From: Xanthobacteraceae bacterium
Lineage (GTDB): Bacteria > Pseudomonadota > Alphaproteobacteria > Rhizobiales > Xanthobacteraceae
DNA: 64,000 nucleotides
Assembly (NCBI GenBank): GCA_030037645.1
Contig: JASHQI010000034.1
Span: 1 to 64,000, forward strand
Reading direction: 5' to 3'
Below, one piece after another: positions 1-64,000 of the stretch; the stretch's first letter is position 1; the number at the start of each line of letters is the position of its first letter. A program made the position numbers and the translations under genes. The notes under the pieces are model-generated. The model was not told where the DNA came from, searched no databases, and saw only the letters and a program-made list of their open reading frames with translations.

Positions 1-1452
1 ATCGCGATTGGCACCGTGCAGGCGTTGATCGTGGAACGCACCAACACACCCGGCCGAAAGCTTGCATTTTTCGGGGCGATTATCTCGCTTGGCGTTCCGC
101 ACATTCTTTATGTCGTGGCCTGGCTTCTGCTGCTGGGCCGCTCCGGCCCCATCAACACCGCGATTCAATTTTTGATCGAGCGTAGCCAAACGTTCGACGT
201 CTACTCGATTGGCGGCATGTCGCTGATCGAGGGCGTGGGTTTCGTTCCGCTTACCTTCCTCCTGATGTCCGCAGTTTTGCGCTCGATGGATGCGTCGTTC
301 GAGGAGGCCGCGATCATCGCCGGTGCGAGCCCACTGCGCGCCTTCTGGAGCATAACCTTGCGGATGGGAACGCCCGCGCTCTGTGCATTATTGTTGCTCG
401 CCTTCGCCAGGGCGTTCGAATCCTTCGAGGTTCCGGCGTTAGTTGGGCTCGCCGGCAACATCAACGTACTGACAACGACGATTTTCCAGGCCGTCCATCG
501 CACCGGAATGCCGAGCTATGGCGAAGCGGGCGCATATTCGGTCTGTCTCGTCGGCATCGTCGCGGTTCTGCTGCTTTGGCAGAGTCGGCTGGCGCGTCAA
601 GCGCACAAGTACCAGACGGTCACCGGCAAGGGCTTTCGACCGCGTATCCTCGATCTCGGCGCTTGGCGTCATGCGACTGCGGCGATACTCATGTTGCTGT
701 TTCTCGTCGTCACGATCATTCCAGTGGCGATTCTGGTGTTCACATCGTTCCAACCATTTTATGACGGTGTGACCTGGGGTTCATTGGGCCGGTTTTCGCT
801 CGACAACTACCGTGTGCTGCTCGGGCCGGGCGACTTCCGCGATTCGATCGTCAACACCCTCATTCTTGGCACCGCAACCGCAACAATTGTTGTCCCGTTT
901 ACGGCGTTATGCGCCTGGCTCGTCGTGCGGCGCGTGCCTGGCGCGGCATTGCTCGATCATCTCGCCACGCTCCCGCTCGTCTTTCCAGCTCTCATCCTCA
1001 GTGTCGCCTTCCTCGACGTGTTCGTGAATATGCCGCTGCCGCTTTATGGCACGCTGATCTCGGTCATCATTGCATCGGCGGTCCGCTACATGCCGTTTGG
1101 CATGCGCTATGCTTATACCGGGGCGCTACAGATTCATCCCGATTTGGAGGGAGCGGCCACGATTTCGGGCGCGCCCCGCGCCGCATTGTTCCGGCGCATT
1201 GTCATGCCGCTACTGACGGCTTCGTTGGTGAGTTCATGGCTGGTGATTTTTCTGCTTTCGGTACAGGTCGTCGCCTTGCCATTGTTGCTGGTCGGGCCAG
1301 GCTCCGAGGTGATGGCTGTCACGCTTTTCGATCTGTGGCAGAACGGCCAAGTCACCGAGCTTGCATCGATGGGCGTCGCGTGGATCGCGCTGATGACCGT
1401 GGTGAGCACCGCCTTTCACATGTTGACGCGCCATCAGCAGTTCGCGGCATGA
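1..1452 (+). CDS. ABC transporter permease, two-domain Fe3+/putrescine (FbpB/PotB-like) type, 5' truncated by window
   Basis: Multiple TM segments, two permease halves with EAA-like loops (EEAAIIAGASPLRAFWSITLRM; LEGAATISGAPRAALFRRIVMPL); reading frame open to the window start. Confidence 0.85.
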   Translation: MAIGTVQALIVERTNTPGRKLAFFGAIISLGVPHILYVVAWLLLLGRSGPINTAIQFLIERSQTFDVYSIGGMSLIEGVGFVPLTFLLMSAVLRSMDASFEEAAIIAGASPLRAFWSITLRMGTPALCALLLLAFARAFESFEVPALVGLAGNINVLTTTIFQAVHRTGMPSYGEAGAYSVCLVGIVAVLLLWQSRLARQAHKYQTVTGKGFRPRILDLGAWRHATAAILMLLFLVVTIIPVAILVFTSFQPFYDGVTWGSLGRFSLDNYRVLLGPGDFRDSIVNTLILGTATATIVVPFTALCAWLVVRRVPGAALLDHLATLPLVFPALILSVAFLDVFVNMPLPLYGTLISVIIASAVRYMPFGMRYAYTGALQIHPDLEGAATISGAPRAALFRRIVMPLLTASLVSSWLVIFLLSVQVVALPLLLVGPGSEVMAVTLFDLWQNGQVTELASMGVAWIALMTVVSTAFHMLTRHQQFAA

Positions 1453-1573
1453 CCGTGCCGGATGCTAGGACTTTTCGAGCGCACGCAATGAGCATAACCT
1501 GACGCCATGATGATCGGATAAAGGTGGATTGGCCGAACGCGTTTGACGCAAAAAGAGCCAAACGGAGCCGCAG

Positions 1574-2710
1574 ATGGCACGCAACCGAGACGAGACGCGA
1601 ATTTACAACAAGAACAAGTTCAAGTTCGGACTGTTCGGTATGAATTGCTTGGGTGGCTTGAGCCTCACCAAAGCGCCGGAACGCTGGGACGCCTCTTGGG
1701 ACAATAATGTCAAGGCGGCGAAGCTTGCGGACGAAGCCGGCCTCGAATTCCTTCTGCCGATCGGGCGTTGGCACGGTTATCAGGGCGAGAGCGATACCCA
1801 GGGCACGACATTCGAGACGCTGGCCTGGGCATGCGGATTATTGGCTTCGACTCACGACATAACGACGTTCGGCACGCTTCACGTCGCCTTTGTCAATCCT
1901 GTCTTTGCCGCCAAGCAAATGGTAACGGCCGATCACATCGGCCACGGCCGCTTCGGTCTCAACGTCGTCTCCGGCTGGAATCCGATCGAGTTCGGAATGA
2001 TGGGCGTCGCGCTTGGCGACCACGACGGCCGCTACGACTACGCCGAAGAATGGCTGGAGATCGTCAATCGCATCTGGTCCGAAAGCCAGCCGTTCGACTT
2101 CGACGGCCACCACTACAAGCTCAAGGCCGTACTCGGCAAACCAAAGCCGTGGTGGGGCACTAGGCCGATCCTGGTGAGCGCGGGAAATTCCGAAACCGGG
2201 CGCGAATTCGCGGCGCGCAATGCCGATTGTCTGTTCACGACCGTGCCACCAAAAGACGAAGATTTACGCGAAAAGCTCAATTTCTTTCGCGCCGCCGCCC
2301 CGCCCGGACAATTGCGCAACATTTTCGGGAGCTGCCACCTCATGGTTCGGCGTACCCGCAAGGAAGCGGAGGAATATCACCGCTACATCGTCTACGAGAA
2401 GGGCGATTGGGAGTCGGCCGAGTACGCGCTGAAACTGCGCGGCTCGCGAATCAATACCTGGCTCCAGGCCGACGAAGAGAGATTGAAGGCGCGCCTGATC
2501 AGCGGCGCCGGCTTTCCTTGTGTCGGCAGTTACGATGATGCGGTGGAAACTTTCCAGCGTCTGAGCAGTGCTGGGCTCGATGGACTGGCGCTCGGAATGA
2601 TCAACTATGTCAGCGATTTTCCTCATATCCGAGATGAATTGCTGCCGCGCATGGAGCGCGCAGGCCTGCGCCAGCGGCAAATTGGATCAGCCATTCACGC
2701 CGCGGAATGA
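1574..2710 (+). CDS. LLM-class flavin-dependent monooxygenase (SsuD/SfnG-like)
   Basis: Bacterial luciferase-like sequence: FGRFGLNVVSGWNPIEFGMMG, GDHDGRYDYAEEWLEIVNRIW, PILVSAGNSETGREFAARNADCLF. Confidence 0.85.
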   Translation: MARNRDETRIYNKNKFKFGLFGMNCLGGLSLTKAPERWDASWDNNVKAAKLADEAGLEFLLPIGRWHGYQGESDTQGTTFETLAWACGLLASTHDITTFGTLHVAFVNPVFAAKQMVTADHIGHGRFGLNVVSGWNPIEFGMMGVALGDHDGRYDYAEEWLEIVNRIWSESQPFDFDGHHYKLKAVLGKPKPWWGTRPILVSAGNSETGREFAARNADCLFTTVPPKDEDLREKLNFFRAAAPPGQLRNIFGSCHLMVRRTRKEAEEYHRYIVYEKGDWESAEYALKLRGSRINTWLQADEERLKARLISGAGFPCVGSYDDAVETFQRLSSAGLDGLALGMINYVSDFPHIRDELLPRMERAGLRQRQIGSAIHAAE

Positions 2711-2770
2711 ATGAGGCGACAGGTAGTAACCGGAGCGGTGCCGGTATAATCACGATCGGGAGCAAAACAG

Positions 2771-3871
2771 ATGAAAATCGTTGATGTGCGCGTCGAGGAA
2801 TCGATTTTGCCGAAAAAGGACAAAGACTGGAAATTCGCGCTCGCGGCAAACCCGAAGACGGAAGGGTGGATCGTCGGCATCCGCGGCGAGGACGGAACAA
2901 TCGGCTACGGGTACGCCTCAACGATGAATCATTATGGCGCCCCGCACGCGGCCGTGAAAGGTGCGCTCGACCAGCTCTGCAAGCGTCTCATCGGATGTGA
3001 CTCGCGCCAGATCGCAAGCATTATGGACGATCTCGATCACGCCATGCATGGCAATAACCAGGCCAAGTCCGGCATCGATTGCGCCCTGCACGACCTGATG
3101 GCACGCAGTCTCGGCGTGCCGATCTGCGATCTGTTCGGCGGGCCGGCGGTTCGCGAATTTGCGACACTGCGTATCCTGCCCATTAAATCGCCGGCTGACA
3201 TGGCGAAGAATGCGCGAATGCTGGCCGACAAAGGTGTCCGGCATTTCAAGATCAAAGTTCACGGCGATGTGGAGGAGGACGTGGAGAGGGTGGCGGCGAT
3301 CCGTGCTGAAGTCGGCCCGGACGCCCACCTAACCATTGACGCCAATCAATCCTATGCGCCGAAAGATGCGATCCGAGCGCTCACAATGATGGCGCCATAT
3401 CGCATCGATCTCGCCGAGCAGCCGGTGAATGCAGAGGATCTGTTAGGCCTCAAAGCCGTGACGCAGGCAGTGCCGATCACGGTCGAGGCCGATGAGGCGG
3501 CTTATTCGCTCGATCGGGTCATGACGCTCGTGCGCGAGCGCATCGTCGATGCGATCAGCCTGAAGATCACTAAGCTCGGTGGTTTGCGAAAATCATACGC
3601 CGCCGCGCAGATCTGCGAGGCCGGCGGCGTGAAATACCGGCTGGGCGCCCATGTCGGCCCAATGCTGCTTGCCGCCCATGCCTTGCAGCTCGCCGCAGCC
3701 TTACCCGGAATCTGGTACGCCTCGGAGCTCACCGAATTCGACGGACTGGCGGAGGACCGCTGGGAAGGACTGAAGCTGGTCGACGGCGTGTTGCATCACT
3801 CCGACGCGGCCGGCTGTGGTGTCACGCCTACCGTCAAGGCCGCGCTCGAAGGCCATCGCAAGAGCGCCTGA
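2771..3871 (+). CDS. Mandelate racemase/muconate-lactonizing (enolase superfamily) protein
   Basis: HFKIKVHGD, TIDANQSY, DLAEQPV, TVEADEAA, ISLKITKLGG motifs of the superfamily barrel. Confidence 0.85.
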   Translation: MKIVDVRVEESILPKKDKDWKFALAANPKTEGWIVGIRGEDGTIGYGYASTMNHYGAPHAAVKGALDQLCKRLIGCDSRQIASIMDDLDHAMHGNNQAKSGIDCALHDLMARSLGVPICDLFGGPAVREFATLRILPIKSPADMAKNARMLADKGVRHFKIKVHGDVEEDVERVAAIRAEVGPDAHLTIDANQSYAPKDAIRALTMMAPYRIDLAEQPVNAEDLLGLKAVTQAVPITVEADEAAYSLDRVMTLVRERIVDAISLKITKLGGLRKSYAAAQICEAGGVKYRLGAHVGPMLLAAHALQLAAALPGIWYASELTEFDGLAEDRWEGLKLVDGVLHHSDAAGCGVTPTVKAALEGHRKSA

Positions 3872-3872
3872 C

Positions 3873-5003
3873 ATGCGCGTGTTGCCGGCCGGCCACGATC
3901 GGACGTGCGCTGCCCGGATGGCAGCTCCTGTCGGTCTGATGCTGAGTCTCGCGGCGGCCTTGGCCGTGGCATACGTGCTGCCGGCCGCTGCGCAAAGCCC
4001 CGACGAAAGCATCCTCACCTATCAGGGGCCGGATCGCACGCAAAGGCTGATCGAAGGCGCAAAAAAGGAGGGCGAGCTCACCTATTACTCCGCCCTGATC
4101 GTCAACCAGGCGCTGCGTCCGCTCACCGCGGCCTTCCACGCCAAATACCCATTCATCCGGATAACCTATTGGCGCGCCGATTCCGAAGATATCGAAACAA
4201 AGGTTGCCGCCGAGATGCGCGCGAACAATCTTGTTGGCGATATCATCGAGGGCACCGGTTTGGCAGAGCTTGCGGTACGGGCCGGCTTGGCGCAGCCGAT
4301 CTGGTCCCCGCAGCTCGTCGGCATTCCTGAAAGGCTGCACGATCCGGACCATCTGTGGGTGCCGACCCGGATGAGCTATTTCGGTATTGCCTACAATACG
4401 AAGCTCGTGCCGCCCGGCACCCAACCGATATCCTACGATGATCTGCTCGATCCGAAATGGAAGGGCAAGATGGCATGGCCGCTATTGTCCGCAATTGGTT
4501 CGTCGCTGTTCGTCACCAATCTTCGCGTGGCCTGGGGCGACGACAAGGCTATGGCGTATTTGCAGCGACTCAGGACCCAGAACATCGTCAATTTCGGCGC
4601 CGGCAATCCGCGCACTTTGGTCGATCGGGTGATTGCCGGCGAATATCCGATCGCGCTGCAAATCTTCGCCCATCATCCGCTCATCAGCGCGGCCAAAGGC
4701 GCACCCGTGGGCGCGCAGCTCCTGCCGCCGGTTGCCAGTTCCGCGGGCACGCTCCTTGTTCCCAAGGACTCGCGACATCCCTATGCGGCCGCGTTGTTGA
4801 TGGATTTCCTACTATCCAAGGAAGGTCAACAAATTCTCGCATCAGCCGAATATCTTCCGGTTCGCACCGACGTCGAGCCCTTGGCGACAATCGCTGCTAT
4901 TGTGCCGTCACGAGTTGGCGTTGAAGAGAATTTCATCAGCCCGCAGAAGTTGAACGCGTACACCGAAAGCTCGGCTAAGATAGTCGAGGATCTGTTTCGG
5001 TGA
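3873..5003 (+). CDS. ABC transporter substrate-binding protein, Fbp/extracellular-solute-binding type
   Basis: Signal peptide ending LPAAAQS; GAKKEGELTYYSAL, WRADSEDIETKVAAEMRANN; ATG at 3873 directly follows the upstream stop. Confidence 0.8.
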   Translation: MRVLPAGHDRTCAARMAAPVGLMLSLAAALAVAYVLPAAAQSPDESILTYQGPDRTQRLIEGAKKEGELTYYSALIVNQALRPLTAAFHAKYPFIRITYWRADSEDIETKVAAEMRANNLVGDIIEGTGLAELAVRAGLAQPIWSPQLVGIPERLHDPDHLWVPTRMSYFGIAYNTKLVPPGTQPISYDDLLDPKWKGKMAWPLLSAIGSSLFVTNLRVAWGDDKAMAYLQRLRTQNIVNFGAGNPRTLVDRVIAGEYPIALQIFAHHPLISAAKGAPVGAQLLPPVASSAGTLLVPKDSRHPYAAALLMDFLLSKEGQQILASAEYLPVRTDVEPLATIAAIVPSRVGVEENFISPQKLNAYTESSAKIVEDLFR

Positions 5004-5150
5004 TTGTTTCCGTCGAACGCCGCAGCCGCGGCGGAGCTACATTCGCCGGCCACTTGCTCCCGGAGCGCTTACGAACTCCCTCTGAAGGGGAACCTGACCG
5101 AATCGCCGGCGCACCTCCGGAAGTTCATGATCGAGAAAGAAACTGCGTAC

Positions 5151-5315
5151 TCATCCGGCAAGAGCCGAATCGGCGGCCGGAAGCGGCACCGGCGTAGACC
5201 CACCACGCCGCGCCATGTCGCGTTGTCGCGTCTCGTGCACGCCCCCGAAGATCCAAATCAAAGCCACAACGGGTAGCGGTACGCCAAGCCGCCACAGCAG
5301 AACATAACGTCCCAT
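5151..5315 (-). CDS. Small hydrophobic membrane protein (54 aa)
   Basis: MGRYVLLWRLGVPLPVVALIWIFGGVHETRQRD...; single TM helix, GGAG ribosome-binding site upstream on the minus strand, EcfG-like promoter at 5349-5373. Confidence 0.6.
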   Translation of the reverse strand: MGRYVLLWRLGVPLPVVALIWIFGGVHETRQRDMARRGGSTPVPLPAADSALAG

Positions 5316-5348
5316 AAAAAAAGTTCTCCGTATTATCTCAATAGGGAG

Positions 5349-5373
5349 AACGGCTGTGACAAGTTCGAGTTCC
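5349..5373 (-). promoter_or_regulatory. Putative EcfG (general stress response) promoter GGAAC-N16-CGTT
   Basis: Minus-strand GGAAC (5373-5369), 16-nt spacer, CGTT (5352-5349), about 34 nt upstream of the ATG at 5315. Confidence 0.65.
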
Positions 5374-5386
5374 CGTTTGCGACGTT

Positions 5387-5674
5387 CTAGCCGCGGCGGT
5401 TGAAGTCCTCCGCATGCGTTAGCCTCGCTCGCGGCCGGGCCAGCTTGTCGGGGTGGCCATCCCGACCATAGACCCACTCGGTCACAAAACGCTCGTCCTC
5501 ATGCCTGACCAGCACTTCGACCTCATGGCCTTCATTGCCATCCTTTTCGGCAAATTCGATCGCCGCACACAGTGCCTGCGTTTTGCTGGCATAGGAGCCG
5601 GAAAAATGACGGCCAGCTTGCTTGATCTGCCAGTCGCCTTCCTGATTGACAACAACGTATCGCGGCCTGTGCAT
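5387..5674 (-). CDS. DUF2188-like small protein
   Basis: MHRPRYVVVNQEGDWQIKQAGRHFSGSYASKTQALCAAIEFAEKDGNEGHEVEVLVRHEDERFVTEWVYG. Confidence 0.65.
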   Translation of the reverse strand: MHRPRYVVVNQEGDWQIKQAGRHFSGSYASKTQALCAAIEFAEKDGNEGHEVEVLVRHEDERFVTEWVYGRDGHPDKLARPRARLTHAEDFNRRG

Positions 5675-5763
5675 CTTGCGTCTCCTAGTCTGAAGGGGTT
5701 GCACGGCGCATCTTCTCGAACGGTCACCAAGACCGCACGCTGCGTCCGTCGTGCACATTCCCT

Positions 5764-5788
5764 AACTCGGTGCACGCATCCGTGTTCC
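5764..5788 (-). promoter_or_regulatory. Putative EcfG-like promoter GGAAC-N16-AGTT
   Basis: Minus-strand GGAAC (5788-5784), 16-nt spacer, AGTT (5767-5764), upstream of the DUF2188-like gene. Confidence 0.45.
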
Positions 5789-5837
5789 AACGATACGCGG
5801 GATTCGCATGAGAAACTCAGTGGGCGTCAGGGACGGC

Positions 5838-5862
5838 GGAACCGTCGCGCGGTCGCCACGTT
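5838..5862 (+). promoter_or_regulatory. Putative EcfG promoter GGAAC-N16-CGTT
   Basis: GGAAC 5838-5842, 16-nt spacer, CGTT 5859-5862, 27 nt before the csbD-like ATG at 5889. Confidence 0.7.
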
Positions 5863-5888
5863 ATCCTCACGACTGTATGGAGGAGTCG

Positions 5889-6098
5889 ATGGACTGGAAC
5901 CGCATTGAAGGCAATTGGAAGCAGACCAAGGGAAAAGTAAGGGAGAAGTGGGGTCAACTCACCGACGACGATCTCGCGCAAATCAACGGAAAGCGCGAGC
6001 AACTGGAAGGCAAGATTCAGCAGCGTTATGGACTTGCCAAGGACATGGCGCGCAAGGACGTTGACGACTGGTTGAAGGCGCAGGACCAGTTACAATAG
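5889..6098 (+). CDS. CsbD family stress-response protein
   Basis: MDWNRIEGNWKQTKGKVREKWGQLTDDDLAQINGKREQLEGKIQQRYG, preceded by an SD (GGAGG). Confidence 0.9.
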   Translation: MDWNRIEGNWKQTKGKVREKWGQLTDDDLAQINGKREQLEGKIQQRYGLAKDMARKDVDDWLKAQDQLQ

Positions 6099-6119
6099 AT
6101 TATCACGACTGCGCATTCA

Positions 6120-6160
6120 GGCGCGGAGACAGACGCCAGTCATGTCTGCGCGCCTTGTTT
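6120..6160 (+). terminator. Rho-independent-type terminator after csbD-like gene
   Basis: GGCGCGgAGACA / TGTCTgCGCGCC stem (12 bp, one mismatch), 11-nt loop, followed by TTGTTT. Confidence 0.6.
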
Positions 6161-6569
6161 ATTCTCTTCGTTGTGAGAGCACTCGAAACGCCAGCCATCA
6201 GAAAAGTCCTCCGATCGGGGCTTGAACGCCGAACGCGCATTGGATTGGCATCTTTGTCCTCGGACATAGTCTCTCGACAATCGTCAGTTCGCGCGACAAC
6301 AGGCGCTGTTGGACCTCCAGGCTAACGGCGCTCGACAAGGGGAGTCCGGCAACAATTCACTTTGCCAGGCCGCGGCGAACCAGCGCGCTTCACGTACGCT
6401 TCCGGAAGAATTGGAACCGCTTTGTAGCTCCGCGCGCTGGAGCCGCTGCGGCCCAGCCGCAACCGTTGAACTCTCGAAATCGGCGGTCAGATCAGAGGTT
6501 TCGGCCACACCAGCGCTGCTTGTCCGCGACGACGGCGTGCGATAGTTTTTTGGCCATCGAAGTGATCGG

Positions 6570-7916
6570 GTGTGTCACCGCATGATGGAAGATCTATCGC
6601 AATATGTTCAACCCGGCCGCGTCCATCGGCACATCTATACTGATCCGGCCATTTTCGAGCTCGAGCTGGAGCGCATATTTGGCGTTGCCTGGACCTATAT
6701 CGGCCACGAAAGCCAGGTGAAGAAACCCGGCGACTATTTCCGCACTTTCATTGGCCGCAGGCCGGTCGTGCTGGTTCGCGACGACGAGGGTGAAATTCGC
6801 GTCATCCACAATCAGTGCGCCCACCGCGGCTCGCTGGTTGTCGCCAACGACAAGGGCAACGCCAGTGAATTCCAATGCTGCTATCACGGCTGGACCTATC
6901 ATCTTGACGGCCGGCTCAAGGCGGTGCCACTGCAGCACGGCTACCCGCGCGACTTCGATATCAACAATCCGAAAACCGCGATGGTGCACGTCCCGCGCGT
7001 GCAAAGCTATCGTGGCTTCGTCTTCGCGAGTGAAGCGCGGGACGGTCCCGGGCTTGAGGACTTCCTCGGCTATATGACGACCTCGCTCGACGATTTGGTC
7101 GACCGCGCTCCGGACGGCGAGGTAGAAGTTGCTGGCGGCGTGTTCAAGCACGCCTATGACGGCAACTGGAAGCTTTATCTGGAAAACCTTTGCGACGCGG
7201 CGCACCCACTGTTCACCCATCGCTCTTCGATCGACGCCGCGCAACAGCAGTCCGATGAGGTCTATTCCGACGGCTCTGGCGAGATCGCGCTTCGGCAAAT
7301 GCGCCAGAACGGCGCGCCGTATAGTTTCTGGGAATCCCAGGTCGGCATCTGGACCTATCCGAACGGCCACTCGTATCTTGGCGACTATCATGACGATACG
7401 AAGCTGGTCGCCGCGCTCCAAGAGCCCGCCTTTCGCGACTACATTACGGCAATGGAAAGCAAGAAGGGTAAGGCGGAAACGCGCAGGGTGCTGGAAGTGC
7501 GCCGCTGGAACAGCAACGTCTATCCGAGCCTGTCGTTCATGAGTCAGTTTCAGCAGTTGCGCGTCGTGCATCCGATTGCGGTCAACCGTACGGTTGTCCA
7601 CACTTATAATTTTCGCCTCAAGGGCGCGCCGGAAAAGATGTTCCGCAACACGATCAGCTTCGCCAACACGGTCAATGGAACCGGTTCATTGGTGCTTACC
7701 GACGACCTTGAAATCTACAATCGCATTGGCATGGGATTGTCGAGCGCGGGCGCTGAGTGGATCGAAATCGGACGCGGCCTACGAACCGACCTCCCTGACG
7801 CTCATGGCGGCAAACGTGGGCACAACTCGACCAGCGAGATTTATATCCGCAATATGCTCGACGCTTGGCTCAATTACATGACGAATGATCACGACGCCAT
7901 CCGCCCGGTCTCGTGA
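6570..7916 (+). CDS. Aromatic ring-hydroxylating dioxygenase, alpha (Rieske) subunit
   Basis: Rieske motif CAHRG-X-CCYHGW; mononuclear iron region NLCDAAHPLFTH. Confidence 0.92.
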   Translation: MCHRMMEDLSQYVQPGRVHRHIYTDPAIFELELERIFGVAWTYIGHESQVKKPGDYFRTFIGRRPVVLVRDDEGEIRVIHNQCAHRGSLVVANDKGNASEFQCCYHGWTYHLDGRLKAVPLQHGYPRDFDINNPKTAMVHVPRVQSYRGFVFASEARDGPGLEDFLGYMTTSLDDLVDRAPDGEVEVAGGVFKHAYDGNWKLYLENLCDAAHPLFTHRSSIDAAQQQSDEVYSDGSGEIALRQMRQNGAPYSFWESQVGIWTYPNGHSYLGDYHDDTKLVAALQEPAFRDYITAMESKKGKAETRRVLEVRRWNSNVYPSLSFMSQFQQLRVVHPIAVNRTVVHTYNFRLKGAPEKMFRNTISFANTVNGTGSLVLTDDLEIYNRIGMGLSSAGAEWIEIGRGLRTDLPDAHGGKRGHNSTSEIYIRNMLDAWLNYMTNDHDAIRPVS

Positions 7917-7925
7917 CGTCGCGTC

Positions 7926-8495
7926 ATGGCAAGAAAACCGAAAGTCGTCTCAAAGGCTACGTCGACGCGATCACGGCGACCAATCGGATCGCGCGGCAGG
8001 ACGGCGCGCGCTCCGGCCCGAGATTCACTCGACATTCATCACTGCGAGCAATTTCTGCTCCATGAGGCACGGCTACTCGACGAAGGCAAATTCGACGATT
8101 GGCTCGCTTTATTCACCCTCGATGCCTGGTATTGGGTGCCAAGCGAGCCCGATCAGGCCGATCCGATCGAAACCGTCTCGCTGATCTACGACGATCGCCG
8201 CCTCCTGGAGACACGCGTGCGGCGTCTCGCCAGCCCACGCATGTACTCGCAGGAGCCGCGTTCGCGCACGAGCCGCATTGTTGGCAATATCACGATCGAG
8301 GAGAGCGCGAGAAATCACTGCACCGTGCGCTCAAAATTCATGATGATCGAATATCGCCGCGAGCAGCAGCGCATTTTCGGCGGCACCGCCATTCACCGCC
8401 TGATCCTCGCGGGCAGTCGCATCAGGATTGCCTGGAAACGCGTCAACCTCGTCAACTGCGACGCGCCGCTCGATGGCATCACTATTCCGTTTTGA
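7926..8495 (+). CDS. Aromatic ring-hydroxylating dioxygenase, beta subunit
   Basis: EQFLLHEARLLDEGKFDDWLALFTLDAWYWVP...LIYDDRRLLETRVRRLASPRMYSQEPRSRTSRIVGNI. Confidence 0.9.
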   Translation: MARKPKVVSKATSTRSRRPIGSRGRTARAPARDSLDIHHCEQFLLHEARLLDEGKFDDWLALFTLDAWYWVPSEPDQADPIETVSLIYDDRRLLETRVRRLASPRMYSQEPRSRTSRIVGNITIEESARNHCTVRSKFMMIEYRREQQRIFGGTAIHRLILAGSRIRIAWKRVNLVNCDAPLDGITIPF

Positions 8496-8535
8496 GATTT
8501 TTCCCCGCTAAGGCGCATTGTGCAACAAATTCGGC

Positions 8536-9657
8536 TTACGTTCCCGTCGGGCGATGCAGCGCGGTGCGCGTCCGCTGCCGTACCAGCCATTGCGAGCGGC
8601 CAGCGATGCCGAGCGCGGCGGCGCGTAACGCTGGCGGCCACGTCGTCGGCAAACCGAGAATGTAAGAGATGCGCTGGGCGCGCTCTGTGGTCGGACGCTC
8701 CTTATGCTCCCAAGCTTTGAGCGCTGTCGCAACGTCGCTTTCGCGTCCGAGATAGACTGCAAGCGACAGGGCGTTCATCATTGCACAGCCGCCGCCTTGG
8801 CCGATGTTCGGCGGCAAGGCGTGAGCAGCATCGCCGACGATGGCGACACGGCCGGCCGACCAGCGTTTCAGCTTGATCAACTCGAAGCGGTCGTAGCGAC
8901 CTTGTCCACCGATGCGATCGATCAACGCCCCAAGATGTGGAAATGCGCGCTTCCACTCGTCTTTGCGTATCGGCACAGCCTTGGCAATCGCGTCGCTATC
9001 GAGCATCGTTAGCGCGATGTAGATGTCGGTCTCGCTGCACGGCGTGTATAACAGACGTCGCGTGCCCGACCAGTATTCGATGGTCTTGGTGCCGTCCGCT
9101 GCAACGCGCTCCTCCGCCGTCTTGTCCATGAGCAGCCGAGTACAGCCGTCGACGAGATATTTTCGCTTCGAAACAAGGCCGAGCGAATCGCGCAGCTGCG
9201 AATTACAGCCGTCGGCACCGATGACAAGGTCAGCTTTAGCACTCCGACCATCGCCGAGAGTGAGCTCGCCATCGGGCGTGGCGGCCATGCCCGCGGAATT
9301 GGTCGCGATCTCAACGCCCGCGCGCTCTGCGGCGGCGGCGAGTGCGTTAATGACGTTTTGACGAACAATGCTGAACACGCGACTTGCCGCCCATCGATGC
9401 ACCGAGATCAACCGATTCCGGCCGTCGCGAACCTCGCGCGTATGCGCGAACGGCGCGCCCTTCACCGCGGCATCATAAGCGCCGACTGCTTCGAGCACGC
9501 GCAAGCCATTCTCGTAAATGTAAATGCCGGCGCCAGTGGTGCGCAGCCGCTCGGCGCGTTCGTGCACACGCACGGTCCAGCCGCGTTGCGCCAAGGCGCA
9601 AGCCGCGGTAAGGCCGGCAAATCCGGCCCCGACAATTTCCGCGTGTCGCCGTCCCAT
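8536..9657 (-). CDS. FAD-dependent monooxygenase (salicylate/4-hydroxybenzoate hydroxylase-like)
   Basis: GAGFAGLTAACALAQRGWTVRVHER, VIGADGCNSQLR, VAIVGDAAHALPPNIGQGG. Confidence 0.88.
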   Translation of the reverse strand: MGRRHAEIVGAGFAGLTAACALAQRGWTVRVHERAERLRTTGAGIYIYENGLRVLEAVGAYDAAVKGAPFAHTREVRDGRNRLISVHRWAASRVFSIVRQNVINALAAAAERAGVEIATNSAGMAATPDGELTLGDGRSAKADLVIGADGCNSQLRDSLGLVSKRKYLVDGCTRLLMDKTAEERVAADGTKTIEYWSGTRRLLYTPCSETDIYIALTMLDSDAIAKAVPIRKDEWKRAFPHLGALIDRIGGQGRYDRFELIKLKRWSAGRVAIVGDAAHALPPNIGQGGGCAMMNALSLAVYLGRESDVATALKAWEHKERPTTERAQRISYILGLPTTWPPALRAAALGIAGRSQWLVRQRTRTALHRPTGT

Positions 9658-9688
9658 TGCTACTCGGCGTCACTGGAATGACGCACCA

Positions 9689-10696
9689 CTACATCACAAA
9701 CTGATTGGTATAGAGCTCGTCAACCGGCGTCTTTTTTTGAATGATGCCCTTGGCGAAGTAAAAGTCTTGCAGCTTGGCCAGCCGGTCAGCATTGACCTCG
9801 CCGAGCACCTTTTGTCCCGGATAGACCAGCTTGTCGTAATATTCGAACGCTTCTTTGACTTGGCCCTCCTTGCCCGTCCATGCCGGTACGAATTTCACGA
9901 AGTCCATCGCCGCCTTGGCGGGATCGTCGATGATGTCTTTCATACCGTGTAGGGCCGCCTGGACGAAGGCGCGTACGATTTCAGGCTTATCCTTGATGAT
10001 CTCATCGGACGCACCGATCGCCTGAGCCATGTGCGGGAAAAATTCATCGGTGGGCAGCACCCGCACCGCCACGCCAGCGGCTTCAACCGGAGGAATCCAG
10101 TCCGGCACGCCGGCCATGCCGGCTGATTTGCCGGCAGCCACCATCTGCCACACGCCGACCGGACCTGCAGCCTGAATATTGACGTCGTCTTGAGTGAGCC
10201 CGGCGCTCGCCAGCAATCCCAGCAGCGCGTAAAAGGTCGTGTCCTGGTACGACATCACCGTGATGGTCTTGCCCTTGAGATCGGCCGGTTTCTCGATCCG
10301 CGAATCCTTGCGCACGACGAGCTGCATAAACCCCTTACCGCCGAACACCGCGACGATCTTGATGGGCACTCCGTTCTGCCGGACCATGATCGGACCGTCT
10401 GCCACGATGCCGCCGAGCGGCGCGTTGCCGGCTCCAACTTGTTTAGCCACGTCAACACCGCCACGGCCAACCGCAAAGCTCACCTCGAGACCGGCCTGGG
10501 AGAAATAGCCTTTTCCTTTGGCAAGCTGAATCGGTCCAAACGCCGGCAATAGCGGCGGCGCCGGAAACAGATAGGTGATCTTCTGATTCGCCCACGCCAG
10601 CGACGTGACGTTTCCGAGGCCGATACCAGACGCCACTGCCGCTGCATTCCGTAGCACTTGGCGACGCGACAGCACGACACTCACGCGGAAGACCAT
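9689..10696 (-). CDS. ABC transporter substrate-binding protein, NitT/TauT (SsuA/THI5) type
   Basis: Tat-like signal (SRRQVLRNAAAVASG); ADLKGKTITVMSYQDTTFYALLGLLASAGL. Confidence 0.85.
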   Translation of the reverse strand: MVFRVSVVLSRRQVLRNAAAVASGIGLGNVTSLAWANQKITYLFPAPPLLPAFGPIQLAKGKGYFSQAGLEVSFAVGRGGVDVAKQVGAGNAPLGGIVADGPIMVRQNGVPIKIVAVFGGKGFMQLVVRKDSRIEKPADLKGKTITVMSYQDTTFYALLGLLASAGLTQDDVNIQAAGPVGVWQMVAAGKSAGMAGVPDWIPPVEAAGVAVRVLPTDEFFPHMAQAIGASDEIIKDKPEIVRAFVQAALHGMKDIIDDPAKAAMDFVKFVPAWTGKEGQVKEAFEYYDKLVYPGQKVLGEVNADRLAKLQDFYFAKGIIQKKTPVDELYTNQFVM

Positions 10697-10852
10697 GCGT
10701 TGGCTCCTTCATGCGGAAGGCCCCGGCAGTGAATAGTTGCCGCAACCCCTGCCCCCTCGGCGATCCCGGTATTTGCCACTATACTCGACATATCTGGGCG
10801 GCGATACGCACGCAATCGGCCCAAACAGACAGCATTTGCGTTCGATCTGCCT

Positions 10853-11680
10853 ATGTCCGGGTCCCCAATCTCCGACGTCCGACGCCTCGAATACCGCAAC
10901 GTAACGATGCGTTTTGCGCCAACGCGCGGGCGCGATGTCCTCACGGCGGTTCGCGGCGTGAGCTTCTCCGTTCGTGATGGCGAAGTCGTTTCCCTGATCG
11001 GGCCGAGCGGCTGCGGCAAGAGCACGCTCTTGAGCATCGGCTCGGGGCTAACCGCGCCGAGCGAAGGGGAAGCATGTGTTGACGGCGCGCGCCTTGAAGG
11101 CCCCAATGCCGAAGTGGCGCTCATGCTGCAGAAGGATTTGCTGCTGCCGTGGCGCACTGTCGCCGAAAATGTCATGCTCGGTGTCGAAATCCAGGGCATG
11201 CCCCTGCCGGAACGCAAGCAGCGTGCACAAGAGCTGCTGTCCAATTTCAACCTCGCCGAATTCTCCAATCATTATCCGCATCAACTGTCGGGCGGCATGC
11301 GCCAGCGCGTGGCGTTGGCTCGCACGCTTGCCGTCGATCCCCACGTTCTTTTGCTTGACGAGCCATTTTCCGCCGTTGACGCGCAGACCCGCATCGTCCT
11401 GCAACGCGAACTTGCGCAAACATTGCAACGCGCAGGCAAGACCGCACTGCTCATTACCCACGATCTGGCGGAAGCTGTTACACTGTCAGATCGCGTCCTC
11501 GTCATGAGCCGGCGTCCTGGCACGATTATCGACGAAATCACCATTGATATGCCGCAACGCGATAACCCGATTGCCCGACGCCATGACCCCAAAGTCAATG
11601 ATTACGTGGCCCGGCTGATGGATCGCCTCGACATCGCGCATGCTTCGCTTGATCAGGTGCCGGCGGGAGATGCCGCATGA
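10853..11680 (+). CDS. ABC transporter ATP-binding protein, NitT/TauT type
   Basis: Walker A GPSGCGKST, signature LSGGMRQRVALAR, Walker B LLLDEPF. Confidence 0.92.
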   Translation: MSGSPISDVRRLEYRNVTMRFAPTRGRDVLTAVRGVSFSVRDGEVVSLIGPSGCGKSTLLSIGSGLTAPSEGEACVDGARLEGPNAEVALMLQKDLLLPWRTVAENVMLGVEIQGMPLPERKQRAQELLSNFNLAEFSNHYPHQLSGGMRQRVALARTLAVDPHVLLLDEPFSAVDAQTRIVLQRELAQTLQRAGKTALLITHDLAEAVTLSDRVLVMSRRPGTIIDEITIDMPQRDNPIARRHDPKVNDYVARLMDRLDIAHASLDQVPAGDAA

Positions 11681-12468
11681 ATGGTCGCTCCGTCGTTATG
11701 CGTAGGGGGCTCGCTGCAAGCGTCGCCCTGCTCCTCATTTTTCTGGCGGCGTGGCAATGGGGACCCGGTCTGCTCGGCGTACCCTCCTTCATCGTGCCGT
11801 CGTTATCCATGGTTGCCGTCGAATTCGTTCATGCCTGGCAGGTCAACCATTTGCTGTTTCACACCAGCGTCACCATTGCCGAGGTTATGGCCGGCTTTGC
11901 GCTGGGAAGTCTGCTCGGCGCCGTTGTCGGCTATCTGCTCGGCATGTCTCCCACCGCAGAGTTTGCGCTATCGCCCTATATTCTTGCGCTGCAAATCGCG
12001 CCGAAGGTCGCATTCGCGCCCCTATTCATCCTTTGGATGGGCTTTACCGTGTACCCGAAAATACTTGTCGCCATTTTGATCGTGTTCTTTCCAGTCATGG
12101 TCAATGTGCTGACCGCAGTGCGCAACGTCGACCCCGATCTCATCAACTTGGCACGCTCCTTTAAGGCGACCCGCGCGCAAATCTTCTGGAAGATCGAGTT
12201 TCCAACCTCGATGCCGCCGATGTTCGCCGGCTTGCGGATCGGCTCGACGCTCGCCGTCATTGGCGTCGTCGTCGGCGAGCTTGTCGGCGGCAATATGGGC
12301 CTCGGCTACCTGCTAACCTTCGGCGAAGGCCAGGCCAACACACCGATGGTATTCGTTTCGATCGTGATGCTGACCGCGGTCGGCGGCCTCGCTTATCTTG
12401 CCGTCATCATCGTCGAGCGGCACATACTGCATTATTTGCCGGCGCGGGGAGTTCGAGGTGATTTCTGA
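11677..12468 (+). CDS. ABC transporter permease, NitT/TauT type
   Basis: Six-TM SsuC-like sequence; NLARSFKATRAQIFWKIEFPTSMPPMFAGLRIG; overlaps the upstream stop by 4 nt. Confidence 0.9.
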   Translation: MNGRSVVMRRGLAASVALLLIFLAAWQWGPGLLGVPSFIVPSLSMVAVEFVHAWQVNHLLFHTSVTIAEVMAGFALGSLLGAVVGYLLGMSPTAEFALSPYILALQIAPKVAFAPLFILWMGFTVYPKILVAILIVFFPVMVNVLTAVRNVDPDLINLARSFKATRAQIFWKIEFPTSMPPMFAGLRIGSTLAVIGVVVGELVGGNMGLGYLLTFGEGQANTPMVFVSIVMLTAVGGLAYLAVIIVERHILHYLPARGVRGDF

Positions 12469-12500
12469 ATACGTCCCGCTTTCAGGCAGAGGAGAAATGA

Positions 12501-14162
12501 TCACGAAGGAAAATGCTCGGCATGCCAATCGGCCTCAAGATTGGGATTGATTTTGCCATCGAGGACAAACACGCCCGAAGCGCCATCCGCGACCCACGCC
12601 TTTAGCGGCTCCAGATCGCTGAGCGCGCGTACCGTCGTGCCACGCGCACCATAGCCGCGAGCAATGGCCGCAAAATCCGTGTCCGGAAACTGTACGATGT
12701 CGGTCGAAAAGCCCTGACGACGGAAATAATGCACCTCCGCCGCATAGGAACTGTCATTGTAGATGAGGATGCACAATCGCAGCCCGAGCCGGATGGCGGT
12801 CTCCAAATCCGCGATCGACATCAAAAATCCACCGTCTCCGGTGCCGAGCACCGCGAGTTTGCCCGGATTGGCAATAGCAAGACCGATCGCCGAGGCAAGG
12901 CCGAGACCAACCGATTGGAATGAGTGACTAAGGCACGAGGCGCGCGCATTCGGCACGCGCAAATAACGTGGCACCCAGCCGCAGAAATGCCCCGAGTCTG
13001 AAGCAACCACCCGGTCCGCCGGCAGGATCGCATCAACGGCCTTGCTCAGTGTTCGTGGATCGATGAATTGTGCGTTCGATTCGTCCGGGTGGGGAGCATG
13101 ATGGTTATCGCCCAAGCGAATGCGCTCGCGCATCGCCTCGCTGCGCCGACCATCCCTTTCCTTTATCCCGCGACGATCAAGCTCCGCCAGCAAAGCGTCG
13201 GCGGTCGCTTTCGCATCGCCATGCACCGCGAGCTGGACCGGCATCTGATAGCCGAGCTTGGACGTGTCTACATCGACCTGCGCGACCACCGCAACAGGAG
13301 CAATCAACTTGCCTTTCTTGGTCGTCCATGACGTCAGGCTCGCACCGAACGCGAGAATAAAGTCGCTCTCGGAAATGAGCTGATCGGCGCCCGGCGAAGA
13401 AAAGCCGCCGCTGATGCCGACCGACCACGGATTTTGCGAAAACAGGCCGTGACCACAAACCGAGGTCGCCAGTAACGCGCCCACGCGATCAGCAAGCGCG
13501 ACCAAGGCAAATTCGGCATCGGCTATTGCAGCGCCTCGGCCAGCGAGCACAAGGGGCCGCTTCGCCTGTACCAGCGCATCGGCCAGGCTTGCGACCGCAT
13601 CCGGATCCGGATGCGGCCGGCCAGGCACCGGTGGTAATTCGAGTGGCGCTATGTTCGAAGCAAGCGGCGCATTCTGCACATCGAGCGGCATGCTGAGCAC
13701 CACTGTCTGACGGTCGCGCAACGCGCGAGTGACGGCACGCAGTGTGTCGTCACGCGCGGAGCTTGGCGTATGCAACCGCTCCGGTACCGCGCCAACCGCA
13801 CGCACCATTTCGCCTTGCTCGATGTAGAAGTTGTTCTTCACTGCACCGATCGGCACGTCGCCCGCCAAGACCACAAGCGGGGTACGACTCTTTGCTGCCT
13901 CGCCGATGCCCGTCAGGGCATTGGTCAGCCCGGGTCCGGAATGCACGCTCACGAGCGTCAATTCACCGGTCGCCTTGGCATAGGCGTCGGCCATCGTGGC
14001 CGCGTTGCACTCGTGACGAGCGCAAATGAGCTCGACGCCGTTCTCGACCAGCGCGTGCGAAATTCTGAAGTTTGCGGTGCCGAGAAGACCGAAGCAGCGA
14101 CGCGCGCCATAAGCGGCAAGGTCACCGGCGACCACGTCTGCAACGGCTTGACTAGCGGTCAT
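12501..14162 (-). CDS. Thiamine diphosphate-binding enzyme (acetolactate synthase-like large subunit)
   Basis: CARHECNAATMADAYAKATGE, GPGLTNALTGIGEA, GDGGFLMSIADLETAIRLGLRLCILIYNDSSY (ThDP GDG motif). Confidence 0.88.
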   Translation of the reverse strand: MTASQAVADVVAGDLAAYGARRCFGLLGTANFRISHALVENGVELICARHECNAATMADAYAKATGELTLVSVHSGPGLTNALTGIGEAAKSRTPLVVLAGDVPIGAVKNNFYIEQGEMVRAVGAVPERLHTPSSARDDTLRAVTRALRDRQTVVLSMPLDVQNAPLASNIAPLELPPVPGRPHPDPDAVASLADALVQAKRPLVLAGRGAAIADAEFALVALADRVGALLATSVCGHGLFSQNPWSVGISGGFSSPGADQLISESDFILAFGASLTSWTTKKGKLIAPVAVVAQVDVDTSKLGYQMPVQLAVHGDAKATADALLAELDRRGIKERDGRRSEAMRERIRLGDNHHAPHPDESNAQFIDPRTLSKAVDAILPADRVVASDSGHFCGWVPRYLRVPNARASCLSHSFQSVGLGLASAIGLAIANPGKLAVLGTGDGGFLMSIADLETAIRLGLRLCILIYNDSSYAAEVHYFRRQGFSTDIVQFPDTDFAAIARGYGARGTTVRALSDLEPLKAWVADGASGVFVLDGKINPNLEADWHAEHFPS

Positions 14163-14369
14163 TGGACCTCCCTCTTGGGGCTTTTCGTGCGCAAATTCAG
14201 GTCATATACGATCGCATCTGGACGTGCTTGACGCTCTCGACGGCGCGGCTCTGCATGGTCCATCATGGATTGGGCTTCCCCTCGTGCGGCGCCTGAATTC
14301 GAAATCGTATTCGCCTCTAACGCAGTGTCGCACTGATCCCTCAACAAGAGCAATCAACCGGAGTAGCGT

Positions 14370-15452
14370 ATGTGGGACAGAGGTAAGCCGGCGCACATCC
14401 TCGAGATTGGAGAATTCAGCCTTTTCAAAAGGAGCATTCCAAAGGAAACGACCTATATTTATACGGGCAACAATCCCCATGGTGCGAACGATCTGGAGCA
14501 CACGTCGTTTGCGCCGGCGCGGCTCCCCGGTTTATTGCAGTCCCTGAAAAGGGGTGAATGGGACATTATCATCTGCTATCCACCAGCCCGACCGCTGGTC
14601 GATTGCCGCCGCGCCATGGGAGGCTTGCCGGCGGCCGTGGCCAGAATTCTTTTTCGGTTTCGCACATTGGGAACTTACGTTACGCGAATCCGCGCGCCGA
14701 TTCCGTTGGTGGTGCTCGATTTCAACGAGATGTTGACCGTGCCTCGCCCGGCGCTAAAGCTCCTTGACAAATCGATCGTGTATTTCAAGCGCGAGTTGCC
14801 TTTAGATCCGGCGAAGGCATTATTCGATGTCGTGCCACAATTCCGCACACCCAAGCGGGTGCTGTCCTCAAAGTATTACTCGCGCAATGTCGACAAGTTG
14901 CGGCCAATCTCTATCGCTATCGCCGAAGAAACCGCCCGCTTGGCGCTCGCAACCCGGCCGGAGAAGTCAGTCGACATATTCTTTGCCGGGTCTGTAAGCA
15001 ATTCAACGATTCGGCAGCGTGGATTCGCCCAATTACAGAAACTCGCCGAACTCGACTACTCGATCGACATTTGCGAGGGCGGTTTGCCGCGGGCCGAATA
15101 TCTCGAGCGTTGCGCGAGGGCATGGCTGACGTGGTCACCGGAAGGTTTTGGTTGGGAGTGCTTCAGACATTACGAAGCAAGCTTGTGCCGCTCCGTACCC
15201 GTCATCAGTCCGCCCAATATTTTGCGCTATCAACCGCTCCTCGACGGCGTCCATGCCTTGACATATCCAGTGGAAGGCGACGGATTGACTGCGGTCGTCA
15301 CAAAAGCTCTCCAGGACAAATCAAAGTTGACGGCGATGGCGCAGCAGGCTCGAGAGCATGTCATCCGCCATCACACTCACGATCGAATCTGCGAATACAT
15401 TCTCGATTGCGCCAGAAATTGCCTCCCGCACAAAGAGCCGGCGCATGACTAG
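14370..15452 (+). CDS. Putative glycosyltransferase / glycan-cluster protein
   Basis: C-terminal GT-like region (PEGFGWECFRHYEASLCRSVPVISPPNILRYQPLLDGVHALTYPVEGDGL) and position in the GT cluster. Confidence 0.55.
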   Translation: MWDRGKPAHILEIGEFSLFKRSIPKETTYIYTGNNPHGANDLEHTSFAPARLPGLLQSLKRGEWDIIICYPPARPLVDCRRAMGGLPAAVARILFRFRTLGTYVTRIRAPIPLVVLDFNEMLTVPRPALKLLDKSIVYFKRELPLDPAKALFDVVPQFRTPKRVLSSKYYSRNVDKLRPISIAIAEETARLALATRPEKSVDIFFAGSVSNSTIRQRGFAQLQKLAELDYSIDICEGGLPRAEYLERCARAWLTWSPEGFGWECFRHYEASLCRSVPVISPPNILRYQPLLDGVHALTYPVEGDGLTAVVTKALQDKSKLTAMAQQAREHVIRHHTHDRICEYILDCARNCLPHKEPAHD

Positions 15453-16824
15453 AAAGCCCGGATTGCTTTGGATCGATGTCACGGAGCTGTTCGACCACTT
15501 TCGATTTGCGCGGCATCCGACTGGCATTGGGCGGGTTATCGTGCATCTTGCCGACGCACTCAGGGCTGATTCCGGAGATGTCTTTGAGAGCGCACGCATT
15601 CTGCTCTGGGATCCGGTTGGCCGATGTGCACTCACCACCGAAGATCCACGGCTACAGCCCCTTTCGACATTTTTACCGCAACTCATGGCATCTTATGAGG
15701 CTGCGGGCTTGCGTCAGAACCGCCCTTCTTCGCGAGCGATGAAGGCGCTTCGCACTTCTATTCCGCGTCGATGGCGATATCGAATATTCCCGTCGGATAA
15801 TGGCGTTGCGATGCTTAAACACTTGGCGGTGCGAGACGGCATTCGTCTTGCGGAAGTATGTTTTTCCCCAGGCGACTGCCTCTTTGTTCCGGGATCATTT
15901 TGGCTGGGAAAATACGCACCACTCATCGCCGCGAGCGCCAACGCCCGCAGCGTTCCTGTGACGGCATTCGTCCATGATGTCGTGCTACTATCGCACCCCG
16001 AATGGTTGCCGGGACCGCATAGCGAACAGTTCCGCCGCGGTTGCGACGCCTTCCTGCCCTTCTGCACGGCGATCATCTGCAATTCGTCGCACACACGAGA
16101 TGAACTGCGGCGTCTGGTGTCGTTGCCCGCCGATCTGCCCGTGGCCATGTGTCGGCTCGGCGATCGGCCGTTCGGAAGGCGATCACAGCCGATTTCGGCT
16201 TCGATTTCCGCGCTGCTTGGTCAACGGTACGTGTTGTTTGTGTCGACGATTAGGCCGAGAAAGAATCACAAATTGCTGGTCGAAGCCTGGTGTCGCCTTT
16301 GGCGAGAGCTCGGCCCCCTCACTCCCCATTTGCTGTTCGTCGGCGGCGGAACACCGGATGCAGGTCTGTCGCAGATGTTGGAGAGCGAAAGGACCGACGG
16401 CGGCCGCGTCATACGGCTTGCTGACGTTGACGATAGCGGACTAGAAGCGCTCTACGAGCACGCATGGATGACCGCCTACCCAAGTCTTGCAGAAGGCTAT
16501 GGTATCCCAGTTGCGGAGGCATTGAGCCACGGCAAGATCTGCTTGGCGACGCCGAGCGGCGGTATTCGCGAAATTTCCGACAAACTTATCGACTTCATCG
16601 ATCCTCTGGATCCAGAAAGTGTCATTACGAAGGTGAAGGCCTATTTGACCGACCCCACGCTACACGCCAATCGCGAGACCGAGATCAGAACTAACTATCA
16701 GCAGACGGATTGGTCTCAGACCGCAAGCGCGGTGCGGTCTGTTTTGGAAGGCACGGTCATGCGTGTTCAAGGCGCCAGTGCCGCCATGTCTGCTGCACGT
16801 GCTTACACTCGATCGGCGCAATAG
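15445..16824 (+). CDS. Glycosyltransferase family 1/4
   Basis: WIDVTELFDHFRFARHPTGIGRVIVHLA; YVLFVSTIRPRKNHKLLVEAW; AYPSLAEGYGIPVAEALSHGK; ATG 15445 overlaps the upstream gene. Confidence 0.88.
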   Translation: MTRKPGLLWIDVTELFDHFRFARHPTGIGRVIVHLADALRADSGDVFESARILLWDPVGRCALTTEDPRLQPLSTFLPQLMASYEAAGLRQNRPSSRAMKALRTSIPRRWRYRIFPSDNGVAMLKHLAVRDGIRLAEVCFSPGDCLFVPGSFWLGKYAPLIAASANARSVPVTAFVHDVVLLSHPEWLPGPHSEQFRRGCDAFLPFCTAIICNSSHTRDELRRLVSLPADLPVAMCRLGDRPFGRRSQPISASISALLGQRYVLFVSTIRPRKNHKLLVEAWCRLWRELGPLTPHLLFVGGGTPDAGLSQMLESERTDGGRVIRLADVDDSGLEALYEHAWMTAYPSLAEGYGIPVAEALSHGKICLATPSGGIREISDKLIDFIDPLDPESVITKVKAYLTDPTLHANRETEIRTNYQQTDWSQTASAVRSVLEGTVMRVQGASAAMSAARAYTRSAQ

Positions 16825-16842
16825 AAAATTCTGCAGATCGCA

Positions 16843-17892
16843 ATGGCAAGTATCATAATTGCCGATAGTACGAGCCGTTACGACGGCAGAGACTTGGAAA
16901 CTCGTCCATTGGGCGGCACCGAGACGAGTGTCATTCGCTGCGCCCGCGAGCTCGGCGGCCGCGGACACCAAGTGACGGTCTATACGCGTTGCGCGGCTCC
17001 AATCGAACATGAGGGCATCTCGTGGATGCCGTTAAATTCCGCCCCACCGAATAAATGCGACGTCTATGTGGCCGTGCAACAGCCGAAGCTTCTGGGCTTT
17101 GTTCGTAACCCAAAGCAAAGAGCCATCTGGGTGATTTGGCCGGTCAGTCAACTCAAACATTACAAGAAAATCTGGCGGATGTGGCTTTATCGCCCAATTC
17201 CGGTTCTGGTCAGCCAATATCAGCTTGAAACCTATTCGCGGTTTCTCCCCGGACAGTCGTCCCGAATAGTCATTCCCCTTGCCGTGCCGGATGACATCAG
17301 AAGTCAGGAAGTACAGGTCACGCCGCCTGCTCGCCGCGCAATCTTTGCCTCAAATCCACAGCGGAATTTGCGGCGGTTGGTTGAAATATGGGTAGCATCG
17401 ATCCTGCCACGCGTGCCCGATGCGATACTTGATGTCTATGGCGTCAACGCTCTGCGTCCCGGCGAGAACGCCTGGAAATCGTGGGAAGGATCAGTGCTGC
17501 CGCCAAACATGCCGGATCATGTCAAAAATTCGGTTTGCGTGCACTCGGCTGTCGACCGCCGAACGCTTATTGACGCGATGCGGCGCTCCAGAGTCATGCT
17601 TTATCTCGGACACAAGGCCGAAGCATTTTGCTTGTCGTTAGCCGAGGCCCAGGCACTGGGCGTGCCCGCCGTGATCGCGCCGGTAGCCGTTTTGCCTGAA
17701 CGTGTGATCGACGGAGTCACCGGCTTTCACCGTGCCGATCCAGAGCGCTTTGCGGACGCGGCGGTTTCGCTGCTAACAGATGACGACCTGTGGCGACGCC
17801 AGCACGAAGCGGCGCTTCGCCTTCAACAGGGCATCAGTTGGGCGGAACACGCGGCGCGTTTTGAAACCGCGCTGTTGGGAAATCAATTTTGA
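16843..17892 (+). CDS. Glycosyltransferase (GT4-like)
   Basis: ETRPLGGTETSVIRCARELGGRGHQVTVYTR; LSLAEAQALGVPAVIAPVAVLPERV. Confidence 0.82.
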   Translation: MASIIIADSTSRYDGRDLETRPLGGTETSVIRCARELGGRGHQVTVYTRCAAPIEHEGISWMPLNSAPPNKCDVYVAVQQPKLLGFVRNPKQRAIWVIWPVSQLKHYKKIWRMWLYRPIPVLVSQYQLETYSRFLPGQSSRIVIPLAVPDDIRSQEVQVTPPARRAIFASNPQRNLRRLVEIWVASILPRVPDAILDVYGVNALRPGENAWKSWEGSVLPPNMPDHVKNSVCVHSAVDRRTLIDAMRRSRVMLYLGHKAEAFCLSLAEAQALGVPAVIAPVAVLPERVIDGVTGFHRADPERFADAAVSLLTDDDLWRRQHEAALRLQQGISWAEHAARFETALLGNQF

Positions 17893-18983
17893 TTGTCGTA
17901 AGCCGTCGGAAGTGAGCGCGAAAGGTTGATCCGGAAATTTTTGGGTGCCACTGATTGAACTAGTGCCCGACCGACCAGCAAGATTGCCAGCGCGGCTGTT
18001 ATCTTACTGACCGACAGTATGACCGGTCGATTGCGCTCCATCAGCAAATTGACGAGGCTCCGACGCGCGAGAAGCTTTTCGGCGTGGGAAAATTCGAATA
18101 TCTGCCGCGGGCTTGGCAGCCGAATGTCGTCCGTCTGGTGCGTTGCGATCGCACTGCGGTCGGACAGATCGAGAAACCGGCAGATGTGCGCCGCTTCAGC
18201 GTAGAATTCCTGTTCAGCTTCGCGAGCCCACCAATCGGGCGGACCGGACAACCGTGCTGCCGGATCGACTCCCAAACTCCTACGGCCCGCTGCAGCGGAG
18301 CGCGCGAGCCGCGCTGAGAAGCATTGGCGCACGCCAAAACGCTGACTGACGTTACCGCCGTGTATCCTGTAGCGCACCAGGGCGTGCGGCAGATTAGCCG
18401 CGATGCCGTGCTCAGACAGGCGCAGCCAGAGGTCGGCATCTTCGGCGCCTAGAAACGCATCGCGATAGCCGCCGATCTTTTGTGCCAGCGCCGTGCGCAT
18501 CATCACCGAGGAATGCACAAACGGATTGCTCCATTGCACCATCTCCGCCAATCGCTCCGGATTCGTCTCCGGCCGGCTATAGCCAATGCGGCGACCGCCC
18601 TCGTCTATTCGTTCGGCCCATGAGCCGAGGAGTACGAGGCCGGATTGCTCATTGAAGCACCGCACCTGCCTAGCCAAACGCTCGGGCAGCGCGACGTCGT
18701 CGGCATCAAGTCTCGCCAACAGCGGAGCCCGCGCCAAGCCGAGTGCCTTGTTGAGCGCGCTGACCAAACCTTCCGGCTGCGGCTGGCGAACAGGACGAAT
18801 GCGGCTGTCGCGCCTGCTCAGCGCCGCAATGATTTCGGGCGAGGCATCGGTCGAGCCGTCGTCGACGACGATAAGTTCAAAGTCCGCCAAAGTCTGAACG
18901 AAAACGCTTTCGACAGCCTGCGCCAACCAGGCCTCGGCGTTACGCACCGGCATCACCACGGAGACTATGGGATGGGCGCTCAT
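17883..18983 (-). CDS. Glycosyltransferase family 2
   Basis: VSVVMPVRNAEAWLAQAVESVFVQTLADFELIVVDDGSTD...LARLDADDVALPERL. Confidence 0.93.
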   Translation of the reverse strand: MSAHPIVSVVMPVRNAEAWLAQAVESVFVQTLADFELIVVDDGSTDASPEIIAALSRRDSRIRPVRQPQPEGLVSALNKALGLARAPLLARLDADDVALPERLARQVRCFNEQSGLVLLGSWAERIDEGGRRIGYSRPETNPERLAEMVQWSNPFVHSSVMMRTALAQKIGGYRDAFLGAEDADLWLRLSEHGIAANLPHALVRYRIHGGNVSQRFGVRQCFSARLARSAAAGRRSLGVDPAARLSGPPDWWAREAEQEFYAEAAHICRFLDLSDRSAIATHQTDDIRLPSPRQIFEFSHAEKLLARRSLVNLLMERNRPVILSVSKITAALAILLVGRALVQSVAPKNFRINLSRSLPTAYDNQN

Positions 18984-19005
18984 CGGCGATTTCGATTGCG
19001 TTCTT

Positions 19006-20328
19006 TCACGATCGCGCCTCGCACAGTGGCCGCAGCAGCTCTGCCAAACGCTGTGCGGATTGGTGCCAGGTCACGGGACGATATCGCTCTTTGATCCGGC
19101 GTTCAGCTTCCACCACTTTTCCCGGAGCGTGCACCAGTTCGAGGATGGTATCGCGCCAGGCAACAAAATCGAGTGGGTCGATATGTTTTGCAAGTCCTTG
19201 GCCAGCCTCTTCGAGCGCGGGTGCATTCGAAGCGATGCAGAATTTTCCGTATGCAAGACTTTCGGAAACCGGCAATCCGAAGCCCTCATAAAACGACGGA
19301 TAAAGCGTAAACATGCAATGGCGATACAGCCAGGCCAAGTCCGTATCCGAGACCGCGTGATTGACAATGATGCAATCGCGAACTGCCGGGTCATGCGCGA
19401 TCTGCCACAGCAAATCCTTGCTGCCAAATCCGCGCCGGCCGACAATGACGAGTTTTGGCAGATTGGCCACATTCTCATCGCACATACGTCGCCATAGGTG
19501 ATAGAGCAAATCGAAATTCTTGCGCGACTGAATCGTGCTGACGCTGAGGACAAACTGTCCCGCCTTGATATCGCCGACAGTCATCGATTCGTCTGCGGAC
19601 GCCCTTGCGCCGACATCGTGACCAAGTCTGATGGTGTGAACAGTTCCACTCAAGCGGCCACTCGCGTAATGCAAAATATCCTTCTTGGTTTGATCAGAAA
19701 TTGCTATCACGAGATCAACGTCATTGACCAAAAAGTCGACGTAGCGCGCAAAACGCTCGGCAAAGCCGTCGGCTTCAAAAAATTGCGGATACTTGACGGG
19801 GATCAAATCCTGACAGATTGCCGCAATCCGCATTCGACAGCGTTGGCGAACTGCGCGCAATACCGAGAAATCGTAACGGCTCCAGTTTTCTCCAGTGAGC
19901 AGCAGGATGTCCCCAGCCCGGCCTCCCACAAACGGGATCTGGCCGCCGCGCAAGTCGTCTATCCAACGAAAGGCATTTTCCGCTGCGGATCGGCGCCAGA
20001 TCCTAACGGCGCGCTCGATTTTGCGGCCGATATGAGGCGCGCGGCCGCTGTCGGCACCAACGGGCTCGTCGCGTCCCCGCGCCACCTCGCCTGAGCGCGT
20101 AGGCCTGGGCAGCGTCGCGACGGGAATAAACCGCCTGCGGGTTGTATGGTAGCGACACAGCCGCAGAGTCTTCGGCATGATGTCGGCAAGCGCCGCCGCG
20201 TAGCTCTGCTCGACCCGCAAAGTGCCGTTCATCGCACCGCCACGGCTTCGCCAGCTTGTGGTGACGTCCATCCATACAGTATTCGGCCGCAGGCGATTGT
20301 GGGCGTCTTCCATGGATTGGCTCTTCAA
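19006..20328 (-). CDS. Glycosyltransferase family 1/4, same N-terminal family as the 15445 gene
   Basis: VWMDVTTSWRSRGGAMNGTLRVEQSYAAAL; FVLSVSTIQSRKNFDLLYHLW; TLYPSFYEGFGLPVSESLAYGKF. Confidence 0.88.
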   Translation of the reverse strand: MKSQSMEDAHNRLRPNTVWMDVTTSWRSRGGAMNGTLRVEQSYAAALADIMPKTLRLCRYHTTRRRFIPVATLPRPTRSGEVARGRDEPVGADSGRAPHIGRKIERAVRIWRRSAAENAFRWIDDLRGGQIPFVGGRAGDILLLTGENWSRYDFSVLRAVRQRCRMRIAAICQDLIPVKYPQFFEADGFAERFARYVDFLVNDVDLVIAISDQTKKDILHYASGRLSGTVHTIRLGHDVGARASADESMTVGDIKAGQFVLSVSTIQSRKNFDLLYHLWRRMCDENVANLPKLVIVGRRGFGSKDLLWQIAHDPAVRDCIIVNHAVSDTDLAWLYRHCMFTLYPSFYEGFGLPVSESLAYGKFCIASNAPALEEAGQGLAKHIDPLDFVAWRDTILELVHAPGKVVEAERRIKERYRPVTWHQSAQRLAELLRPLCEARS

Positions 20329-20395
20329 TCACCGACGTTCCGGTCGATCAGGTAACAGAGATTATCAATTGGGCAACGAGGCGACAAAGCTCGCG

Positions 20396-21310
20396 CTAGG
20401 CGGTGACACAAGCTCCGTGCTGGACCGCCGCAAGGTGCGGTGCAAGGATGCCGCACACGACTTGCCGACGTTCGCGCCGGAGTTCAGGTTTAACCATGTG
20501 GCCGACCTCGTGCAGCCAAGTCCCAACCCATTGCAAGGGTCCACTGGTCACTTCCACGCCCGCCTTATACGGCTCGAAAATCGTGTGCGCTTCCTTGAGC
20601 GTTGGCCGGTCAAGATGGCGGTACAATACATGCCAGTTGCCGCCACCGGTATCGAGACCGTTGAACCAATCCTGGCCGAAATCGAGCGGCATTCCGCGAA
20701 CGCGATCGAAGCGGAACATGCAGTAGCCAGCCCACAGAAACCATCGTTGTCCCACGTTGCGAACGACACCGAAACAATCCTGCGACGACAGCGCCGTGAA
20801 AGGATCGTCAAGCGCGGTCGGAAAAAGATCGTGGTCAAGAAAGCCGAATACCTCTGGCTTGGCCGGCGCGATGAGATTGTGCCACACCCAATTGAGCGCA
20901 ATGCCGTGAGAGCGGCTCGGCTCGCGCCACGGATTTGACGGCAAACGAAGATATGGAATATCGCGAGCGCTACAGACAGCGGCAATCCGCGCGGCCAGGG
21001 ATTGTTCAAGGGAATTATCAGCGACCACGTGCAGGGTCGCAGGGACGTAATGCCTGACCAGCCGAACCTGCCAATCAATCACTTCGGCATCGCCGAAAGC
21101 GATTGTCACCAGGATTCTCTTGCCCGCCATGCTTCGGATCAGCGCGGATACATCGCCGACCGGTGCCGTGCGACGCACATATCGCTGTTTGACAAGACGA
21201 TATCGCGCCGTCTTCAAGGCATGGGTCAGCGGCCGTAGCCGGCGCCAGTCCGCGAAGTCATAGTCTGACAGGGATCGAACCATTTCAGGCCTGCGCAGAT
21301 GCCAAAGCAT
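20396..21310 (-). CDS. Uncharacterised glycan-cluster protein, possible GT-A-fold transferase
   Basis: RILVTIAFGDAEVIDWQVRLVRHYVPATLHVVADNS; FLDHDLFP acidic motif in DxD-like position; cluster context. Confidence 0.5.
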   Translation of the reverse strand: MLWHLRRPEMVRSLSDYDFADWRRLRPLTHALKTARYRLVKQRYVRRTAPVGDVSALIRSMAGKRILVTIAFGDAEVIDWQVRLVRHYVPATLHVVADNSLEQSLAARIAAVCSARDIPYLRLPSNPWREPSRSHGIALNWVWHNLIAPAKPEVFGFLDHDLFPTALDDPFTALSSQDCFGVVRNVGQRWFLWAGYCMFRFDRVRGMPLDFGQDWFNGLDTGGGNWHVLYRHLDRPTLKEAHTIFEPYKAGVEVTSGPLQWVGTWLHEVGHMVKPELRRERRQVVCGILAPHLAAVQHGACVTA

Positions 21311-21523
21311 ACGCCGACAAGGCTTGCAAGTTCCGGTCCCAGCGCCAGAGAAAATTACGACAGCACAATCCTTTGCTTATGACCGCTCATTCAAGCGGGC
21401 AAAGTCGGTCGCGCGCTTTACCGCGCTGCACAGTTGGGTTATGGCTGTCGGCGAGATCGGGATGCTCACGAACCGGACGAATCATGGGCTTCGCGGCCAC
21501 CGGCGGTTATATTGATCCTCATC

Positions 21524-23353
21524 ATGCTTGACCGACTCAAGCGTTTAATCCTGGCAAATCGCGAAGGCGATATAGGCCTGATAATTCGGGTCCTGACAGA
21601 GCAAGGTCGCGGGCATTGGAAGGAGCTTGCGGTCATCGTGGCGCTCATGGGAGCGGGCGCTGCGTCAACGGCCACTTTTGCGTACTTGTTCGCACACGTC
21701 ATCAACGACGTTTTTTACAGGCGCAGATTCCTGGACGTGGTAGCGGTGGCTGTCGTTATCATGATCCTGTTCATCGTCAGGGGACTTGCAACTTACGGCC
21801 AGGCCGTCATGTTGGCGCGAGTGGGCAATCGGATAACGGCGCAAAACCAGCAGCGCATGTACAACAAGCTGGTCCAGGAAGGGATGGAATATTTCGCCGA
21901 CAGACACTCCTCACATTTCACTGCAAGCTTCTTGCAGGGCACAACCGCCATGACGAACGTGCTCAGCGTCGTGCTGTTGGCGCTCGGTCGAGATTTGATG
22001 TCGTTGATCGGACTGATTGTCGTCATGATCGTCCAAAATCCGATCATGTCCATGGTCGGCGTTGTCGTCATGCCGCCAGCCGTCTTCGGCGTTCGCAAGC
22101 TGATGTCGCGGGTCAGAAGCATAGCCCTCGCGCAGTTTACCAGGGGTGCGAATATTCTACAGGTGATGCAGGAGACGGTGCAGGGATTTCGGGTGGTCAA
22201 GGCATTCAACCTTGAAGATGCTATGCGGCAACGCATCAGTGAAGATATCAAGGGTATTGAAGCGGCTGCCAACAAAATCGCGAAGGTGTCAAACCGCAGC
22301 GCCCCGATTATGGAAGCTCTCGGCGGCATCGCTATCGCGCTCGTTTTTCTTTATGGGGGTTTTCTTGTTCTTGAGAAGGGAGCACCTCCTGGACAATTCG
22401 TCTCCTTCATTGGCGCTTTCCTGTTGGCCTATGAGCCCGCAAAGCGCATCGCGCGCATGAATATCGATCTCACCACAACAACGGTTGGCTTGCGCGTCCT
22501 GTTCAATGTGCTCGACTCGCCGCCGGCTGAAGGGGACGATAGCGACAAGCCGCCGCTGACGGTCAGCGAGGGCCGCGTCGAGTTCATCAATATCAATTTC
22601 TCGTATCGTGCCGGGCACCCCGTCTTGCGCAATACCTGCTTTCTAGCCGAGCCCGGAAAGGTGACCGCTCTCGTCGGACCGTCAGGTGGAGGCAAATCGA
22701 CGATCTTCAGTTTGTTGCTTGATTTCTACCGCCCGCAGAGCGGAGCGATCGAGATTGATGGCTATCAACTGGGCGACGTCACCCGGAAATCGGTACGAGG
22801 GAACATCTCCTATGTCGGGCAGGAGCCGTTTCTGTTTCGCGGTTCGATCCGCGAGAACATCTTGTGCGGCAGACCAGAGGCGACTGAAGCGCAGCTTATC
22901 GCCGCAGCAAAAGCCGCTCATGCCCACGATTTCATCACGAGCATGCCGCTTGGCTACAATTCCCCGGTCGGCGAATCCGGCTCGCACCTTTCATTGGGCC
23001 AGCGCCAACGCGTCTCTGTGGCGAGAGCGCTGATCAAAAATGCACCGATTGTGTTGCTGGACGAGCCGACTGCGGCGCTCGACAGCGAGTCCGAGCATAC
23101 GGTTCAAGAGGCGCTGCGGCGGCTGTGCGCCGGCAAGACGACGCTCGTCATAGCCCATCGGCTCAACACCATCGTAGACGCCGACTGCATTCATGTCGTC
23201 GAAAATGGCCAGGTCGTAGAGTCGGGTCGACACGGCGATTTGCTGCGAAAGGATGGCCGCTATGCCACGTTCTTCCGGCTGCAGTTTCCTGATAATCAAG
23301 AGCAATTGCCTGTTAGCACAGAAGATCGCTTGCTTGATCCGGCCCTGACTTGA
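21524..23353 (+). CDS. ABC transporter ATP-binding/permease (MsbA/lipid-exporter-like)
   Basis: N-terminal TM domain; Walker A GPSGGGKST, Walker B IVLLDEPTAALDSES; unusual signature LSLGQRQR. Confidence 0.92.
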   Translation: MLDRLKRLILANREGDIGLIIRVLTEQGRGHWKELAVIVALMGAGAASTATFAYLFAHVINDVFYRRRFLDVVAVAVVIMILFIVRGLATYGQAVMLARVGNRITAQNQQRMYNKLVQEGMEYFADRHSSHFTASFLQGTTAMTNVLSVVLLALGRDLMSLIGLIVVMIVQNPIMSMVGVVVMPPAVFGVRKLMSRVRSIALAQFTRGANILQVMQETVQGFRVVKAFNLEDAMRQRISEDIKGIEAAANKIAKVSNRSAPIMEALGGIAIALVFLYGGFLVLEKGAPPGQFVSFIGAFLLAYEPAKRIARMNIDLTTTTVGLRVLFNVLDSPPAEGDDSDKPPLTVSEGRVEFININFSYRAGHPVLRNTCFLAEPGKVTALVGPSGGGKSTIFSLLLDFYRPQSGAIEIDGYQLGDVTRKSVRGNISYVGQEPFLFRGSIRENILCGRPEATEAQLIAAAKAAHAHDFITSMPLGYNSPVGESGSHLSLGQRQRVSVARALIKNAPIVLLDEPTAALDSESEHTVQEALRRLCAGKTTLVIAHRLNTIVDADCIHVVENGQVVESGRHGDLLRKDGRYATFFRLQFPDNQEQLPVSTEDRLLDPALT

Positions 23354-23361
23354 CATCGAAG

Positions 23362-23445
23362 TGCGCGATCATCGCGCTGCATCGAAATTTTGCGGCATGC
23401 GAAGTTGCGCGTAAGCATGACGGTCACGGCAACGATGATCGCGCA
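23362..23445. repeat. 13-bp perfect inverted repeat with 58-nt spacer at convergent gene ends
   Basis: TGCGCGATCATCG (23362-23374) and CGATGATCGCGCA (23433-23445). Confidence 0.7.
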
Positions 23446-24641
23446 TTCTCGTTTGGCGAGCCCTGCCGTGACGCCGAGGCAACCTGATCCAACACAGTCG
23501 CTGCGGATTGTCCTTCGATAATGTTCGCCGCCGACTCCAATCCGGCGCTCGAAAGGCGATGCATTCCATAATCGATTCCATTTCGCGAAAACGACGCCGA
23601 TCGAACGGGATTTGACGCAAGGCAAAGCGCTTCCTCGAATTCCAGGGCCACAAAGGGCTCGCGGATAAGGACACCCGCGTCGGCATCGCGCACATATTCA
23701 GCGAAGCCGCATAGCTCCGATGTCACCACCGGCAAGCCATTCACCAGGGCCTCCAGGACAACTTGACCCGTGACGTCCATCCGCGTCGGATGGACAAGAA
23801 GGTCGGCTGCCGCCATCACGTCTGGAACGTCATCGCGGTAGCCGAGAAATCGTACCCTATCGCTTACGCCCGCACGGACGCTCTGCGGCCACACCCTGCG
23901 ACCCTCTGGCGAGGCAGCTTCTACACCGAGCACGACCAGAACGCTGCCGGGAAAGTGTGGCAAGGCGGCGATGACGCGATCCAAGCCCTTCGTATGTGGC
24001 TTGGTGCCGACCCAGAGCCATATCGCCTGATCGAGAGGAAGTCCGAACGCGGTCCGAACGGACTCGCGGTGCTCGGCGGTCCGTATATACGGACGGCGGC
24101 GGCTTGGATTCATAACGGGCGGCAGCACTGTAACCCGCTCTGCCGGCGTGTCCCAGTGCCGACGATAGCTGTCGGCCGAAGCTTGCGAAAGCATCAACAA
24201 GCGAGTCCGGCTTTCGGGCGCGAAACTGGCCTCTTCCAGCCGCGTTTGGACGAGATGCCGCGGCGTTATTCGGCCCCACCACTTGCGCTTCTTGTCACGG
24301 ATCGAAGGGTCGGCACAGTATAGATAGTCAAGATCAAACAGCTTATTGAAGCCAACCACCCGATCAAACCGACCTTGAACCGCCGCTCTAAATTTTTTGG
24401 CGAAGGCCAAATCACGTCCGTGGTTTGATAGCACGTGTACCGGCAGTACAGCGACTTCGACTGATTGCATGGGAGGCTGCGACGGCCGCGAGCAAAAAAT
24501 CGTGACGCTATGACCACGATTGTGCAATATCTCTGCAATGGCGAGACAATCGCGCTGTAGCCCGCCGAGGGGCGTCAAAGAAACAATCCCAAACGCTATT
24601 CTCACGCAAATCCCCCAGCAGCTTGTCTTCCGCACCGGCAA
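23424..24641 (-). CDS. Glycosyltransferase family 4
   Basis: IVSLTPLGGLQRDCLAIAEILHNRGHSVTIF; VRFLGYRDDVPDVMAAADLLVHPTRMDVTGQVVLEALVNGLPVV; exact start uncertain. Confidence 0.87.
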   Translation of the reverse strand: MPVRKTSCWGICVRIAFGIVSLTPLGGLQRDCLAIAEILHNRGHSVTIFCSRPSQPPMQSVEVAVLPVHVLSNHGRDLAFAKKFRAAVQGRFDRVVGFNKLFDLDYLYCADPSIRDKKRKWWGRITPRHLVQTRLEEASFAPESRTRLLMLSQASADSYRRHWDTPAERVTVLPPVMNPSRRRPYIRTAEHRESVRTAFGLPLDQAIWLWVGTKPHTKGLDRVIAALPHFPGSVLVVLGVEAASPEGRRVWPQSVRAGVSDRVRFLGYRDDVPDVMAAADLLVHPTRMDVTGQVVLEALVNGLPVVTSELCGFAEYVRDADAGVLIREPFVALEFEEALCLASNPVRSASFSRNGIDYGMHRLSSAGLESAANIIEGQSAATVLDQVASASRQGSPNENARSSLP

Positions 24642-24987
24642 TGCGCGTGAAATTCATGACGCAAAAAAGCTATTCACGAGCTTTCACCGACACTTGTCGA
24701 GCATCCGGTCGCCCCAGTATCCGCAAATCGTGACAAAATTGTCAGTATAAGTAGCTGTTGTATCGCATGGTCGCAGCACTGCCAAGCGTTCTAACTAAAT
24801 GAGCCAACAGAGGAATTTCCGCCGAATTGGCGTTTCAAAGCGACGGCAGGGCGCTTTAATCTGGCAAAGTCTCCGGCCAAGACCTGCCATCGCCGCGCAT
24901 GAAATATTCTGCATGACAGTTAGCAACCACGGCGCGCACCAAACCAAGTCGACGTATGAGAAGACGATCTCCGCTGTCCAACGGTGT

Positions 24988-25971
24988 TCAAGCCGGAATT
25001 GCCAACAGCGCCGCACGGATGTCCTGCTCGCCTAAGAGTTGATCGAAATAGCGTATGGTGCGCCCGAGCCCCTCGTTAAGCGCTATGGATGGTCTCCAGT
25101 CGAGCAATTCCTGCGCGCGGGATATATCAGGCCGTCGTTGCCGCGGATCGTCCTGCGGTAACTTCTGGTGAACAATTCGCGAGCGCGACCCGGTCAAATC
25201 AATGATGGTTTCGGCCAGTTCTTTTATTGTGAATTCGGTCGGATTGCCGAGATTGATGGGACCGGTGATTTCATCCGGTGTCTTCATCAAGCTCACCAAA
25301 CCACTGACCAAATCGTCAACGTAACAAAATGAGCGCGTCTGCAGCCCATCGCCATAGACGGTGACATCACGCCCGAGCAGTGCTTGAACAATGAAATTGG
25401 AGACTACCCGACCGTCATTGGGATGCATCCGCGGCCCATAGGTATTGAATATCCGCGCCACCTTGATCGACAGCAGATTTTGACGGCGATAGTCGAAAAA
25501 CAAAGTCTCCGCACAGCGCTTGCCTTCGTCGTAGCACGAGCGCGGGCCAATCGGATTGACGCGACCCCAATAATCCTCGGTTTGGGGGTGGATGTCGGGA
25601 TCGCCATAGACCTCGGACGTCGAAGCTTGCAGGATTCGTGCGCGCAGGCGCTTTGCCAAGCCCAGCATGTTAATAGCGCCGTGCACACTGGTCTTGGTCG
25701 TTTGCACTGGATCTCGCTGATAGTGAATAGGCGAAGCCGGGCAAGCCAAATTGTAAATTTGATCGACTTGAACATAGAGCGGGAAGGTGACGTCGTGGCG
25801 AAGGATCTCGAATCTCTTATGATCGAGCAGATGCTCGACGTTGCGCCTGGTTCCTGTGAAAAAATTGTCGACGCACAGAACCTCTGTGCCTTCCGTCAAC
25901 AGACGCTCCGCCAAATGCGAACCGATGAAGCCGGCACCGCCCGTAATCAATACACGCAATTCAAGTTGCAT
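24988..25971 (-). CDS. NAD-dependent epimerase, UDP-glucuronate decarboxylase (UDP-xylose synthase)-like
   Basis: [38 protein letters not shown] (YxxxK); [22 protein letters not shown]. Confidence 0.9.
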
Positions 25972-26314
25972 CGAAGTCGGCTCCACGTCCAACACTGCCT
26001 ATCAAAATACTTTTAATTGCCAAGGCCCATGCCGACGAGCCCCGAAGTCGGTTCGCCCAAGAGTCTAGTCAGACGCAGCTTAATTTCCAACCCTTGCTTC
26101 GACCGTTCCTCGCGCCGATAGATTGTCAACACCCTTGGTAATCCTTGTCTGCTGGCAACCTTCTATCACGCGGGCCTCCTGCAGGCTAAGCGTGAGGGCT
26201 ACAACGCGCGGTGCTACTCGGCACTCTCGACCTCGGAGTCGGCGACGTTCGTTCGCTGGTCGACCCCCGATCGATCGCACGCATCCAAACCCTAGCGACT
26301 CCTGCGAAGCAGGC

Positions 26315-27727
26315 TTACGGCGCCTTCGCGCTCGTCAACGCGTGCGTCAGTCCAGCGCAGGAGGGGCTGAGGTCAAGGCTCAATGCCGCGTCGATGATGC
26401 GCGATCGCGAGGCGGCATCGAGATGCGACGCCGTGATGGCGTTGAACTTGCGGGTCACCGCCGCCTCGTCGAGACCGCGCCGCGAGAAGCCGGGAGGATC
26501 TAGCACCTCGACCACAATCTCGCGACCCGTATTGTCGCGAGCGGTCATCACGCAGGGGAAACTGCCGGGCGAGCGGCGATTGAGCTCGGGATCGACCGCG
26601 ATCTCAAGCTTGGCCATTACAGCCCTTACCTTTGGATCGTTCCAGCGCTCGTTGTCGTACTGGGTGAGGCCGAAATCCCCGTCGATGAGCGACACCGCGG
26701 CGAGGAAGTTGAAGCTGTGATCGGCCGCTTCGCGCGAGGTCGGATTGATGCGGCCGGCATCGTCCTTTTGCCGACGCAAGAAGGGCATATCCGCCATCGC
26801 GACACGGATGCGTAGCAGCCGCTCAACCTCGCCCCCGATCTTCGCGTGGAGCGCAATGCCGGCCGCCACGATTGCCTGACCGGTGGCGAGGCAGGGATAG
26901 GCCTTGATGTTGGCCCGCATGATGTAGCTCTCCGCTGGCAGCGGTGCAGCCAGCATGGCGAGCGGCCCGCTTAGAGAGAACACTGGCGCCAACCCGACCG
27001 GATTTTCGAACAGATCGAGCGGCCCGGTCACGCCGTGACGCGCCAACAGCGTCGCCTGCATGCCGTTTTGGGCGACGAGCGCATTGGCAAACGATTTTGC
27101 CGCCGAGATGGCGCCATGGCGCACTGCCAGCGGAGTCGGAGAGCGCGCGGCACTCAGCGCCAGCGCGTTGGCGACCTGCGCCGCCTCGAGCCCCATCAGC
27201 CGGCCCGCCATCGCAGGAGCCACAAGGCCCGAGACGGTGACACCGTCCCAGCCGGAATCGCGCGCCATCAGATCGTTGACACGGCCGAAGATCTCGTAGC
27301 CGAGTACGATCGCGGCTATGACCTCACGGCCCGAGACGCCCGAAGCCTCGCCGGCCGCGACTGCGACCGGAATGTTGTCGCTCGGATGCCCTCCGATTTC
27401 ACCCTTGATATTGTTGACGTAGTCGTTGAGGTCGAGAATGCGAACGAGCGCACCGTTCACCAGCACGGCATTGGGCGCGCCGGTCTTTCGCGCCGAGCCG
27501 ATCACGCTGCAGGTCGGCGCCCCGCCCACTTCGGCGTATGTCGCCAGCACCGCCTTGGCGCTGACTTCATCGAGCGCCGCATAACCGCAGCCGATCGTAT
27601 CGAGCAGCAGGAGTTTGGCTTGCTGCATCGCCGAAGTTGGAATCTCCTCCGCGCGCGGCGCCATCGCCCATTGGGCGAGTTTCTCGATAGTACCGGGCTC
27701 ACCATGCGTCGTATGACGCTTTACCAT
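26315..27727 (-). CDS. MmgE/PrpD family protein
   Basis: LLLDTIGCGYAALDE...VLVNGALVRILDLNDY...GGHPSDNIPVAVAAGEASG. Confidence 0.9.
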   Translation of the reverse strand: MVKRHTTHGEPGTIEKLAQWAMAPRAEEIPTSAMQQAKLLLLDTIGCGYAALDEVSAKAVLATYAEVGGAPTCSVIGSARKTGAPNAVLVNGALVRILDLNDYVNNIKGEIGGHPSDNIPVAVAAGEASGVSGREVIAAIVLGYEIFGRVNDLMARDSGWDGVTVSGLVAPAMAGRLMGLEAAQVANALALSAARSPTPLAVRHGAISAAKSFANALVAQNGMQATLLARHGVTGPLDLFENPVGLAPVFSLSGPLAMLAAPLPAESYIMRANIKAYPCLATGQAIVAAGIALHAKIGGEVERLLRIRVAMADMPFLRRQKDDAGRINPTSREAADHSFNFLAAVSLIDGDFGLTQYDNERWNDPKVRAVMAKLEIAVDPELNRRSPGSFPCVMTARDNTGREIVVEVLDPPGFSRRGLDEAAVTRKFNAITASHLDAASRSRIIDAALSLDLSPSCAGLTHALTSAKAP

Positions 27728-28153
27728 CTTCCCAATCCTCCCAACTCCTCCGCATCAACGTTTGCTGGAAAATGAACACAGAACAAATCGCTCTAAGATA
27801 ATCCACGATGCCGACACATCAAAACACCGAGCAATGCGACGTCCGAAATCGGGTCGCTGGTGTAAGCGGATATTCGCGACACCAACGTCCGCTTTGCATC
27901 GAACTGCGGCCACAGGCCAGTCTCGATGCCCCGCGAAAATCCAGCCAGTATCGGCGCGTTCGAACCGAGTCCATTCAATTTGAAATTGGTTGTTGAAATT
28001 TCGAGCCGGAGACTCCGCGTAAAAATTCACCAACAACGACTTGGTCTGCGCATAGTTGCCAATGCAACGGCCGATAACAGCCATGTTAAGATTGCGGATT
28101 CATTGCAGGTTTTTTTGGGTGTCCCGGAAACGCGGCACAGAGACGCAACTGGT

Positions 28154-28228
28154 TGGCTGGGGCGGGAGGATTCGAACCTCCGAATGGCGGAATCAAAATC
28201 CGCTGCCTTACCACTTGGCTACGCCCCA
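28154..28228 (-). tRNA. tRNA-Gln (anticodon TTG), CCA encoded
   Basis: Reverse complement TGGGGCGTAGCCAAGTGGTAAGGCAGCGGATTTTGATTCCGCCATTCGGAGGTTCGAATCCTCCCGCCCCAGCCA folds as a cloverleaf; loop TTTTGAT gives anticodon TTG. Confidence 0.96.
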
Positions 28229-28487
28229 CTATGCCGCCGGATTTCCGTCGGCCGCCGGCCTGTGAGCATTGGCTGGCGGAACATAGCGAGACGCCCTTGG
28301 AGGATCAATGATCGCAGAGCGCCGCGCGCGGCTTTGAATGCTCGAACTCCACCATAATAATCCGCAAGACCCTCCGCGACGTTTCGTGCCGCCGCGCCAA
28401 ACTTCGCGCACAACCGCGCCGTGCCTTGCCAATCGATACCTGAACCGCTGAATATGGCAACGTGGCCCCTTGGGGGTGAGGTCGAGG

Positions 28488-29330
28488 ATGTCGCTTGCTG
28501 GAAAGACGCTGTTCATCACCGGCGCTTCGCGCGGCATCGGCCTTGCGATCGCGCTCCGCGCCGCCCGCGATGGGGCCAATATTGCGATCGCGGCAAAGAC
28601 GGCGACGCCGCATCCGAAGTTGACTGGGACCATTTTTACGGCTGCCGACGAGATCGAGCGCGCCGGCGGCAGGGCGCTGCCGATCATTGTCGATGTCCGC
28701 GACGAGGTAGTGGTGAAAGAATCGCTCGCCAAGACGGCGGCGCGGTTCGGCGGTATCGATATCGTCGTCAACAATGCGAGCGCAATACAACTCACCGGCG
28801 TAATCGACACCGAGATGAAGCGATTCGACCTCATGCATCAGGTCAACGCGCGCGCCACATTCGCCGTTTCGAAATGGGCCATTCCCTATTTGGAGCGGGC
28901 GGCCAATCCACATATTCTCATGATCTCGCCGCCGCTCGACATGAAAGAGAAGTGGTTCGCTCCGCACACCGCCTATTCCATGGCCAAGTTCGGCATGAGC
29001 CTCGTCGTGCTTGGGCTTGCAGGGGAACTGCGCCCGAAAGGCATTGCCGTCAACGCGCTCTGGCCCCGCACAATCATCGCCACCGCCGCGGTGCAAAACC
29101 TGCTCGGCGGTGACTCGATGATGCGCAAGGCACGCAAACCGGCGATCATGGCCGATGCGGCCTATGCACTATTCGCCCACCCCTCCCGCGAAATGACCGG
29201 ACAGTTTCTCATCGACGATAGTTTCTTGGCTCAAAACGGCGTCAAAGACTTCGATCCCTACCGGGTCGATCCGACGCAAGAGCTGTCACCGGACTTTTTC
29301 GTTCCGGACAACATGCCGCCGCCGCACTAG
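28488..29330 (+). CDS. SDR family oxidoreductase (HSDL2-like)
   Basis: GKTLFITGASRGIGLAIALRAARDGANIAIAAKT; NNASAI; YSMAKFGMS. Confidence 0.9.
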   Translation: MSLAGKTLFITGASRGIGLAIALRAARDGANIAIAAKTATPHPKLTGTIFTAADEIERAGGRALPIIVDVRDEVVVKESLAKTAARFGGIDIVVNNASAIQLTGVIDTEMKRFDLMHQVNARATFAVSKWAIPYLERAANPHILMISPPLDMKEKWFAPHTAYSMAKFGMSLVVLGLAGELRPKGIAVNALWPRTIIATAAVQNLLGGDSMMRKARKPAIMADAAYALFAHPSREMTGQFLIDDSFLAQNGVKDFDPYRVDPTQELSPDFFVPDNMPPPH

Positions 29331-29474
29331 CAATGCCATCGGCGCTGATGAAAACCGCGTGCGATCTATAAGCCGTTCTTGATAATATCGGCTTCGCAGG
29401 CTGTGCATGCGCCAGGACATATTGCAGACCAATGAAATCTCAAATCGGCACTCGCGATATGATCAAACCGGAAT

Positions 29475-30467
29475 GTGACGCCTTCGGTCTTGACGTTGAA
29501 ACGAAGCTCCATGGAATCCGCAAAGGTTGAAGAGTTGGAGAAGCAAGTGCCGCGTGAGCGTCATCCAGAGGTGCAATCGAGCCCGCCCCAGTCCGGCGAC
29601 GGTGCATCGACGGCCTCGCCGCGTCGTCCCGCACGAACAAGCGATACGCTCATTTTTGTTCCAACCTACAATGAACGAGATTCCATCGAATCACTGATCG
29701 ACCAGATTCTATCGCTGCCGGTGCGTTGTGATTTGCTTTTCGTCGACGACAATTCGAAAGACAGCACTCTCGAGATTTTGACGGCTCGCGCCAGCGCCGA
29801 ACCACGCATCACACTTGTTGTCCGGCGAAAGCCGCTCGGCGTTGGTTCGGCGCATCAGCTCGCATGGCTGCACGCCCGTAGATTCGGCTATGCGCGCTTG
29901 GTGTCGCTGGATGCCGATCTTTCCCACGATCCGGCCGATATACCGCGATTGCTTGCGGCACTGGACGCCGGTGCCGATGTCGCGATCGGGTCGCGATTTA
30001 TCCGTGGCGGCCAACTGGATTACCGCGGCTGGCGACGTCTCTTAAGCGTCGCGGCAAACAATCTGGCCCCGCTGTTGCTTTCTCTGCCGCTGACAGAACT
30101 CACGACCTCGTTTCGCGCCGCGAAGCTCAGTCGCGTTCCGGCAGGCCTGATTGAGACGATCAAAACGCCCGGCTACGGCTTCTTCCTGGTCGGCGCAACG
30201 CGGCTTGCGCGGCAGCGCTTGGTTATCAGCGAAATACCGATTCACTTTCGTGATCGGTCCGGCGGCCGATCGAAAATGCCGCGTCTTGAAATCTTGCGAG
30301 GTACGGTCAATCTTCTGCGCCTGATGATTCGGCGCGGCCGCGTCGTACCGCCAAGCTTGCCGCAGGAAGCCGATAGCGAATGCCGATCATGCGGGCAGCC
30401 GTATCGTGTCGCGACCGTGGACGGCGAAATAGTTTGCCTTGCCTGCTATGATCGAAGCCCTCTGTAA
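29475..30467 (+). CDS. Polyprenol-monophosphomannose synthase-like GT2 with C-terminal CxxC-X14-CxxC tail
   Basis: FVPTYNERDSIESLIDQIL; LLFVDDNSKDSTLEIL; SLDADLSHDPADIPRLL; tail ECRSCGQPYRVATVDGEIVCLACYDRSPL; start may be 29511. Confidence 0.85.
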   Translation: MTPSVLTLKRSSMESAKVEELEKQVPRERHPEVQSSPPQSGDGASTASPRRPARTSDTLIFVPTYNERDSIESLIDQILSLPVRCDLLFVDDNSKDSTLEILTARASAEPRITLVVRRKPLGVGSAHQLAWLHARRFGYARLVSLDADLSHDPADIPRLLAALDAGADVAIGSRFIRGGQLDYRGWRRLLSVAANNLAPLLLSLPLTELTTSFRAAKLSRVPAGLIETIKTPGYGFFLVGATRLARQRLVISEIPIHFRDRSGGRSKMPRLEILRGTVNLLRLMIRRGRVVPPSLPQEADSECRSCGQPYRVATVDGEIVCLACYDRSPL

Positions 30468-30542
30468 GACCTTCCAACGGAGCTAAGCTCTTGCTTCGCC
30501 GACAATGACCGCCGATCCAACAGCACGCGCCGACAAACAATC

Positions 30543-32318
30543 GTGACTTATCGCGCTCCTCTCGCCGACATCGGTTCCGCGCTCAAGCACGGTGCCGCGC
30601 TTTCGTCTGCGATCGAGGAGGGATTGTTCGGCGATCTTACCATGGATGTAGTCGATGCCGTGCTGGTGGAGGCGGGACGCATTGCCGGGGAGGTGATCGC
30701 TCCGCTCAATCGCGTCGGCGACACATACGGCACGCCGTTCAAGGACGGCACCGTTACCACGCCTCCCGGCTGGAAGGAGGCCTACCACGCCTGGCGGACA
30801 GGCGGCTGGAACGGCCTATCAGCACCCACAGAATGGGGCGGCCAAGCCTTGCCGCATGTCGTCAATGCCGCTTGCACCGAAATGTGGCAGGCCGCATCCA
30901 TGGCCTTCGCGGACGGCCCGATGTTGACAATGGGCGCGGTCGACGCGCTCAGCGCGCACGGCAACGAGCAGCTCAAGCGCACATACCTGCAAAAGCTCGT
31001 GTCTGGGGAGTGGATGGGCACGATGCAGCTCACTGAACCCCAGGCTGGGTCCGATGTCGGTGCGCTGCGCACACGGGCCGAGCGTGTCGACGACGGCTCC
31101 TATCGGATCAAGGGACAAAAAATATTCATTACCTATGGCGAGCACGATCTCACTCCGAACATCATTCATTTTGTGCTAGCGCGACTGCCCGACGCGCCGC
31201 CAGGCACCCGCGGCATTTCGCTGTTTCTGGTGCCGAAATTCTTAGTCAATGACGACGGCTCGCTTGGCGCCCGCAACGACGTGCGCGCGCACTCGGTCGA
31301 ACACAAGCTCGGCATCCACGGTTCGCCGACCTGCACAATGATTTTCGGCGACGCCGGCGGCGCGACGGGCTTTTTGGTCGGCGAAGAAAATGCCGGCATG
31401 GCGTGCATGTTCACGATGATGAACCAAGCGCGGCTTGCGGTCGGCCTGCAAGGCGTCGGCATCGCCGAACGTGCCACGCAATTGGCGCTCGCCTATGCGC
31501 GCGAACGACGACAGGGGCGAGTCGCGACAATGCCGGCGTCGCAATCGGCGACGATCATCGCCCACCCGGATGTCAAGCGCATGCTGCTCACGATGCGCGC
31601 GCTAACGCACGCCGCGCGTGCGATCTGCTACGCGACCGCGATGGCGCTCGACCGCTCTGAGCGCAGCGCGGACGCGGCAATCCGAAAAACGGCGCTCGCG
31701 CACGCTTCGCTGCTCACGCCGGTGGCCAAGGCATTTTCCACCGACATCGGCATTGAGGTCGCCTCGCTCGGCGTACAGGTGCATGGCGGCATGGGCTATA
31801 TCGAGGAAGCCGGTGCGGCGCAGATTTTCCGCGATGCGCGCATCGCTGCGATCTATGAAGGCACCAACGGTATCCAGGCAATCGACTTGGTGACTCGCAA
31901 GCTGCCGCTCGACGGCGGCACTGCAGTCGCGTCGCATATCCGCGAACTGCGCGACATCGTCGCGACGGTGAATGCAGGCAATGATCCGACACTCGGCTGG
32001 ACGCCGGTGCGGTTCGGCGATGCAGTCGAGAGCTTGGCGCGCGCCACCGAATGGCTGCTCGGCCACCTCGACAAAGACGCCGACGCGGCGCTCGCCGGCG
32101 CCACCCCCTATTTGCGGCTGTTCGGGATGGCCACCGGCGGCTGCTATCTGGCACGGCAGGCGCTTGCCGCGCATCGCCTCGGCGAAGAGGCGGGGGCGCG
32201 CCTCGCCCTGTCACGGTTCTTTGCCGAGAATCTTGCGGTTCAGGCCGGCGGCCTCGAACGCACCATCGTCGAAGGCGCGCCGAGCCTGATGAGCGCCGAC
32301 GCGGCACTTGCGGATTAA
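30543..32318 (+). CDS. Acyl-CoA dehydrogenase
   Basis: MGTMQLTEPQAGSDVGALRTRA; QVHGGMGYIEEAGAAQIFRDARIAAIYEGTNGIQAIDL. Confidence 0.93.
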   Translation: MTYRAPLADIGSALKHGAALSSAIEEGLFGDLTMDVVDAVLVEAGRIAGEVIAPLNRVGDTYGTPFKDGTVTTPPGWKEAYHAWRTGGWNGLSAPTEWGGQALPHVVNAACTEMWQAASMAFADGPMLTMGAVDALSAHGNEQLKRTYLQKLVSGEWMGTMQLTEPQAGSDVGALRTRAERVDDGSYRIKGQKIFITYGEHDLTPNIIHFVLARLPDAPPGTRGISLFLVPKFLVNDDGSLGARNDVRAHSVEHKLGIHGSPTCTMIFGDAGGATGFLVGEENAGMACMFTMMNQARLAVGLQGVGIAERATQLALAYARERRQGRVATMPASQSATIIAHPDVKRMLLTMRALTHAARAICYATAMALDRSERSADAAIRKTALAHASLLTPVAKAFSTDIGIEVASLGVQVHGGMGYIEEAGAAQIFRDARIAAIYEGTNGIQAIDLVTRKLPLDGGTAVASHIRELRDIVATVNAGNDPTLGWTPVRFGDAVESLARATEWLLGHLDKDADAALAGATPYLRLFGMATGGCYLARQALAAHRLGEEAGARLALSRFFAENLAVQAGGLERTIVEGAPSLMSADAALAD

Positions 32319-32402
32319 GGAAATCTCGCCAAACCACCTTTTCCGATCGGCTCCAGCCGCTTAAGTGTTGAATACGCCAGCGATCGATCGAGCTGCATTG
32401 AT

Positions 32403-33332
32403 ATGTCCACCCTCTTGATTTCCCACCCGGCTTGCCTCGATCACTTGACGCCGCTTGGCCATCCTGAGCGTCCTGACCGGTTGCGCGCCATCGAGCACGC
32501 ACTCGAAGCGGAAAAGTTCCAAACGCTGACGCGCGCGCATGCGCCGTCGGCATCGCTCGAGATTATCGCGCTCTGCCATCCAATGGACTACGTCACGCAG
32601 ATTCGCGACGCGACGCCGAAAGAGGGAATGGTGCGGCTCGACGCTGACACGTCCATGTCTACCGGCAGTTTCGAAGCGGCGATACGCGCCGCGGGCGGCG
32701 CGACCTTTGCGGTCGACGAAGTTTTGGCACAAAAGGCCCAAAACGCGTTCGTCGCGACGCGCCCGCCAGGGCACCATGCCGAGACGGCGCGGCCGATGGG
32801 TTTCTGTTTCTTCGACAACGCTGCCATCGCCGCCCGCTATGCGCAGGACCGACACGGCATCGGCCGCGTCGCGATCGTGGATTTCGACGTGCATCACGGC
32901 AATGGCTCGCAGGAAATTTTTTGGGCTGATAAGTCGGTGATGTACTGCTCGACCCATCAAATGCCGTTGTTTCCCGGCACGGGTGCGGTCATCGAAAGCG
33001 GCGAGCACAACACCATCGTGAATGCGCCGCTTCGTCCCGGCGATGGCCGCGATGCGTTTCGCGCTGCCTTCGAAACCAGGATTCTGCCGCGGCTGCGGGA
33101 TTTCGAACCCGAACTCATCGTTATCTCCGCCGGCTTCGACGCCCACATGCGCGATCCGCTCGCCAACATCAATCTCGACGAGAGCGATTTCACCTGGGTC
33201 ACGCAAAAAATCATGGACGTCGCCGATCGATGCGCTGGCGGCCGCGTCGTATCGCTCTTGGAGGGCGGCTACGACCTCGAAGCGCTCGGCAAGTCCGTCG
33301 CCGCTCACGTTATGACGCTGATGCGGGGATAA
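32403..33332 (+). CDS. Histone deacetylase family protein (acetoin utilisation/APAH-like)
   Basis: RPPGHHAE, VAIVDFDVHHGNGSQEIFW, VISAGFDAH. Confidence 0.93.
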   Translation: MSTLLISHPACLDHLTPLGHPERPDRLRAIEHALEAEKFQTLTRAHAPSASLEIIALCHPMDYVTQIRDATPKEGMVRLDADTSMSTGSFEAAIRAAGGATFAVDEVLAQKAQNAFVATRPPGHHAETARPMGFCFFDNAAIAARYAQDRHGIGRVAIVDFDVHHGNGSQEIFWADKSVMYCSTHQMPLFPGTGAVIESGEHNTIVNAPLRPGDGRDAFRAAFETRILPRLRDFEPELIVISAGFDAHMRDPLANINLDESDFTWVTQKIMDVADRCAGGRVVSLLEGGYDLEALGKSVAAHVMTLMRG

Positions 33333-33388
33333 ATTGAACTCGGATTGAGCGGAGCAAAATCTTGGATTAGGTAAGACAATTGCACACG

Positions 33389-33413
33389 CCGGATTGCGCA
33401 AGCCGTAATCCGG
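33389..33413. repeat. REP-like palindrome
   Basis: CCGGATT-gcgcaagccgt-AATCCGG between the HDAC-family gene and xseB. Confidence 0.55.
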
Positions 33414-33420
33414 GCTACGG

Positions 33421-33684
33421 ATGGGGCCGACGATGGCGCAGAAAGGCAACAACGACGTCGCGCAACTGTCCTTCGAGCGCGCGATCGAGGAGCTTGAATC
33501 GATCGTCAAGCGCCTCGAAGAGGGCAAGGTTCCACTTGAAGAATCGGTGACCATTTACGAGCGCGGTGAAGCGCTCAAACGGCGCTGCGAGGATTTGTTG
33601 CGCCAGGCCGAAGCACGCGTGGAGAAGATCGCGCTCGATACCAGTGGCAAGCCGACCGGCACCGAGCCGCTCGACATTGAATAA
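33421..33684 (+). CDS. xseB: Exodeoxyribonuclease VII small subunit
   Basis: [55 protein letters not shown]. Confidence 0.95.
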
Positions 33685-33833
33685 TCATTGGCCGCTCGCG
33701 CTCACGACCCGTCTCGGCGCAAGCGCGAGAGATCAAAAATGGGGCTGTCGTAAATGCCTACGGCAAGATTTCGATTGACTATTGAGAACAAAAAGGGAAC
33801 AATTGTCGGTTCGAGTCGACGGTGGAGGCGACG

Positions 33834-34091
33834 ATGGACCCGGACAAGAGGAACGCATGGCTACGCCAGCTCGATGAGGAATGCCCGTATCAGGTGGTGC
33901 TGCCGCGGCGACAGCTTTCCGATGACAGCGAGATTTTGGATTTCCTTATCGCCTATGCCGGCAAGTTCGATATGTATGTCGAGGACGACTATGCGGCATT
34001 CGTGCGTTACTGCTTCGAGGATCCGCTCGATGCAGAAATTTTTCGCGCGCGATTCGAGCCCAAGGCGGAGCGATTCAAGTTGGCGGGTTAG
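33834..34091 (+). CDS. Conserved hypothetical protein
   Basis: SD GGAGG before ATG; acidic 85-aa ORF MDPDKRNAWLRQLDEECPYQVVLPRRQLSDDSEILDFLIAYAGKFDMYVEDDYAAFVRYCF; overlaps the ligD stop. Confidence 0.6.
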   Translation: MDPDKRNAWLRQLDEECPYQVVLPRRQLSDDSEILDFLIAYAGKFDMYVEDDYAAFVRYCFEDPLDAEIFRARFEPKAERFKLAG

Positions 34092-36853
34092 CTCCGCCGT
34101 GGCGGGCGAAGATTCTCTTTTGCCGGCAACCTCTGCCGCACCTTGCCGATCTCGGCCCAGGGGTCATGCCGGAAGTGCCTTTTCAGGTCGAGCACGGTGA
34201 ACGCGGCGGCGCTCGCGGCGCGGCCGAGTTGCTCCCACGATAACGGCGCTGAAACGGCCGCGCCTGGGCGCGCACGAGTCGAATAGGGCGCCACCGAGGT
34301 CGCCTCGCGCGAATTGCGGAAATAATCGATGAAGATTTTGCCCTTGCGGAGGGACTTCGTCATCTTGCCGACGTACCGCTGCGGGCTATCGGCCGCCATG
34401 GCAAGCGCGATCCGTGCCGTGAAGGCTTTCGTCGTCTCCCAGTCGGCGCCCTCGATCGGCAACACGACGTGAATGCCTTTGCCGCCGGAGAGCTTGCAGA
34501 AGCTTTCCAGCTTCAGCTCGTTGAGCCACTCGCGCGTCTCGCGCGCCGCAGCCACGATCTGCGTCCAGGTCACACCTTCCCCCGGATCCAGGTCAAACAC
34601 GACGCGGTCGCATAGTTCAAGCGATTCGACGCGCGAACCGCGGCTGTGAATTTCCAGCGCCCCGGACTGCACCAACGCGATCAGATCCTCGAGCTTTTCC
34701 ACAGCGATGACATCGTGTTCTTTGCCGTCGACGAGGTGGCGCAATGGCGAGTCCTTGACGTTGGCGGCGATGTGTTTCTGGAAAAAACACTCGCCTTTGG
34801 TGCCGTCCGGGCAGCGCACCAAAGCGAGCGGCCGGCCGATAATGTGCGGCGCAATCCAATCCCAAACATCGACGTAATATTCGGCCAGTTGCTCTTTCGT
34901 CACCCCGACATCGACCCAATAGACACGATCCGGATGAGTCAGCCGGATATTGGCGACGTCGCCTGACTTTTCCGCGGTCTGTCTGGTGCGCGTTGACTTG
35001 GCCTTCGCCGCGCTTCTTGCCGATTTCCGCACCGCTTCGCGTCGTGCCATCGCCACGGGTGTCGGCATCTCGCGCACGACCTGACGCGCCGACTTGTCTT
35101 CCCGCAATCCCTTGTATGAGGCTTGCCGTAGCAGGTTGCCGTGGGTGACGCCGCGATATTCGGCCTCCACAACAAGCTGCGGCTTCACCCAGACGACGTC
35201 CTTGCGCCGCTCGTCCTTCGGCAGCGCGATCGGCGGCCGATCGGTCTTTAATGGCTTGAGCCGCCGCAACAGATCGCGCGCCGTCTTGCGGGTATAACCG
35301 GTGCCGATGCGTCCGGCATAACGCAGCGCACCGTTGTCATGAACGGCAACTGTGAGCGCGCCTACGGCGCCGTGCTGCACCGTCGAAGGGCTATAGCCGG
35401 CGACGACGAATTCCTGCGCATTGTGACACTTGCTTTTGATGAAATTCTCACTGCGCCCGGAGCGATAGGGCGCGTCACGGCGCTTCGAGACGACTCCCTC
35501 AAGTTCCATATCACAGGCGTGCGCGAGCACGGTAGGACCGTCCTCATCGAAATGGCCGGTATAGCGGATGCGGCCGTTCTTGCGCGCCGTCTGGAGCAGC
35601 AGTTCGAGCGCCGCCTTGCGCGCCGTCAGCGGCTGCTCTGTGAGATCGCGCCCGTCGAGATGCAGGAGGTCGAAGACGTAATAGATGAAACGATCGAGGC
35701 GGCCGTCTTTTAAGTCGGCCTGCAATAACGAAAAACTGGAGATGCCTTTGTCGTCCTGCACGACCAGCTCACCGTCGAGCAAAGCAGTTTCAGCGGAAAG
35801 CGCGGATACCGCATTCGCGATCGACTTGAAGCGATGCGTCCAGTCCTGCCGATTGCGCGTGAGTAATTGCACTTTACCGTGATCGAGCCGCGCCTCGATA
35901 CGGTAACCGTCGAACTTGATTTCATGCAGCCAATTCGCGCCGGTCGGCGCCTCGCTGTGCAACGTGGCGAGACTTGGCGGTACGAACGCGGGCAGGCGCG
36001 CGCGATTGCCACTGACTGTAGGCAGTCGATCGCTTCTCTTCCGTTCGACCGCGGTCGATGCGGACCTCGCTTTGGCCTTGCGCCTTTCAGGCCGCAGCTT
36101 TGCCGGCTCGGCCGTCGCCCTGGTTCGCGCTTTGGCGTTCAGGGTCTTCTGGGCGTTTGACTGCGTCTTGAGCTCTTCCTTGAAAGTGCGCTGGGACTGC
36201 GAGCGCTGTTTGCGAACCTGCCCTGCACGCATGGGAAAGAGCGAGGAGGACGACTTGCGGTTACTGCGCCAAACTCCTTTTTTGCCGCGGCCTGCGGCAA
36301 TCTCCTCGATCGAGCGGCCGGTGATGACCGAGTTTGGCCGTTCTTCAAGGATATCCTTGTCGCACGATGTGCGTGCTTCGTCGTCCTTGCTCTTGATCAG
36401 CAGCCAGTTTTCGTGACGGCCACGATCGCGCCCACGCATGCGCACCAGATGCCAGCCGCCATGCAGCTTTTCGCCGTCGAGCCTGAAATCAAGATGACCC
36501 TTGGCATAGCCCTTCCGCGGATCGCCGTCTGCAACCCAGCGACCGCGATCCCAAATCATCACGGTGCCACCGCCGTACTCGCCCTGCGGAATAGTGCCCT
36601 CGAAGCTGTTGTATTCGATGGGATGATCCTCGACATGAACGGCGAGGCGCTTCTCGCCGGGGTCGAGGCTAGGCCCTCGCGTGATGGCCCAGCTTTTCAT
36701 CACGCCGTCAAGTTCGAGCCGTAAATCATAATGCAGCCGGCGCGCGGCGTGCTTTTGAATGACGTAGCGATCACCGCTGCGGCGGCCCTTGCGGCCGCGC
36801 GGTTCCGAGGTGACGCCGAACTTTCGTTTCTTGCGGTAAATTTCGAGCGCCAC
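34088..36853 (-). CDS. ligD: ATP-dependent DNA ligase LigD (phosphoesterase-ligase-polymerase)
   Basis: N-term YVIQKHAARRLHYDLRLELDGVMKSWA; ligase lysine EIKFDGYRIEARL; C-term primase/polymerase LALVRCPDGTKGECFFQKH. Confidence 0.95.
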   Translation of the reverse strand: MALEIYRKKRKFGVTSEPRGRKGRRSGDRYVIQKHAARRLHYDLRLELDGVMKSWAITRGPSLDPGEKRLAVHVEDHPIEYNSFEGTIPQGEYGGGTVMIWDRGRWVADGDPRKGYAKGHLDFRLDGEKLHGGWHLVRMRGRDRGRHENWLLIKSKDDEARTSCDKDILEERPNSVITGRSIEEIAAGRGKKGVWRSNRKSSSSLFPMRAGQVRKQRSQSQRTFKEELKTQSNAQKTLNAKARTRATAEPAKLRPERRKAKARSASTAVERKRSDRLPTVSGNRARLPAFVPPSLATLHSEAPTGANWLHEIKFDGYRIEARLDHGKVQLLTRNRQDWTHRFKSIANAVSALSAETALLDGELVVQDDKGISSFSLLQADLKDGRLDRFIYYVFDLLHLDGRDLTEQPLTARKAALELLLQTARKNGRIRYTGHFDEDGPTVLAHACDMELEGVVSKRRDAPYRSGRSENFIKSKCHNAQEFVVAGYSPSTVQHGAVGALTVAVHDNGALRYAGRIGTGYTRKTARDLLRRLKPLKTDRPPIALPKDERRKDVVWVKPQLVVEAEYRGVTHGNLLRQASYKGLREDKSARQVVREMPTPVAMARREAVRKSARSAAKAKSTRTRQTAEKSGDVANIRLTHPDRVYWVDVGVTKEQLAEYYVDVWDWIAPHIIGRPLALVRCPDGTKGECFFQKHIAANVKDSPLRHLVDGKEHDVIAVEKLEDLIALVQSGALEIHSRGSRVESLELCDRVVFDLDPGEGVTWTQIVAAARETREWLNELKLESFCKLSGGKGIHVVLPIEGADWETTKAFTARIALAMAADSPQRYVGKMTKSLRKGKIFIDYFRNSREATSVAPYSTRARPGAAVSAPLSWEQLGRAASAAAFTVLDLKRHFRHDPWAEIGKVRQRLPAKENLRPPRRS

Positions 36854-37201
36854 TTTGTCTCAGCCACCCTCGCGGATGCCCTCCCCCGCGTCGACGTCGA
36901 TGCGACGGCACATGCCTCGACGAGAGGTAAACCCCTTGAAACCGAAGCGAATGAGCCCGGCATTTGGCATGGCTGGGTCCCGCACACTGCAGGGGGACCC
37001 GAACGGTCGTTTGAAAAAGGTTCCGCCGTCGGCCTGGGGTGCCATGGCAAAACTCCAGAGGCAAACCTATCATATAAGACCAGACCATGCCCGGCAGTTC
37101 CCCCTTGGAACGGCCGCACAAATTGCGTGTTCAGTTCGAAATGGTGTAAAATCAGCGGAATTTGCGTGTGCCGGTGGATGGGCGCGCATTAGACCCCAAT
37201 A

Positions 37202-39166
37202 ATGGCCGTTAGGCCGGATAATACGGAGCGTGGCGTGACCGTTTCGTCCAAGACCCCATTGCTTGACGGCATTCAGACCCCAGAAGACCTCAGGCACCTC
37301 GAACCCCGTCAGTTACGCCAGCTCGCCGACGAGCTGCGGCAGGAGACGATCGACGCCGTTGCCGTCACCGGCGGCCATCTTGGAGCCGGTCTTGGCGTCA
37401 TCGAGTTGACGGTCGCATTGCACTACGTATTCGACACGCCGAACGACCGGCTCATCTGGGACGTCGGCCACCAGGCCTACCCGCACAAGATCCTCACTAG
37501 CCGCCGGGCGCGCATCCGTACGCTGCGCCAGGGCGGTGGCCTATCCGGCTTCACCAAGCGCGCCGAAAGCGAATACGACCCGTTCGGCGCCGCGCATTCT
37601 TCGACTTCCATTTCAGCCGCGCTCGGCATGGCGGTGGCGCGCGACCTTCAACACAAGCAAAACAACGTTATCGCAGTCATCGGCGACGGCGCCATGTCGG
37701 CCGGCATGGCCTATGAAGCCATGAACAACGCCGGCTCTATGGATTCGCGCCTCATCGTCGTGCTCAACGACAACGACATGTCGATCGCGCCCCCGGTCGG
37801 GGCACTGTCGGCCTATCTTGCCCGCCGTGTCTCGGGACGCGGCTATCGCCGTATCCGCAATCTGTTTCGGCAGGTCGCCAAGCGCCTGCCGTCGAAGATG
37901 CTTACGCAGCGCGCGCTGGCAATGGAGCAGTATGCGCGCGGCCTCGTCACCGGCGGCACGCTGTTCGATGAACTCGGTTTTTTCTATGTAGGCCCCATCG
38001 ACGGCCACAATATCGACCACCTGTTGCCCGTGCTGAAGAATGTGCGCGACATGAAGAACGGACCGATCCTCGTGCATGTCGTCACGCAGAAGGGCAAGGG
38101 TTACGAACCGGCGGAAAAATCCGCCGACAAATATCATGGCGTCGTCAAGTTCGACGTGGCGACCGGCGCACAAGTGAAATCGAAGCCAGCGGCGCCCGCC
38201 TACACCAAAGTCTATGCCGAAAGTTTGATCAAGGAAGCCCGCAAGGACCCCAAGATCGTCGCGGTGACTGCGGCAATGCCGTCGGGCACCGGCCTCGATC
38301 TGTTTCAGAAGGAATTTCCGACGCGCTGCTTCGATGTCGGCATCGCCGAGCAGCACGGCGTCACGTTCTGCGCCGGGCTTGCGACGGAAGGCTTCAAGCC
38401 GTTCGCAACCATCTATTCGACGTTCCTGCAGCGCGCCTATGACCAGGTCGTGCACGATGTCGCCATCCAGCGCCTGCCAGTGCGTTTTGCCATGGACCGC
38501 GCTGGCTTGGTCGGCGCCGACGGCCCCACGCACGCTGGCGCGTTTGACATCGCCTATCTGGGCTGTCTACCGGGCTTTGTGGTGATGGCGGCGGCCGACG
38601 AGGCCGAGCTCATGCATATGGTGGCCACCGCTGTCGCGATCGACGACCGGCCCTCTGCGCTGCGCTATCCGCGCGGCGAAGGCATCGGCGTGAAAATGCC
38701 GGAGGAAGGCAAGCCGCTAGAGATCGGCAAAGGCCGCATTCTGCGCGAAGGCAACAAAATCGCGCTATTTTCGTTCGGCGCGCGGCTCGGCGAATGCCTC
38801 AAAGCCGCCGACGAGCTCGCAACTTACGGGCTTTCGACGACGGTCGCCGATGCACGGTTTGCAAAGCCGCTCGACGTCCAGATGCTGTTGCGACTCGCCC
38901 GCGAGCACGAGGTGTTACTCACCGTCGAAGAGGGGTCCATCGGCGGCTTCGGCGCCTACGTGATGCAGACGCTGGCTGAGCACGGCGTGCTCGACCGCGG
39001 CCTGAGGGTCCGCTCTATGGTGCTACCCGACATTTTCATCGATCAGGACTCGCCAAACGCGATGTATGCGAAAGCGGGTCTCGATGCCAAGGGCATCGTT
39101 GCCAAGGCATTCGAGGCGCTCGGACAGAATCTGCGCGGCGAGACGGTGAAGCTGGTCCGGCAGTAA
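37202..39166 (+). CDS. dxs: 1-deoxy-D-xylulose-5-phosphate synthase
   Basis: [62 protein letters not shown]. Confidence 0.96.
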
Positions 39167-39191
39167 ATTCTCGCGGTGACACGGAGCGCTC

Positions 39192-39269
39192 ATGCCCGGC
39201 CTTGTGCCGGGCATCCACGTTCTTAGGCTGACCACGAAGTCGAACATGTGGATGGTCGGGACAATCCCG
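39192..39269. repeat. REP/BIME-like intergenic palindromic element
   Basis: ATGCCCGGC-cttgt-GCCGGGCAT (39192-39214) followed by CGGGA-caa-TCCCG (39257-39269). Confidence 0.6.
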
Positions 39270-39297
39270 GCCATGACGCGCATATGATCAACCCGCC

Positions 39298-40029
39298 ATG
39301 ACCGCTCGCCAACGTGCCGATCGCCTTCTGGTCGCGCGCGGCCTGTTTGCGAGCCGTGCGCGCGCCCAGGCTGCCATCGCTGCCGGTCGGGTGACCGCCG
39401 ACGGTATTGTGGTGCACAAAGCGTCGGAGGGAATTTCCGGAGCGGCGATCATCGCAGCCGAATCCGAGCATCCCTTTGTCTCGCGAGGCGGCGTCAAACT
39501 CGCCGCGGCACTCGATGATTTCCATCTCAACGTCACCGGTCGTGTCTGTCTTGATGTCGGCGCCTCGACCGGCGGATTCACAGAGGTGCTGCTCGGGCGT
39601 GGCGCCAGTATGATTTATGCAGTCGACGTTGGCCACGATCAGCTTCATTTCAGCTTGCGCGACCGCGACAAGATTATCTCAATGGAAGCGACCGACATCC
39701 GCGCCGTCGAAGCGTCGCGTCTTTCCGAGCAACCGGATTTTGCAACGATCGATGTCAGCTTCATCTCGCTCAAGCTCGTCTTGCCAGCGGTTGCAAAAAT
39801 TCTCAAAGAGAGCGCAACCCTCCTTGCGCTGATCAAGCCGCAATTCGAGGCCAATCGCCGCTACATCAAGAAGGGCATCGTGCGCGATCCGTCCGTCCAC
39901 GCTGCGATATGCGATGACATCGTCGCGCTTTTGACTGAGCTCGGCTGGCGCGTCGACGCGCTTGCGCCGTCCGTCATCCCCGGCGGCGACGGCAACCGCG
40001 AATTCTTTGTCGAGGCGCAGCGTGACTGA
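39298..40029 (+). CDS. tlyA: TlyA family RNA methyltransferase (hemolysin-A family)
   Basis: [27 protein letters not shown] (S4 domain); [20 protein letters not shown]. Confidence 0.93.
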
Positions 40030-41260
40030 GCGGCTGTTGATCGACCGGCTCGGTCACCGCGGCGATGGCGTCGCCGTCGGCCCGGACGGACCGATCTACG
40101 TTGCGGGTACGCTGCCAGGCGAGACCGTCGAAGTTGAAAATGTGGCCGGGCATCCCGATCGTCGCCTTCTGCGCAGCATCGAAAGATCGAGCGCCGATCG
40201 CGTCGCGCCAACGTGCCCCCATTTCGGGGTATGCGGTGGCTGCGCTCTGCAGCATTGGAGCAGTGCACGCTATCGTGCTTGGAAACGCGATCTCGTTGTC
40301 GGCGCCCTGCAACAGGCCGAGCTTGATGCTGCCGTTGCCGACCTCATCGATGCGCATGGCGAGGGACGTCGACGCGTCGTGTTTCACGCCAGACGCCTCG
40401 CGCAGGACGTCCTCGAACTCGGCTTCTCAGCCGCCCGCTCGCATCACATTGTCGCGATCGATCGGTGCCCGGTCTTGGCCAAAGGCCTCGATGGTGCACT
40501 GCAGGCCGCCTGGGCCATTGCCGACGCGCTTGGGCCCATGCGCAAGCCGCTCGATATCCAGGTTACGGCAACGGATAGCGGTCTCGATGTCGATATACGC
40601 GGTTCCGGCCCGTTGACGGCTTCGGGCGCGGCGACGCTGGCGCATGTTGCCGTCGCGGGGGGCCTGGCGCGGCTCACGCGCCACGGCGAACTCATTGCGC
40701 AGCAGCGGACGCCAACTTTGCGCATGGGCAAAGCTATTGTGCCGTTGCCGCCGGCCGCATTTTTGCAGGCGACAGAAGAAGGCGAAAAAGCCTTGGCAAG
40801 GCTCGTCGTCGCCTGCTGCGACGGCGCAAAAGCGATCGTCGATTTATTTGCTGGCGTCGGCCCGTTCGCATTGCGGCTCGCCGAACAGACACGCGTGGTC
40901 GCAATCGACGACGACGAAGCCGCCATTGTCGCGCTCGATCACGCAGCCGCGACCACTGCGGGGCTTAAGCCAGTCGAAATCGAACGCCGCGATTTGTTCC
41001 GCAATCCCGTTCTCGCAGCGGACCTCAACCGATTTGATGCCGTCGTGTTCGATCCGCCGCGCCAGGGCGCGCAGGCGCAATCGCGCGAGATTGCAGCCAG
41101 TCGTGTCCCTCTCGTCGTCGCGGTATCGTGCAATCCGGCAACGCTTGCCCGCGACATGCGCCTGCTCATCGACGGCGGCTATCGGCTCGTCACAGTGACG
41201 CCGGTCGATCAGTTTCGTTATTCTCCGCACGTTGAGATCGTCGCACGACTGGAGAGATGA
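40022..41260 (+). CDS. Class I SAM-dependent RNA uracil methyltransferase (RumA/RlmD-like)
   Basis: TRAM-like N-term; Fe-S-type cysteines [51 protein letters not shown] start overlaps tlyA. Confidence 0.9.
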
Positions 41261-41384
41261 ACGTGCGGAGGCAAGCTTGATCGCGAGCAACGATGCAAAA
41301 GGCCTGTATGACCGCAGATGAAACTGGCCCCGAACCATCTTAGTACGAGCGAAGCGCCAACCAAACTTGCGAGGGGAGAGTGTG

Positions 41385-42110
41385 ATGGCCGAGAAGAGAG
41401 TGCCGTATCAGTTCGATGGCAGGCAGTTCGAAGGCATGATCGTCTATGACGACGGCATGACGGGCAAACGGCCGGCGATTTTCATGCAGCCTGACTGGAA
41501 GGGCGTCTGTGCCGACACGATTGGCCAAGCGCGCACCGTCGCCGGCCGAGATTATGTCGTGCTAATGGCGGACATGTTCGGCGTTGGCTATGGGCAGAGA
41601 CTGAAGACGCAGGAGCAACTGAGGGCCGGCATGCTCGCCGTGCACAAGGACCTGCCTTTCACCATCGCTTGCGGCAGCACCGCCAACGACGCGCTTCTTG
41701 CCGAGGCGCAAAAACTCGGCCTCATCGATGCCAGATGGATAGCAGCGATCGGCTATTGCGCCGGCGGCGGTTTTGCACTCGAGCAAGCGCGCACCGGGGC
41801 GGATTTCAAGGCGGTCGTAGTGTTTCACGTCACCAATCCCAATCCGGTCAAGGCTGGCGCGCCCTGCAACATCAAGGGGCGTGTGCTGGCGATCCACGGC
41901 TCGGCCGATCCCGTCACGCCGAAACCGATGATGGATGCGCTCGAGGAGGAGCTCACCAAAGCCAGGGTCGATTGGCAGGTAATGATGTTTGGCGCCGCAG
42001 TACATTCGTTTTGCGATCCGACCGCCAATGCCGGACCGACACGCTACGACGAAAAACTCTGCCGGAAATCCTATATGTTGATGCGCGACTTTTTCGCCGA
42101 AACTTTGTGA
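41385..42110 (+). CDS. Dienelactone hydrolase family protein
   Basis: IGYCAGGGFALEQA nucleophile elbow, VLAIHGSADPVTP, HSFCDP. Confidence 0.87.
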   Translation: MAEKRVPYQFDGRQFEGMIVYDDGMTGKRPAIFMQPDWKGVCADTIGQARTVAGRDYVVLMADMFGVGYGQRLKTQEQLRAGMLAVHKDLPFTIACGSTANDALLAEAQKLGLIDARWIAAIGYCAGGGFALEQARTGADFKAVVVFHVTNPNPVKAGAPCNIKGRVLAIHGSADPVTPKPMMDALEEELTKARVDWQVMMFGAAVHSFCDPTANAGPTRYDEKLCRKSYMLMRDFFAETL

Positions 42111-42119
42111 GGACGCTAA

Positions 42120-43109
42120 ATGACAATCGGTATCGCACGACGGCATTTCATCGCCGGGCTAGGCGCCACCGCGGCGTGGCCGCTCGCCGCCCCGGCACGC
42201 GGCGCCGAATCCTGGCCCAGCCGCCCGGTGACGATCATCTGCCCATTCTCGGCCGGCCTCTCCACGGACATTCTGACCCGCTTGGTGGCATCCGATCTCG
42301 GCGATCATCTGGGCCAAAATTTTATCGTCGAGAACCGCCCGGGCGCGAATGGCAATATCGGCGCCGAAGCAGCGGCGAGGGCGCAGCCCGACGGTTACAC
42401 GCTCCTGGTGGCAACGGTCGGCCCGCTGGTCAACAACAAGTTCATGTACAAGAACATGGGCTTCGACCCCGATCGGGACTTTGCGCCGATTGTGCTCCTG
42501 GCTTACTCGCCGCTGATCATCGTCGGCAGCCCGAAGATTCCGCCGACGAATTTCAAAGAACTTATCAGCTATGCCAAAACCCATCCCGGCCGGCTCAACG
42601 CCGGAAGCGTCGGCATCGGATCGCAGGCTCAAATCATGGTCGAACTGATCAATAAGCTGGCCGGGATATCCATCGGCCACGTCCCCTATCGGATAACCAA
42701 TGAGGAACTGCCCGACCTGATTGCCGGCGATCTCCAAATCGGCGTCCAGTATATCCCGACGTTCGTTCCGGCCGTGCAGTCGGGAATGATCAGAGGGCTT
42801 GCGGTCACCAGCCTCAAGCGTTTGCCGAACTTGCCCAATGTGCCAACTGTGGACGAATCGGGTTTGCCGGGCTTCGAGGCCACCGGGTGGGCCGCGCTGC
42901 TGGCTCCGGCCGGCACGCCGCACGCGATCATCGACAGCATCAATACCACTGTGAACACTTATTTGACGAGCGCCGCAGGCAAGCAGCAACTCGACAAGAT
43001 ATGGATGACGCCGATGGGGGGCACGCCGGACCAGCTCAAAGCCTACCTCGCGAGCGAAAATGCCAAATGGGGGCCGATCGTCAAGCAAGCTGGTATCAAG
43101 CTGGAATAG
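42120..43109 (+). CDS. Tripartite tricarboxylate transporter-type (Bug) substrate-binding protein
   Basis: WPSRPVTIICPFSAG; FIVENRPGANGNIGAEAAARAQPDGYTLL; signal peptide. Confidence 0.92.
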   Translation: MTIGIARRHFIAGLGATAAWPLAAPARGAESWPSRPVTIICPFSAGLSTDILTRLVASDLGDHLGQNFIVENRPGANGNIGAEAAARAQPDGYTLLVATVGPLVNNKFMYKNMGFDPDRDFAPIVLLAYSPLIIVGSPKIPPTNFKELISYAKTHPGRLNAGSVGIGSQAQIMVELINKLAGISIGHVPYRITNEELPDLIAGDLQIGVQYIPTFVPAVQSGMIRGLAVTSLKRLPNLPNVPTVDESGLPGFEATGWAALLAPAGTPHAIIDSINTTVNTYLTSAAGKQQLDKIWMTPMGGTPDQLKAYLASENAKWGPIVKQAGIKLE

Positions 43110-43256
43110 TCGACTTTCCCCGACGCGCGTGCATCAAGATCCAGGTTCTGCGGCATCTCACTTCATGCTTCGCCGCGCTGGCGACCGGCTTTCAGCAAAC
43201 GTGATAAGGATTCATCTCAGTCTACATCACGCTATTCAATCAAGAGCAATCGCGCC

Positions 43257-44123
43257 ATGCCTGAACGTTTGCCGAGCAACACCTGCGATACCCACTTGCA
43301 CATCTTTGGCGATGCCAGGACCTATCCGGCCGGAAATCCGCACGCGCTTTATCAGCCACCGCAGGACTGCACCTTCGAAACCGTGAAGGCATTGCACGAC
43401 GCGATGGGCGTCGATCGTGCAGTGTTCGTGCAACCCACCATCTACGGCAACGATCACAGTCTGCTATACGACGTCCTCAAAGCCGCGCCGAAGACGAAAT
43501 ATCGTGGTGTCGCCATCATCGACGACAGCGTCAGCGACGCGGAATTGGAACGGCTTAACAGCGTCGGCGTACGCGGGGCGCGTTTCAACTTTGGTGGCCG
43601 CTTCAAGCTTGCACCGAGCGTTGCGGGTTTCCGCCGCGGTCTCGCGCGCGTCCGCGAGATCGGCTGGTTCATCAAGATCTTCGGCTTCGAAGATGACTTC
43701 CTTGCCGTTGAGAGCGAACTGCGTAATCTTGAGTGTTCCGCCATCATCGACCACATGGGCGGACCCGATTACCGGCGCGGCGCCTCGCAGCCCGCCATTC
43801 GCCTGATCCTCGATCTCCTCAGAAACGACAATTGGTGGGTTGGGCTTTCAAACGGCGACCTGCGTTCCCACGTCGGATATCCATGGGATGACGCGGTGGA
43901 GTTCGGCCGCCTGCTCTATCAAGCGGCGCCGGAGCGTTGCCTATGGGGAACCGACTGGCCGCACGTCCATCGTTTTATTCGGCCGGACAAGGACGGGCAC
44001 TCCGATTACGGCGCCGAGCACGAGTTCAAGCGCTTGGCGCTCTTGGAGCGATACGTTCCCGATCGTCGGGCGCGCGACCGCATATTGGTCGACAATCCGG
44101 CAAGATTCTTCGGCTTCAATTAG
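43257..44123 (+). CDS. Amidohydrolase family 2 protein (2-pyrone-4,6-dicarboxylate lactonase-like)
   Basis: CDTHLHIFGDARTYP, IDHMGGPDYRRGA, LWGTDWPHVHRF. Confidence 0.88.
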   Translation: MPERLPSNTCDTHLHIFGDARTYPAGNPHALYQPPQDCTFETVKALHDAMGVDRAVFVQPTIYGNDHSLLYDVLKAAPKTKYRGVAIIDDSVSDAELERLNSVGVRGARFNFGGRFKLAPSVAGFRRGLARVREIGWFIKIFGFEDDFLAVESELRNLECSAIIDHMGGPDYRRGASQPAIRLILDLLRNDNWWVGLSNGDLRSHVGYPWDDAVEFGRLLYQAAPERCLWGTDWPHVHRFIRPDKDGHSDYGAEHEFKRLALLERYVPDRRARDRILVDNPARFFGFN

Positions 44124-44144
44124 GCGGCACGTGCGGCCGATGCA

Positions 44145-45263
44145 TCAAATGCGCAGCGCATGATCGGCATGCGTGTACGGCAACTTCAGCGCATCGGCGA
44201 CGGCGCGATAGGTGATGTGGCCGTCGTGTACGTTGAGCCCATCGCGCAAATGCGCGTCATCGCTAAGCGCCCGGCGCCAGCCTTTGTCGGCAAGTGCGAG
44301 CACGAAGGAGGTCGTCATATTGCTCAACGCGAACGTCGAGGTGCGCGCGACCGCACCCGGCATGTTGGTCACGCAATAGTGCACGACGTCATCGACCACG
44401 TAAGTCGGATGCGAATGGGTTGTCGGCCGCGAGGTCTCGGCGCAGCCGCCCTGGTCGATGGCGACATCGACGATCACCGAGCCGGCCTTCATCGCTCTGA
44501 CCGTTTGCGCGGAGATCAATTTCGGCGCTTTTGCGCCCGGCACCAGCACCGTTGCGATCACAAGATCCGCGCGCCGGCAAAACAGCTCCACCACGTCCCG
44601 GGTGGAGAACAGCGTGCGCACGCGGCTGCCGAGCTGCGCGGCGACGCGGCGCAGCGCCTCCGGATTGCGGTCGAGCACCGCGACATCGGCACCCATTCCG
44701 GATGCGATCAGCGCCGCATTGGTCCCGGCAACGCCGCCGCCGAGAATCACGACGCTCGCCGGCGAAACGCCGGGCACGCCGGACAGTAACACACCGCGCC
44801 CGCTATTCTCCTTTTCAAGGCAGCGCGCGCCGACATGAGGCGCCATGCGGCCGGCGACCTCCGACATCGGCGTGAGCAGGGGTAACGAGCGCTCCGGGCC
44901 CGTCACCGTCTCGTAGGCGATTGCAGTGACGCCCGAGGCCATCAGATCTTCGGTCTGCTCGCGGTCGGGCGCGAGGTGCAAATAGGCGAACAGCACCTGC
45001 CCGCGGCGAAGCTTTTTGCGTTCGCCCGCGAGTGGCTCTTTCACTTTGACAATCAGCTCGGCGCGACCAAACAGAGCGTCGGCGTTTTGCACGATTTCGG
45101 CGCCTGCGGCCTGGTAATCGCCGTCTGGCAAGCCCGCTCCGGATCCGGCGCCGGTCTCGATCATGACCTGATGGCCCTTCTCGGTCAGCTCGCGTATCGT
45201 CGACGGCACGATGCCGACGCGGTATTCGTTGTCCTTGATTTCTTTCGGCACGCCGACCAGCAT
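44145..45263 (-). CDS. ald: Alanine dehydrogenase
   Basis: MLVGVPKEIKDNEYRVGIVPSTIRELTEKGH; GGGVAGTNAALIASGMGADVAVLDRN; VDVAIDQGGCAETSRPTTHSHPTY. Confidence 0.95.
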   Translation of the reverse strand: MLVGVPKEIKDNEYRVGIVPSTIRELTEKGHQVMIETGAGSGAGLPDGDYQAAGAEIVQNADALFGRAELIVKVKEPLAGERKKLRRGQVLFAYLHLAPDREQTEDLMASGVTAIAYETVTGPERSLPLLTPMSEVAGRMAPHVGARCLEKENSGRGVLLSGVPGVSPASVVILGGGVAGTNAALIASGMGADVAVLDRNPEALRRVAAQLGSRVRTLFSTRDVVELFCRRADLVIATVLVPGAKAPKLISAQTVRAMKAGSVIVDVAIDQGGCAETSRPTTHSHPTYVVDDVVHYCVTNMPGAVARTSTFALSNMTTSFVLALADKGWRRALSDDAHLRDGLNVHDGHITYRAVADALKLPYTHADHALRI

Positions 45264-45274
45264 GGCGATTTGCC

Positions 45275-46369
45275 TCAGCCCTGGACCGGCTCCGTACCCA
45301 CGATCTCGATGCCGAAGCCGGAAAGCCCAACATAGGTCAGGCGGCGCGAGGACGTTAGCAGCCGGATCGAGTTGACACCGAGATCCTTGAGAATCTGTGC
45401 GCCAAGGCCGACCGCACGCCATTGCCGCGTGCGCGCCTCCTCCGATGCGGTGTCGCTGGATTTCGGGATGGAAATTACCGGCACGCCGGCCGTGCCGTCG
45501 CGGAGCAGCACCAGCACTCCCCTGCCCTCGGCCTTGAAGCGCGCGAGTGCCTGATGGATCGGCTTCGCGCCGCCGAACACGTCGGAGATGATGTTGGCAC
45601 GGTGCAACCGCGTCAACACGTTCTTGCCGTCACCGATGCGGCCGTGGACGAACGCCATGTGATGGACAGGATCGAACGGCGTGATGAAGGCATACCCGGT
45701 CAGCGTACCGATCTCGGATTCCACTGGGAACTCGCCGACCCGCTCGATCAACTTGTCGCGCGCCTGCCGATAGGCGATCAGCTCTGCGATCGAGAGGCGC
45801 TGCAACTTATGGTGCTGCGCAAATGCGGCAAGCTCGGTCCCCCTCATCACCGTGCCGTCGTCATTCATCAATTCTGCGAGCACGCCGACCGGCGGCAAGC
45901 CGGCGAGACGACAAAAGTCGACACAGGCTTCGGTATGGCCGGAACGCATCAGCACGCCGCCCTCCTTCGCCACCAGCGGAAACACATGGCCGGGCCGCAC
46001 AAAGTCGGACGCACCACTATTGCCGTTGGCGAGAGCGCGCACGGTATTGCTACGTTCTTCCGCGGAAATCCCGGTGGTGAGCCCATGACGGACATCGACG
46101 GAGACGGTGAATGCGGTACCAAGGGGCGCGTCGTTGAACGCCACCATCGGATCGAGATGGAGCCGCCGCGCCTCCTCCGGCGCAAGCGGCGCGCACACGA
46201 TGCCCGACGTGTTGCGGATGATGAACGCCATCTTTTCAGGCGTGCATAAGCTCGCCGCGACAAACAGGTCGCCTTCGTTCTCGCGGTCATCGTCATCGGC
46301 AACGATAATGATCTCGCCGCGCGCGAACGCTGCTACGGCGGCCCGAATTCGTTGGTGAGCATCGTCCAT
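45275..46369 (-). CDS. ribB: 3,4-dihydroxy-2-butanone-4-phosphate synthase fused to a degenerate GTP cyclohydrolase II domain (RibBX-like)
   Basis: IIVADDDDRENEGDLFVAA, RPGHVFPLVAKEGGVLMRSGHTEACVD; the C-terminal GCHII region lacks the zinc cysteines. Confidence 0.9.
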   Translation of the reverse strand: MDDAHQRIRAAVAAFARGEIIIVADDDDRENEGDLFVAASLCTPEKMAFIIRNTSGIVCAPLAPEEARRLHLDPMVAFNDAPLGTAFTVSVDVRHGLTTGISAEERSNTVRALANGNSGASDFVRPGHVFPLVAKEGGVLMRSGHTEACVDFCRLAGLPPVGVLAELMNDDGTVMRGTELAAFAQHHKLQRLSIAELIAYRQARDKLIERVGEFPVESEIGTLTGYAFITPFDPVHHMAFVHGRIGDGKNVLTRLHRANIISDVFGGAKPIHQALARFKAEGRGVLVLLRDGTAGVPVISIPKSSDTASEEARTRQWRAVGLGAQILKDLGVNSIRLLTSSRRLTYVGLSGFGIEIVGTEPVQG

Positions 46370-46405
46370 GTTGGTTTTTTCAATCTCGTCGGTACGCTGC
46401 CGTGA

Positions 46406-47533
46406 TCAGGGCGCCCGGGGCGGCGAAAACGGCCACGATGGTGTTTCCCCCACCTGTCCGCGCTGACGCAGATAATGATCGGCAATCACGCATGCCACCA
46501 TAGCCTCGCCGATCGGTACCGCGCGAATGCCAACGCAAGGATCGTGGCGCCCGGTCGTCGAGATTTCGGTCTCATGACCGTAACGGTCGACGGTGCGGCG
46601 CGGAATGAGAATCGAGGAGGTAGGCTTGACCGCAAAACGCGCCACCACAGGCTGGCCGGTCGAAATGCCGCCAAGAATCCCCCCGGCATTGTTGGACAAA
46701 AAGACTGGCTTGCCATCGTTGCCCATGCGTATTTCGTCGCCATTCTGTTCGCCGCTGAGCTCGGCTGCACCGAAGCCGGCACCGATCTCGACGCCTTTCA
46801 CAGCATTGATGCCCATGAGTGCCGCGGCAAGATCGCCGTCGAGCTTGCCGTATATCGGCGAACCGAGGCCGGCCGGCACACCATCGGCTACAACCTCGAT
46901 CACCGCGCCAATCGAAGAGCCACGTTTACGGACGCCGTCCAGATATTCGGCAAAAAACTTGGCCTTGTCGGCATCCGGACAGAAGAAGGCATTGCGGTCG
47001 ACCTCGGCCCAATCCCAGCGTGTCCGATCAATTCGATGCGGCCCCATCTGCACGAGTGCGCCGCGGACCGCAAGGCCAGGAACCACCTTGCGCGCGATGG
47101 CGCCGGCAGCGACACGCATCGCCGTTTCGCGAGCCGACTGACGGCCGCCGCCGCGGTAGTCGCGCAAGCCGTATTTGACGTCGTAAGTATAATCGGCATG
47201 GCCGGGACGATATTTGTCCTTGATGTCGGAGTAATCCTTCGCGCGCTGATCGACATTATCGATGATCAGCGCGATCGGCGTACCGGTGGTCACTTGCATC
47301 CCGGCTGCCTCGTCAAGAAACACGCCCGAAAGGATTTTGACCGCGTCCGGCTCCTGCCGCTGCGTGGTGAAGCGCGATTGGCCGGGCCGCCGCCGATCGA
47401 GGTAGGGCTGGATATCGCGCTCGCTGAGCGGTATCCGCGGCGGGCAGCCGTCCACCACGCAGCCGATCGCAGGACCGTGGCTTTCGCCGAAGGTCGTGAC
47501 GCGAAACAAATGTCCGAATGTATTGAACGACAT
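46406..47533 (-). CDS. aroC: Chorismate synthase
   Basis: [61 protein letters not shown]. Confidence 0.97.
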
Positions 47534-47982
47534 GGCTGGACATGCTGGCGCGATAACGACGCGCAACGACGCGCAATGGCTTTCAGGCGCGTTAGGCTTG
47601 GTTAGCCCGCGCCTAGCATCGGGTCAAATACTGCGGCCACCCAATGTCCGGCGACCTTTACCGCCGTTCTCGCGCTGCAACAGAATTCCGCGGACGGCTC
47701 TGAATGCAGCGATAATCGTCCAATCAATTGAACAGGCGTGGACGTGCCTGACCGCCTGCCGTTCATGCCACATTCATCTCGCTGAACAATGGTTAATAAA
47801 AACGTGAATATCCGTTAACATACGGAAAAATAAAGGTTATTTTCGCTTTTTTCGTTGCGGCATACGCCGTTCTGTGCCATCGTTGACAACGGTAAGGGGG
47901 GCGAAAGCCCAGGGAACGCAACAATTCGCGGAGCTAGAACTCAACCCTACCGTCGTTTCAACACCGAACAAGGACGCAAGCC

Positions 47983-48027
47983 ATGGCGAAGAAGCCGAAG
48001 AAGAAGATGAATAAGAAATCGAAGTAA
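47983..48027 (+). CDS. Candidate 14-aa lysine-rich micro-ORF
   Basis: MAKKPKKKMNKKSK*; AAGGA-type SD about 10 nt upstream; followed at 48109 by a strong hairpin with T-run. Confidence 0.35.
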   Translation: MAKKPKKKMNKKSK

Positions 48028-48108
48028 CTGACGGTTGCGCACGCTTCATACTGAGGCAGCGCCGTCAACTTCGGATTTTGCGAGGTGCCTGCAGTGGTGC
48101 CTCGAGGG

Positions 48109-48144
48109 AACGGCCGGACCGATGTCCGGTCGTTTCCATTTTTT
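48109..48144 (+). terminator. Rho-independent terminator
   Basis: AACGGCCGGAC-CGAT-GTCCGGTCGTT 11-bp stem (one G.U) followed by tcca then TTTTTT. Confidence 0.75.
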
Positions 48145-48316
48145 GCGACAAAGCCATTCGGCGGCCGAACGCAAGTTGGGCCGTTTTTGTTTGGCGAAGT
48201 TGTCGCGGACATGCTTGATTGTTAATTCACTTGGGCACGTTCAATATTCCGCACGGGCGACTTTGCGGCCAGGCTGAGCGGCGGGAGCGATCGCCGGGAC
48301 CTCCAGCGTAGGGGGA

Positions 48317-50338
48317 ATGGTTACGGTCATGCCGGACGAATCGGGAGACGCGCCACTATCAGTACAATCCGGTGATCACCTCGAATACGCTCGACTGCTC
48401 CGCCAAGTCGATCTGTTCTCCGGCCTCGATCGCGTCACACTGGCCAAGCTCTCGGCCCATCTACAACCGCGGTCCTACGCGGCGCACGCTGTCATTTTCC
48501 GTCAAGGGGACGCAGGCGACGCCTTTTATTTGGTGGCGAGCGGGTCGGTCGGCGTGTACGCCATCGATCGGACCGGCGCCATCGAGACACGGGTGAAGGT
48601 ACTTCATTCAGGCGAGCCGTTCGGCGAAATGGCTCTGCTCAGCAACATCCCACGGACTGCCAGCATCAAGGTCGAGACCGACTGCGAGGTGCTGCGCCTC
48701 GATCGCAACAGCTTCATCGAACTGGTCCGTCAAGAACCGAGCGTGGCGCTGGCGATTGCGGCGACACTCAGCGGTCGTCTCGCGGCCATGCTTGATCAGC
48801 CTCGCGGCACGTCTGCCGACACCCTGGATGACGCGCAGCCTTCACAACCGAGCCCCGTCCGCGACGGCAGCCCGACCACCGACCAAGGCAAAGCAGCGGC
48901 AGCCGCGGCTGTAACCGCGGTCGCCCGGCGGCAATGGCCGCCCGGCCGCACCGTCATCGCACTTGCCGCCGCCGTTGCTATCTTTGCACTCGGCTGGACG
49001 GTGTCTCCGCCACATGGGCTGACCTCGGTCGCGTGGCACGGGCTCGTGGCACTTTTGGCGATTCTGCCGGCGTTGGTGCTCGACGCGCTGCTTGAAGGCA
49101 TCCTGGGGCTCCTGCTCGCCTGCGCATGGGTACTCTCCGGGGTGACCAGTGCCAGCGAAGCGCTTTCCGGCTTTGCCACCGCCAGCTGGGTCCTGGTTGT
49201 CTGCGTCCTCATTATCGGTGCGGCGATCACGCAGACCGGCGTGCTCTACCGGCTGGCGTTGGAAACCATCACCCATATGCGCGGTGGATTCGTCGGCGAG
49301 GCGACCGCCTTGGCCTGCGCCGGGCAAATCTTGGGCCCAGCGGTGCCGAACGCTACCAGCCGCATCATCATCATTGCGCCAATGCTGCGCGAACTCGTCG
49401 ATGCCTTGGGCTATGCGCCGAAATCCAAGGGTGCGGCAGGCCTCGCGATGGCGGTATTGATCGGCTTCGGCCAGATGGCCGCGACGACGCTGACCAGCGC
49501 CACCACATCCGTCCTCGTCGCCGCGGTGCTACCGGCGCAAGTGCGCGGCAGCATCAATTGGATCACCTGGACGATCTATGGCGCGCCGTTCAATCTCATC
49601 TTGTTCGTCGGCACCATGGGCACGATCCTATGGTGCTACCGCCCACCCTCCGGCCGGAGCCAGCCATCGAGCGAGCGAGCCAAATCGCTGGAGTTGCAGC
49701 GCGCGTTGCTCGGACCGATGTCGAGGGAGGAGAAAGTCGCGTTGTGGGTGGGCGTTGGGCTTCTGACTGGCTTCGTCACGCAGCCGCTGCACGGTATTAA
49801 TCCGGGGTGGGTGGCCGCAATCGCGGTGGGGGTGCTTTCTGCGACCCGCGTCATAACCGCCAACACGCTACGCGCGGTCAATTGGAATTTTGCCCTGTTG
49901 TTCGGCATCCTCATTAGCCTGGCAACGGTATTCGGGCATAGTGGGCTCGATCGCTGGGTTGCGGGTCGCGTAGCCGGTGTCATGGGTGATTTAGCATCGT
50001 CGCGGGTCGCCTTCGTCGTGGTCCTGGCGCTGTTCTGCTTCGCCGTGAGTTTCGTTGTGCGCTGGCAAGCGGCTGCACCCCTCGTCACCATTGCGCTGGC
50101 GCCGGTCGCCTCGGCGTCGGGCATCCATCCTTTTATCGTCGGCCTAATCGCCGTGATTGCCTGCAACGGTTTCTTCCTGCCCTATCAAAGCACGACTTAT
50201 CTGGCGCTCGACGCCGGCACCGGTCGAGCGCTATTCACCCATGCGCAGGCGACGGCCACCGCAATCGCGTTTGCCGTGTGGACCGTCATCGCGGCGGCGC
50301 TGAGCGTCCCGGTCTGGCACTTGATGGGGTTGATGTAG
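48317..50338 (+). CDS. Cyclic nucleotide-binding-domain protein fused to SLC13/DASS-type permease
   Basis: N-term FRQGDAGDAFYLVASGSVGVY...GEPFGEMALLSNIPRTASIKVETDCEVLRLDR; C-term multi-TM transporter with GPAVPNATSRIIIIAPM. Confidence 0.85.
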   Translation: MVTVMPDESGDAPLSVQSGDHLEYARLLRQVDLFSGLDRVTLAKLSAHLQPRSYAAHAVIFRQGDAGDAFYLVASGSVGVYAIDRTGAIETRVKVLHSGEPFGEMALLSNIPRTASIKVETDCEVLRLDRNSFIELVRQEPSVALAIAATLSGRLAAMLDQPRGTSADTLDDAQPSQPSPVRDGSPTTDQGKAAAAAAVTAVARRQWPPGRTVIALAAAVAIFALGWTVSPPHGLTSVAWHGLVALLAILPALVLDALLEGILGLLLACAWVLSGVTSASEALSGFATASWVLVVCVLIIGAAITQTGVLYRLALETITHMRGGFVGEATALACAGQILGPAVPNATSRIIIIAPMLRELVDALGYAPKSKGAAGLAMAVLIGFGQMAATTLTSATTSVLVAAVLPAQVRGSINWITWTIYGAPFNLILFVGTMGTILWCYRPPSGRSQPSSERAKSLELQRALLGPMSREEKVALWVGVGLLTGFVTQPLHGINPGWVAAIAVGVLSATRVITANTLRAVNWNFALLFGILISLATVFGHSGLDRWVAGRVAGVMGDLASSRVAFVVVLALFCFAVSFVVRWQAAAPLVTIALAPVASASGIHPFIVGLIAVIACNGFFLPYQSTTYLALDAGTGRALFTHAQATATAIAFAVWTVIAAALSVPVWHLMGLM

Positions 50339-50344
50339 ACCAAG

Positions 50345-50938
50345 CTACGAATAGCGCGCCAGCGTGCCGCCGGAGAACACATAGACGACGCCGTGCAAAA
50401 TATCGGCATGCACAGCTTGCTCCTCGGACACGATATGAAAATTTGCCATCAGTGACCGTACGATACCGCCGTGTGCAACCACAACACTGTCGCGCGTGAG
50501 CGCAGCGTACCAGGCGCCAACGCGCTCGGCGACGTCGCGATAGGATTCGCCGCCAGGCGGCTCAAATCCCCATTTGTCGCGTTCGCGCCGCACCAGCGCC
50601 TCCGGGTCGCGGGCCTCGATCTCCGGCAGCGTCGAACCTTCCCATTCTCCATAGGAAATTTCCATCAGTCTGTTGTCGATCGCGTAGCCGAGCGGATCGA
50701 GACCAAGTGCCGCGCGTACCAATTCCATGGTTTCCCGTGCCCGTTTCAGCGGGCTCGACACATAGGCGAGATCGTCGGCACGGTGGCCCTCGCGCACAAA
50801 CAAGTCGTTCAGCACGGTGGCGCAATCTCTCGCCTGTTCGCGGCCGCGCGCGTTGAGCATCGTTTCGTAACGGCCCTGCAGGCGTTGCGCGACGTTAAAG
50901 TCGGTCTCGCCGTGCCTGATCAAATAGATAACCGGCAT
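50345..50938 (-). CDS. Histidine phosphatase family protein (phosphoglycerate mutase-like)
   Basis: VIYLIRHGETDFNVAQRLQGR; YVSSPLKRARETME; VVAHGGIVRSL. Confidence 0.93.
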   Translation of the reverse strand: MPVIYLIRHGETDFNVAQRLQGRYETMLNARGREQARDCATVLNDLFVREGHRADDLAYVSSPLKRARETMELVRAALGLDPLGYAIDNRLMEISYGEWEGSTLPEIEARDPEALVRRERDKWGFEPPGGESYRDVAERVGAWYAALTRDSVVVAHGGIVRSLMANFHIVSEEQAVHADILHGVVYVFSGGTLARYS

Positions 50939-51035
50939 CCGATTCGAATTTCCGCTCGCCCACGCGATCCAGCTTTCCTTCACCGCACGCAATACTGAAT
51001 TGCTGCTGTCGAGAACAAGCTCAGATTAGCCCAGC

Positions 51036-51854
51036 TCACTCCTTGCGAACGACGATGTCCGGCGCGTCCGGATGCTTCATACCAACAATGTGGTAGCCGG
51101 CATCGACGTGATGCACCTCACCGGTCACGCCGCGCGACATGTCGGAAAGCAGGTACACCCCGGCCTCGCCCACTTCCTCGATGGTGACGCTGCGCCGTAA
51201 CGGCGCGTTATGCTCGTTCCATTTGAGAATGTAACGGAAATCACCGATACCGGAGGCGGCGAGCGTTTTGATCGGCCCCGACGAGATTGCGTTGACGCGA
51301 ATGTTCTTCACGCCGAGATCAGCGGCGAGGTATCGCACGGATGCCTCGAGCGCGGATTTGGCCACGCCCATGACGTTGTAATGCGGCATCCACTTCTCCG
51401 AGCCGTAATAGGTCAGCGTGAGCATGGCGCCGCCGGTCGCCATCAACTTCTCGGCGCGCTGGGCAATTGCCGTAAACGAATAGCAACTCACCAACATGGT
51501 CTTGGTAAAATTATCCTGCGTGGTATCGACATAACGGCCGTCGAGCTGATCGCGGTCGGAGAACGCGATGGCGTGGACCAGGAAGTCAATCCCTCCCCAA
51601 GCCGACTGCACGGCCGCGAACGCGGCATCGATGTTCGCTGGCACCGTCACGTCGCAATCGCCGACCACGAGCCCGCAAACCTCTTGAGCCAGCGGTTCAA
51701 CGCGCTTTTTGAGCGCATCACCTTGATAGGTGAATGCGAGTTCAGCGCCGTGCGCCCGACACGCCTTGGCAATCCCCCAGGCCAGCGAACGATTGTTGGC
51801 GACCCCCATGATGAGGCCGCGCTTGCCGTGCAAGAGGCCCGAGATGCCCGACAT
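51036..51854 (-). CDS. fabI: Enoyl-[acyl-carrier-protein] reductase (NADH)
   Basis: LIMGVANNRSLAWGIAKACRAHGAELAFTYQGD; YYGSEKWMPHYNVMGVAKSALEASVRYLAADLG. Confidence 0.95.
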   Translation of the reverse strand: MSGISGLLHGKRGLIMGVANNRSLAWGIAKACRAHGAELAFTYQGDALKKRVEPLAQEVCGLVVGDCDVTVPANIDAAFAAVQSAWGGIDFLVHAIAFSDRDQLDGRYVDTTQDNFTKTMLVSCYSFTAIAQRAEKLMATGGAMLTLTYYGSEKWMPHYNVMGVAKSALEASVRYLAADLGVKNIRVNAISSGPIKTLAASGIGDFRYILKWNEHNAPLRRSVTIEEVGEAGVYLLSDMSRGVTGEVHHVDAGYHIVGMKHPDAPDIVVRKE

Positions 51855-52024
51855 TCTCCCGACCTCACACAGCAACTTCCACCCCTGGCCATCCTATGGC
51901 ATAGGCCCGTAGGGTGCAGCAAGCGCGTGGCCCGCGCCGAATCCCCGCCAAAGTAGGGAATAGTCCGCGGGTGGTGGTGTTGGTCTGACCGAAAAGTCCC
52001 GCAAGACTCGAGCGGAGTGGCCGC

Positions 52025-52513
52025 TTGAACGAGTTTCGGCAGCGGATCGAGGCGGCTATTCCGGCGCTGCGGCGCTACGCGCGGGCGCTTACCCGCGATA
52101 CGGAGATCGCCGACGATATCGTGCAAGACACAGTGGTGCGGGCGCTACGCTCCGAGCACTTGTTTCACGGTGGAGACGTGCGCGCATGGCTTTACACCAT
52201 CTTGACCAACCTCAATCGCAATCGGCTACGGACGTTGTCGCGCCGTCCGGCGCTGACCTCGATCAAGGACAGCGACGTTATCACCAACGGACCGGAGTCC
52301 GGCAACCGTGATATCGGCCGAGCGCTCGACGACCTGGCCGAGGACCAACGCGCCACATTGCTGCTGGTCGTGCTAGAGGGCCTCACCTACCGCGAGGTCG
52401 CTGAGGTGCAGGGCGTGCCGATCGGCACGGTGATGTCCAGACTCGCGCGGGCCCGCATGCAGATTAAGGCCTATCTCGACGGCGAGCGTCCGTCACTGCG
52501 CCGCGTGAAGTGA
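52025..52513 (+). CDS. ECF-type RNA polymerase sigma factor (TTG start)
   Basis: RYARALTRDTEIADDIVQDTVVRALR; region 4 GLTYREVAEVQGVPIGTVMSRLARARMQIK. Confidence 0.9.
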   Translation: MNEFRQRIEAAIPALRRYARALTRDTEIADDIVQDTVVRALRSEHLFHGGDVRAWLYTILTNLNRNRLRTLSRRPALTSIKDSDVITNGPESGNRDIGRALDDLAEDQRATLLLVVLEGLTYREVAEVQGVPIGTVMSRLARARMQIKAYLDGERPSLRRVK

Positions 52514-52526
52514 CAGAGAGACTACG

Positions 52527-53315
52527 ATGACCGATCAAGACCAGACTATAACCGAAGACGAACTCCACGCCTATGTCGACGACGAATTGCCTGCCGAACG
52601 CCGCGCCGCGGTCGAAGCATGGCTCGCGGCGCATCTGGAGGATGCCGCCAAAGTCGCCGCCTGGCGTAACCACGCAGAGTTGCTGAGGGCGCGTTATGGC
52701 GGAGTGGCACGAGAGATACCACCTGAGCGGCTCAATGTCGCGCGACTGGCATGCCGGCGCCGCAATGGATGGATTGCCGTCGCTTCAGCAGCCGCGCTCG
52801 CGGCATTTGTAATCGGCGGTTTCATCGGTTGGACCGTGCGCGGCGTCGAGTCGTCGTCACCCTCTGACCTCACGCGCTTTACCGCCGACGCGCTCGAAGC
52901 GTACCGGCTCTATGTGGTCGAGGTCCGCCATCCGGTCGAGGTGCCTGGCGACCAGCGGCCGCATCTGGTGGAGTGGCTGTCAAAACGGCTCGGTTCGCCA
53001 TTGCGCGCGCCCCAACTCGAGCGGTTGGGATTGAAGCTCGTCGGCGGCCGACTGCTGCCCGGCCCTACCGGGGCCACAGCATTCTTCATGTATGAAGCGC
53101 CGTCGGGCGAGCGGTTTACGCTGTACTGCGGACACACCAGCGCGCACGAGACAGCGCTGCGTTACACTGCAGGCGCGCAGAACGCGGCCTATTATTGGGT
53201 TGACCAAAATCTGGCTTACGTGCTGAGCGGCCCGGCGGAACGCGACACGCTCCTTAAGATCGCGCAAGCCGCCTACGATCAGATCGATCTGCGCTCTCCG
53301 CGACAGGGGGGGTGA
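52527..53315 (+). CDS. Transmembrane anti-sigma factor
   Basis: LHAYVDDELPAERRAAVEAWLAAHLEDAAKVAAW zinc-less ASD-like N-term, single TM helix, directly downstream of the ECF sigma. Confidence 0.85.
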   Translation: MTDQDQTITEDELHAYVDDELPAERRAAVEAWLAAHLEDAAKVAAWRNHAELLRARYGGVAREIPPERLNVARLACRRRNGWIAVASAAALAAFVIGGFIGWTVRGVESSSPSDLTRFTADALEAYRLYVVEVRHPVEVPGDQRPHLVEWLSKRLGSPLRAPQLERLGLKLVGGRLLPGPTGATAFFMYEAPSGERFTLYCGHTSAHETALRYTAGAQNAAYYWVDQNLAYVLSGPAERDTLLKIAQAAYDQIDLRSPRQGG

Positions 53316-53383
53316 GGAATTGTCGTTCCCCGGCCAAGCGCCGCGAGCGGCCCGCAATTTTAAGGCCTACACATCGATAAGGC

Positions 53384-54382
53384 CTACATATCCTTGCGCG
53401 GATCGTAGCGCTTGTCCCCCTGCCACTTCTTCATCAGTGCTTCGAGCTCGGCATCGCCGCGCTCCGGCAGCATGATGCGAATCGTGGCGAGAAGATCGCC
53501 ACGTCCAGCTTTGGCGGGAAAGCCCTTGCCCTTAAGGCGGAAAGTGCGGCCGCTATTGGTCCACGGCGGGATCGTAAGCTCGACCGGCTTATCGAGTGTT
53601 GGCACGCGCACCTTGGCCCCGAGCGCAGCCTCGTAGAGCGTGATTGGTAAATCGACCCGCACGTCGGCGCCTTCGAGCGTAAAGATCGGATGAGGAGCAA
53701 TGTTGACGGTAATCAGCAAGTCGCCGGCTCCGCCCTGCCCTGCCATACCCTGGCCCTTAAGCCGGATGTGTTGACCGTCGGATATTCCGGCCGGGACCTT
53801 GACGTCGACATCCTTGCCGTTAGGCAGATGCAAGCGCTGAGTGGATCCATTGGCTGCGTCCAGCAGCGATACCGACATTTCAGCCTGGACATCGGCTCCG
53901 ACCCCAAAATCTTCGGGCTCGAATGTCGAGCTGCTACCGCGGCCGCCGCGCGCCCCGGTGCCTGCACCGCCGAAGGCTTGGCGCAAAATATCCTCGAAGC
54001 CGCTGCCGCCGAAATTGCCACCGCGGCCACCGCCACCTCGCCGCGTGGTGCGCGTAAAGCCTTCCGGGCCGAAGCTGAAGCTTTCGAAATGCGCGTCAGG
54101 GCCAAAGCCAGCGCCTGGCCTCGCGCCGCCGCTGAATCCCTCATAACCGTGGAAGCGCGGCTTGCCCTCGGCATCGATCTCGCCGCGATCGTAGGCCTTA
54201 CGCTTGTCTTCTTCGGCCAGAATCTCATGGGCGGCGTTGAGCTCGGCAAAACGCGCCGCCGCCTTGGGATCGTTCTTGTTGGCGTCCGGATGCAGTTTTT
54301 TGGCAAGACGCCGGTAGGCGCTTTTGATGTCGGCTGCACCCGCTTTGCGATCGAGACCAAGGACCTCATAGGGGTCGCGCAT
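53384..54382 (-). CDS. J-domain protein, DnaJ C-terminal type (CbpA-like)
   Basis: RDPYEVLGLDRKAGAADIKSAYRRLAKKLHPDANKNDPKAAARF (HPD motif); G/F-rich linker; C-terminal substrate-binding domain. Confidence 0.93.
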   Translation of the reverse strand: MRDPYEVLGLDRKAGAADIKSAYRRLAKKLHPDANKNDPKAAARFAELNAAHEILAEEDKRKAYDRGEIDAEGKPRFHGYEGFSGGARPGAGFGPDAHFESFSFGPEGFTRTTRRGGGGRGGNFGGSGFEDILRQAFGGAGTGARGGRGSSSTFEPEDFGVGADVQAEMSVSLLDAANGSTQRLHLPNGKDVDVKVPAGISDGQHIRLKGQGMAGQGGAGDLLITVNIAPHPIFTLEGADVRVDLPITLYEAALGAKVRVPTLDKPVELTIPPWTNSGRTFRLKGKGFPAKAGRGDLLATIRIMLPERGDAELEALMKKWQGDKRYDPRKDM

Positions 54383-54514
54383 CCCCAGGAACTCCGCTCT
54401 ACGTTTTTCCGGCCGGCCCGCCGCCCACAGTCCAAATTGACAACGCTTAATGTGGGATGAAAGCGGCATCCCCGCAATGCAACGCCGAATCGGCACATCG
54501 CGATGATAGCCCGG

Positions 54515-54958
54515 TCAGGATTGGCTGAGTGGCTTTAGCTGCTTGACTTCCCATTTGCCGCCAGTGGTACGGCAGGCGGCGCCCTGAAGCCAATCTTGCG
54601 ATGCGCCGTGCATATAGCTCGCCAAGAAACCACGGCACGGCAAGCCCGCTTCCGTATAGGACGTGGCGAGCGGAGTAATGTTGCCACTGGCGCCGGTCTG
54701 CGGATTCTGCCATGGCACGCTGTTGTCCTTACCGCCATGCGCCAAGGCATCTGCAGCGGCGGCCCGTGCATAGGCAAGGTCGCCCTCGGACGGCACCGAG
54801 GCATCGGCTGCATCGGCGCCGCGGTCAGTCGGCGTCGTAAAAGAGCCGGTCTCCACAATGTTGGTATCGTCCTTGGAATATAGCGACGATAGCGGGAAGG
54901 AGCAGCCGCCTGCGGTGAATCCCCACACCAGGGCCACCAGGGCGGTCGAGCACCGCAA
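54515..54958 (-). CDS. RT0821/Lpp0805-family-like surface lipoprotein
   Basis: TM/lipobox [14 protein letters not shown]-term [35 protein letters not shown]; start TTG 54958 is tentative. Confidence 0.65.
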
Positions 54959-55043
54959 TAGGCGCAGCGCCCCTGTTCCACTATATAAGGACCGGCAGGT
55001 CGCGTACCGGGCACCCGGGGCGAGCACTTGGGTTATCCGCACA

Positions 55044-55685
55044 ATGTCCGACACAGCGCCGATAGAACACCCGGCCTGGTTAACGGGCGGTGACTTCACC
55101 GAGGCTGATGAGCCGCTGCGCCTGTTCGCAGCCTGGTTTGCCGAGGCCCGGCGCACCGAAGCGGTTAATCCCGATGCCATGGCGCTCGCCACCGTCGATC
55201 GTGACGGGCTGCCCAACGCACGCATGGTGCTGTTGAAAGCCTTCGATGATCAGGGCTTCGTGTTCTATACCAACCTGGATAGTGTGAAGGGTCGCGAGCT
55301 CGCTGATGCACCGAAAGCTGCGCTGACGTTTTATTGGAAATCGCTGCAACGCCAAGTGCGCGCACGCGGCAGCGTCGAGCCGGTATCGAAGGAAGAAGCC
55401 GACGCCTATTTCGCTACGCGTTCGCGCATGGCACGGATCGGCGCCTGGGCCAGCAAACAATCGGCAGCCTTGGAAAGCCGTTTGGCTTTCGAGAAAGCGG
55501 TCGCGGTCCACGCCGCAAAATTCGCGATCGGCGACGTGCCGCGGCCGCCAAATTGGTCCGGTTACCGGGTAGTGCCGCAGGAAATCGAGTTTTGGCAGGA
55601 ACGGCCGTTTCGATTGCACGACCGTATCGCTTTCACGCGGTCCACGGTAGGAGCGCCATGGCGCAAGACGCGCCTCTACCCTTGA
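55044..55685 (+). CDS. pdxH: Pyridoxamine 5'-phosphate oxidase
   Basis: [61 protein letters not shown]. Confidence 0.96.
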
Positions 55686-55699
55686 GTTAGAGATATATC

Positions 55700-56443
55700 A
55701 TGGCAACGACCAACCAGCCGCGCCGCACGCTCCTGCTCACCGGAGCCAGCCGCGGCATCGGCCATGCTACGGTCAAGCGATTCTCGGCCGCGGGATGGCG
55801 CGTTATCACCTGCTCACGGCATCCGTTTCCAGAAAACTGCCCGTGGGAAGCCGGACCGGAAGACCATATTCAGGTTGATCTGGCCAACCCCGAAAACACC
55901 GAGGAGGCGATCGCGGAAACCAGGCGCCGCGTGCACGGCGAACTGCACGCGCTGGTCAACAATGCCGCGATCTCGCCAAAAACCGATGGCGGCAAGCGAC
56001 TCGGCTCGATCGAGACCTCGCGCGACGATTGGCATCACATTTTTCAGGTGAATTTTTTCGCACCGATCATGTTGGCGCGCGGGCTGCTCGACGAATTGAA
56101 AGCCGCCAAAGGCTCCGTCGTCAACGTCACCTCGATCGCCGGATCGCGCGTGCACCCCTTCGCCGGCGCCGCCTATGCGACATCGAAGGCGGCGCTGGCC
56201 GCGTTGACGCGCGAGATGGCGGCCGACTTCGGTCCGCTCGGCATCCGCGTCAACGCCATTGCGCCGGGAGAGATCGACACGGCGATGCTATCGCCTGGAA
56301 CAGATAAGATCGTCGAGCACATTCCGATGCACCGCCTCGGGACGCCCGACGAGGTGGCGAAGATCATTTACGTGTTGTGCACCGAGACCTCTTCCTACGT
56401 CAACGGCGCCGAAATCCACATCAACGGCGGCCAGCACGTGTGA
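55700..56443 (+). CDS. SDR family oxidoreductase
   Basis: LLTGASRGIGHATVKRFSAAGWRVITCSRH; NNAAIS; YATSKAALAALTREMA. Confidence 0.93.
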   Translation: MATTNQPRRTLLLTGASRGIGHATVKRFSAAGWRVITCSRHPFPENCPWEAGPEDHIQVDLANPENTEEAIAETRRRVHGELHALVNNAAISPKTDGGKRLGSIETSRDDWHHIFQVNFFAPIMLARGLLDELKAAKGSVVNVTSIAGSRVHPFAGAAYATSKAALAALTREMAADFGPLGIRVNAIAPGEIDTAMLSPGTDKIVEHIPMHRLGTPDEVAKIIYVLCTETSSYVNGAEIHINGGQHV

Positions 56444-56459
56444 GGCGACAATCTCCGGG

Positions 56460-57671
56460 CTAACTGTGCAAGAAATCCAGCACCGCGGTTTCGGCGAGCA
56501 CCGCTTCGGGAACGCTATGGCGCGCCGAGCGGGCGCGTTCCACCGCAGTCTGCGTCGCCTGCAGATAGGCGCCGAGGTGGCGCGCCCGCTCGATGATTTT
56601 CCGGTTTTCCGGCAGGCGTTGCGCCTCGAAGCGACGTAGTCCCGCCTCGACGTTGTCGCCGTCAAGGGCTTCAGCAAGTGCCGCCGCATCGTCGGCCGCC
56701 TTGGAAACGCCGGCGGCGACATGCGGCCGCGCCACGAAGGCCGCATCGCCGATAATGGCGACGCGGCCGAAGGCGAGGCGCGGGCTCTCGAGATCATAGA
56801 TCGGCTGCAGGATGGGCTCGTCGATCAGCCGCACGATGGCGCGAAACTGCGGCGCCAACAGACGCTCGGCCGCATCGCGCATGGCGGCGATAGCCTCGCG
56901 GCGGATCAGAGGGGGCGGTATCGAGATGGAATGGGTGACGCCGCTCTCGTCGGTGAGCAGCCACGGCAACTCCGTATTCTCATCCGCCGGGCGGTACCAG
57001 ACCACGTTGTAGCGGCGCTGCCCGACGCGCAGCTCGTTGTCGGGTCCAGCGACCGGATAGCCGAGGCATTGCTCCCCTGGCGGCAGGCAAAACGTCATCA
57101 GCTCGAAAAGCTCGTCGTGGATGGGCCCTGGGATTGAGCTTTCCGGCAACAGCGCCCGCCAAGCCGAATAGCCGGCATAGAGCGGGACAACATCGGGCAG
57201 GCATTGCTGGCGCACGGTCGAGCGCAAGCCGTCGGCGCCGACCAATACATCGGTTTGCACCGCGCTACCGTCGCGCAAATGCGCGACCACGCGCCGGCCG
57301 GTTTGTTCGAATGCCGTCACGCTGCAGCCGCGATGATAGCGCTGGGACGGGAACGCATCGCGCAACACACGGTAGACCCGTTCCCACGACGTGAGCACTT
57401 GCGGGCATTCAATGGTAGCTGCCGTGCGACCTGTCGCGTCGAGAATCTTTCGCGTCGTCATCGCCACCCCGAGATCGCGCGTATCGAGCCCGAGCGCATC
57501 GAGCCACGCGATCAGCTCAGCCTGGGCCACGATGCCGGCGCCGCGATCGGCAAGCTCGGTTTGCACGCGCTCGAAAATCTCGACATCCCAGCCGCGCCGC
57601 GTCAGCATGATGCCGGCCAGGAGCCCGCTCATCGAGCCACCGACGACCAGCGCCCGGCGTTGCCCCAGCAT
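56460..57671 (-). CDS. FAD-dependent monooxygenase
   Basis: ALVVGGSMSGLLAGIMLTRRGWDVEIFERV; VLVGADGLRSTVR; VAIIGDAAFVARPHVAAGVSKAADDAAALAEAL. Confidence 0.9.
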   Translation of the reverse strand: MLGQRRALVVGGSMSGLLAGIMLTRRGWDVEIFERVQTELADRGAGIVAQAELIAWLDALGLDTRDLGVAMTTRKILDATGRTAATIECPQVLTSWERVYRVLRDAFPSQRYHRGCSVTAFEQTGRRVVAHLRDGSAVQTDVLVGADGLRSTVRQQCLPDVVPLYAGYSAWRALLPESSIPGPIHDELFELMTFCLPPGEQCLGYPVAGPDNELRVGQRRYNVVWYRPADENTELPWLLTDESGVTHSISIPPPLIRREAIAAMRDAAERLLAPQFRAIVRLIDEPILQPIYDLESPRLAFGRVAIIGDAAFVARPHVAAGVSKAADDAAALAEALDGDNVEAGLRRFEAQRLPENRKIIERARHLGAYLQATQTAVERARSARHSVPEAVLAETAVLDFLHS

Positions 57672-57752
57672 GCGAAATCCCACTATTTTCCGAGCTATTT
57701 GCCAGCCCGCGATGGTTTTCTATATTGTGCCAATAAACAGAGGAGGAATGCC

Positions 57753-58196
57753 ATGGCTCTCACAATGCTCGATAAGACAACCGACCGCAGCGACAGCTCG
57801 GCTTGGCCAAGCGCCGTCGCGGCGGAATTCGAGCGCGAGCGCCAAAACAACAACGGTTGCGTGGGCACGACGCTGCTTTCGGAGAACGAGAAGGTGCGGG
57901 CGTGGATCATCCGTCTGGCGCCCGGCGAGCGGATCGGTTTTCACCGTCACGTGCTCGATTACTTCTGGACCTCGGTCTCGGGCGGCCACGGACGCCAACA
58001 CGTCCACGACGGCACCACCGTTGAATACACCTACCGGCCCGGCGAGACCCGACATGAGACCTATGGGCCGGGCCAGTACAAGGTCCACGACCTCGAAAAT
58101 ATCGGCGACAAGGACATGGTCTTCATGACCATCGAATTCGTGAACAGCGCCAATAAGCCGCTGGCCATTCCCGATAAAGTGCGCGCCGCGGCGTAG
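57753..58196 (+). CDS. Cupin-domain protein
   Basis: SD AGGAGG, ATG 57753; LAPGERIGFHRHVLDYFWTSVSGGHGRQHVHDGTTVEYTYRPGETRHETYGPGQYKVHDLENIGDKDMVFMTIEF. Confidence 0.75.
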   Translation: MALTMLDKTTDRSDSSAWPSAVAAEFERERQNNNGCVGTTLLSENEKVRAWIIRLAPGERIGFHRHVLDYFWTSVSGGHGRQHVHDGTTVEYTYRPGETRHETYGPGQYKVHDLENIGDKDMVFMTIEFVNSANKPLAIPDKVRAAA

Positions 58197-58225
58197 TGTC
58201 CCGGCCGCCATTTCCCTCTGTCATA

Positions 58226-58242
58226 CCCCGCAAAAGCAGGGC
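58226..58242. repeat. REP-like short hairpin of the 'CATACCCCGCaaaaGCaGGGCATCCAGTATTCC' type
   Basis: Imperfect CCCCGC/GCaGGG palindrome in the intergenic gap upstream of the Liv-type permease. Confidence 0.45.
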
Positions 58243-58375
58243 ATCCAGTATTCCCAGTCTCGGAAGAAGTTGTCGCTGCAACGATTACCGATCATTCGCC
58301 TCTGCGGAGGATGACACTGTCGAAATCGTCTAGCCAAGCCGCAAGGCTTCCTGCACACTCGGGCAGGGCTGTTGA

Positions 58376-59251
58376 ATGATCTTTTCCTTCGATCTCATCA
58401 TCAATGCCATCGTATCGGGCATTTTGATCGGCGGATTCTACGCAGCAGTGACATGCGGCGTGTCGCTGGCGTTCGGCATCCTCGACATCGTCAATATCGC
58501 TCATCCCGCCTTTATCATCCTCGGCTCTTACGTCGCCTATATCGCCAACGTCGATCTCGGCTTGGATCCGGTCGTCACCGCCATCATCATGCTGCCGGCG
58601 TTCTACGCACTCGGCGTCGCCATCTATCAAATCTACTATGTCTCGTTCGAGAGGCGCGGCCAGGAATCGTTGCGCGGCCTCGCCTTCTTCTTCGGCCTCT
58701 TATTCATTACCGAAGTGACGCTGGTGCTGACTTTCGGCGTCGACTACCGCTACGTCAATGCGTCCTATATCGGTCCGACTTGGCATCTAGGCGACGTGGA
58801 TATGCCGCTTCGGCTGTTCGTACCCTGCGTGATTTCGCTTGCCCTGATCGCGGTCCTGCAACTCCTCCTCACACGCACATTCATCGGACGCGCCATCATG
58901 GCAGTGGCGCAGGATCAGCTTGCGTTGCGCCTCATGGCGGTCGATCCGATCCGCATCAAGCGCATCGCGTTCGGTATTTCGATTGCGACGGCATCGCTGG
59001 CCGGCGCTTTCCTTATCATCATCCAGCCGGTGGAGCCCTCGGTTGGGCGTGAATATATCGGCCGTGTCTTCGCCATTTGCGTACTCGGTGGCATGGGCAG
59101 CCTGCCAGGCACCATAATCGCCGCGATTCTGATCGGTATCGTAGAAAGCTTCACGTCGACCTTCTACGGTCCGTCGTGGGCGCCCGCGGTATCGTTTGGA
59201 TTTTTGCTGCTGACGCTCGCGGTGCGGCCAGCTGGCCTATTGGGGCGGTGA
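58376..59251 (+). CDS. Branched-chain amino acid ABC transporter permease (LivH type)
   Basis: GILIGGFYAAVTCGVSLAFGILDIVNIAHPAFIILGSYV; VLGGMGSLPGTIIAAILIGIVES. Confidence 0.93.
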   Translation: MIFSFDLIINAIVSGILIGGFYAAVTCGVSLAFGILDIVNIAHPAFIILGSYVAYIANVDLGLDPVVTAIIMLPAFYALGVAIYQIYYVSFERRGQESLRGLAFFFGLLFITEVTLVLTFGVDYRYVNASYIGPTWHLGDVDMPLRLFVPCVISLALIAVLQLLLTRTFIGRAIMAVAQDQLALRLMAVDPIRIKRIAFGISIATASLAGAFLIIIQPVEPSVGREYIGRVFAICVLGGMGSLPGTIIAAILIGIVESFTSTFYGPSWAPAVSFGFLLLTLAVRPAGLLGR

Positions 59252-59254
59252 GCT

Positions 59255-60304
59255 GTGCGCACGCCCATTTTTCTCCTCATCAGCCTCCTCATCGCCGCTG
59301 CGGTGTTCGGCGCCGCAATCGCCGCCGGCAACGATTACATCTTCTTTGCCGGCTATGTTGTGATGCAATATGTTGTGCTCGCAACCGCCTGGAACATCCT
59401 CGGCGGCTATTGCGGTTACGTCAATTTCGGCACGGCGGCGTTTTTCGCGCTCGGCGCCTACTCGACCGTGGCAATCTACAAGTACACGACGAACAACGAT
59501 ACCTTTCCGATACCAATACCGGTTCTGATGCTGATCGGCGGCGTGGTATCGGGCATCGTCGGCTTCGGCATGGGATATTTGACGCTGCGGCTGCGTGGCG
59601 CATTCTTCGCCATCGCGACGCTAGCGCTCGCCGTCGTGCTGGAAACGCTGGTGGTCAATTGGGAGTACGTCGGCGGCTCGCGTGGCGCCTACATCCTGCG
59701 CCCCGAGACAGTCCCGATAGTAGGCAACTATGTCAGATATTTATTCCTCATCATGCTGCTGCTCGCCGTGGCCGCGCTGACCGTTGCACGGTTGATCGAG
59801 CATTCTCGCCTCGGCTATGGCCTAGCCACCATTCGCGACGATGAACTTGCAGCGGAGGCATCCGGCGTGCCGACGCTGCGATTGAAACTGATCGCAACTA
59901 CGATTTCCGGCGCGCTGATGGGAATGGCAGGCGCGCCATTCCCCTACTACATCAGCTATCTGCAACCGGACTCGACGTTCGGATTCGATTACGCCGTGAA
60001 CTCGATCGCGATGGCATTGATCGGAGGTACGACGAACTGGATCGGTCCGCTGATCGGCGCGGTCGTGCTGGGCACGCTGCAGCAGATCGCCACCGTCACG
60101 ATCTCATCCGCGGTCAATCTCTTGATCGTCGGGCTTCTCCTGGTCTTCTTCGTCATCGTCGCGCCAAATGGTATTCTCGGTTTGGTGCACAAATATTTGC
60201 GGCGCAAGCCGGACGACTTCGTCGGTCGCCGCCGCATCGGGATCGATGCGCCGGAAGCCGCACCGCAATCAGTGCCGGGCACCGCGCCGGGACCTTCGCT
60301 ATGA
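59255..60304 (+). CDS. Branched-chain amino acid ABC transporter permease (LivM type)
   Basis: GGYCGYVNFGTAAFFALGAYS; LGYGLATIRDDELAAEASGVPTLRLKLIATTISGALMGMAGA; GTG start. Confidence 0.93.
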   Translation: MRTPIFLLISLLIAAAVFGAAIAAGNDYIFFAGYVVMQYVVLATAWNILGGYCGYVNFGTAAFFALGAYSTVAIYKYTTNNDTFPIPIPVLMLIGGVVSGIVGFGMGYLTLRLRGAFFAIATLALAVVLETLVVNWEYVGGSRGAYILRPETVPIVGNYVRYLFLIMLLLAVAALTVARLIEHSRLGYGLATIRDDELAAEASGVPTLRLKLIATTISGALMGMAGAPFPYYISYLQPDSTFGFDYAVNSIAMALIGGTTNWIGPLIGAVVLGTLQQIATVTISSAVNLLIVGLLLVFFVIVAPNGILGLVHKYLRRKPDDFVGRRRIGIDAPEAAPQSVPGTAPGPSL

Positions 60305-61032
60305 GCGACCTGCTCGCGGTTGACAATCTCGGCAAACGCTTCGGCGGTTTCGTTGCGCTGGAAGACATTTCGCTTTCGATTGCGGCGGGCGAACGACTGG
60401 GCCTGATCGGCCCAAACGGCTCGGGCAAGAGCACGCTGGTCAATTGCATCTGCGGCACGCTGCGCAACGAGCGGGGCTCCGTGCGGTTTGCCGGCCAGGC
60501 GATTGACCGCCTTGCCGCACATCAGCGAACACACCTCGGGCTGGCCCGCAGCTTCCAATTACCCCGGCCGTTCGTGAGCCTCACGCTGCTCGACAATATC
60601 CGCATCCCGCTCCTTTATACGGTGGAGGCCCGCGGCACCCGCCATTCCGCGCAATCCGTCGTGGCGCGATCCGAGCAGTTGTTGAGCGAGGTCGGACTGC
60701 AGGACAAGGCACACAAGCTGCCGCGCGACCTGACCCAAGTCGAGATGCGCAAGCTCGAATTGGCGCGCGCCATGGCGGCGGAGCCAAAACTCCTGATCGC
60801 CGATGAATCGATGGCGGGACTGACCCATTCGGAGGTCGAGGATATCCTGACTCTTCTGGTGCGGCTGAACGAGCAAGGCGTTTCGATCATCCTCATCGAG
60901 CACATCATGCGCGCCGTGATGAGTTTCTCGCGACGCCTGGTCGTGCTGGTGTCGGGACGAAAAATCGCCGATGGCGAGCCCAACGAAGTCATGCGCGATC
61001 CCGAAGTGGAAAGGGCTTACCTTGGCCAGTAG
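60301..61032 (+). CDS. Branched-chain amino acid ABC transporter ATP-binding protein (LivG type)
   Basis: LGLIGPNGSGKSTLVNCICGTLRNERGSVRFAG; LGLARSFQLPRPFVSLTLLDNI. Confidence 0.93.
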   Translation: MSDLLAVDNLGKRFGGFVALEDISLSIAAGERLGLIGPNGSGKSTLVNCICGTLRNERGSVRFAGQAIDRLAAHQRTHLGLARSFQLPRPFVSLTLLDNIRIPLLYTVEARGTRHSAQSVVARSEQLLSEVGLQDKAHKLPRDLTQVEMRKLELARAMAAEPKLLIADESMAGLTHSEVEDILTLLVRLNEQGVSIILIEHIMRAVMSFSRRLVVLVSGRKIADGEPNEVMRDPEVERAYLGQ

Positions 61033-61753
61033 CCTCACGATTGCCGGCATCCATGCCGCCTACGGCGCAGTGCGCGTGATCGATGATGTTTCGCTGAAGG
61101 TCGGCTCTGGCGAAACAGTGGTGTTGCTGGGCACCAACGGCAACGGTAAATCGACGCTGATGAAGTGCATTATGGGCATGGTGCGGCCGAGCGAAGGGAC
61201 GATCGTCGCTGAAATCGAAGGCATCCATCACGATCTCATCGGTCGCACCACCCAAGAGATTGTCGATCTGGGTATCGCCTTGGTGCCCGAGGGCCGCCGG
61301 CTGTTCCCGAAGCTCACAGTGGAAGAAAATCTCCTGCTCGGCGCGTTCCGCCGCGCGGCGCGGGCCGAGCTTGCGCGCAATCTCGAGGTTTGCTTTGCGA
61401 CCTTCCCGCGCCTTGCCGAACGCCGTGCGCAATTTGCCGGCAGTCTGTCGGGCGGCGAGCAACAGATGCTCGCGCTCGGCCGTGCCCTGATGCTGGCCCC
61501 CAAGATCCTGCTCGTCGACGAGCCCTCGGTGGGCTTGGCCCCGATCCTGGTCAGCCGCACCATCGAAGCGATCAACGAAATGAAGCAGCGCTATCAACTC
61601 ACCGTGCTGATGGCCGAACAAAACTTTACCCAGGCGATCCGCATCGCCGATCGCGGCTACGTCATAGTTCACGGCAAAATCGCGTTCGAGGGCCGCTCGG
61701 CCGACGAGCTCAACAACAATGATCTGATCAAAAAGTTTTATCTGGGGCTGTGA
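61022..61753 (+). CDS. Branched-chain amino acid ABC transporter ATP-binding protein (LivF type)
   Basis: VVLLGTNGNGKSTLMKCIMGM; ALVPEGRRLFPKLTVEENLLLGA; LSGGEQQMLALGRALM; TTG start overlaps livG-like gene. Confidence 0.93.
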   Translation: MASSLTIAGIHAAYGAVRVIDDVSLKVGSGETVVLLGTNGNGKSTLMKCIMGMVRPSEGTIVAEIEGIHHDLIGRTTQEIVDLGIALVPEGRRLFPKLTVEENLLLGAFRRAARAELARNLEVCFATFPRLAERRAQFAGSLSGGEQQMLALGRALMLAPKILLVDEPSVGLAPILVSRTIEAINEMKQRYQLTVLMAEQNFTQAIRIADRGYVIVHGKIAFEGRSADELNNNDLIKKFYLGL

Positions 61754-61756
61754 AAC

Positions 61757-61782
61757 CCTGCCCTTCCCTTTTCCGGGGCAGG
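61757..61782. terminator. Hairpin between convergent livF-like and dipeptidase genes
   Basis: CCTGCCC (61757-61763) / GGGCAGG (61776-61782). Confidence 0.5.
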
Positions 61783-61795
61783 AATTGACGGACGA

Positions 61796-62467
61796 TCACT
61801 TCACCGGAAAATTGAAGTAAGTGCCCGGAAACGGCTCGCCCCGCAACGTGAAGTGCCACCATTCCCGGTCATAACCGCGAAAGCCGCGTCGGCGCATCGC
61901 CGCAGTCAGCAACATGCGGTTGGCATGGGCCGTGGCGGACACCTTCGGGCTGGCGGTCCAAGATTTCGGGCTGAAGAAGTCGAAATGAGTGCCCATGTCG
62001 AGCTCGGTGCCGTCGGCCTGCGCCAGCGTCAGATCGAGCGTCGAGCCGCGGGAATGGCCGGAATACGAGGCGATATAGCCGTCGCGGAACAAGGCACGCT
62101 TGTCGACATCTGGATAGAACTCGGCTTTACCGGCAGTGTCATTAAGGTTGCGCGCCCAGCGTACGAAATTAGCCACTGCGCGTGTCGGGCGATAGCAGTC
62201 GAACACCTTGATATGCAGGCCGCGCTGAGCAAGATCGCGCGCCACGGCGGCAAGCGCATTGGCCGCCGCCCGCGTCAGCAAGCAGTGCGGTGCCTCATAG
62301 CCATCGATCGACCGGCCGACGAAATTATGCGAGCCGGCATAGCGCATCTCGACGATTAGCCCCGGCACGACCGTTGCAGCATCGACGAATGCGGCAGGCC
62401 GCTCTTGCGCCAGCGCAGCAGTTGTGCCGCACACAACCATCAGCGCAAGGAAAAGTCTCGGCATCAT
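61796..62467 (-). CDS. Secreted D-alanyl-D-alanine dipeptidase (M15, VanX/DdpX-like)
   Basis: Signal peptide; IKVFDCYRPTRAVANFVRWA; YSGHSRGSTLDLTL; REWWHFTL. Confidence 0.9.
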   Translation of the reverse strand: MMPRLFLALMVVCGTTAALAQERPAAFVDAATVVPGLIVEMRYAGSHNFVGRSIDGYEAPHCLLTRAAANALAAVARDLAQRGLHIKVFDCYRPTRAVANFVRWARNLNDTAGKAEFYPDVDKRALFRDGYIASYSGHSRGSTLDLTLAQADGTELDMGTHFDFFSPKSWTASPKVSATAHANRMLLTAAMRRRGFRGYDREWWHFTLRGEPFPGTYFNFPVK

Positions 62468-62515
62468 TCATCTCGCTTCGCATCATTCGAGACGTTTGGC
62501 AGTGTCGATGTGCTC

Positions 62516-63535
62516 TCACCGTCGCCAAACATTGGCGCAAGCGATCCGCAGTTTCTCCACATCGGCTTCCCGGCAGTCCGAATAGTTGATCATTTTCATA
62601 TAGGTCGGCAATGCCGCGGTTCGCAGATAGATCGGGAACAGGACGTTTGCATCGCTTTCTCTTGCGCGGAATAGCGCGATGTTAAACTCCTCCTTGCACA
62701 CCTTGGATTCCAGATAGTCGGGCGAGATCAAAGGTATGATCCGCGCCGAGGCATCAAGTACGTCATAGATCGCCTGCTGCCACGACTCTCCGGGATTGAG
62801 CGCCAGCTCGTCAACAAAGATCCGAGCGTGTCCGTTGTCTTGACGAAGCACGTTCGCGACAAAGCGCGCGTGCTCGCGATCCTTCCGCGAATAGCTGATG
62901 AATGCGTCGTAGCGGATGGCCGACTGCGATGCCAATAGATCGCGGTGCGTCTGAAACTCGGAACCGCCGAAGACATTACGCAATCTTTCGACTTTATCGG
63001 GCATGCATTCGACGATCTTGAGACACTTCAGTGGCAAACCTTGCGAAAGCCAATGCACCGCGGCTCGCAATATTTGCAGCAGCATATCCTCGCCCTGCCA
63101 ATTCTGCTCGCCGCTTGCAACAATCGGCATAGCGACCGTCGCCTCCGGATATTCGCCGAGGAGAAACGGGGCGAGGCAGCGGAAGATATCGCCGACGACT
63201 TCCGGAGGCTTGCCGCGAACCGCAGGCTCAAAGCACAAAATGCGCTTGAATCTGATGTCCGCGGACACGTCCGTCAGATCCGACGACAGCCAGCACGAGA
63301 ATGTACTACGCAGATCGAACCGCTTGCTCTTCGCAAGTTCGGCGACCGAGATGCCGTTGCGGTGCAGCGCGCCGACCAATGATGCAGGAGTTGGATCATA
63401 GGAATCCGGGAATGCGGAGACGATGAGAATGTCGATCTGTTCGGATTGTTGCAAGTGAGCGAGATCGCCCCGGCAAAGCTCAATTCGACGCTTCTTGTCG
63501 CCATGCAGCACAGTAAGGTTGTCGATCACTTCCAT
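62516..63535 (-). CDS. Macro-like domain plus C-terminal TIR domain protein
   Basis: C-term TIR: YDAFISYSRKDREHARFVANVLRQDNGHARIFVDELALNPGESWQQAIYDVLDASARIIPLISPDYLESKVCKEEFNIAL; N-term RIELCRGDLAHL...VAMPIVASGEQNWQGEDMLLQILRAAVHWL resembles a macro fold; start could be 63535, 63571 or 63685. Confidence 0.85.
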   Translation of the reverse strand: MEVIDNLTVLHGDKKRRIELCRGDLAHLQQSEQIDILIVSAFPDSYDPTPASLVGALHRNGISVAELAKSKRFDLRSTFSCWLSSDLTDVSADIRFKRILCFEPAVRGKPPEVVGDIFRCLAPFLLGEYPEATVAMPIVASGEQNWQGEDMLLQILRAAVHWLSQGLPLKCLKIVECMPDKVERLRNVFGGSEFQTHRDLLASQSAIRYDAFISYSRKDREHARFVANVLRQDNGHARIFVDELALNPGESWQQAIYDVLDASARIIPLISPDYLESKVCKEEFNIALFRARESDANVLFPIYLRTAALPTYMKMINYSDCREADVEKLRIACANVWRR

Positions 63536-63783
63536 GGTTCGAGACCCCAGCCCGCCGACACGGCTTTCCGTCATCAAACAACAGTGCACCGGCGCAGTAC
63601 GCTCTGCAAGAGTGCGAACGCGCAATAAGCTATTGCTATCGCGCTTCGACCCGGACACAATTGCCATGCTGGGTGGCGAAGACATTCCAATTTTTCAGCC
63701 TGTTGTTCGGGGGGCCGACCGATGATTGCTTCCGCGTCAATATTGCTGTCGATCGACGGCGATTCAAAACCGCCTCGGTAACC

Positions 63784-64000
63784 ATGCTGACCACGCAGCA
63801 GTGGCAAAACTTGGCAGCCAGCATCCGTGCCGGCGCCTGCACGCCGTTTCTCGGCGCCGGCGCCTGCGCTCCGACGCTGCCGACGGGTACCGAGCTGGCG
63901 CGCATGCTTGCCCGCGATTTTGATTATCCGCTGGACAACAGCACCGATCTTGCGCACGTCACGCAATTCCTCGCCATCAAGTCGCGCGACAGCATTCATC
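63784..64000 (+). CDS. SIR2 family (SIR2_2-like) protein, 3' truncated by window end
   Basis: Translated by hand: MLTTQQWQNLAASIRAGACTPFLGAGACAPTLPTGTELARMLARDFDYPLDNSTDLAHVTQFLAIKSRDSIH; FLGAGAC...LPTGTELA matches the SIR2_2 N-terminal nucleotide-binding motif; not in the ORF track because it lacks a stop. Confidence 0.75.
   Translation, partial: MLTTQQWQNLAASIRAGACTPFLGAGACAPTLPTGTELARMLARDFDYPLDNSTDLAHVTQFLAIKSRDSIH

Follow-up and report, generated by a model that had tools for sequence, protein, structure and literature searches.

A macro-TIR gene and a SIR2-nSTAND1-patatin operon occupy one accessory site in a Xanthobacteraceae genome

At the right end of the window (the 64,000-bp stretch of DNA analysed, C325:1-64000) a gene for a TIR protein lies head-to-head with a SIR2-family gene. 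Do the two genes form one NAD-linked antiphage system, as a preliminary description of the sequence had proposed, or are they two separate modules side by side? The contig, which belongs to a 4.57-Mb assembly of 336 contigs, continues to position 75832, and the stretch 60000-75832 (L009) was used for completing the SIR2 gene and for identifying its downstream neighbours (Table 1). The likely start of the TIR gene was placed at residue 51 of the open frame, because alignments with homologs begin there. With this start the spacing of the two genes, estimated earlier at about 250 bp, is 248 bp. A promoter scan of this intergenic region gave no sigma-70-type match, a null result that carries little weight. 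The flanks of the locus include flagellar and transporter genes, and there is no obvious defence island.

Table 1. Features of the divergent locus. Positions are those of the contig, which coincide with window positions up to 64000.
Feature	Position	Strand	Evidence or remark
Macro-TIR protein, 339 aa	62516..63535	-	Pfam TIR_2 E=1e-20; homologs align from residue 1
TIR ORF, maximal open frame	62516-63685	-	ORF extends upstream of the likely start at 63535
Divergent macro domain, residues 1-200, without Pfam model	62936..63535	-	PDB profile matches; AlphaFold model
TIR domain, residues 209-324 (about)	62564..62911	-	Pfam TIR_2; structure matches
Putative catalytic Glu283 codon	62687-62689	-	Invariant in family alignment
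Divergent intergenic region common to both genes, 248 bp	63536..63783	.	Between likely starts
SIR2_2 protein, 327 aa	63784..64000, continuing to contig 64767	+	Pfam SIR2_2 E=5e-21
nSTAND1 NTPase, 849 aa	contig 64770-67319, beyond window	+	Pfam nSTAND1 E=9e-31
Patatin-like phospholipase, 332 aa	contig 67316-68314, beyond window	+	Pfam Patatin E=4e-12

The TIR_2 match scored 74.9 bits (curated Pfam cut-off 28), and the TIR part of the AlphaFold model matched TIR domains including that of the NADase AbTir (TMt 0.80, rmsd 2.4 Å). The glutamate to which the preliminary description had drawn attention is present: the segment SKVCKEEF contains two, and the second, Glu283, is invariant in eight family members. 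Because TLR2 also carries Glu at this position, Glu283 fits an NADase activity without being proof of it. The nearest solved TIR sequences were domains of Toll receptors and MyD88, with Cat1 and AbTIR lower in the ranking. The whole genome contains nine TIR_2 matches; in a single-sequence search a macro domain was detectable only in the one described here.

A Pfam search with the first 200 residues of the TIR protein gave no family match. This segment is strongly conserved across Cyanobacteria, Methylococcales, Chloroflexota, Planctomycetota and Bacteroidota, and the earlier suggestion that it is macro-like was borne out by profile and structure comparison alike. In a profile search of solved structures all significant matches were macro-domain proteins, among them PARP14 (E=1e-6) and AF1521 (E=2e-4). 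The AlphaFold model (mean pLDDT 78, built from seven sequences) consists of two alpha/beta domains with no added membrane part, and Foldseek aligned its N-terminal part with macro domains at TMt values up to about 0.7. In the profile alignment the conserved AMPLVASGxQG stretch is paired with the AF1521 loop AFPAVSAGIYG, and a GDL motif is paired, weakly, with GDIT of AF1521. Where macro domains have the canonical NAAN/GGG ligand loop, no NAAN motif was recognised; VSAFP stands there, in a weakly aligned region, and loop 42-49 of the domain was modelled with low confidence. Since the usual Asn-rich loop appears to be missing, binding of an ADP-ribose-type ligand is uncertain. Judged from the VSAFP replacement, the domain may possibly bind a ligand without performing the usual hydrolysis.

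Extension of the contig confirmed that the right-hand gene encodes a SIR2 protein. It heads an operon in which it is followed by genes for an nSTAND1 NTPase and a patatin lipase, so that the immediate partner of SIR2, located outside the window, is nSTAND1 rather than the TIR gene. The SIR2 protein retains the LGAGA (23), TTNYDD (108) and YHMHGN (160) motifs, and ThsA-like SIR2 chains were matched in the PDB. The nSTAND1 match scored 108 bits (cut-off 27.1), with Walker A SGAGKSS at residue 49. The NTPase also contains roughly five hydrophobic segments and a region with weak similarity to HEAT repeats, and its hydropathy peaks lie in the C-terminus. The patatin start codon (ATG) overlaps the nSTAND1 stop codon by 4 bp; a search for the patatin in 90 other genomes of the same family gave no match at E<=1e-20.

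Relatives of the SIR2 and STAND proteins were followed up from plasmid-collection records, which yielded four comparison loci from three phyla: Ensifer adhaerens pB, two sites in Nonomuraea gerenzanensis and Haliscomenobacter pHALHY02. SIR2 was followed by nSTAND1 in all four. The C-terminal parts differed (PQQ/BamB-like, TPR, or WD40 in the next gene), as expected by analogy with STAND sensors. No patatin, macro-TIR or any other TIR gene was found within about 8 kb of these loci, the Haliscomenobacter stretch ending at the start of its record. In Nonomuraea each SIR2-nSTAND1 pair (L022, L023) is head-to-head with an NB-ARC/TPR gene of the FxSxx-COOH system, and L023 continues with an FxsB radical SAM gene. 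Apart from the source genome itself, SIR2 relatives were found in none of 397 genomes of the order (E<=1e-10), none of 349 genomes of the phylum (E<=1e-20) and no viral contigs; sampling of the operon is therefore narrow.

A same-genus genome (G1659, L122) carries the M15 dipeptidase, DUF3617 and flhA genes in order, and lacks the TIR, SIR2, STAND and patatin genes. The place of the four-gene block, between the M15 dipeptidase gene and flhA, is taken by a cation-efflux-like (metal transporter) gene (L122:5794-6798). As all four genes are missing together, they occupy one variable accessory site. The comparison comprises one genome, and both a single insertion and repeated insertions at a hot spot fit it. 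In the window an M15 D-Ala-D-Ala dipeptidase gene (61796-62467) of the same orientation begins 48 bp past the end of the TIR gene; it probably lies outside the accessory block, because the same-genus genome has it too.

Homologs of the macro domain were gathered from one scan of genome contigs and from searches of genomes with a profile of the N-domain. The gene is patchily distributed: it was found in 3 of 199 genomes of the window's order and 5 of 291 cyanobacterial genomes, and in the other groups in 1/179, 2/121, 3/180 and 2/180 (the seed genome is counted in each figure). No macro-TIR relatives were detected in the phage collection, the plasmid collection or viral contigs. Seventeen other macro-domain loci from at least five phyla were examined, two of which are short contigs. 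The domain fused to the macro domain varies, being either TIR or DUF4145. In G523, G1276 and G1588 DUF4145 takes the place of TIR behind the macro domain; the Pfam match was above the cut-off in two of the three and just below it in the third. A planctomycete locus contains tandem copies. The G1345 genome, found in the Planctomycetota search, has two adjacent macro-domain genes, one of which resembles the G523 protein over its full length. The literature that we searched, which leaves out most subscription papers, contained no description of a macro-TIR fusion.

In G1588 (L056) the macro-DUF4145 gene stands directly behind a gene for the ADP-ribosyltransferase DarT, which ends 4 bp upstream; this arrangement supports an ADP-ribose-related role of the macro domain. 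The row (L056:4467-9170) consists of a CARF/sigma-54 RtcR-like regulator, a 232-aa protein without known family, DarT and macro-DUF4145, and it is possible that it represents a DarT/DarG-like module with a new form of antitoxin. DarT was rejected as a constant partner, since it occurs at one locus only. The same applies to a Crenothrix gene with which the macro-TIR ORF overlaps by 8 bp (L012:2371-5140); its 582-aa product has the sequence GVTGHRD in its initial part and matches DUF4231 below threshold. Genes for ADP-ribosylglycohydrolase were found near family members in L036 and L044, in the former (L036:8899-11847) together with an NrtR-type NUDIX regulator gene beside macro-TIR. In a Methylococcaceae bin a DUF4062-NACHT-WD40 gene is located upstream of the macro-domain gene; a recent report describes DUF4062 as a family of TIR-like NADases (PMC13174449).

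If the TIR and SIR2 genes were parts of one composite system, the macro-TIR protein would make, or its macro domain would clear, an ADPR-type signal controlling SIR2, STAND and patatin, a Thoeris-like relay with the STAND protein in the middle. The divergent arrangement around a common 248-bp region, the absence of both modules from the same site in the same-genus genome and the NAD chemistry predicted for both are consistent with such a system, and Thoeris provides a precedent for TIR-to-SIR2 signalling (PMC11204291). However, a SIR2/STAND profile scan of the flanks of the 17 macro-domain loci gave no match, all matches coming from the locus in the window and the four comparison loci with SIR2-nSTAND1; none of these four has a macro-TIR or other TIR gene within about 8 kb, one of them being cut by the end of its record. 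Moreover, the SIR2 protein lacks a SLOG-type sensor for a nucleotide signal. We consider the composite system unlikely. SIR2-nSTAND1 recurs without macro-TIR and the macro-domain loci recur without this SIR2 or STAND; at the present sampling, therefore, the two are not a conserved pair, an outcome that the preliminary description itself had named as counting against its proposal. What speaks for a linkage is that the four genes are jointly present here and jointly absent from the same-genus genome; pairing elsewhere was not observed. Still less probable is the compound reading in which macro-TIR is an undescribed immune family, its macro domain gating in cis a TIR NADase or, in sister architectures, an output by DUF4145, and in addition makes up here one composite NAD-depleting system with SIR2-nSTAND1-patatin.

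The neighbourhoods of the macro-domain genes might also point to a role outside the phage context. Macro-TIR could be a self-limiting or guard protein answering ADP-ribosylation damage, comparable to the DarT/DarG toxin-antitoxin system, with a macro domain that senses or erases the modification and with TIR or DUF4145 as output. The position of DarT in L056 and the ADP-ribosylglycohydrolase genes in L036 and L044 favour this, but DarT was seen once among the loci examined, beside the DUF4145 rather than the TIR form, and the family gene in L044 is a remnant. This role, too, appears doubtful. That the TIR domain is a non-enzymatic adaptor, or the gene decayed and functionless, would agree with the similarity to animal receptor and adaptor domains and with the truncated or remnant family members (L041, L044). 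We regard this as very improbable: the 339-aa frame is open, the protein is 33-48% identical to homologs from distant phyla, Glu283 is invariant and the macro core is strongly conserved.

The reading that we favour, by a modest preponderance, is that the accessory block unites two neighbours: a split, Avs5-like SIR2-nSTAND1-patatin module and an independent, laterally spread macro-TIR gene. Both modules are probably immune; NADase activity, sensing, gating and an antiphage role are what we infer for them. The nSTAND1 protein would sense an invasion signal through its C-terminal HEAT/membrane part, oligomerise and activate the separate SIR2 subunit, which would then destroy NAD+; patatin, if part of the system, might be a second effector that attacks membrane lipids. 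In the macro-TIR protein the predicted activity of the TIR domain is to cleave NAD+ or to cyclise it. The macro domain may bind an ADP-ribose-type molecule, either the product of its own TIR domain or an ADP-ribosylated target, and in the ligand-bound state may gate the TIR domain.

The locus shares features with several known systems. It resembles type I Thoeris (TIR ThsB and SIR2-SLOG ThsA) in the adjacency of TIR and SIR2 genes and in its ThsA-like SIR2 domain. Nevertheless, the SIR2 protein is too short (327 aa) and contains SIR2_2 only, without SLOG; the best ThsB model matched the TIR part alone with 25.8 bits, and NCBIfam ThcB4 scored 27.7 bits where the cut-off is 220. It further differs from type I in the STAND partner, the macro domain on the TIR protein and the non-conserved pairing. 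Type II Thoeris (TIR ThsB and TM-macro ThsA) likewise makes use of TIR and macro domains, and its ThsA macro domain binds ADPR (PMC11204291). A separate TM-macro effector is absent here, the macro domain being N-terminal to TIR in one protein. Thus the locus, with TIR, SIR2 and macro domains all present and both NADase-type active-site motifs intact, falls outside canonical Thoeris, as had been proposed. Should the macro domain bind ADPR-type products, macro-TIR would be a one-protein switch that controls NAD cleavage by feedback or as a sensor, a simpler version of the type II TIR/macro relay. The DarT/DarG likeness lies in the family member directly behind DarT, which is however of the DUF4145 form, and the window has no DarT. 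That TIR and DUF4145 replace each other behind one and the same macro domain makes it possible to test directly whether the macro domain is the common sensor.

The nSTAND1/effector-associated conflict systems (Kaur et al. 2021, PMC8195603) likewise combine an nSTAND1 NTPase with an NAD-targeting effector. EAD11 is present in the SIR2 relative from Haliscomenobacter, whereas no EAD was detected in the SIR2 or STAND protein described here, and patatin is an additional component. In Avs5 a STAND NTPase drives a SIR2 NADase output, and immunity requires N110 and D112 of the Sir2 domain (PMC12931631); the catalytic Asn/Asp motif is retained here. Avs5 is a single Sir2-STAND polypeptide, whereas SIR2 and nSTAND1 are encoded by two genes in this operon; its NTPase belongs to the nSTAND1 clade and has a HEAT/membrane-like C-terminal part, and the operon goes on with a patatin gene. 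By analogy, SIR2-nSTAND1 would work like a split Avs5, though it is not an Avs5 member, and the operon would add to Avs5-like immunity a split version with swappable C-terminal parts.
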